From positions 1-32,918 of the forward strand of contig CANIFU010000027.1 of assembly GCA_947466965.1 (NCBI GenBank): 32,918 nucleotides of DNA, given 5' to 3'. This document shows, piece after piece, positions 1-32,918 of this stretch. The notes below the pieces were generated by a model, which had not been told where the DNA came from, did no database searches, and saw nothing but the letters and a program-made list of their open reading frames with translations. The DNA is from Bacteroidota bacterium (lineage in GTDB: Bacteria > Bacteroidota > Bacteroidia > 2-12-FULL-35-15). A program made the position numbers and the translations under genes. The stretch's first letter is position 1, and each line of letters begins with the position of its first letter.

Positions 1-410
1 CCTTGATTCACCGACAGATTTTTTAATTCATCACTGAATTGATTTTTTAACTGTTTTTCAGCCAATTTCATAAATGCTTTTTTACCACTTTCGCTTGGAA
101 TGGTAGCTAACACTCTATCGTATTCTTTTAATTTTGCAGATGCCAGAATAGCATAAGGGTAAACTTTTTTTACATTGTATTTTAATCTGTCCCAAGCTGC
201 TTTTTGCCTGTAATTTTTAAAAACACGATCGGCACTACAGGTAACTACCCCTAATTTCGCGTACGGAATTGTATCTCCTTCATAATAAACAGTCTCTACT
301 AAGGTCCCTATAATTTCAGGAACAGCCGGCTTAAGGGTTGTATTCGTCTGAGTCATCCCGGCAAACGGAATAAAGAAAAAAAGTAAGAATAGGAGAATTC
401 TTGTTGCCAT
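1..410 (-). CDS. DUF4294 domain-containing secreted protein (partial, 3' end outside window)
   Basis: The reading frame runs without a stop from an ATG at 410 to the left edge, giving the first 136 residues. Residues 1-21 form a signal peptide: a short basic start, a run of Leu/Phe/Ile, then a likely cleavage near Gly-Met-Thr-Gln. The mature part contains the pattern W-x-R-L-x-x-N-V-K-K-V-Y-P-Y-A, then E-Y-D-x-x-L and a Lys-rich helix. I recognise this as the Bacteroidota-specific DUF4294 family (usually about 200-230 aa), so roughly a third is missing. The family has no established function; export to the periplasm is inferred from the signal peptide. No clear promoter is visible upstream (411-634). 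The family call rests on remembered conserved motifs. Confidence 0.8.
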   Translation of the reverse strand, partial: MATRILLFLLFFFIPFAGMTQTNTTLKPAVPEIIGTLVETVYYEGDTIPYAKLGVVTCSADRVFKNYRQKAAWDRLKYNVKKVYPYAILASAKLKEYDRVLATIPSESGKKAFMKLAEKQLKNQFSDELKNLSVNQ

Positions 411-634
411 TTTAGGCTGTATTTGTTTCTATAACGAGTAAGGATGCTAAAAGTTGCATATCTAGTATGATTATTTGTAAACTAAACCGTGCTTGTTAAC
501 AATAAACACGTCACATCACTAAGTGAACCATTTCATAAAAACGTCCATAGGAGTTAAGAAGCAATCGAAACTTTTTCTGCCCTCATCCTATTAGATTGAT
601 TTCAATCGGTCGCAATGTAACTTCGCAAGAACAA

Positions 635-2110
635 TTATCTATTCGATTTCCATTTCGAAACGCTCTGCCCTTCTTCCGGCTTTTGAGTACCCGTTTTTGA
701 AGAACTCATCAATTTTGCAGCAAATAAAGCAGCAATAAGAGCCTCGTCTTCATTTGTTTCAGCAAGCATTTCAGGCGAATAATGAAATTTGATGAAGTGT
801 GTATCAAAATTTCCGGAAGTAAATGCATTGTGTTTCAACACAAACTTACAAAAGCTCAACGTAGTTTCTACCCCCACGATCTTATAATCATCAATTGCGC
901 GGATCATCCGATTGATGGCTTCTTCACGGTCTTTTCCATGTGTAACCAACTTGGCAATCATTGGATCATAATAAATAGGAATATCCATTCCCTCTTCAAA
1001 TCCATCATCCACACGAACACCCAAGCCTTGCGGACGCTTATACGTAACTAATTTACCAATATCCGGTAAAAAATTATTTGTCGGATCTTCTGCATATACA
1101 CGTACTTCAAGACTGTGTCCATTAATTTTTAAGTCTTCCTGTTTGAAGGCTAATTTTTCCCCTCTAGCAATTTTGATTTGTTCTTTCACAAGATCCAAAC
1201 CTGTGATCATTTCGGTAACGGGGTGCTCCACCTGCAAACGGGTATTCATCTCTAAGAAATAGAAATTTTTGTTTTCATCCAATAAAAACTCCACTGTACC
1301 TGCACCCACATAATCGCATGCTTTACCAACATTTACAGCACATTCACCCATTGCTTTCCGGATTTCAGGAGTAAGAACAGAAGAAGGTGCTTCTTCAATC
1401 ACTTTCTGGTGGCGTCTTTGAATGGAACATTCGCGCTCAAATAAGTAAACGATATTACCATGTGTATCACCAAGAATCTGGATTTCAATATGTCGCGGAC
1501 CAGCAACATAGCGTTCTATAAAAACAGAACCATCACCAAAAGCAGAGGTCGCTTCACTCACTGCCATTTTCATTTGCTCCTCAAACTCTTCAATCACTTC
1601 AACGATACGCATTCCCTTTCCGCCACCACCTGCACTTGCTTTTATCAAAAGCGGAAATCCGGTTGCAAGTGCTACTTTTTTTCCTTCTTCAACAGTCGAA
1701 ATAGCACCTTCAGAGCCGGGCACCATTGGTATTTTATATTTTTTAACTGCCGCTTTCGCAGATAACTTATCCCCCATCATATTCATTGCTTCCGCTGAGG
1801 GGCCGATAAATATGATACCTGCTTTTTTTACTTTTCGAGCAAATTCGGCATTTTCAGAAAGGAAACCATATCCGGGATGTATACCATCCACATTTAGTTT
1901 TTTACAAACTTCAATAATATTATCACCAAGCAAGTACGATTGGTTTGATGGCGGAGGCCCAATGCATACAGCCTCATCAGCATATTTTACAAAAGGAGCA
2001 TTTCTATCCGCTTCGGAATAGATGGCTACGGTTTGAATACCCATTTCTCTGCAAGAACGCATTACCCGTAATGCAATCTCTCCTCTGTTGGCAACTAGTA
2101 TTTTGTTCAT
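635..2110 (-). CDS. accC: Biotin carboxylase subunit of an acyl-CoA carboxylase (AccC-like)
   Basis: This 491-residue protein should carry out ATP-dependent carboxylation of biotin on a carrier protein, the first half-reaction of acetyl- or propionyl-CoA carboxylase. It opens with M-N-K-I-L-V-A-N-R-G-E-I-A, the classic biotin-carboxylase N-terminus. An in-frame start 36 bases upstream would only add a non-conserved peptide, so I use 2110. The ATP-grasp glycine loop GGGGKG is at about residues 161-166, and the E-M-N-T-R-L-Q-V-E-H-P-V-T-E motif lies near residue 290. Canonical AccC is about 450 aa. The extra 40-45 C-terminal residues resemble the longer Bacteroidota biotin carboxylases often linked to propionyl-CoA or other acyl-CoA carboxylases. 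No biotin carrier or partner carboxyltransferase is adjacent, and accD lies 27 kb away. Substrate is therefore unresolved and the symbol is provisional. Confidence 0.93.
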   Translation of the reverse strand: MNKILVANRGEIALRVMRSCREMGIQTVAIYSEADRNAPFVKYADEAVCIGPPPSNQSYLLGDNIIEVCKKLNVDGIHPGYGFLSENAEFARKVKKAGIIFIGPSAEAMNMMGDKLSAKAAVKKYKIPMVPGSEGAISTVEEGKKVALATGFPLLIKASAGGGGKGMRIVEVIEEFEEQMKMAVSEATSAFGDGSVFIERYVAGPRHIEIQILGDTHGNIVYLFERECSIQRRHQKVIEEAPSSVLTPEIRKAMGECAVNVGKACDYVGAGTVEFLLDENKNFYFLEMNTRLQVEHPVTEMITGLDLVKEQIKIARGEKLAFKQEDLKINGHSLEVRVYAEDPTNNFLPDIGKLVTYKRPQGLGVRVDDGFEEGMDIPIYYDPMIAKLVTHGKDREEAINRMIRAIDDYKIVGVETTLSFCKFVLKHNAFTSGNFDTHFIKFHYSPEMLAETNEDEALIAALFAAKLMSSSKTGTQKPEEGQSVSKWKSNR

Positions 2111-2175
2111 AAAATGTTGATTATTAATCTGTGTTTCACCTTTCAAAAAAAATATATTTGTGAAGGGTCAATCAT

Positions 2176-2200
2176 CTTCAATTGAAGCTGTACAAACCTA
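2176..2200 (-). promoter_or_regulatory. Possible accC -7 box with adjacent 12-bp palindrome
   Basis: On the minus strand TAGGTTTG (2193-2200) fits the Bacteroidota -7 box TAnnTTTG, about 83 bases upstream of the accC start. No good TTTG sits at the expected -33 distance. Just downstream is a perfect 12-bp palindrome, CTTCAATTGAAG (2176-2187), near the expected start of the transcript. Palindromes this short occur by chance several times in 33 kb, so an operator role is only a possibility. Confidence 0.3.
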
Positions 2201-2376
2201 ATAAAAAAGTTTTTATTGCGCTTGAATATTTAAACGCAATATCAACAAATTATCATCCCAATAAAAAGCGTATTATTTTAAAAAAAAGAATAGTTGTCTA
2301 ATTTTTCTCTTTCAGTTACGAATAGGAAGTCTTAGAGATTTTTAACCCTCACAAAAAACGATTATACAAAAGCAAC

Positions 2377-2619
2377 ATGCAGCACATAACTAATCAACCC
2401 GATTCAGGTCTATTATTGGAGCTTGTGCGCATGAAAATGCCTTTTGGTCGTTACAAGAATACTATTTTATGCGATCTGCCCGTTTCCTATTTGGAATGGT
2501 TTCAGCGCAAAGGTTTTCCGGATGGTAAATTGGGAATGCTTTTACAAACCCTTTATGAAATTAAATTGAATGGCTTGGAAGGCCTATTAAAACCTATCAA
2601 AAATATGAAAGTTGGTTAA
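2377..2619 (+). CDS. DUF3820 family small protein
   Basis: An 80-residue cytoplasmic protein with no signal peptide or membrane segment. The centre carries the DUF3820 signature: M-P-F-G-R-Y-K, then L-P-V-S-Y-L-E-W-F, then G-F-P-D-G-K-L-G, ending with Y-E-I-K-L-N-G-L-E-G-L-L. These match the whole family domain (about 65-75 aa), so the gene is complete. Members are found across Bacteroidota and Proteobacteria and are sometimes labelled putative quorum-sensing-regulated virulence factors, but no biochemical role is established to my knowledge. It stands alone between a divergent accC and a downstream outer-membrane gene in the same direction (116-bp gap). The upstream region has no clear promoter. 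Confidence 0.85.
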   Translation: MQHITNQPDSGLLLELVRMKMPFGRYKNTILCDLPVSYLEWFQRKGFPDGKLGMLLQTLYEIKLNGLEGLLKPIKNMKVG

Positions 2620-2735
2620 GTGATTTTTCCTCTTTTTAGATGATCATCACAATATCCCTTTCTGTATGTCAAAAAACATTCAAAGATCTATTTTTAGTAT
2701 GGTCACCGCTTTGTTATAATTATTAATTTTACAAC

Positions 2736-3662
2736 ATGAATAAAATCAGCCATCTATATTTAGCCCTATTTCTCTTCTTTTCAACGTTAATGTTTGCTCA
2801 GGAAACAACGGAGAGCGAAACGACTGAAACGCCAGGAAAACAGCACCCATTTAAAATTGGATTTTATGTGGGATCCTATTTTGCAAATAAATACACAGCC
2901 GGTGTTTATGATGGTTATGGCTTTGATATGGATGGTGTGAGAATTACTAATTTCGAGGAGAGCTGGATGAATAACAAGATCAACTTTCAATATGGTGGCG
3001 GTAACGGACAAATAGACCAAATCGCACAAGCGCTGAATGTAAATCCCCGAAATTCTCCTTCACCAGGCTGGGAATTATTTACTAAAGAAAATATGCCCGT
3101 TAACATGCGTTATACCGCCTCCTTTTTATTCGGCTTACAATGCAGATACTCGGTAGATAATAAAAATGCAATTTCCTTAAATGTGAATGCTTCAAAATTA
3201 AATGTTTCAGGAAACTTTACAATCACTACTATCCCTCCTACCGGTTCTAGCCAAATCAATAAGAGCATACAAACGTTTGGGATAAAAGGCGGTGAACAGC
3301 GTTTAATGATTCAGATTGGATACAACAGGTTGTTTGGCGACAATGAAACAATCAATTTCTTTGCAGAAGGTGGATTAAATATGACGTATTCTCAATTCGA
3401 TAAAAACGAGATCCTCATTAATAATCTAAAGATTGATTTAACCGAATTCTATGATTACCAGGGAATTCAGTCAGGTTATACGAAACTACCAAGTGGAATG
3501 GGATTGGGAGCGTATGCCGGAGTAGGGATCAACATTGCGATGGGTGAAAAATTTACGATTCAATTAATTTACAGTCCTTCCTATGAGGGAATTAAGATCG
3601 GAGATAAACCAACATTGAATTGGCAGCATTCTGTTGGGCTAAGAGCCTATTATAATTTTTAG
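2736..3662 (+). CDS. Secreted outer-membrane beta-barrel-like protein, function unknown
   Basis: A 308-residue protein with a clear signal peptide (M-N-K-I-S-H start, Leu/Phe-rich core, cleavage near F-A-Q-E at 20-23). The mature chain has many alternating hydrophobic strands rich in Gly, Asn, Tyr and Thr. It ends with strand-like segments and a terminal aromatic, R-A-Y-Y-N-F, as expected for an outer-membrane beta-barrel recognised by BamA. Segments such as F-F-A-E-G-G-L-N-M-T-Y and G-A-Y-A-G-V-G-I-N-I-A look like transmembrane strands. I recognise no specific family and no substrate can be inferred. It is convergent with the downstream DUF58 gene (42-bp gap). No confident promoter is visible. 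Confidence 0.75.
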   Translation: MNKISHLYLALFLFFSTLMFAQETTESETTETPGKQHPFKIGFYVGSYFANKYTAGVYDGYGFDMDGVRITNFEESWMNNKINFQYGGGNGQIDQIAQALNVNPRNSPSPGWELFTKENMPVNMRYTASFLFGLQCRYSVDNKNAISLNVNASKLNVSGNFTITTIPPTGSSQINKSIQTFGIKGGEQRLMIQIGYNRLFGDNETINFFAEGGLNMTYSQFDKNEILINNLKIDLTEFYDYQGIQSGYTKLPSGMGLGAYAGVGINIAMGEKFTIQLIYSPSYEGIKIGDKPTLNWQHSVGLRAYYNF

Positions 3663-3704
3663 ATTTTTTTAACTGCTTTTTTTACACATCAGCTATCATA
3701 GAAA

Positions 3705-4634
3705 TCAGATCATTCGTGTGCGCTTCGTTAAATAGGGCATCAACACCTGTTCAAATCCTTCATTTATATTTGCTTCTACAAAATCAATTTTATATTGACC
3801 GCATTTCAACATTAATTCCTTTTTGTATTCTGCCATTTGGCTGAGGTAGGACTCTTTTATTTCATTTGGGTGCAACTTGATCTCTTCTCCCGTTTCCATA
3901 TCAACGAATCGATATGGACGGTTTTCAAAATTAAATTCCATTTCTTTTTTCTTATCTACCACATGAAACAATATAACCTCGTGCTTATTGTGTTTCAAAT
4001 GCTGCAAAGCGGAAAATAATTCATCCGCATTCGCTTTCGAATCCATCATATCACTAAATATCAACACTAAAGAACGTTTGTGAATACTTTCGGCAATCTG
4101 ATGCAAAGCAGTAATGGCTGATGTTTTTTTATGAACGCTAACATCATAAGGTTGAATGCGCTTCTCTAACTCGTGGTACAACATTTTATGATGTAAGGAA
4201 CTGGATTTAGCAGGAGTGTGTACTTCCAGTGTTTCTGAAAAAACACTTAAACCAACAGCATCCCGCTGACGTTTTAACAACTCTATCATCGCGGCAGCGC
4301 AGTAAACAGAAAAGGTAATCTTATTTTGTTTCAGCTCTTTTCCAACGGGCATTGGAAAATACATGGATGAAGAATCATCAATGATCAGTTGACAACGAAG
4401 GTTGGTTTCTTCTTCGTAACGTTTAATAAAAAGTTTATCGGTGCGACCGTATAATTTCCAATCAATGTGTTTGGTTGATTCGCCTTTGTTGTACAAACGA
4501 TGTTCAGCAAACTCAACACTGAAACCATGAAACGGACTCTTGTGTAAACCGGTAATAAACCCTTCCACCACCTGTTTAGCGATTAACTCGAGATGAGTGA
4601 ATTGACGGATTTGTTGTTGGTCTATTGAGTTCAA
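3705..4634 (-). CDS. DUF58 / von Willebrand A-like domain protein
   Basis: A 309-residue soluble protein. The N-terminal third has the DUF58 core: G-F-S-V-E-F-A-E-H-R-x-Y, then H-I-D-W-K-L-Y-G-R-T-D-K-L-F-I-K-R-Y-E-E-E. The vWA-like fold follows, with a MIDAS-type D-x-S-x-S at residues 86-90 and a second acidic site in L-V-L-I-F-S-D-M-M-D. DUF58 proteins usually work with a MoxR AAA ATPase in Bat-type operons. No MoxR gene is adjacent here, so the partner must lie elsewhere. The gene follows trxA in the same direction with a repeat-filled 129-bp gap. I recall dnaE, trxA and DUF58 being neighbours in Flavobacteriia, which fits this order apart from the 5273 gene. The cellular role is unknown. 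Confidence 0.88.
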   Translation of the reverse strand: MNSIDQQQIRQFTHLELIAKQVVEGFITGLHKSPFHGFSVEFAEHRLYNKGESTKHIDWKLYGRTDKLFIKRYEEETNLRCQLIIDDSSSMYFPMPVGKELKQNKITFSVYCAAAMIELLKRQRDAVGLSVFSETLEVHTPAKSSSLHHKMLYHELEKRIQPYDVSVHKKTSAITALHQIAESIHKRSLVLIFSDMMDSKANADELFSALQHLKHNKHEVILFHVVDKKKEMEFNFENRPYRFVDMETGEEIKLHPNEIKESYLSQMAEYKKELMLKCGQYKIDFVEANINEGFEQVLMPYLTKRTRMI

Positions 4635-4764
4635 AGTTTGAAAATTGAAAGTTTTTTAAACGTAATGAAATTGAAAATTATTGCCATCAAGCTTTAGATA
4701 AAAGTAAAGCAGTAGGTTACTTACCTACTGCCAACTTTGAACTTTAAACTTTTTAAACTTGAAC
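4628..4764. repeat. Composite short-word inverted repeat between DUF58 and trxA
   Basis: The left arm (4628-4660) is built from words like GTTCAAAGTTTGAAA, and the right arm (4733-4764) from AACTTTGAACTTTAAAC, roughly its reverse complement. Between them is a perfect hairpin: GCAGTAGGT, loop TACTT, ACCTACTGC (4709-4731). Read on the minus strand it follows the trxA stop directly and could fold and terminate the trxA transcript. The composition resembles low-complexity intergenic repeats I recall from Bacteroidota genomes. Confidence 0.7.
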
Positions 4765-5081
4765 TAAAGCAACGCTTTAAGTTTTGCATCTAATACAGAT
4801 TTAGGAACTACTCCAACTTGCTTATCAACAACCTCTCCACCTTTAAAGAAAAGGATTGTAGGGATGTTGCGGATTCCGAACATTGCAGAAATATTTGCGT
4901 TATTGTCAACGTTAACTTTTCCAACAACGGCTGTGTCTGCATAATCTTTTGATAATTCTTCAACAACAGGTCCAACCATACGACATGGTCCACACCATTC
5001 TGCCCAAAAGTCAAGTAATACAGGTTTTGTTGATTTTGCTACTAACTCATCAAAGTTAGCGTCTGTGATTTCTAATGCCAT
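4764..5081 (-). CDS. trxA: Thioredoxin
   Basis: A 105-residue single-domain thioredoxin that reduces protein disulfides in the cytoplasm with electrons from thioredoxin reductase. The active site W-C-G-P-C is at residues 29-33, preceded by V-L-L-D-F-W-A-E. The cis-proline loop appears as R-N-I-P-T-I-L-F-F, and the length matches the family. There is no signal peptide, so it is not one of the exported TlpA-like forms. Its stop overlaps the edge of the composite repeat at 4628-4764. Upstream are two overlapping candidate promoters, one vegetative and one sigma-54-like, and a 17-bp dyad (5135-5203). This gene is therefore a good candidate for regulated expression. Confidence 0.97.
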   Translation of the reverse strand: MALEITDANFDELVAKSTKPVLLDFWAEWCGPCRMVGPVVEELSKDYADTAVVGKVNVDNNANISAMFGIRNIPTILFFKGGEVVDKQVGVVPKSVLDAKLKALL

Positions 5082-5134
5082 CTTTTAAAAATTTTAATTT
5101 ATGATTGATAAATACTGATTTTTCAATTGAACCC

Positions 5135-5166
5135 TAAAGATAAAATTGTATTTCAACATAGGCAAA
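5135..5166 (-). promoter_or_regulatory. Vegetative-type promoter for trxA
   Basis: On the minus strand TTTG (5163-5166) is followed after 20 bases by TATCTTTA (5135-5142), close to the Bacteroidota consensus TTTG, N19, TAnnTTTG. Transcription would start near 5130 and leave a leader of about 50 bases. The -33 element overlaps the sigma-54-like -12 element, so the two readings may compete or only one is real. Confidence 0.6.
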
Positions 5167-5178
5167 CGATTTGCCAAA
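5161..5178 (-). promoter_or_regulatory. Sigma-54-like -24/-12 promoter element upstream of trxA
   Basis: The minus strand reads TTTGGCAAATCGTTTGCC. The GG at 5175-5174 and GC at 5163-5162 are separated by 10 bases, exactly the spacing of the RpoN -24/-12 pattern (TTGGCA, N6, TTGC). A start near 5150 would give a leader of about 70 bases. The same DNA is also an inverted repeat, GGCAAA-CGA-TTTGCC, so an operator for a dimeric regulator is an alternative reading. Confidence 0.45.
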
Positions 5179-5186
5179 TTGTTTTT

Positions 5187-5203
5187 AATGACAGGCTGTC
5201 ATT
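5187..5203. promoter_or_regulatory. 17-bp dyad AATGACAGgCTGTCATT, candidate regulator site
   Basis: Perfect 8-bp arms flank one central base. It lies just upstream of the sigma-54-like element of trxA and directly abuts the -33 box (5204-5207) of the divergent 5273 gene, so a protein bound here could affect both genes. An 8+8 dyad with a 1-base centre is expected about once per 65 kb in random sequence, so its placement exactly between two promoters is suggestive. The binding protein is unknown. Confidence 0.5.
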
Positions 5204-5234
5204 TTTGTTAATTTATGTAAAAGAGGTATCTTTA
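5204..5234 (+). promoter_or_regulatory. Bacteroidota-type promoter for the 5273 gene
   Basis: TTTG (5204-5207), then exactly 19 bases, then TATCTTTA (5227-5234), close to the consensus TAnnTTTG. The start would be near 5240, about 33 bases before the ATG at 5273. The upstream edge abuts the 17-bp dyad at 5187-5203. Confidence 0.65.
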
Positions 5235-5272
5235 TAGAATAAATAAAGCCATCTTTCGTTTATTTTAACCTA

Positions 5273-7111
5273 ATGGTAAAACAACAATATTCTTATATGA
5301 TCATTACGCCAGCTTATAAAACATATTTTTTTTCTTTTTGCTTATTTTTAATATTCTTACATAGCATAAACTCAAATGCACAACCAAGAATCGAAGGCAT
5401 TGTTTCACATAATGGCAAGCCGCTTCAAGGAGCCGATGTACTTATTATCAATAGTTCAGGTACAGAAAAAGTTTTAACGACGAACGCTGCAGGTGGTTAC
5501 AGCTTTAATTTTCCTCCGAACGAAGAGTATGACATTTCTATCTCAAAAGTAGGATTTACCCAATTTCAGATCAGTTATTCAACTATGGGTTTGACAGGGG
5601 AAGCATCAAAGAAATTCAAAAGCACATTCAAACCTGTAAGTGAGCTGTTTGAGCTTCCTTCTGACCAGGGAACAATTTTAAAATTAAACGCTATTTTAGA
5701 TAAACCATTATTAAGCTATTACTTTAATTCAGAAAAAAACACGATGGACTCGGATGAAAATTTGGAGCAATCTTTAACACAGCGTTTATCGGAAGTGGCA
5801 GCAATATCAGGAACAAAATCATCAACAATAGAAACAAACTATAAAAGTGCATTGGCAAAAGGGGATGCTGCTTTGCAATCTAAAAATTACGATTTAGCAA
5901 AGTCTGCATATAATGAAGCACTCAATGCGAAACCAGACGAACAATATCCAAATACAAAACTTGCGGAAGTAGCTAAAGCCATTGCCGATGCAGAAGCAAA
6001 AGAAAAAGCGGTTGCGGCAGAAAAAGAACGATTAGCGAAAGAAAAAGTCTTGGCCGATGCTGCCGCGAAAGAAAAAGCTGAAAAAGATAAAGAATTAGCT
6101 GCTGCTGCTGCAAAAGAAAAAGCAGAAAAGGATAAAGCATTAGCGGCTTCCGCGGCTGAAAAGGCGGCGGCTGAGCTTGCTGAAAAAAATAAATTAGCGA
6201 AAGATAAAGCCGACAAAGATAAAGCAGCTGCCGATGCAGCAGAAGCCGAACGATTGGCAAAAGAAAAAGAAAAAGCAGATGCCATTGCGAAGGCCAAAGC
6301 AGCTAAGGAATTAGCCGATAAGGAATTGGCGGATAAAGCGGCAGCCGAGCTTGCAGAAAAAAATAGATTAGCAAAAGAGAAAGCTGAGAAAGACAAAGCG
6401 GCTGCCGATGCTGCAGAAGCCGAACGATTGGCAAAAGAAAAAGAAAAAGCAGATGCCATCGCCAAAGCGAAAGCTGATGCGGATAAAGCTGCTAAGGAAA
6501 TTGCTGACAAAGCTGCTGCTGATCTTGCAGAAAAAAATAGATTAGCGAAAGAGAAAGCAGACAGAGAGAAAGCTGCTGCTGATGCTGCAGAGACAGAACG
6601 ATTAGCGAAAGAAAAAGAAAAAGCGGATGCCATCGCAAAAGCCAAAGCAGATGCCGATAAAGCGCTTGCTGAACAAGCCGAAAAAGAAAGAATTGCAAAA
6701 GAAAATGAATTAAAATTAGTACAAGCTAAATATGATAATGCGATTGCCAAAGGTGACTCTTGCGTAAAGGCGAAAAGTTATGATATGGCTAAAACCAGTT
6801 ATACAAGTGCTGCGTCTCTGAAGCCCAAAGAAACGATTCCTGCCATAAAAATAAAAGAAGTGGATTCCTTAATTGAAACCGAAAAACGTTCGCTTTACAC
6901 AAACGAATTAGCAAAAAAATATCCCGAAGGTGTAACAGAGGAAAAAGTAAAAGAAGGAAATGCTAATATTACCAAACGTATTGTAGTAAAAGGAAATACA
7001 GGTAATTTATATATCAAAAAGGAAACAGGCTTCGGAGCAACATACTTTTTTAAAGATGGTGCAACAATTACGGAGAGTGAGTTTATTAAAAATACGGAAG
7101 GGAAGAAATAG
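5273..7111 (+). CDS. Secreted Lys/Ala/Glu-rich helical protein with carboxypeptidase-regulatory-like N-terminus
   Basis: A 612-residue exported protein. Residues 1-37 form a signal peptide ending N-S-N-A-Q; Met9 is an alternative start that keeps the signal. Residues 38-105 resemble a CarboxypepD_reg-like beta-sandwich (I-E-G-I-V-S-H-N-G-K-P-L-Q-G-A-D-V). A TPR-like motif at about 190-230 (G-D-A-A-L-Q-S-K-N-Y-D-L-A-K) is matched by a second at about 487-530 (G-D-S-C-V-K-A-K-S-Y-D-M-A-K). Between them lies about 255 residues of Lys/Ala/Glu/Asp helix, including three copies of a 58-residue unit (299-472). The C-terminal 70 residues are distinct and appear conserved in related proteins (Y-P-E-G-V-T-E-E, Y-F-F-K-D-G-A-T-I-T-E). 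TolA domain II is a physical analogue, suggesting a periplasm-spanning role, but no homology or function is claimed. It separates dnaE from trxA in the opposite direction. Confidence 0.85.
   Translation: MVKQQYSYMIITPAYKTYFFSFCLFLIFLHSINSNAQPRIEGIVSHNGKPLQGADVLIINSSGTEKVLTTNAAGGYSFNFPPNEEYDISISKVGFTQFQISYSTMGLTGEASKKFKSTFKPVSELFELPSDQGTILKLNAILDKPLLSYYFNSEKNTMDSDENLEQSLTQRLSEVAAISGTKSSTIETNYKSALAKGDAALQSKNYDLAKSAYNEALNAKPDEQYPNTKLAEVAKAIADAEAKEKAVAAEKERLAKEKVLADAAAKEKAEKDKELAAAAAKEKAEKDKALAASAAEKAAAELAEKNKLAKDKADKDKAAADAAEAERLAKEKEKADAIAKAKAAKELADKELADKAAAELAEKNRLAKEKAEKDKAAADAAEAERLAKEKEKADAIAKAKADADKAAKEIADKAAADLAEKNRLAKEKADREKAAADAAETERLAKEKEKADAIAKAKADADKALAEQAEKERIAKENELKLVQAKYDNAIAKGDSCVKAKSYDMAKTSYTSAASLKPKETIPAIKIKEVDSLIETEKRSLYTNELAKKYPEGVTEEKVKEGNANITKRIVVKGNTGNLYIKKETGFGATYFFKDGATITESEFIKNTEGKK
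6167..6688 (+). repeat. Three tandem 174-bp coding repeats
   Basis: Copies at 6167-6340, 6341-6514 and 6515-6688 each encode 58 residues beginning A-A-(E/D)-L-A-E-K-N and sharing A-E-x-E-R-L-A-K-E-K-E-K-A-D-A-I-A-K-A-K-like segments. Nucleotide similarity is high, so recent duplication or gene conversion is likely and copy number may vary between strains. The opposite strand carries a long Ser/Ala/Phe-rich open frame that is only a by-product of the repeats. Confidence 0.9.
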
Positions 7112-7139
7112 GATTTTGTTTGTATGCCCTTCCCAAACA

Positions 7140-7257
7140 TCATCCCTAGATTGTTCTGTTTTTGTTCGACAGAATATAAACACAGGTATTGTTAAGATTC
7201 ATATTGTACTAAGATTGGATTTCTAATTGGAAGATCCAGTATCTTGGCTCGGGATGA
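7140..7257. repeat. Intergenic element with GTCATCCC-type inverted ends
   Basis: TCATCCCTAG (7140-7149) is matched by CTCGGGATGA (7248-7257), whose reverse complement TCATCCCGAG agrees at 9 of 10 positions. A second hairpin, TTCTGT/ACAGAA, lies near 7155-7175, and an AAGAT/ATCTT pair near 7231-7245. This resembles the dispersed CGTCATCCCGAG palindromes I recall from many bacterial genomes, here decayed. It fills the gap between two convergent genes, where it may act as a bidirectional terminator. Confidence 0.5.
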
Positions 7258-7303
7258 CGGTTACGAAAAGAATTTCTCTCCGATAATGACACTAATTTAA
7301 AAA

Positions 7304-10300
7304 TTAATTCAGCTTATACTCCAAGCCGTTCTCTTTTAGCAAATCCAATAAATCATTATTCGGATTTAATTTTATTTTTTTTGAAGGCATAACCACTGCA
7401 ATATTTTCTTCTGTATCGTATACTCTGAAATGCAATGCGCAGTTGCGGGGTTCTGAAGCACTGTTTTTATTGATGATATCGTTCAGTTTATCCATAAATT
7501 CATCATTCAAATCTTTTAAAGAAACATTCACAGTAATGCTTCTCGCCATTTTATCTCTCAACTCCGATAACAGTTGAATGTTGCTTACTTTATATTCGTA
7601 ATTCCCGGTATTTCTGAAGCGCTCCGCAATTTTCCCTTTCACAAACAGAAATAAACCGTTTACCATGTATTGCTTGAACTTCACGTAATCCTCACCAAAA
7701 AATGCCATTTCGGACGATTCATTATAATCTTCGATCGTGATCTTACCCCAAGGATTTCCGTTTTTTGTAACACCATTGTGCACATTTGTTACGATGCCGC
7801 CCAATGTCAATTCTTTATTTTTATGTTCTTCGATCTTTTTAATGTCTGCTAACGTATGCGGACAAAAATTATCCATTTCTAATTTATAAGTATCCAATGG
7901 ATGTCCGGATATAAAAAATCCAACAACATCTTTTTCATTTTTTAATTGTTCTAAATTGCTCCAGGCTTCGCACACAGGTACTTTAGGCTCGGGCATATCA
8001 ACAGATGAATCTTCTCCAAACAAGGATACCTGCGCTGAATTCTCCCCTTCCTGATGAGAACTTCCATAACGGATTACACGTTCTAAAAAATTCCCATTAT
8101 CGTTTCCTTCCGTGAAAAAATAAGTAGCACGGTGAATCTCGAATGAATCTAAACCACCTGCATTTGCTAAACTTTCAAATGTTTTTTTATTCGCTGCCCG
8201 TAAATTAATTCTTCTAACAAAATCAAAAATCGTTTTATACGGACCGTTTGCAGCACGTTCCTCCACAATTGAAATAACCGCTGCTTCTCCTACTCCTTTA
8301 ACAGCGCCCATTCCAAAACGAATTTGTCCGCTTTTATTTACAGCAAATGCATACGCGCTTTCATTTACATCCGGACCAAGAACAGGAACACCCATTCTGC
8401 GACATTCATCCATAAAGAACGTTATCTTATCGATGTTACTCAAATTATGCGTCAATACAGACGACATATATTCACCGGGGTAATGTGCTTTCAGATATGC
8501 CGTTTGAAAAGCAACCAAAGCGTAGCAGGTTGAATGTGATTTATTAAACGCATACTGCGCAAATTTCTCCCAATCGGTCCATATTTTTTCAAGTTTATCA
8601 GAAGGCAAACCTTTTTCGGTAGCGCCTTCCATAAACTTACTCTTCATTTTATTTAATGTGTAAATATCTTTTTTACCCATAGCTTTTCGCAATACATCTG
8701 CATCACCTTTTGAAAAGCCTGCCAACTTTTGCGACAATAACATTACTTGCTCTTGATAAACAGTAATACCATAAGTATCTGAAAGAAATTCTTCCATCTC
8801 CGGTAAATCATATACGATGGCTTCTCTTCCATGCTTACGAGCGATAAAGTTGGGAATGTATTCAATCGGGCCCGGACGATACAAGGCATTCATGGCGATG
8901 AGATCTGCAAATTTATCAGGCTTTAAATTGATCAGATGTTTTTGCATTCCGGCACTTTCGAATTGAAATGTACCATTTGTATCACCATGTTGATATAACT
9001 CAAATGTTTTTAGATCGTCAAGGGGAATTGCATCAATATCAATAGACACTCCATGATTTTCCTTAATCAGTTTCAAGGCATCACGAATGATCGTAAGTGT
9101 TTTTAATCCCAAAAAGTCCATCTTAATTACACCGGCATCTTCAATAACTCTCCCATCGTATTGTGTAATCAACAAGTTGGATTCTTTGGAGGTAGAAACA
9201 GGAATTAGATCGGTAAGATCCATTGGAGCAATAATAATACCTGCAGCATGAATTCCAGTTCCACGCACAGAACCTTCTAAGATCAATGCCTCTTTTAAAA
9301 CACGAGATTGCATATCATCCCCTGCAAGTATCGCACGTAATCTTTTTACATCTTCTAAATCTTCTTTAGTTAATCCTTCTTTTTCTTCTAAACTCCCCTC
9401 CCCTATCATTGGCGCTCTGAGAACACGTTTTAATTCTATACCCGGTTTATCAGGTACCATTTTCGCAAGCATGTTTGATTCCTGCAAAGGCAAATCTAAA
9501 ACACGAGCAACGTCTTTGATACTCATCTTTGCAGCCATTGTACCGTAGGTGACAATTTGTGCTACTTGATTTTTCCCATATTTATCAACCACATAATCGA
9601 TCACTTTCTGACGACCTTCATCATCAAAATCCGTATCAATATCGGGCATTGACTTACGGTCGGGATTCAGGAAACGTTCGAAAAGTAAATTGTATTTGAT
9701 CGGATCTATGTTCGTAATTCCAATACAAAAAGCAACGGCAGAACCGGCTGCAGAACCACGGCCGGGACCGATTAACACACCGATATCTCGGCCAGCCTTA
9801 ATGAAATCAGCCACAATAAGGAAATAACCTGCAAATCCCATTGTTTTGATTGTGAACAATTCAAAGTTCAATCGCTCTTCCACTTCAGGAGTAATTTCTA
9901 TATACCGTGCTTTCGCACCTTTATACGTTAGGTCATATAAATAATCATCCTGGTTAGCAAAACCATCCGGAATAACATAGTTCGGCAACATGATGTCCTG
10001 CTTCAACTTCAGCGGAACAATCTTATCAACGATCTCATTTGTATTGTCTATCGCTTCTGGCAGATCACTGAAGATCTGCGTCATTTCAGCGGTTGTTTTA
10101 AAATAGAACTGATCGTTATAAAAAGCGAAACGTTTTCCTTTTGATGAATTAGAATCGTCATCACCAAAATCTTTCATGATGGGTGTACTTTGTTTTTCAC
10201 CTGTATTGATACACAATAAAATATCATGCGCATTCGAATCCTGCTGATCCACATAATGGGAATCGTTCGAAGCAATAATTTTAACATTGTATTTTTTTGA

Positions 10301-10900
10301 CCATCTGATAAGTACCTCATTCACTTTATCTTGCTCAGGAATTCCATGTCGTTGCAATTCGATATAATAATCTTCAGCAAAAATATCCAGCCACCATTTA
10401 AATTCCTTCTCTGCTTCCACTTCACCATTTTTCATAATTGCTTTTGGAACTGAGGCACCCAAACAACAAGTAGTTGCAATCAAACCTTCATGATATTGTA
10501 AAATAAGTTCCTTATCTATCCGTGGATATTTACCATACAATCCTTCCATGTAGCCTAACGAACATAGCTTTACAAGATTTTTATATCCTTGAGGATTCTT
10601 CGCTAAAAACAATTGATGATATCGAACATCTTTATCTTCTTTGGTGAACTGGCGCTTATTCCGATTCTCAACGACATAAAATTCGCAGCCTACAATCGGC
10701 TTTATCTTATTTGGATTTTCAGGCGTGTTGTGTTTTCCAGCTTCGGCAACAAATTTAAAAACACCAAACATGTTACCGTGATCGGTAATGGCCAATGCCC
10801 GCATATTATCATTTACTGCTTTTTTGTAAAGCGAAGAAATATCTGCGGCACCATCTAAAAGTGAAAATTGAGTATGTACGTGTAAATGGGAAAAATTCAT
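7304..10900 (-). CDS. dnaE: DNA polymerase III subunit alpha
   Basis: A 1198-residue replicative polymerase catalytic subunit of the C-family. The N-terminal PHP domain starts H-L-H-V-H-T-Q-F-S-L-L-D-G-A-A-D (His7 and His9), with I-T-D-H-G-N at about 38-43 and S-N-D-S-H-Y around 210. These metal-ligand positions look intact, unlike the degenerate PHP of E. coli DnaE. The palm motif P-D-I-D-T-D-F, with two catalytic aspartates, is near residue 420. Fingers, helix-hairpin-helix and a C-terminal OB-fold (L-T-L-G-G-I-V-T-N-V) follow. Length and order match DnaE1 (about 1150-1500 aa in Bacteroidota). A promoter candidate lies at 11049-11080, giving a leader of about 140 bases. trxA follows downstream beyond the opposing 5273 gene. 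Confidence 0.98.
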   Translation of the reverse strand: MNFSHLHVHTQFSLLDGAADISSLYKKAVNDNMRALAITDHGNMFGVFKFVAEAGKHNTPENPNKIKPIVGCEFYVVENRNKRQFTKEDKDVRYHQLFLAKNPQGYKNLVKLCSLGYMEGLYGKYPRIDKELILQYHEGLIATTCCLGASVPKAIMKNGEVEAEKEFKWWLDIFAEDYYIELQRHGIPEQDKVNEVLIRWSKKYNVKIIASNDSHYVDQQDSNAHDILLCINTGEKQSTPIMKDFGDDDSNSSKGKRFAFYNDQFYFKTTAEMTQIFSDLPEAIDNTNEIVDKIVPLKLKQDIMLPNYVIPDGFANQDDYLYDLTYKGAKARYIEITPEVEERLNFELFTIKTMGFAGYFLIVADFIKAGRDIGVLIGPGRGSAAGSAVAFCIGITNIDPIKYNLLFERFLNPDRKSMPDIDTDFDDEGRQKVIDYVVDKYGKNQVAQIVTYGTMAAKMSIKDVARVLDLPLQESNMLAKMVPDKPGIELKRVLRAPMIGEGSLEEKEGLTKEDLEDVKRLRAILAGDDMQSRVLKEALILEGSVRGTGIHAAGIIIAPMDLTDLIPVSTSKESNLLITQYDGRVIEDAGVIKMDFLGLKTLTIIRDALKLIKENHGVSIDIDAIPLDDLKTFELYQHGDTNGTFQFESAGMQKHLINLKPDKFADLIAMNALYRPGPIEYIPNFIARKHGREAIVYDLPEMEEFLSDTYGITVYQEQVMLLSQKLAGFSKGDADVLRKAMGKKDIYTLNKMKSKFMEGATEKGLPSDKLEKIWTDWEKFAQYAFNKSHSTCYALVAFQTAYLKAHYPGEYMSSVLTHNLSNIDKITFFMDECRRMGVPVLGPDVNESAYAFAVNKSGQIRFGMGAVKGVGEAAVISIVEERAANGPYKTIFDFVRRINLRAANKKTFESLANAGGLDSFEIHRATYFFTEGNDNGNFLERVIRYGSSHQEGENSAQVSLFGEDSSVDMPEPKVPVCEAWSNLEQLKNEKDVVGFFISGHPLDTYKLEMDNFCPHTLADIKKIEEHKNKELTLGGIVTNVHNGVTKNGNPWGKITIEDYNESSEMAFFGEDYVKFKQYMVNGLFLFVKGKIAERFRNTGNYEYKVSNIQLLSELRDKMARSITVNVSLKDLNDEFMDKLNDIINKNSASEPRNCALHFRVYDTEENIAVVMPSKKIKLNPNNDLLDLLKENGLEYKLN

Positions 10901-10912
10901 TTTATAGTCTTG

Positions 10913-10937
10913 AGTAATTAGTAATTATTAATTAGTC
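10913..10937. repeat. Short AATTA-word tandem repeat in dnaE leader
   Basis: The stretch is built from overlapping AGTAATTA and TTAATTAG words directly upstream of dnaE. It resembles the other short-word repeats in this window (4628-4764, 28926-28993). AT richness makes chance occurrence more likely here, so the call is tentative. Confidence 0.35.
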
Positions 10938-11048
10938 GTTCATCATTTAGTTAGCAGCATTACTATTAATTAAAAGATTTTAATCAGAGAAATAGCTTGT
11001 AAATTTAATCATAAAAAGAGTAGTTTCCAGACAGTGTTAATAAGATTA

Positions 11049-11080
11049 CAAAAGTAGCTTGTAGTTGGCTACAAAGCCAA
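11049..11080 (-). promoter_or_regulatory. Candidate dnaE promoter containing a hairpin
   Basis: The minus strand has TACTTTTG (11049-11056), a perfect TAnnTTTG -7 box, with TTG (11078-11080) 21 bases upstream; a TTTG at 11072-11075 is too close (15 bases). Between them is a perfect inverted repeat TTGTAG, TTGG, CTACAA (11059-11074). The hairpin could instead be the terminator of the esterase gene, whose stop is about 36 bases upstream. Confidence 0.45.
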
Positions 11081-11111
11081 TCAATAATGAAGGATGTAAA
11101 TACAGGTTAAT

Positions 11112-12014
11112 TCATTTTTTCATAAATTCAAGAATCTGGTTGTATGCAATTTTCTTGGGATTGATATAACTAAAAATCATTCCTGCATGACGCTTTCGTG
11201 GAACGGTAATTAATTGTGCATCTGATTGATATTTTTTCAATTCTATTATGAATGCATTGCTTTCCTTAATAATTCCCGGGTAGGTCTTTCCTCCAATAAA
11301 TAGAATAAACTTGGGCATGCCTTCGTGTAAATGAAAAAAAGGAGATCCGTTTTTCCATTGTTCCTCATCCTTCGTAAAAATGGAACGATAAACATCGTAA
11401 TTGTATTTTTCTTCCCGTTTCAAATAAGAATATATATCCAATCCGAAAGCGTCAATTAACACACATCCTTTAATTGGATTATTTATTTTTATGGAATCAA
11501 AATAAGAAGTGTCTGTAGCAATTAATGCTGCTAAATGCGCACCGGCTGAATGCCCGGAAACGTATATTTTGTTAGTATCACCACTAAAGGAAGTAATATT
11601 ATCTTTCACCCATTTTAAAGATTGGGCTACATCCATGGCCATGGATGGATAATTGACAAAAGGATATTTTCGGTAATCGATGATAACCGTCACGACTCCT
11701 TTTTTAGCCATTCCTTTTCCAAAGAAGCGATACATGGATTTATTGCCTGTAGTCCAGTTACCGCCATGTATAAATACAAGAACATCATTAGATACACTAG
11801 ATTTTCGTTTGGGAGAATAAACGTTTAACGTAAGTTGTTTCTCTATACTATAAATAATATTTTTTTGCTGACGAACGAATAACATTGAACAACTGCTTAA
11901 AAAAAGGCAGCTAAAACAAAGCAAATAAATTGTCAGGAATACTTTAGAATATGAAAAAGGGGGGTGCTGCAATAAATTTAAAAATCTTACGCTTCCTTTA
12001 TTTTGAAAACTCAT
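11112..12014 (-). CDS. Alpha/beta hydrolase (esterase/lipase-like) lipoprotein
   Basis: A 300-residue hydrolase of the BD-FAE/HSL-like alpha/beta fold. The oxyanion-hole motif H-G-G-N-W is at 83-87, the nucleophile elbow G-H-S-A-G-A-H puts Ser157 in place, and a C-terminal R-K-R-H-A-G supplies a likely catalytic His277. The acid residue is not obvious: the expected Asp after strand 7 (I-G-G-K-T-Y-P-G, 241-248) is not where I would expect it. The N-terminus has a hydrophobic stretch ending L-S-S-C (Cys42), a good lipobox, so the enzyme is probably membrane-anchored outside the cytoplasm. The n-region before it is unusually long (about 25 residues) but no later ATG precedes the signal core. Substrate is unknown. 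Confidence 0.85.
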   Translation of the reverse strand: MSFQNKGSVRFLNLLQHPPFSYSKVFLTIYLLCFSCLFLSSCSMLFVRQQKNIIYSIEKQLTLNVYSPKRKSSVSNDVLVFIHGGNWTTGNKSMYRFFGKGMAKKGVVTVIIDYRKYPFVNYPSMAMDVAQSLKWVKDNITSFSGDTNKIYVSGHSAGAHLAALIATDTSYFDSIKINNPIKGCVLIDAFGLDIYSYLKREEKYNYDVYRSIFTKDEEQWKNGSPFFHLHEGMPKFILFIGGKTYPGIIKESNAFIIELKKYQSDAQLITVPRKRHAGMIFSYINPKKIAYNQILEFMKK

Positions 12015-12062
12015 ACTAAATTATTGTTGGTTTAAAGCAGTAATTCAAAATACTAATCAAAA

Positions 12063-12098
12063 GAAAAAAAACCTCCAAGTGTTAAACAAGGAGGTTTT
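12063..12098 (-). terminator. Rho-independent terminator of the Usp gene
   Basis: On the minus strand AAAACCTCC (12090-12098) pairs with GGAGGTTTT (12068-12076) around a 13-base loop, followed by a run of T. It sits 26 bases after the Usp stop codon and ahead of the esterase gene, so the two minus-strand genes are probably separate units. Confidence 0.85.
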
Positions 12099-12123
12099 AA
12101 TAATCTTAACAACAAATTAATAA

Positions 12124-12945
12124 TTAGTATGGATTAAAAACGGTTGTATCTTTTCGTTCCATTGGACGGAAACTCAATACCGGTATATCACTTTCGTTTA
12201 TGATACGTTGAGCAACAGTTCCTATAAAGAATTCTTTCATGCTTAACTCTGCTTTTGTCATAATAAGTATCAAATCAGCTTCCACTTCATGTCCGTAATC
12301 CATAACCATTTGAGGGATATCAGTCCCACGTAATGTTTTGATTGTACAGCGTACATCCTGGTCTTTAATATGTTTCCAAACTTGATTTGAGTAAGAGATT
12401 AATTTATTTTCTGCTTCTTCATCTTTTTGAGTCAAAATAGAAATCACGCGGATATCAGCATTAAATATTTTAGCTAATTCAACCGCTTTATTTACTTTTT
12501 CACGTGTTTCTTTTGTTAAATCTAATGGCAATAAGATTGTTTTACATCCATCGCGGTGAACTTTACCTCGAATTGTAATAACAGGATGCTTGGATTCACG
12601 CACCATTTTAAATGCATTTTTTCCTATAATTTTACCTAATGAAATTTTAGAAGAAAGTCCTATCATCACAAACAAAGGGTTCAAAACATCAGCTACTTTA
12701 TTTATTTCTTCATAAACATTGCCTTTTCGAACCATTGTTTCAACAGGTTGCCCCGATTTCAAAGACGCATCTTTAGCCAATTCATCTAGCATTTTTTGAG
12801 CGAATGGAGGATTCCCTTCATCTACACTTAATAATATGATCTTAGAATTTGTTAATCGTGCAAGATTGTATGATTGACTTAAAGCAATAACTGTTTGCTC
12901 TGTAGAATCGATAGGAACTAAAATAGAATTTGCAACTACTGACAT
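12124..12945 (-). CDS. Universal stress protein, two tandem Usp domains
   Basis: A 273-residue cytoplasmic protein made of two Usp folds, about residues 1-140 and 145-273. Each begins with a strand carrying an acidic residue (I-L-V-P-I-D-S-T-E; I-L-L-P-L-D-L-T-K-E) and ends with P-V-I-T-I or P-V-L-S-F. The second domain has G-T-V-A-Q-R-I-I but lacks the full G-x2-G-x9-G-(S/T) nucleotide loop, so ATP binding is uncertain. Tandem Usp proteins of this size are common in Bacteroidota and linked to stress and stationary phase, without a defined biochemical role. It has its own terminator (12063-12098). A TAATTTTG -7 box lies 29 bases upstream. Confidence 0.92.
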   Translation of the reverse strand: MSVVANSILVPIDSTEQTVIALSQSYNLARLTNSKIILLSVDEGNPPFAQKMLDELAKDASLKSGQPVETMVRKGNVYEEINKVADVLNPLFVMIGLSSKISLGKIIGKNAFKMVRESKHPVITIRGKVHRDGCKTILLPLDLTKETREKVNKAVELAKIFNADIRVISILTQKDEEAENKLISYSNQVWKHIKDQDVRCTIKTLRGTDIPQMVMDYGHEVEADLILIMTKAELSMKEFFIGTVAQRIINESDIPVLSFRPMERKDTTVFNPY

Positions 12946-13356
12946 GGTATACTGTATTTTTTTATTTAGATTGCAAAATTACAAAATAAATCGTGAGAAC
13001 GAAATTTTAACTTTTTAATTCAAACTTTTTTTAATCTACTTTTTTAAATCATCAATAGAATCATAGTAGAGCCGCTTGTAACAAAAACTGAGAAACCCTT
13101 GCTTAGAAAAAAAGCAACTGAATATGTTCTTTTTGAACTATTTTTTTGCATTGACTTATTTTCCAAAGGCTAAACTGAAGAATAGTGCAACAAATAAAAA
13201 AAGAAATTCTCTTTTATTTACAACCCAAAATAGGAGTATTAAAAAACCAAAAGGTCAAAAAAGACAATAATTCTTTGTGATTTAAAGAAAAAGACGTACT
13301 TTTGCTGACCCAAAATTAATTTGGGAAATAATATTAATCATTTTAAACAAAAAACA
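12946..13356. other. 411-base divergent intergenic region between usp and rpsP
   Basis: No gene is supported here. The left part holds a possible usp promoter on the minus strand: TAATTTTG (12974-12981) with a weak TTCG at 13000-13003. The right part holds the strong rpsP promoter (13274-13304) and its A-rich leader. The middle (about 13030-13260) is AT-rich with no open frame, RNA gene or repeat that I can defend. Confidence 0.6.
13274..13304 (+). promoter_or_regulatory. Strong Bacteroidota promoter for rpsP
   Basis: TTTG (13274-13277), exactly 19 bases, then TACTTTTG (13297-13304): a full match to TTTG-N19-TAnnTTTG. Transcription should start near 13310, leaving about 47 bases of leader ending in an A-rich stretch before the ATG at 13357. 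Confidence 0.85.
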
Positions 13357-13893
13357 ATGCCAGCAAAAATTAGATTACAACGCCAAGGTAAAAAGGCTTC
13401 TGCTTTTTTCCACATTGTAATTGCGGATGGTCGTGCACCTCGAGACGGAAAGTTTATTGAGAAAATTGGTACGTACAACCCAACTACAAACCCAGCAACT
13501 ATTAACCTTGATAATGACAAAGCATTAGCATGGTTAAACAAAGGTGCTCAACCTACAGATACTTGTCGCGCAATCCTTTCTTACAAAGGTGTTATGTTCA
13601 AGAACCACTTACAAGGTGGTGTTACGAAAGGTGCATTAACACAAGAGCAGGCAGATGCAAAATATGCAGCTTGGATCGCAGAAAAAGAAACGAAAGTTAC
13701 AGGTAAAGTTGACAAATTAGCTAACGCTAAAAAGGATGCTTACAAAAACCGCATGGCTGCTGAATCTTCTGCAAAAGAAGCAAAAGCGGTAAAAATTACA
13801 GCTAAAAATACGCCTCCAGTTGTTGAAGAAGCGGCACCAGTTGCCGAAGAAACAGCATCTCCAGAAGCTGAAGCACCACAAGCTGAAGCATAA
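13357..13893 (+). CDS. rpsP: 30S ribosomal protein bS16
   Basis: A 178-residue S16. The first 80 or so residues are the canonical domain: M-P-A-K-I-R-L-Q-R-Q-G, then F-H-I-V-I-A-D-G-R-A-P-R-D-G-K-F-I-E-K-I-G-T-Y-N-P. About 95 further residues form a charged tail rich in Ala, Lys and Glu, ending in E-E-A-A-P-V-A-E-E-like repeats. Such tails are usual in Bacteroidota S16 and absent from the E. coli protein (82 aa). The start is the conserved M-P-A-K; an in-frame TTG 36 bases upstream is ignored. It has a strong own promoter and a strong terminator directly after it, as expected for a highly expressed gene. Confidence 0.98.
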   Translation: MPAKIRLQRQGKKASAFFHIVIADGRAPRDGKFIEKIGTYNPTTNPATINLDNDKALAWLNKGAQPTDTCRAILSYKGVMFKNHLQGGVTKGALTQEQADAKYAAWIAEKETKVTGKVDKLANAKKDAYKNRMAAESSAKEAKAVKITAKNTPPVVEEAAPVAEETASPEAEAPQAEA

Positions 13894-13911
13894 TTTCAAA
13901 AATCTATTTAT

Positions 13912-13942
13912 AAAAAGTCCCGCAAGTTGCGGGACTTTTTTG
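13912..13942 (+). terminator. Strong terminator after rpsP
   Basis: A 12-bp stem (13912-13923 with 13929-13940) has a GTCCCGC/GCGGGAC core, an AAGTT loop and a terminal T run. It ends only 10 bases before the next start codon (13951), with no room for a separate promoter. The downstream genes must be reached by readthrough or by a start inside rpsP. Confidence 0.92.
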
Positions 13943-13950
13943 TTACACTT

Positions 13951-14475
13951 ATGAGCGATATACACATATACCCTATCGGAAAGTTTGAATATAGGAATTC
14001 CTATTCAGCTGCGGAAACCCAACTAAATATCAAAGCAATTGAGGAGTTGCCACACCTTCTCAATTCTATTTCTGAAAAATTCACACCCGAACTGTTAAAA
14101 AAAAGTTATCGTATTGATGGTTGGTCTGCTCAACAAATTTTTCATCATATTGCAGACAGCCATTCGAATGCGCTTACTCGTATTAAACTTGCCCTAACAG
14201 AACATAATCCTATCATTAAACCATATAATCAGGATGCATGGGCAGTTTTGGCTGATGTAGATAATGTTGCAATTGAAGTCTCATTAAAAATGATTGAAGC
14301 AATTCATATCAGGTGGCTTGCAATAATAAATGCGATGAGTGAAACAGATTTTTCAAAAAAATATATTCACCCTGAATACAAGAAAGAATTTCGACTCGAT
14401 GAATTTATTGCCTTGTATGCCTGGCATGGAAAACATCATTACGGACAATTAAATACAATATTAAATAATGGATAA
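13951..14475 (+). CDS. DinB/YfiT-like putative metal-dependent hydrolase or thiol transferase
   Basis: A 174-residue four-helix protein of the DinB/YfiT superfamily, related to bacillithiol S-transferases. Histidines H66 (in I-F-H-H-I-A-D-S-H) and H159 and H163 (in W-H-G-K-H-H-Y-G) match the H, HxxxH ligand pattern of B. subtilis YfiT. The motif Y-R-I-D-G-W-S-A-Q-Q is also typical. I use the ATG at 13951; an upstream in-frame ATG at 13927 lies inside the rpsP terminator stem. The stop overlaps the rimM start by 8 bases, so the two are probably translationally coupled. In most Bacteroidota I recall rpsP followed directly by rimM, so this looks like an insertion. Substrate is unknown. Confidence 0.85.
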   Translation: MSDIHIYPIGKFEYRNSYSAAETQLNIKAIEELPHLLNSISEKFTPELLKKSYRIDGWSAQQIFHHIADSHSNALTRIKLALTEHNPIIKPYNQDAWAVLADVDNVAIEVSLKMIEAIHIRWLAIINAMSETDFSKKYIHPEYKKEFRLDEFIALYAWHGKHHYGQLNTILNNG

Positions 14476-15034
14476 AAAGAATTGTTTTAATTTGGGCTAC
14501 ATCGCCAGAAGAGTTGGAAATCATGGCGAATTAGGGTTTGTGCTCGATGTTGATGATGGCAGTAGATATAATAAACTGGAGTCGATTTTTATTGAACTTA
14601 ACAATTCTCTTGTGCCTTTTTTTATTAAACGAATTCAAGTAAAAGGCTGCAATGCAACCGTAAGCTTGGAAGGTATCGACTCAATTGAACGAGCTGAAGA
14701 ACTGTTAAAAAAATCAATATACCTCCCCTTAAACACATTGCCTCCTCTTAAAGGAAAAAAATTCTATATCCATGAGTTAGCAGGCTTTACAGCAATAGAT
14801 AAAAACTTTGGAATGATTGGAAAAATCACCGAAGTACTTGACTTTCCTCAACAAACGATACTTCAAATAAAGCATGGGGATAATGAAATTTTAATTCCTG
14901 CAAAAGAGGAATTCATTATTGCGATCAACCGCGAAACAAAAACAATTGAACTAAACGCACCCGAAGGATTAATTGATATTTACATCTCAAAAAAAGAAAC
15001 AGATGAAGCGGAAAAGGAAACGGACGAAGAATAG
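14468..15034 (+). CDS. rimM: Ribosome maturation factor RimM
   Basis: A 188-residue RimM, which binds S19 and assists maturation of the 30S head. The N-terminal domain starts with L-G-Y-I-A-R-R-V-G-N-H-G-E-L-G-F and includes the E-G-I-D-S-I-E-R-A-E-E-L-L segment. The C-terminal PRC-barrel has F-Y-I-H-E-L-A-G-F, G-K-I-T-E-V-L-D-F-P-Q-Q and I-L-I-P-A-K-E-E-F-I. Length is close to the family (about 170-180), with an acidic Lys/Glu/Thr tail. The start codon overlaps the preceding stop (ATGGATAA). It is the expected functional neighbour of rpsP, though one gene separates them. Confidence 0.95.
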   Translation: MDKKNCFNLGYIARRVGNHGELGFVLDVDDGSRYNKLESIFIELNNSLVPFFIKRIQVKGCNATVSLEGIDSIERAEELLKKSIYLPLNTLPPLKGKKFYIHELAGFTAIDKNFGMIGKITEVLDFPQQTILQIKHGDNEILIPAKEEFIIAINRETKTIELNAPEGLIDIYISKKETDEAEKETDEE

Positions 15035-15173
15035 TTTTTTAATTATAATTGATCTATTGATATTTCATTTCTAAGCATAAAGGGTAATACCTAAGTTTTT
15101 TTATACAAAACAAATTGGGTTTAAGAAGTTGATAATTGAATAATTTCAAAAATATAAAGATTAAAATGTAGTG

Positions 15174-15202
15174 TTGTTTTTAAGAAAAATAGTTTAACTT
15201 TA
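15174..15202 (+). promoter_or_regulatory. Possible trmN6 promoter
   Basis: TTG (15174-15176), 18 bases, then TAACTTTA (15195-15202), an imperfect match to the Bacteroidota consensus. It lies in the 219-base gap after rimM and would give a leader of about 45 bases. Readthrough from rimM is an alternative source of transcript. Confidence 0.4.
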
Positions 15203-15253
15203 TATACGATTATCGGTAAACGTTGATTTAATAAAACTGTTTTCTATTCCTTT

Positions 15254-15967
15254 ATGTCGAATCAACTATTCGCTTTTAAACAGTTCCGTATTCTTCAAGA
15301 TAAGTGTGCTATGAAAGTAGGCACAGATGCTGTTTTATTAGGATCATGGGTAAATGCTTCCAATGCAAAAACAATACTGGATATAGGCACTGGCACCGGA
15401 ATAATCGCACTGATGCTTGCTCAAAAATCACCTGCTCGTATTGATGCTATTGATATTGATTTGAATGCATTTACGCAAGCATCCGAAAATGTAAATCAAT
15501 GCAAATGGAAAGACCGCATAGAAGTTCACCACATTTCCTTACAGCAGTTTACTAAAGAAAGTGAACACAAATACGATCTGATCGTCAGTAATCCACCTTA
15601 TTTTATCGATTCATCTAAAGCTTTAGAAGAATCTCGAACAAATGCTCGACACACCGACCAACTGCCATTTAAAGATCTGTTAGATGGTATTTTGAAATTA
15701 CTGAATCCGAATGGTAAATTTTATGTTATTCTTCCAACTAAAGAAGCAGAATTATTTCGTGAGGAAGCAGAAAAAAATAAATTATTTCTGACAAAATTAA
15801 CACGAATCATAACGCGCACCGATAAGCCTGAAAAACGATTGATGATGCGATTCGAATTTAATCAACGTGCTTTTTCTGAAAGTTCAATTACTATCGAAAA
15901 AGATGAAAGACACTCCTATACAGATGAATATAAAGAATTAACGAAAGACTATTATTTAGCATTTTAG
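15254..15967 (+). CDS. trmN6: tRNA1(Val) (adenine(37)-N6)-methyltransferase
   Basis: A 237-residue class I SAM methyltransferase of the YfiC/TrmN6 family, which modifies A37 of tRNA1(Val). It starts F-A-F-K-Q-F-R-I-L-Q-D-K-C-A-M-K-V-G-T-D-A-V-L-L-type sequence, diagnostic for the family. The SAM-binding loop D-I-G-T-G-T-G-I-I-A is near 42-51 and the adenine-N6 catalytic motif N-P-P-Y-F near 113. Length matches the E. coli enzyme (245 aa). I recall it being found after rimM in Bacteroidota, as here. Confidence 0.93.
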   Translation: MSNQLFAFKQFRILQDKCAMKVGTDAVLLGSWVNASNAKTILDIGTGTGIIALMLAQKSPARIDAIDIDLNAFTQASENVNQCKWKDRIEVHHISLQQFTKESEHKYDLIVSNPPYFIDSSKALEESRTNARHTDQLPFKDLLDGILKLLNPNGKFYVILPTKEAELFREEAEKNKLFLTKLTRIITRTDKPEKRLMMRFEFNQRAFSESSITIEKDERHSYTDEYKELTKDYYLAF

Positions 15968-16046
15968 AATCTTACACATTAAAAGGTTGTATTCTTTTTG
16001 ACCACTTTTGAGTGATAACTATGAGGATTAATACATAATTACATCA

Positions 16047-17372
16047 CTAGAACTCCTTTTCTTCAAACCTAACTCCTTCATTTTCCAGTTCTGCTAATAC
16101 CGGCTCATATATTTCTTTAATGGTAGGTATAATCACTCCGCGTGCACTAATTTTACCCTGTAAAATCAATTTTGCGGTAATCGCAAGCGGCAAGCCAACA
16201 GTTTTTGCCATCGCTGTATAGGTTTGATCTTCGCCTCTTACTACAAGAGAAGAAATAATTTTCTTGTTTTTTCCATTCATCGTATATTCAAACTCATGTT
16301 GCATTACAATCATGTCTTTGTCATGTTCTTTCAACAACCATTTTTCTTCTAATAAATCCTGAAGAATTTGAGCAGGACTAGCATCAGCCAAACGAATTTT
16401 AATATCATCAAACACCCCTAACCACTCGATTTTATTCAACGCATCTTCATCCATTTCTGAACCCATGAAAGCAATCAATTTATCTTTTGTTGATGCTTGA
16501 CCTTTAGGTAAAAAGGCGTCCAGCAATTGTTTATATGTTAATGTTTCAGATGCTTCAACTTTATAAGTATCATCTGTTAAACCAAGTTTCACAAAAACAT
16601 TCCAGGCTTTACAATAACCAGGCATACGAAGTGTTCCACGAAGCATCGTTGGAATATTTTCAAGATTATATATTTTCCTATAAGATAAAGAATCGCGATT
16701 GGCATATGCATCATACGTTCCATGTCCGTCTATATGAACTGAGCATATTTGCTTAAACAAACGATTGTAAGGAATGTATTTGTATTTACCATCTTCTATA
16801 AATTGAGCTGTTCCCTGTCCGGCCAAAATTACATTTCTCGGATTCCACGAAAATTTATATCCCCACGGATTATCATTGCTTTCTGGTGCTACCAATCCTC
16901 CGCAAAATGATTGAAAAGAAACCAATTCACCACCCTTTGCCTGAATTTGATCGATCACTTTCATTGCAGAAGCATGATCGATTCCTGGATCCAAGCCTAT
17001 TTCATTCATAAGAATAATTCCAGCAGACTTCGCTTGCAAATCCAAATCCTTCATTTCCTTTGAAACATAAGAAGCAGTTGCCAAATGTTTTTTAAAACGA
17101 ATACAATCCTTAGCAACGTTCATATGCATAAAAGCTGGAAGCATTGAGATTACAATATCTGCACGTTCTATTTCTGATTCACGTTGAACATCATTATTAA
17201 TATCAAATAGAATAGCTCTTGCATTTACATGACCTTGGGTTTTTTGTATGACAAGATCGAGGGACACATCACCTACAGTAACGTTCCAATTCTCTTTTAC
17301 AGAATGATTCAATAAATATTTTATTAAAGAAGATGCGGAGCGTCCTGCCCCTATTACTAATATATTTTTCAT
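16047..17372 (-). CDS. Saccharopine dehydrogenase family protein (saccharopine reductase-like)
   Basis: A 441-residue oxidoreductase. The N-terminus M-K-N-I-L-V-I-G-A-G-R-S-A-S-S-L is a Rossmann dinucleotide fold. It is followed by V-I-S-M-L-P-A and the family motif N-E-I-G-L-D-P-G-I-D-H-A-S-A-M. The rest matches the saccharopine dehydrogenase C-terminal domain (T-L-R-M-P-G-Y-C). Members join or cleave saccharopine using glutamate and NAD(P); in Bacteroidota the probable role is lysine catabolism, but direction and cofactor cannot be read from sequence. The ORF is open 66 bases further upstream, but the Rossmann start at 17372 is clearly right. A TATCTTCG -7-like box lies at 17392-17399 without a convincing -33. 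The gene stands alone, convergent with trmN6. Confidence 0.9.
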   Translation of the reverse strand: MKNILVIGAGRSASSLIKYLLNHSVKENWNVTVGDVSLDLVIQKTQGHVNARAILFDINNDVQRESEIERADIVISMLPAFMHMNVAKDCIRFKKHLATASYVSKEMKDLDLQAKSAGIILMNEIGLDPGIDHASAMKVIDQIQAKGGELVSFQSFCGGLVAPESNDNPWGYKFSWNPRNVILAGQGTAQFIEDGKYKYIPYNRLFKQICSVHIDGHGTYDAYANRDSLSYRKIYNLENIPTMLRGTLRMPGYCKAWNVFVKLGLTDDTYKVEASETLTYKQLLDAFLPKGQASTKDKLIAFMGSEMDEDALNKIEWLGVFDDIKIRLADASPAQILQDLLEEKWLLKEHDKDMIVMQHEFEYTMNGKNKKIISSLVVRGEDQTYTAMAKTVGLPLAITAKLILQGKISARGVIIPTIKEIYEPVLAELENEGVRFEEKEF

Positions 17373-17681
17373 GAATATTCTGAATTTATTGCGAAGATAA
17401 CAAGAGTCTTTTGAAAATCTTAAAATAGAATGAAACATTTACAAATGGAAAAATTCTAACTTTAAAAAAAATAAAAATCTTTTTAGTTGAATGGTCCACT
17501 ATATTCCATTCTAATAAACACAACAACCTAGTTATCAAGCAATCACACAAATTCTTTATCGCTCTTTTTAATATAAACTGAAAATAATTAAAAGCTTCTT
17601 CGAATTATTTTCAGAGATTTGCAAAGCAATGGCATGAGATTTGAAAATGCTGTTTTAAAATAAATATAAAAACATACCCTT
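17373..17681. other. 309-base divergent intergenic region
   Basis: AT-rich gap between the saccharopine-reductase-like gene (minus) and the DUF4476 gene (plus). Apart from the weak minus-strand TATCTTCG box (17392-17399) and TTTG at 17640-17643 followed by an imperfect TAAATATA (17 bases), I see no gene, RNA or convincing repeat. Confidence 0.5.
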
Positions 17682-18626
17682 ATGAAATCAATTTACACAT
17701 CAATTATTCTCTCGTTTTTTTTAATTCAAACTATAAGCGCTCAAAATAATAATCTGATTATTTATTCGCAAGAAGGGTTGCAATTCACTGTAATTCTAAA
17801 TGGTATTCGTCAAAATCCAAAACCTGAAACAAATGTGAAAATTACGGGATTAAATGCACCTAATTATCAAGTCAAAATTATTTTCGCAGATAACGCAATC
17901 GACTTAAACCAAAATGCTTATTTGATGGATGGCGGCGAAACCACCTCGAATGTGGAGTATACTTATGCTATTGTTAAAGCAAACGAAAAGTATAAATTAC
18001 GCTTTAAAAGTTCAGCGCCAGTTAACGGCTCGAATCCTGAAAACACTTCGCAACAAACTACAATTGTATACAACCCAATAAACACTGTTGGCTCTTCTAC
18101 AACAACTACTACAAGTACTAGTTCAACAAATTCAGTAGGAAACACCCAAAATGGAAATGGGGCATCAGTAGGAATAACATTAAACGGTGTAGGCGTGGGA
18201 ATGAATGTAAATGTTGTTGGCGACACGGAAATATCAACTAGTACAACCACTACAACAACTACAACCACAAGTGGAACAAACAACATAAGCAACACAACCT
18301 ATGTAATGGAGGGATACAATGGAGTTTATGGCTGCCCTGCTCCTATGAGTAGTTCTAATTTTCAAACAGCTAAAAATTCAATTGCTTCCAAAGGATTTGA
18401 TGAAAGCAGATTAATTTTAGCCAAGCAGATTATTGGAAGTAATTGTTTATTATGTTCTCAAATAAAAGAACTGATGGAATTAATGAGTTTTGAACAAACA
18501 AAACTTGACCTTGCAAAATTTGCTTGGCATCACAACCTCGACAAAGGAAATTATTTTCAGTTAAATGATGCATTTAGTTTTGAAGCATCGATAGAAGAAT
18601 TAAACAATTATACCCAAAGCCACTAA
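17682..18626 (+). CDS. Secreted DUF4476 protein with Thr/Ser-rich linker
   Basis: A 314-residue exported protein. Residues 1-20 form a signal peptide ending T-I-S-A-Q. Residues 21-110 look like a beta-rich domain (I-Y-S-Q-E-G-L-Q-F-T-V-I-L-N-G). The middle (about 130-210) is low complexity, with runs of Thr and Ser around a Gly/Val/Asn patch, and may be a flexible linker. The last 95 residues are the DUF4476 domain: P-M-S-S-S-N-F-Q-T-A-K-N-S-I, then A-K-Q-I-I-G-S-N-C-L, and F-A-W-H-H-N-L-D-K-G-N-Y. This domain is common in Bacteroidota periplasmic proteins of unknown function. A terminator follows closely. Confidence 0.88.
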   Translation: MKSIYTSIILSFFLIQTISAQNNNLIIYSQEGLQFTVILNGIRQNPKPETNVKITGLNAPNYQVKIIFADNAIDLNQNAYLMDGGETTSNVEYTYAIVKANEKYKLRFKSSAPVNGSNPENTSQQTTIVYNPINTVGSSTTTTTSTSSTNSVGNTQNGNGASVGITLNGVGVGMNVNVVGDTEISTSTTTTTTTTTSGTNNISNTTYVMEGYNGVYGCPAPMSSSNFQTAKNSIASKGFDESRLILAKQIIGSNCLLCSQIKELMELMSFEQTKLDLAKFAWHHNLDKGNYFQLNDAFSFEASIEELNNYTQSH

Positions 18627-18645
18627 TTAATTTTCATGCATAATT

Positions 18646-18697
18646 AAAAATGCGTTTCAGTATCTTTTCAAAAACAGGGATTTTGAAACGCTTTTTT
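18646..18697 (+). terminator. Terminator after the DUF4476 gene
   Basis: GCGTTTCA (18652-18659) pairs with TGAAACGC (18684-18691), flanked by A5 and T6, with a 24-base loop. It ends 13 bases before the DUF423 start codon. A TACCTTTA box (18699-18706) lies between but lacks a -33 partner. Confidence 0.75.
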
Positions 18698-18710
18698 GTA
18701 CCTTTACGTA

Positions 18711-19124
18711 ATGAAAAAACGCTTTTTAGTATTCAGTGGATTTTCGGGTGCGATTGGCGTTGCATTAGGTGCAATGGCAGCCCACCTCCTGAAATCAAAA
18801 TTAGAAACAGGCTTAATTACAGAAGCCAATCTACAAGCATTTGAAACTGCTGCCAAATACCAATTATTTCATAGCATTGCCCTATTAGCGCTTCTAGCTC
18901 TCCTCGATCCATTTAATCAAAAGCTAATTGCCAAAGCAGGCTATTGTTTTATGGCAGGCATTGTCCTTTTTTCAGGCTCCCTTTATTTATTAACAACAGC
19001 AAAACTAATGGGTATTTCTGATGTAAGATGGCTTGGACCAATTACGCCCATTGGCGGACTATTTTTAATATCAGGATGGCTTTTAATCGCTTTCGCAGGA
19101 TTTAAAAAAAGTAAAAAGAGCTAA
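18711..19124 (+). CDS. DUF423 family small membrane protein
   Basis: A 137-residue inner-membrane protein with four hydrophobic helices. The family signature is clear: G-F-S-G-A-I-G-V-A-L-G-A-M-A-A-H, then F-E-T-A-A-K-Y-Q-L-F-H-S-I-A-L, then G-S-L-Y-L and I-T-P-I-G-G. It is homologous to E. coli YgdD, whose role is unknown. I start at the ATG at 18711 (M-K-K-R-F-L); an in-frame ATG 15 bases upstream lies in the terminator T tract. Twenty-one bases separate it from the M32 peptidase, so the two are probably co-transcribed, without an obvious functional link. Confidence 0.92.
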   Translation: MKKRFLVFSGFSGAIGVALGAMAAHLLKSKLETGLITEANLQAFETAAKYQLFHSIALLALLALLDPFNQKLIAKAGYCFMAGIVLFSGSLYLLTTAKLMGISDVRWLGPITPIGGLFLISGWLLIAFAGFKKSKKS

Positions 19125-19145
19125 TACACCTAAACAAATTACCAC

Positions 19146-20636
19146 ATGAGCAACTACTCTAGCTATCAGTCAATGTTGCGTAAGATAGCCGATATTCAAT
19201 ATGCATCAGCTGTATTAAACTGGGACCAAGAAACATACATGCCATCTAAAGGAGCAACTTTCCGTGCTCAGCAATTATCAACATTGGCAGGAATCGGACA
19301 TGAGCTTGCTACATCAAAAGAATTGGGAAAGCTGCTTCATTTATTATCGACAGACAACTCCCTTTCTGAAAAAGAAAAAAGAAACATAAAACAATCGTTG
19401 AAAACTTTCAACGAGAATAAAAAATACACGACTGAATTTGTTCAGGAGCTTAGCAAAACGATTTCAGAAACATTTCAGGCATGGCATAAAGCGAAAGCAG
19501 ATAATAATTTTGCTGTGTATGCTCCTCACCTTGAAAAATTAGTGACGCTAAAAAGAGAAGAAAGCAAATTATTAGGTGACTTTGCCCATCCATACGATGC
19601 CTTGTTGAATCAATTCGAACCGGGATTAAAAACAGCTGATTTAGAAGTATTATTTACTGATGTGAGAGAACAACTGGTTACGTTTGTAAAAAAAATTGCC
19701 GCTAAACCACAGAATAATGATGCATTTATGTATTTATATTATGATAGAGAAATGCAATGGGATTTAGGTTTAAATCTATTGAAACAAATGGGATTCGACT
19801 TTGAAAGTGGCCGTCAAGATGCATCTTCGCACCCCTTTACCACCAATTTTAGCCCAGAGGATGTTCGTATAACTACACGGATAAATGAACAGGATATTAA
19901 TGAAATGATATGGAGTTGTATTCATGAAGGTGGGCATGCATTATACGAACAAGGCTTACCTTCCGAAGAATATGGAATGCCATCGAGTGAATATATTTCT
20001 TTAGGTATTCATGAATCACAATCACGGTTATGGGAAAACAATGTTGGGAGAAGTCTTCAATATTGGAAAGCAAATTATCCTAAATTGCAGGATGCTTTTC
20101 CCGAAAATTTAAAATCGGTAAGTGTACAATCTTTCTACAAAGCGATGAACATTGTGAAACCTTCACTCATCAGAACATCTGCAGATGAACTTACCTATCA
20201 TTTCCATGTTCTGATCCGTTTCGAAATTGAAAAGGCATTGATAGAAGGACTTATTGAAGTAAAAGATTTGCCATCTTATTGGAATCTGAAATACAAAGAA
20301 TATTTAGGAATTGAAGTACCTGACGACTCATCTGGTGTTCTGCAGGATATCCATTGGAGTCATGGTAGCTTCGGTTATTTCCCAACCTATTCATTGGGAA
20401 GTTTTTATGCCGCACAGTTTTGGGTGCAAGCAAAAAAAGAAATAGAAGAACTAGAGAATGAAATAGAAAAGGGCAATATGAAACCACTCCTTGATTGGCT
20501 GAGAGAAAAAGTACACCGCCATGGTAAATTTTATTCTGCAGAAGAACTCTGCATTGAAATTACTGGAGAAAAATTGAATTTTAAATACTTTATGGACTAT
20601 GCTTCCATTAAATACTCTAAATTATATGATTTATAG
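19146..20636 (+). CDS. M32 family metallocarboxypeptidase (Taq-type)
   Basis: A 496-residue zinc carboxypeptidase that removes C-terminal residues from peptides in the cytoplasm. The zinc site H-E-G-G-H is at 260-264, with the third ligand E290 in G-I-H-E-S-Q-S-R, both typical of M32. The flanking motifs Y-E-Q-G-L-P and R-T-S-A-D-E-L-T-Y-H-F-H also fit. Length matches Thermus aquaticus and Pfu enzymes (about 500 aa). There is no signal peptide. It follows DUF423 in the same direction, with no separate promoter seen. Confidence 0.95.
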   Translation: MSNYSSYQSMLRKIADIQYASAVLNWDQETYMPSKGATFRAQQLSTLAGIGHELATSKELGKLLHLLSTDNSLSEKEKRNIKQSLKTFNENKKYTTEFVQELSKTISETFQAWHKAKADNNFAVYAPHLEKLVTLKREESKLLGDFAHPYDALLNQFEPGLKTADLEVLFTDVREQLVTFVKKIAAKPQNNDAFMYLYYDREMQWDLGLNLLKQMGFDFESGRQDASSHPFTTNFSPEDVRITTRINEQDINEMIWSCIHEGGHALYEQGLPSEEYGMPSSEYISLGIHESQSRLWENNVGRSLQYWKANYPKLQDAFPENLKSVSVQSFYKAMNIVKPSLIRTSADELTYHFHVLIRFEIEKALIEGLIEVKDLPSYWNLKYKEYLGIEVPDDSSGVLQDIHWSHGSFGYFPTYSLGSFYAAQFWVQAKKEIEELENEIEKGNMKPLLDWLREKVHRHGKFYSAEELCIEITGEKLNFKYFMDYASIKYSKLYDL

Positions 20637-20824
20637 TCGATTTTTACTGATTTTCGCTCCTTAAAACTCAATTATTTATCAACACTTTTATGCTATTTCA
20701 GCATCAAAAAAATAAAGACAACTAACTAATATACAAATAGTTAACATTATAATTACATTAATTATTTTTTTATTTTTTTAAAAATACCGAACAAAAATTC
20801 CGATCTTTATACCCTAATTTTTGT

Positions 20825-20832
20825 TACTTTTG
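20825..20832 (+). promoter_or_regulatory. Possible pckA -7 box
   Basis: TACTTTTG is a full TAnnTTTG match about 43 bases before the pckA ATG. The expected -33 position carries no TTTG, so activity may depend on an activator. The leader ends in A-rich sequence typical of Bacteroidota start sites. Confidence 0.4.
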
Positions 20833-20874
20833 TACTTTCATTTTAATAAATAACATATACAAAAAATCATAAAA

Positions 20875-22488
20875 ATGAACGAATTTGGAATAAAGGGCAA
20901 GCATTCAAGTATCGCAAATTTAGGACTTGAAAATGTATCTGCAGCCTATTGGAATTTAAATGTTGCTGAGCTTGTAGAAGAAACATTATTAAGAGGTGAA
21001 GGTGTATTAACCGACACTGGAGCTTTAGCTATTGATACTGGAGAATTTACAGGGCGGTCTCCGAAAGATAAATTTATTGTGGAAGATGCAAAAACCAAAG
21101 ATACGATTTGGTGGGGCGATGTTAATTTTAAATTCGATGCTAACAAATTCGATGTTGTTTACAATCGAGTTTGCGCCTATTTAACTGGCAAAGAAGTATA
21201 TGTTCGTGATTCTTTCGCTTGTGCAGATCCAAAATACCGATTGAATATAAGAGTTGTAACAGAGTATCCCTGGTCAAATTTATTTGCAAATAACTTATTC
21301 CTTCGCCCTACTCTCGACGAGATTATGAATTTTGATCCTGAATGGACAATCATTTGTGCACCAGGTTTCAAAGCAAACCCTGAAATTGATGGCACCCGTC
21401 AGCACAATTTCACAATTATGAATATGACTAAAAAGGTTATTTTGATTGGTGGTTCGGGATATACAGGTGAAATCAAAAAAGGAATTTTCTCATTATTGAA
21501 TTATATTTTACCTCACGAAAAAAGTGTTTTGTCAATGCATTGCTCTGCAAACATTGGAAAAGAAGGTGATACGGCTATTTTCTTCGGATTATCTGGGACA
21601 GGAAAAACCACCTTATCTGCTGATCCTAACCGCGGATTGATTGGAGATGACGAACACGGATGGAGCAATGAAGGTGTGTTCAATTTCGAAGGAGGCTGTT
21701 ATGCGAAATGTGTGGATCTTACAAAAGAAAAAGAACCTGAAATTTTTGCAGCAGTAAAATTTGGCGCTTTACTTGAAAATATTGAAAATTATGAAAATAC
21801 TGCTACTGTAGACTTTTCTAATATTTCTAAAACTGAAAACACTCGCGTTGGTTACCCGATTCATTTTATCGAGAATGCTGTTGAACCTTCCGTTGGAAAC
21901 ATACCTAAAAATATTTTCTTTCTTACTTGTGATGCATACGGTGTTCTGCCTCCGATTTCTAAATTAACAACCGGACAAGCAATGTATCACTTCATATCCG
22001 GATATACTGCGAAAGTGGCTGGAACCGAAATGGGAATTACAGAACCTACTTTAACTTTCTCCGCTTGTTTTGGAAAAGTATTCTTGCCTTTGCACCCGAC
22101 AAAATATGCTGAGTTGCTAGGTAAAAAATTAAAAGAGAACAATGTGAATGTTTGGTTAGTGAACACAGGATGGTCTGGTGGTGCTTTCGGAGTCGGAAGC
22201 CGTATGAAATTATCATACACCCGCTCAATGATCACAGCAGCATTAACTGGGAAATTAAATAGTATTAAATACGAAACACTTCCTGTATTTGGTTTAGAAA
22301 TGCCAACGGAATGTCCGGATGTTCCTGCAGAAATATTAAACCCACGTAAAACATGGAAAGATAAAGAAGCATATGATGCAACCGCAAACAAATTAGCAAC
22401 ATCATTCAATAAGAATTTTGAGCAATATGCAAGCGCGGCTAACGAAGAAATTTTAGCTGCCGCTCCAAAAGCTGCAGTTAATGCTTAG
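20875..22488 (+). CDS. pckA: Phosphoenolpyruvate carboxykinase (ATP)
   Basis: A 537-residue enzyme that converts oxaloacetate and ATP to phosphoenolpyruvate, ADP and CO2 in gluconeogenesis. The P-loop G-L-S-G-T-G-K-T is at 238-245, followed by L-I-G-D-D-E-H-G-W (kinase-2 and metal site). The N-terminal substrate motif T-G-R-S-P-K-D-K-F is near residue 60, and R-V-G-Y-P-I-H-F-I near 320. Length equals the usual ATP-type PckA (530-540 aa), so it is not the GTP form. It has its own -7 box upstream, and a three-copy hairpin repeat directly follows the stop. Confidence 0.98.
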   Translation: MNEFGIKGKHSSIANLGLENVSAAYWNLNVAELVEETLLRGEGVLTDTGALAIDTGEFTGRSPKDKFIVEDAKTKDTIWWGDVNFKFDANKFDVVYNRVCAYLTGKEVYVRDSFACADPKYRLNIRVVTEYPWSNLFANNLFLRPTLDEIMNFDPEWTIICAPGFKANPEIDGTRQHNFTIMNMTKKVILIGGSGYTGEIKKGIFSLLNYILPHEKSVLSMHCSANIGKEGDTAIFFGLSGTGKTTLSADPNRGLIGDDEHGWSNEGVFNFEGGCYAKCVDLTKEKEPEIFAAVKFGALLENIENYENTATVDFSNISKTENTRVGYPIHFIENAVEPSVGNIPKNIFFLTCDAYGVLPPISKLTTGQAMYHFISGYTAKVAGTEMGITEPTLTFSACFGKVFLPLHPTKYAELLGKKLKENNVNVWLVNTGWSGGAFGVGSRMKLSYTRSMITAALTGKLNSIKYETLPVFGLEMPTECPDVPAEILNPRKTWKDKEAYDATANKLATSFNKNFEQYASAANEEILAAAPKAAVNA

Positions 22489-22512
22489 TTTGATACTCCA
22501 TTAGATTATTTT

Positions 22513-22691
22513 AATTCCCCCTTTGAAAAAGGGGGGTAGGGGGATTTCTTCGGATGTTTATCACAGAAACAAATCAATTCCCCCTTTGAAAAAGGCGGCT
22601 AGGCGGATTTCTTCAAATGTTTGTTACAGAAACAAATCAATTCCCCCTTTGAAAAAGGGGGCTAGGCGGATTTCTTGGGATGTTTGTTACG
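22513..22691. repeat. Three tandem 63-bp palindromic repeats
   Basis: Copies start at 22513, 22576 and 22639, exactly 63 bp apart; the third is cut short at about 51 bp. Each begins AATTCCCCCTTTGAAAAAGG, so CCCCC pairs with GGGGG in a small hairpin (broken in copy 2 by GGCGG). The spacer after it (GGATTTCTT, ATGTTTGTTAC, AGAAACAAATC) is also conserved. This resembles dispersed CCCCCTT-AAGGGGG elements I recall from many bacteria. The period is a multiple of three, so a 63-codon open frame crosses it (22523-22714), which I regard as incidental. It may protect or end the pckA transcript. Confidence 0.9.
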
Positions 22692-22709
22692 TAGATTTAT
22701 TTACATTTG
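22683..22709 (+). promoter_or_regulatory. Possible rsmE promoter at the edge of the repeat array
   Basis: TACATTTG (22702-22709) is a perfect -7 box 17 bases before the rsmE ATG. A TTTG (22683-22686) inside the last repeat copy is only 15 bases upstream, shorter than the usual 19, so the promoter is uncertain. Confidence 0.4.
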
Positions 22710-22726
22710 CATAAGTAAAAATAATT

Positions 22727-23437
22727 ATGCAACTATTCTACACACCCGATATCACAATAGACACATACACGCTCAACGAAGAAGAAAGCAAGCACTGTGT
22801 TCGTGTATTGCGCTTAAACGAAGGAGATAAAATTCAATTGATTGATGGTGTTGGAGGATTATATGAAGCGGTGATCATTGATAACAATCCCAAACGATGC
22901 TCCGTAAAAATCATTGAACATAAAAAAGAGTTTGGAAAACGTAAATGGCAATTACACATTGCTATTGCTCCTACTAAAAACATGGATCGTTTGGAATGGT
23001 TCGTGGAAAAAGCAACAGAGATGGGCATTGATGCAATCTCACTGATCGATTGCAGAAACAGTGAGCGAACAATTGTAAAAAATGAACGTATCCAAAAAGT
23101 GGTAATTTCTGCCATCAAACAAAGTTTAAAAGCCTACCTTCCGAAATTAAACGAAGTCGCTGATTATAAAAAGTTTATCGCTTCCGTAAAAGATTTTCAA
23201 GGTGAGAAGTTTATTGCTCATTGTCAGTCTACTGGATTGAATCATATCAAATCAAAATATTCTCCAAAAAAAAATGCCTTGGTATTAATCGGACCAGAAG
23301 GTGATTTCACAATTGATGAAGTAAAATTCGCTTTGGAAAATGGATTTAATGAAGTTAGCCTTGGTGAAAGCAGATTGAGAACAGAAACAGCTGCCTTATA
23401 TGCCTGTGCCGCAATAAACATATTAAACAATGACTAA
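22727..23437 (+). CDS. rsmE: 16S rRNA (uracil(1498)-N(3))-methyltransferase
   Basis: A 236-residue SPOUT methyltransferase that methylates U1498 in the 30S decoding region. It has the RsmE pattern: an N-terminal PUA-like part with H-C-V-R-V-L-R-L-N-E-G-D, then W-F-V-E-K-A-T-E-M-G-I and C-R-N-S-E-R. The SAM-binding knot reads L-I-G-P-E-G-D-F-T and L-G-E-S-R-L-R-T-E-T-A-A. Length is standard (about 235-245). The stop overlaps the next start by 8 bases (ATGACTAA), indicating coupling with the DUF1189 gene. Confidence 0.96.
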   Translation: MQLFYTPDITIDTYTLNEEESKHCVRVLRLNEGDKIQLIDGVGGLYEAVIIDNNPKRCSVKIIEHKKEFGKRKWQLHIAIAPTKNMDRLEWFVEKATEMGIDAISLIDCRNSERTIVKNERIQKVVISAIKQSLKAYLPKLNEVADYKKFIASVKDFQGEKFIAHCQSTGLNHIKSKYSPKKNALVLIGPEGDFTIDEVKFALENGFNEVSLGESRLRTETAALYACAAINILNND

Positions 23438-24242
23438 ATATCCCTTTTTCAAAAAAATTATTCTGTCATTCTATTCAACAGAACTATATGTTTTTGTTGG
23501 TAAATCGGAGATCAATAAGAGTGGTTTAAAATACCTATTCTTACTTTTAACCATTTTCTGGATACCGGAAATTATTAAGATGCAGGTTAATATTTCCGAT
23601 TTTATCAACGCTAAACTACCCGTTTTCATTGAAAATTTTCCTAATATTGAAATAAAGAATGGCATCGTTTCTTTCGACAAAACATCTCCTTATATTGTTT
23701 TGGATGATAAAACAAAAAAAGAGATGATGATCTTCGACACTACCGGTAAATTCAGCTCATTGGATGGCTTGGAGGCACAGATGCTACTCACACAATCAAA
23801 GTTTATCTTCCGCAAAAATGATATGGAAACCAGGGAATATGATTTATCGAACATCAACGAATTTCAAATAACACATGAAAAGATCTTATCATGGGCGCAA
23901 TGGGGTAAATCCTTATCTTTTTTATTATACCTTCTAATTATCCCATTAGCCTTTATTTACAGGGCATTTCAGACGCTGATCTATTCATTGATCGGTTTGA
24001 TTTTTCAGGCAATTCTTCATACGCATTTATCATTTCGAACAATATATCGCTTAAGTATCATTGCAATAACACCTGCATTTATTTCCGATAAGTTATTGGG
24101 GTATTTTGATCTGGATTTTACAGGATGGTCATTTATTTGTCTGCTCATTTCACTCTCTTTTTTATACTTCGCAATGTTAGCAAACAAAAATGATGCAAAC
24201 AGTGAACAGCTACCTCCTTCTGAACTCGGAGCAAATGATTGA
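23430..24242 (+). CDS. DUF1189 family membrane protein
   Basis: A 270-residue integral membrane protein. Hydrophobic segments lie at about 30-48, 160-180, 183-200, 208-225 and 232-250, with an extracytoplasmic-looking region of about 110 residues after the first. That region has the DUF1189 pattern: F-I-E-N-F-P-x-I-x-I-K-N-G-I-V-S and P-Y-I-V-L-D. The family has no assigned function. The start overlaps rsmE by 8 bases. The 3' end overlaps the convergent TrmH-family gene by 33 bases (24210-24242), so the last 10 codons are read on both strands. Confidence 0.85.
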   Translation: MTKYPFFKKIILSFYSTELYVFVGKSEINKSGLKYLFLLLTIFWIPEIIKMQVNISDFINAKLPVFIENFPNIEIKNGIVSFDKTSPYIVLDDKTKKEMMIFDTTGKFSSLDGLEAQMLLTQSKFIFRKNDMETREYDLSNINEFQITHEKILSWAQWGKSLSFLLYLLIIPLAFIYRAFQTLIYSLIGLIFQAILHTHLSFRTIYRLSIIAITPAFISDKLLGYFDLDFTGWSFICLLISLSFLYFAMLANKNDANSEQLPPSELGAND

Positions 24243-24977
24243 TGTAGCAATTGCTGCATTCAACGATTCAGCCTCTCCTCCACCCGATTTATAGTGTGAG
24301 AAAGAAGGGATACTTATTTTATTTGTAATTAGTTTTTGAATTTCGTCAGAGATCCCACGCGATTCATTTCCAATCACGATCAAGCCTTCAGAAGATAATT
24401 TTTCAGAATAAATATTTTTCCCTTCCAATAAAGCACCGTACGCAGGAACTTTAAACTTTGAACTTTGAACTGAGATAAACTCCGTCAAGGAAGTATAATG
24501 TATTTCTATTCGAGCAATAGAACCCATCGTAGCCTGAACCACTTTCGGATTAAACGCATCCACTGTTTCAGAGCTACACACAATATTTTCAATTCCAAAC
24601 CAATCTGCAATTCTAATAATCGTCCCTAAGTTCCCTGGATCTTTAATATCGTCCAACACCAAAGTTAACTTACCTTTCAGCGATTCGTTATCTAAAACAT
24701 AATTAGGCGTTTCACAAACAGCTAACACTTCATTTGCTTTTGTTAAAGATGAAATACGTTCCAATTCATTTTCTTTTATCTCAAATCGCTCAATACCTTC
24801 AGGAATAATAATGTTTCTTAAAAAATCAGAAGTGGCATAAATTTGTTTTACAATTATAGAAGAATTCAATAATTCGGGCACAATTTTCGCTCCTTCAGCA
24901 ACAAACAACTGCTGCTCTTCTCTGTATTTTTTTTGTTTCAATGAATTAATGAAACTGATCTGACTTTTTGATAACAT
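24210..24977 (-). CDS. TrmH/SpoU-family RNA 2'-O-ribose methyltransferase
   Basis: A 255-residue SPOUT enzyme that should methylate a ribose in rRNA or tRNA; the target cannot be told from sequence. An N-terminal substrate-binding part (K-K-Y-R-E-E-Q-Q-L-F-V-A-E-G) precedes the knot motifs: D-D-I-K-D-P-G-N-L-G-T-I-I-R, V-I-G-N-E-S-R-G-I-S and A-E-S-L-N-A-A-I-A. I start at M-L-S-K-S-Q (24977); a longer open frame to 25043 adds no conserved sequence. A loop before A-Y-G-A-L-L-E-G is encoded by a short-word repeat (24445-24474) giving V-Q-S-S-K-F-K-V-P. The gene end overlaps the convergent DUF1189 gene. It is divergent from the TamL-like gene, an arrangement I recall from other Bacteroidota. Confidence 0.92.
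   Translation of the reverse strand: MLSKSQISFINSLKQKKYREEQQLFVAEGAKIVPELLNSSIIVKQIYATSDFLRNIIIPEGIERFEIKENELERISSLTKANEVLAVCETPNYVLDNESLKGKLTLVLDDIKDPGNLGTIIRIADWFGIENIVCSSETVDAFNPKVVQATMGSIARIEIHYTSLTEFISVQSSKFKVPAYGALLEGKNIYSEKLSSEGLIVIGNESRGISDEIQKLITNKISIPSFSHYKSGGGEAESLNAAIATSIICSEFRRR
24445..24474 (-). repeat. Short-word repeat inside the TrmH-family gene
   Basis: On the minus strand GTTCAAAGTTCAAAG followed by TTTAAAGTTCC is a tandem array of the AAGTTC/AAAGTT word. It is read in frame as V-Q-S-S-K-F-K-V-P. The same word builds the intergenic repeat arms at 4628-4660 and 4733-4764, so it looks like an intergenic repeat type within a coding sequence, placed in a surface loop between conserved motifs. 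Confidence 0.75.
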
Positions 24978-25131
24978 ATTTGAAGGTTGAAATAATTTTA
25001 AATCTGATATTTTGCATTGCCGGAAAGGTTTCCATCTAATCACTTGATCACCTGCTCACTTAGTTAACCTTTTGTAAGCACAAATGTAGTAATTTAGTAG
25101 CCTGTTGTTAAGGACAATCTTATTATTGAGC

Positions 25132-27591
25132 GTGACCAATCGAAAAACATATACCAAATTCATCATGACCGGGTTGATACCCTTACTCTTGTTTGCTTGC
25201 AACCCTGCTCGTAAATTAAGTGAGGGAGAATTTTTGCTTCAGAAAAATCACATTATCGATAAAGACACAAAAATTGATAAAACAGAAATTGAAAGTTATA
25301 TAAAACAGAAACCTAACCGAAAAATCTTATTGGTATTCCGTTTTCACCTCTGGCTGCATAATTTGGCAAATGAAGAACGTACCAAGCAGAAACGTATCCT
25401 TTATGATAAAAAAATAGAAAGTAGAAATAATAAACGTATTTCTAGAGGAAAAAAAACGAAAGACAATGATCGGCAATTATTTGGTGAATGGCTACTTTAT
25501 GTTAGTGAGCCACCTGTTATTTACGATTCTTTACTTGCAAAAAAATCGGCGAATCAAATACGGCTATTTCTGAACAATAAAGGCTATTTTATAAATACAG
25601 TAAAAGATTCTGTAGTTTATAGAAAACGTAAAAAACGTGCAAGTGTTTATTTTACAATAAATGCACATAAACCATACATTATAAATGCTGTTGATTATAA
25701 AATTTCTGATGAATTGTTAAAGTATTACATAACAGTTGATACGGCAAATTGCCTTTTGAAATCCGGCAAAAATTATGATGTGGATCTCATGCAGTTAGAA
25801 CGCGAACGAATAACAAACGAATTGAATAACAATGGATATTATCTTTTCACAAAAGATTATATCTATTATGAAGTTGACTCCACCATTGCAAACAACAAAA
25901 TCAATATCACATTGGGCATCAAAAACTTTGCATTTAAATATTCTGATTACTCAGATTCAATTATAGAACGACCTCATCAACGTTATTATATCAATAACAT
26001 ATACATTCAACCAGACTTTATTTCAAAGAAACTAGATTATAAGAAAAAAGACACTTTGAAGGTCGAAGATTACAACATTATTCATTCGGATGAATTGAAA
26101 TTTAAAACAAAAGTGTTACTCAATTCTGTATTTGTTCGAAAAGGTGAATTGTACCAATTGAAAAATGTAGAAGACACCTACAAAAGGATCTCCGAATTAA
26201 AGTCATTCAAAACAATAAACATATTTTTTACACCTTCAGGAACCGATTATTTAGATTGTAATATCCAGCTGAATCCAATTTCGAAGCAATCATTTACAAT
26301 CGAAACGGAAGGAACTAATACTGGAAATGGGAATCTTGGAATATCCGGAAGTATCGTTTATCAGAATAGAAACTTATTTAAAGGGGCAGAAGTGCTTGAA
26401 TTAAGATTAAAAGGCGGTTTAGAGGCACAAAAAATTGCGAATAGTACAAACGCAGATATTAATCCAATTACGCAATTTAACACGATTGAGATTGGTCCGG
26501 AAGCAAACATTTATTTTCCGCGATTTTTAGTACCTTTTAGAATTAATGCATCCAAGCGCTCCAATCCAAAAACAATCATTACTTCTTCCTTTAATTTTCA
26601 GCAACGATCGGATTATACAAGATATATAAGCAATCTTTCTTTCTCTTATTCATGGAAAGAAACGGATAAAAAAAGACATACAATCAGTCCAATTGTGATC
26701 AACTTTGTAAAGGTGGATCTTCAAACAAATTTCCTAGATAATATTCAAGATCTGTATTTAAAAAACAGTTTTACTGACCACTTAGCAACAAGTACTCGCT
26801 ATACTTTTACCTATAATGAGCAAAACAATAAAAAAGAAGAAAACTTCTCCTTCTTTAGATTAAATGCCGAATCTTCCGGTAATATTCTGAGGGGAATTTA
26901 TAATTCGGTAAACTTTTTAAAACCCAACTCTTTTACAAAGGATGACCAAGGAAGATATACTATTTTAGACATTGCTTATTCACAATATCTTCGAACAGAT
27001 GCAGATTTTCGTTATTATTTTAATTCCAATGAGATCAATAAAGTAGTACTTAGAATTGCAGCCGGAATAGGAAAACCCTTAGCTAACTTTCCCGCCCTTC
27101 CCTTTGAAAGAAGTTTTTACAGCGGAGGCGCCAACGGTATTCGTGCATGGCAAGCCCGCACATTGGGTCCAGGTGCATTTGATGATGGTGAGGAAATATC
27201 CTTTGGACAAGTTGGGGACGGGCAATTGGAAATGAATGTTGAATACCGTTTCAAATTATTAAAAATGTTGAAAGGTGCAATTTTTGTTGATGCCGGAAAT
27301 ACATGGCTTCAGAAAAAAGATAACGGTCGCCCCGGCGGAGATTTTCAACTCGATCGCTTTCATAAAGAAATTGCTATTGGATCAGGACTTGGATTAAGAG
27401 CCGACTTCAACTTTTTTATTATCCGTTTCGATATCGGATTGAAAATAAGGGATCCAAAATTTGCTGAACAAAAAAGATGGGTGATTCAAAATTTATTTGA
27501 CGCAGAATGGAAAAGCATTTACCGTTTAAACAACAACAACAGGAAATACAACTTCCTCACTTTCAACTTAGGTATAGGATATCCATTTTAA
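25132..27591 (+). CDS. BamA/TamA-family outer-membrane lipoprotein (TamL-like)
   Basis: About 819 residues, matching Bacteroidota TamL-type proteins. The signal has a basic n-region (N-R-K-T-Y-T-K) and a hydrophobic core ending L-L-F-A-C, a lipobox. I choose the GTG at 25132 because it keeps the basic residues; the ATG at 25165 is an alternative and the TTG at 25105 is also open. POTRA-like segments fill residues 30-400 (E-R-I-T-N-E-L-N-N-N-G-Y-Y). The C-terminal half is a 16-strand-type barrel with F-Y-S-G-G-A-N-G-I-R-A-W-Q-A-R-T-L-G-P-G, the equivalent of the VRGF loop. It should help insert or export envelope proteins. TamL is usually paired with TamB, which is not adjacent here. Confidence 0.9.
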   Translation: MTNRKTYTKFIMTGLIPLLLFACNPARKLSEGEFLLQKNHIIDKDTKIDKTEIESYIKQKPNRKILLVFRFHLWLHNLANEERTKQKRILYDKKIESRNNKRISRGKKTKDNDRQLFGEWLLYVSEPPVIYDSLLAKKSANQIRLFLNNKGYFINTVKDSVVYRKRKKRASVYFTINAHKPYIINAVDYKISDELLKYYITVDTANCLLKSGKNYDVDLMQLERERITNELNNNGYYLFTKDYIYYEVDSTIANNKINITLGIKNFAFKYSDYSDSIIERPHQRYYINNIYIQPDFISKKLDYKKKDTLKVEDYNIIHSDELKFKTKVLLNSVFVRKGELYQLKNVEDTYKRISELKSFKTINIFFTPSGTDYLDCNIQLNPISKQSFTIETEGTNTGNGNLGISGSIVYQNRNLFKGAEVLELRLKGGLEAQKIANSTNADINPITQFNTIEIGPEANIYFPRFLVPFRINASKRSNPKTIITSSFNFQQRSDYTRYISNLSFSYSWKETDKKRHTISPIVINFVKVDLQTNFLDNIQDLYLKNSFTDHLATSTRYTFTYNEQNNKKEENFSFFRLNAESSGNILRGIYNSVNFLKPNSFTKDDQGRYTILDIAYSQYLRTDADFRYYFNSNEINKVVLRIAAGIGKPLANFPALPFERSFYSGGANGIRAWQARTLGPGAFDDGEEISFGQVGDGQLEMNVEYRFKLLKMLKGAIFVDAGNTWLQKKDNGRPGGDFQLDRFHKEIAIGSGLGLRADFNFFIIRFDIGLKIRDPKFAEQKRWVIQNLFDAEWKSIYRLNNNNRKYNFLTFNLGIGYPF

Positions 27592-27747
27592 TCACTTTCC
27601 TTTTTATAACTGCTACAGCTCAATTATTAATTACTTTCTATTTTAAAGAAATACGCAAGGAAATATGAATACCTGATTTTACGTTTTTATTAATCAATTT
27701 ATAAAAAAAACATTAAAGTGAGCTTTTCAAGTTTTAAAAAAAATCCT

Positions 27748-27778
27748 TTTCAACAATTCGTAAAAATTCCTAACTTTG
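27748..27778 (+). promoter_or_regulatory. Promoter for fbaB
   Basis: TTTC (27748-27751), 19 bases, then TAACTTTG (27771-27778), a perfect TAnnTTTG box. The start would be near 27784, leaving a leader of about 80 bases. Confidence 0.65.
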
Positions 27779-27865
27779 CCTTCCTGAAAAATCAGTAAAG
27801 TAATTAATAATTGATTGGATTTTCATCCTTATACAATTAAAAACTTAACGTTCAACATAATAAAG

Positions 27866-28924
27866 ATGGCAGCTAAAAAAATTGAAGAGTTATTAGCAAG
27901 TAATGCTAATAGCCTATTAAATCACAATTGTAAAACAATTTTAAAAGAAAACATCCATTTACCTGGTAGTGATTTTGTAGATCGTATTTTTCAACAAACC
28001 AACCGTAGTCCGCAAGTTTTGAGGAGTATACAACAATTATATGGCACTGGTCGATTAGCCAATACAGGTTACATGAGTATTTTGCCTGTTGATCAAGGAA
28101 TTGAGCACAGTGCAGGAGCGTCATTTGCACCCAATCCGATTTATTTTGATTCTGAAAACATCGTTAAATTAGCCATTGAAGGTGGATGCAATGCAGTAGC
28201 TTCTACATTTGGAGTATTAGGCTCTGTTTCTAGAAAATATGCACATAAAATTCCTTTTATTGTAAAATTAAATCATAACGAGTTCCTAACTTATCCGAAT
28301 AAATTCGATCAAATTATGTTTGGTTCTGTTGAAGAAGCATGGAATATGGGAGCAGTTGCTGTAGGGGCAACCATCTATTTTGGTTCACCGGAGTCTTCCC
28401 GTCAAATTGTTGAGGTTGCAGAAGCATTTTCACGTGCCCACGAACTTGGAATGGCAACTGTTTTATGGTGTTATACCCGTAATAATGGATTTAAGAAAGA
28501 TGGAGTGGATTATCATACTGCATCAGATTTGTCGTCTCAAGCAAATCATTTAGGAGTTACTATTCAGGCAGATATTATCAAACAGAAATTATCTGATAAA
28601 AATGGAGGTTATACTGCTATAAATTTTGGAAAAACACATCCAAAAGTATATTCTGAATTAACAACAGAACATCCGATTGATCTCTGTCGTTATCAAGTTG
28701 CAAATTGTTATATGGGACGCATGGGCCTGATTAATTCAGGAGGGGAATCTAAAGGGGCATCCGATTTAGCGGAAGCAGTAACAACAGCTGTTATTAATAA
28801 GCGAGCAGGTGGACAAGGATTGATCTCAGGCAGAAAAGCATTCCAAAAACCAGTGAAAGAAGGTGTAGAACTTTTAAATACAATACAGGACGTATACTTG
28901 GATAAGAGTATCACAATAGCATAA
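27866..28924 (+). CDS. fbaB: Class I fructose-bisphosphate aldolase (FbaB/DhnA type)
   Basis: A 352-residue Schiff-base aldolase that interconverts fructose 1,6-bisphosphate with dihydroxyacetone phosphate and glyceraldehyde 3-phosphate. It closely follows E. coli FbaB in several places: [45 protein letters not shown] and the terminal [11 protein letters not shown]. The likely catalytic lysine is K239 in A-D-I-I-K-Q-K. Length equals FbaB (350 aa). The start M-A-A-K-K-I is the first Met of the conserved part; a longer open frame to 27815 is ignored. It has its own promoter and precedes accD. Confidence 0.95.
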
Positions 28925-28925
28925 A

Positions 28926-28993
28926 TCAGTTGTAAGTTGTTGGTTATTGGTTGTTAGAACTAACAAACACTCCAACAACAAACTACTAAAAAC
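28926..28993. repeat. Imperfect inverted repeat between fbaB and accD
   Basis: GTTGTTGGTTATTGGTTGTTAG (split as GTTGTTGGTT and ATTGGTTGTTAG) on the left is mirrored by CTAACAAACACTCCAACAAC on the right around a 2-base centre. The arms are about 28-30 bases with a few mismatches and a small gap, so the transcript could fold into a long hairpin just before accD. It belongs with the short-word repeats elsewhere in the window. Confidence 0.75.
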
Positions 28994-29006
28994 TAAGAAC
29001 AAAAAT

Positions 29007-29858
29007 ATGAGTTGGTTTAAACGAATAAAAGAAGGAATTACGACATCAACCAAGGAAAAAAAAGAAACTCCTGAAGGATTGTGGTATAAATGTCCGTCTT
29101 GTAAAAAAATATCTCCTACAAACGAACACGCACAAAACAAATACGTTTGTTTGAATGAAGAATGCCAATACCACGAAAAAATAGGTTCCGCAGAATATTT
29201 CGAAATTCTATTCGACAACAATGAATTTATTGAATTGAACGGAAATCTAACTGCTGGCGATCCGCTTGAATTTGTGGATACAAAAAAATATACCGACCGT
29301 TTGGTAGATACTGCTAAAAAGACAAATCTGAAAGATGCACTAAGAACAGGGCACGGAAAAATTGAAGGGGAAGATCTAGTAATAGCATGTATGGATTTTA
29401 GTTTTATCGGAGGATCCATGGGTTCTGTAGTTGGTGAAAAAATTGCAAGGGCATGTGACTATTGTATCGAACATAGAATCCCGTTAATGATTATTTCAAA
29501 ATCTGGTGGTGCTCGAATGATGGAAGCTGCTTTTTCATTGATGCAGATGGCTAAAACAGCAGCAAAATTATCCCTAATGTCGGAAGCAAAAGTACCTTAT
29601 ATTTCATTCTTAACAGACCCTACTACAGGAGGTGTTACTGCATCTTATGCGATGTTAGGTGATCTAAATATAGCCGAACCTCAGGCATTGATAGGATTTG
29701 CGGGCCCTCGGGTTGTAAAAGAAACAATTGGAAAAGACTTGCCCAAAGGGTTCCAAACATCTGAGTTTGTTCTTGAACATGGATTTTTAGACAAGATTTT
29801 AAATCGCAAAGAGTTAAAAAGCAAATTGGCGCACTTACTCCGAATGTTTAAAAACTAA
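29007..29858 (+). CDS. accD: Acetyl-CoA carboxylase carboxyltransferase subunit beta
   Basis: A 283-residue AccD, which with AccA transfers the carboxyl group from biotin to acetyl-CoA to make malonyl-CoA. The core has [39 protein letters not shown] and G-F-A-G-P-R-V-V. The N-terminal zinc ribbon has Cys29, Cys32, Cys48 and Cys53, so the second pair is spaced C-x4-C instead of the usual C-x2-C. The start M-S-W-F-K-R is typical; the open frame extends 60 bases upstream into the repeat. It follows fbaB with an 82-base gap holding that repeat, and no separate promoter is clear. Confidence 0.97.
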
Positions 29859-29991
29859 CAACCTTCATACAATTTTTGCTTGTTCATCAAATGATAATAC
29901 CTTTAAAATTAGGTCTAATCACAAAATAATGTCTTGCAAAAGCTTACTAATAGCGAATAAACGATTATTTTAGTTCAAAAACTACTTTTTT

Positions 29992-30022
29992 ATTGCAGAT
30001 TTAAAAAGAATATTTATCTTTG
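29992..30022 (+). promoter_or_regulatory. Promoter for rpsO
   Basis: ATTG (29992-29995), exactly 19 bases, then TATCTTTG (30015-30022), a perfect -7 box. Transcription would start near 30028, about 30 bases before the ATG. Confidence 0.8.
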
Positions 30023-30057
30023 CAATCCTAAAATAAAAACAAAAAAGACTGAATACA

Positions 30058-30327
30058 ATGTATTTAACATCAGAAATTAAAAAAGAAATTTTCAAAACGC
30101 ACGGTAAATCTGAAAAAGATACCGGATCTTCAGAAGGACAAATCGCTTTGTTCTCTCATAGAATCAGCCACCTTACGGAGCATTTGAAATCAAATAGAAA
30201 AGATTTTGGTACTCAAAAGTCTCTTATTGCTTTAGTTGCCAAAAGACGTAGTTTACTTGATTACGTTAAAGAAAACGACATCGAAAGATACCGTGCTATT
30301 ATTAAGAAACTTGATCTAAGAAAATAG
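30058..30327 (+). CDS. rpsO: 30S ribosomal protein uS15
   Basis: An 89-residue S15, the exact usual length, which binds 16S rRNA early in 30S assembly. It shows the family signature: T-G-S-S-E-G-Q-I-A-L-F-S-H-R-I-S-H-L-T-E-H-L, then L-V-A-K-R-R-S-L-L-D-Y-V and the C-terminal Y-R-A-I-I-K-K-L-D-L-R-K. It has its own promoter and a terminator, and is followed by pnp in the same direction, the classic rpsO-pnp order. Confidence 0.99.
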   Translation: MYLTSEIKKEIFKTHGKSEKDTGSSEGQIALFSHRISHLTEHLKSNRKDFGTQKSLIALVAKRRSLLDYVKENDIERYRAIIKKLDLRK

Positions 30328-30353
30328 TTTGAAATTCTTACAATAACCTTTAC

Positions 30354-30386
30354 AAAAGGCATCCTGCTAATAGCTGGATGCTTTTT
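30354..30386 (+). terminator. Terminator between rpsO and pnp
   Basis: GCATCC (30359-30364) pairs with GGATGC (30376-30381), with an inner GCT/AGC extension past one T-T mismatch, an A run before and a T run after. Like the E. coli terminator in this position it may let part of the transcription pass into pnp. Confidence 0.85.
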
Positions 30387-30573
30387 GTGTATAATGGAAT
30401 TTGAAATTGAAATACCGAATACAAAACAATTCAATTGGTTTCCTTTTCCTCTTAAAAAAAGAATCACAGCGGTTTACCGTTATCAATAAACAGAAAGAAA
30501 ATTTTTCAAACTTTCAATTTTCAATATGTAATTAAAAAGAGGTAAAGAAAATAATAAATTAAAAACAAAAAAA

Positions 30574-32718
30574 ATGTCACAAATTGGAATTACACACACG
30601 TTCGCATTAGCAGATGGACGTGAAATCACATTAGAAACAGGGAAATTAGCAAAACAAGCTGACGGATCTGTTGTTGTAAGAATGGGTAACACCATGTTGC
30701 TTGCTACAATCGTATCAAACAAAGATGCGAAAGAAGGAACAGATTTTTTACCATTATCTGTTGACTATCAGGAAAAATTTGCTGCAGCAGGTCGATTCCC
30801 TGGTGGATTCTTCAAACGCGAAGCCAGAATATCTGACTATGAAGTATTGATCTGTCGTTTAGTTGACCGAGCTCTTCGTCCTCTATTCCCTGAAGATTAT
30901 CACTCAGACACACAAGTATTAATTTCCTTAATTTCAGGAGATAAAAACACAATGCCCGATGCACTTGCTTGTTTAGCTGCTGCAGCTGCAATTGCTGTTT
31001 CTGATATTCCTTTCAACGGACCTGTTTCAGAAGTACGTGTTGGTAAAATTGATGGCAAATTAATAATCAACCCTACTGTTGAAGAATTAGTAAAATCAAG
31101 TCTTGACATGATTATTGCAGCTTCCGCTAAAGATATTATGATGGTTGAAGGTGAAATGAATGAAATTTCTGAAGACGAAATGTTGGAAGCAATTAAATTC
31201 GGACACGAAGCTATCCGTCTTGAAATTAACGCCATCAATGATTTAGTTGCAAAGGTTGAAGCAGTGAAAGGAAAAATTGTTAAACGTGAATATTGTCACG
31301 AAACAAATGATGCTGAATTAGAAACTCGTATTCACAAAGCACTTTACGATAAAGCATATGCCGTTGCGAAATTACAAAACCCAAATAAAAAAGAACGTGG
31401 TGCTGCATTTAAAGCAGTAGTTAATGATTTTATTGAGGCATTACCTGAAGAAGAAAAAGCAACAATCAATAAAACATTAGTTAAAAAATATTATCACGAT
31501 GTTGAATACGATGCTGTTCGTAGATTTGTATTGGATGAAAGAGCTCGTTTAGATGGTCGTAAAACAAACCAAATTCGTCCTATCTGGAGCGAAATTGGTT
31601 ATCTACCTTCTGCACATGGTTCTGCTGTTTTTACTCGTGGTGAAACACAATCCTTAACTTCTGTAACCTTAGGCACTAAATTAGATCTTCAATCAATTGA
31701 CAGAGCTTTATACCAAGGGCAAAATAACTTTATGTTGCATTACAACTTCCCTGCTTTTTCAACGGGTGAAGTTAAACCAAATCGTGGACCAGGAAGACGA
31801 GAAGTGGGGCATGGTAATCTTGCAGAACGCGCATTGAGAAAAGTACTTTCACCTGAAAATCCTTATACGGTTCGTATCGTTTCAGACATTCTCGAATCAA
31901 ATGGTTCCTCTTCCATGGCAACTGTTTGCGCCGGAACACTGGCCTTAATGGATGCAGGTGTTAAGATCACAAAACCTGTTTCAGGTATTGCAATGGGCTT
32001 AATTACTGACGACAAAGGTAAATACGCGATCCTTTCTGATATCTTAGGTGATGAAGATCACTTGGGTGATATGGACTTTAAAGTTACAGGAACAAAAGAC
32101 GGTATTACTGCTTGTCAAATGGATTTAAAAGTGGATGGTTTACCATACGAAGTAATGGCTGAAGCCCTGCAACAAGCGAAAGAAGGACGTTTACACATCC
32201 TAGGAGAAATGGCTAAAACAATAACCGTTAGCAGAGAAGACTATAAAGAACATGCTCCACGCATTGTAAAAATGGTAATTCCTAAAGAATTCATCGGTGC
32301 CATTATTGGACCTGGAGGGAAAATTATTCAGGAAATGCAACGCGAAACAGGTGCAACCATTGTTATTGAAGAAAAAGATGGCATGGGACACATTGATATC
32401 GTTGCTGTTGACAAAGAAAAAATTGATGCTGTTTTAGCAAAAATTAAAGGTATTGTTGCACAACCTGAAGTAGGTGAAATTTATGAAGGTAAAGTAAAAT
32501 CAATTATGGCATTCGGTGCTTTCGTTGAATTTATGCCTGGTAAAGATGGTTTATTGCACATCTCTGAAGTTAATCATACACGTCTTGAAAGTATGGATGG
32601 CGTTTTAAAAGAAGGAGAGAAAATACAAGTTAAATTAATTGGGGTTGATCCGAAAACCGGAAAATTCAAATTATCTCGTAAAGTGTTGTTGCCAAAACCG
32701 GAAACAGCTGCTAACTAA
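30574..32718 (+). CDS. pnp: Polyribonucleotide nucleotidyltransferase (PNPase)
   Basis: A 714-residue 3'-5' phosphorolytic exoribonuclease and core RNA-decay enzyme. Two RNase PH domains are present: G-G-F-F-K-R-E-A in the first, and in the second [20 protein letters not shown] with the catalytic region [17 protein letters not shown] domain follows (G-P-G-G-K-I at about 578), and then an S1 domain at about 625-700 ([15 protein letters not shown]). Length and order are standard. The start is preceded by an A-rich stretch. It lies 246 bases after rpsO and ends at a strong terminator. Confidence 0.99.
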
Positions 32719-32733
32719 TATTTTAAAACAAAT

Positions 32734-32768
32734 AAAAAAAACTCTCATCGAAAGATGGGAGTTTTTTT
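32734..32768 (+). terminator. Strong terminator after pnp
   Basis: ACTCTCATC pairs with GATGGGAGT (one G-T pair) around a GAAA tetraloop (32750-32753), with a run of seven A before and of seven T after. From here to the window end (32769-32918) I see no gene. Confidence 0.93.
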
Positions 32769-32918
32769 ATTGACAAATACGACACAAAATGTCATATTAT
32801 TTAGTGTAAATCATTGTTAACCAAGTGCTTTTATAAGCAACAAGAACAAGTCAGCAGTTCGCATTCCGAGATACATGAGCGAATAATAAAAATCATAATT
32901 TACTTCCATCGCTTAAAA

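Follow-up and report, generated by a model that had tools for sequence, protein, structure and literature searches.

The promoter region of the thioredoxin gene trxA in a Bacteroidota genome of 3.1 Mb (128 contigs) carries what comparative sequence evidence indicates is a real RpoN-type promoter with a candidate activator site, apparently a fused-form member of a partly known chaperone RpoN regulon. The region lies in a window of 32,918 nucleotides (positions 1 to 32,918 of contig CANIFU010000027.1), the whole stretch of DNA that we analyzed. We consider it probable that this promoter has two modes, one served by RpoN and an activator encoded next to miaB and the other a vegetative basal mode, and that the activator represses itself.

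The thioredoxin encoded by trxA, the presumed controlled gene, has 105 amino acids (4764-5081, minus strand; Pfam PF00085, NCBIfam TIGR01068 above its cut-off). Its relatives were almost exclusively in Bacteroidota records, the nearest named loci being from uncultured 'Bacteroidetes bacterium' genomes at 88-90%. Upstream of trxA the minus strand reads, in order, TGACAGCCTGTCA, eleven bases and TTGGCAAATCGTTTGCC. The original prediction had described a minus-strand core with RpoN-like GG/GC spacing and a dyad just upstream, and both were found: the predicted -24/-12 core TTTGGCAAATCGTTTGCC occupies 5161-5178 (minus strand), with GG at 5175-5174 and GC at 5163-5162, ten bases apart, so that the G of -12 is at 5163. 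The dyad takes a 17-bp form, AATGACAGgCTGTCATT, at 5187-5203, with a 13-base core, TGACAGGCTGTCA, at 5189-5201; read on the minus strand this core is TGACAGCCTGTCA, of the form TGNCA-N3-TGNCA, the putative activator site, centered at about -45 and placed 11 bases before TTGGCA. From the GG and GC positions, the RpoN start site is predicted at 5150 (minus strand), 12 bases past the -12 C, which would leave a leader of 69 bases.

A TTTG -33 box is part of the vegetative Bacteroidota promoter. As had been proposed, vegetative-type boxes for both trxA and the divergent gene overlap or abut the core and the dyad. For trxA, a TTTG at 5163-5166 (minus strand) is common to the RpoN -12 and the vegetative -33, and a -7 box TATCTTTA follows 20 bases later at 5135-5142 (minus strand); this shared TTTG is what makes the vegetative pair overlap the RpoN core. 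The divergent gene has its -33 TTTG at 5204-5207 (plus strand), two bases from the dyad, and, N19 further on, its -7 box TATCTTTA at 5227-5234 (plus strand). Against the vegetative pattern TTTG-N19-TAnnTTTG, both the N20 pair of trxA and the N19 pair of the divergent gene are near matches only, with A for the final G. The TAnnTTTG part of this pattern is given in PMC9723704, on Flavobacterium psychrophilum. A sigma-70-type scan, which does not model the promoters of this phylum, returned a single unrelated plus-strand site, a lower count than in its shuffles. A palindrome within the core creates a second GG-N10-GC, on the plus strand. A reading of 5161-5175 as a plus-strand terminator was rejected because the segment lies between divergent genes and there is no transcript there to end.

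Neither GG-N10-GC nor the core alone is more than hardly above chance in the window's genome. Genome-wide, TGACAGNCTGTCA occurs once without a mismatch and twice with a single one; the core pattern TGGCA-N6-TTGC has 21 places versus 8 in the reversed control, and a mis-spaced N5 version used as a control has 26 versus 6. Taken together as a composite, dyad, N11 and core (TGNCA-N3-TGNCA-N11-TTGGNA-N6-TTG) do exceed chance, with 35 places at up to three mismatches versus 13 in the reversed control, and the window site is the sole perfect match. At up to two mismatches the genome holds seven sites, which lie before trxA, htpG, lemA, grpE-dnaJ, dnaK and lon, with one lacking a fitting gene (names from Pfam; dnaJ by reading). 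The full element was not found before groES of this genome. By eye, the upstream region of that groES (3262-3460 of locus L121) instead shows TGTCAGAAA...TTTCTGACA, which resembles a hairpin and has T after it, together with a weak core, TTGGTATAATTTCTGA.

The same association with chaperone and protease genes was found across the class. In 98 class genomes the composite at up to one mismatch gave 165 matches versus 9 in the reversed control; these fell in 82 genomes, and 16 had none at that threshold. We inspected 80 sites, and the next gene was a chaperone or protease gene at 68: htpG (26), grpE (22), dnaK (7), hsp20 (5), clpB (4), and lon, groES, an HtrA-like protease and a rhomboid protease (one each). 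Nine were without assignment, including one (L188) dropped as hsp20-like in the absence of a Pfam match. The remaining three lie before miaB in Flavobacterium-type genomes. In them AG replaces GG and the TTTG belongs to a vegetative TATCTTTG; a dyad over a vegetative promoter is a better reading of these three than an RpoN site. In a pattern-independent check, we collected htpG upstream regions by protein match and found the element with up to three mismatches in 28 of the best 30 (of 37), versus 0.1 expected. The other 297 phylum genomes gave 44 matches in 37 genomes versus 13 in the control; some families outside the class (f31, f39 and f53, for example) show a few pattern matches where the control has none.

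The dyad stands close to the predicted sigma-54 start, which the original prediction had regarded as its weak point. Closeness is instead the conserved norm: in the 28 htpG upstream regions the spacing was N11 in 19, N10 in 4, N12 in 4 and N14 in 1. Enhancers of classical NtrC-family promoters lie farther upstream at a loose distance, and LuxO-type sites share the 5-3-5 layout of the dyad described here. The present promoters have in common with the classical ones a dyad for a Fis-type helix-turn-helix (HTH) and a GG/GC core, and differ in a spacing of N11 give or take one and in a -12 that is mostly TTGA. The base following TTG was A in 41 and C in 23 of the 80 class sites, and A in 21 and C in 3 of 27 htpG sites, so most of these sites depart from the textbook GC at -12.

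That chaperone genes of Bacteroidota have RpoN promoters is already known; we found neither their activator nor its binding place named in the main texts of PMC9723704 and PMC12316311. According to the former, mapped -24/-12 (SM4) starts in F. psychrophilum precede groES-groEL, lon, dnaK, grpE-dnaJ, htpG, clpB, skp and genes for a rhomboid protease and a thioredoxin-family protein, which is largely the gene set of the present regulon. That text leaves the activator open among three PF00158 proteins and contains neither 'TGTCA' nor 'palindrom'. Under SM5, the TAnnTTGY type, it also places a sigma-54-dependent regulator together with lptE; we infer that this regulator corresponds to the miaB-linked activator described below. 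In the main text of PMC12316311, Bacteroidota promoter matrices flag GroEL, GroES, IbpA, GrpE, DnaJ, DnaK and proteases for sigma-54, and sigma-54 dependence is stated for both grpE and groES of Bacteroides thetaiotaomicron and for grpE of F. psychrophilum; we found no activator or activator site alongside the predicted sigma-54 heat-shock enrichment, and 'thioredoxin' and 'trxA' do not occur.

The original prediction called for rpoN and an AAA activator in the genome, and both are there. The rpoN product matches PF04552 (E 5.2e-53), and in L001 we read ARRTIAKYR, which we take to resemble the RpoN box. All 98 class genomes and 388 of 395 phylum genomes have rpoN; the seven phylum genomes without a match all belong to other classes, and hence the class offers no rpoN-less genome for contrast.

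Three strong PF00158 (AAA+ sigma-54 activator) proteins are encoded in the window's genome. The one linked to miaB lacks a receiver domain and carries PF00158, a GSFTGA loop (GAFTGA-type) and a strong Fis-type HTH (PF02954, 1.4e-13); of the other two, L003 has a weak Fis HTH below the cut-off and L002 has none by Pfam. Its gene stands in the order miaB-activator-lptE-unknown-secG-groES-groEL (Pfam names). The gene before secG, without a Pfam match, presumably encodes a TPR protein. Three Flavobacterium-type genomes have a comparable cluster order, two with a small gene inserted. At E<=1e-110, 48 of 50 class genomes have the activator as a single match. Outside the class only one of 60 chosen genomes reaches that threshold, a scarcity that may only reflect distance, and a MiaB motif was near 2 of 10 inspected activator loci.

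Upstream of the miaB-activator operon the dyad recurs. MiaB was next to the activator in 23 of 30 loci by a loose reading, and from those 23 we drew 20 for analysis, all with a strict MiaB motif. A perfect dyad was present upstream in 17 of the 20 (0.02 expected), and in 13 of these 17 a -7 box followed 19-23 bases past the TG of the second half-site (shuffles, 0.22); the dyad therefore covers the vegetative -33 of the activator operon. In the window's own genome, the dyad upstream of miaB, read by eye, is CGCCATTTTGTCA with TATCTTTG behind it. Three further miaB upstream regions (L373-L375) each have a perfect dyad. The simplest reading is that the miaB-linked activator binds the dyad, activates the RpoN promoters and represses itself; the position of the dyads over the -33 suggests the self-repression, and the putative link between activator and dyad is one of gene neighborhood.

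The RpoN promoter could be real and its dyad be read by a different protein, such as an OmpR-type repressor like RprY or one of the two other RpoN activators. A repressor or a contact activator would fit a near-fixed site around -45, and the two other PF00158 proteins are strong matches. In Porphyromonas gingivalis, RprY is taken to repress groES, dnaK and clpB, whose promoters it binds (PMC3646045, main text). The words 'binding site', 'consensus' and 'motif' are absent from that main text, which leaves no RprY site to compare. Against a different reader stand the dyad on the operon of the receiver-less activator itself and the strong HTH of that protein beside the weak or missing HTHs of L003 and L002. 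We regard this alternative as unlikely, and take the miaB-linked protein as the candidate reader.

A reduced genome gives a view of a smaller system. Its 489,825-base contig (22% GC; 2,392 bases read N) encodes one RpoN and one receiver-less activator, and the activator query has no further match there. The composite was not found with fewer than three mismatches, and occurred 5 times with three versus 2 in the reversed control. Traces of core or dyad are present at dnaK, lon, grpE and groES, the sites being worn or split: dnaK has a perfect core and, about 46 bases farther up, a one-mismatch dyad, lon a core without a dyad and grpE a dyad without a core. Neither was found at trxA. The distance at dnaK suggests that the spacing is not absolute. 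This 0.49-Mb genome may be a minimal RpoN system serving mainly chaperone genes.

To follow the element at trxA, we searched 36 genomes. A match at E<=1e-20 was present in 35, and in 33 the orthologue was clear (E<1e-50); we compared 30 loci of the genus. The composite with up to one mismatch lies upstream of trxA in 28 of them, 11 bases separating dyad and core in 25, 12 in 2 and 10 in 1. TTGGCA and TTG are present in 28/28 of these loci, which were selected for at most one mismatch. The base after TTG is A in 12, T in 10 and C in 6, so that the conservation of GG-N10-GC, which the original prediction had proposed as a check, holds for GG-N10-G and mostly fails for the final C (6/28).

These loci also bear on whether trxA has a vegetative promoter only, TTTG-N20-TATCTTTA, with the RpoN-like core an accident of the -33 region and a palindrome. 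The core by itself is near chance in the genome, and a vegetative TANCTTTA box is present in 22 of the 30 genus loci, properly spaced in 20 of the 28 that bear the element; the two dyad-less loci (L049 and L058) retain a vegetative TACCTTTA. Yet the eight loci without the vegetative box (L043, L046, L054, L055, L061, L064, L065 and L066) all keep both dyad and core, and all have TTGA at -12. We also asked how often a -7 box lies 17-22 bases past TTG, with background taken per six positions farther down. It did so at 20 of 28 genus trxA sites (background 0.73), and at only 1 of 80 class sites (0.91) and 1 of 27 htpG sites (0.27). The box is thus enriched at trxA and at background elsewhere, and the TTTG is therefore a -12 in general. 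Furthermore, grpE start codons lie 18-51 bases past TTG (21 scored, taking the most upstream ATG), the shortest distances being too close for a -33. A purely vegetative trxA promoter is accordingly quite improbable. The preferred reading is that, at trxA of this genus, the -12 TTTG has additionally been taken up as a -33, as the sequences indicate.

The RpoN control of trxA that had been proposed is borne out by comparison: rpoN is in the genome, the spacing of GG and the -12 G is kept in 28/30 loci, and the element also precedes chaperone genes of the kind with mapped RpoN starts in F. psychrophilum (PMC9723704, main text). We therefore regard RpoN control of trxA as a well-supported prediction.

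A regulator shared by trxA and the divergent gene had also been suggested. That gene (5273-7111, plus strand) encodes 612 amino acids with a CarboxypepD_reg-like start (Pfam) and Ala/Lys/Glu-rich repeats, which are long and of the KEKADAIAKAKA type at 5887-6750, where a large mechanical ORF runs on the opposite strand. We located its homologues by tblastn around the 30 genus trxA loci and found them at 13. The element is present in 17/17 loci without the gene and in 11/13 with it, and both element-less loci (L049 and L058) possess it; the element therefore belongs to trxA, which speaks against the shared regulator, and membership of the divergent gene in the regulon is without evidence. That the dyad serves as an operator for this gene, alone or with trxA, is very improbable: its end lies two bases from the TTTG at 5204, which it could block, and against this stand the loci that keep the element without the gene and the chaperone genes that the motif precedes across the class.

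Beyond the genus, trxA bears the element in few lineages. Among 80 named trxA loci, 11 had it with up to two mismatches versus 0.1 expected from shuffles (spacings 8-14 allowed), and it was not found at that threshold in the other 69. L233 and L234, two of the 11, come from near relatives of the genus. The rest of the 11 cover, among others, Pedobacter (L239, a perfect match), Mucilaginibacter (L236 and L240), Chitinophaga (L292 and L293) and a Sphingobacteriales genome (L244).

In the mechanism that we propose, sigma-54 RNA polymerase would rest on TTGGCA-N6-TTG, waiting for activation. The receiver-less AAA+ activator, encoded between miaB and lptE upstream of groESL, would bind TGNCA-N3-TGNCA near -45 and, upon protein misfolding, remodel the waiting polymerase, and trxA would thereby join a chaperone and protease regulon with dnaK, grpE-dnaJ, htpG, lon and lemA. 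In the second mode, the -12 TTTG would double as a vegetative -33, paired with the TATCTTTA box. As one TTTG is both boxes, two polymerases would compete for the same DNA and trxA would keep a basal level. The activator would shut down its own operon, where the vegetative -33 overlaps the same dyad. Misfolding as the inducing signal is a guess, because the passages of PMC9723704 on induction name blood agar, osmotic pressure and plasma as conditions, with no 'heat shock' among them.

More broadly, we lean slightly toward the view that Bacteroidia have a misfolding response without a dedicated heat-shock sigma factor, run by a conserved receiver-less RpoN activator of the miaB-lptE-secG-groESL cluster that acts through a close, near-fixed site and uses the same site to shut off its own vegetative promoter, with trxA as the fused case. 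Activators of this class do not usually work from a near-fixed site centered near -45. Relative to the literature searched, which covered main texts, both the close dyad with its near-fixed spacing and the assignment of the miaB-linked activator as its likely reader seem to be new: we did not find the dyad named in PMC12316311, PMC9723704, PMC3646045 and PMC3162934.

If this is right, the site, a probable self-repression loop and a candidate activator that 48 of 50 class genomes share would together make the chaperone switch of this large class directly testable. Thioredoxin would count among the protein-repair factors, and its fused RpoN/vegetative promoter could serve as a simple model for the competition of two polymerases over a single box.
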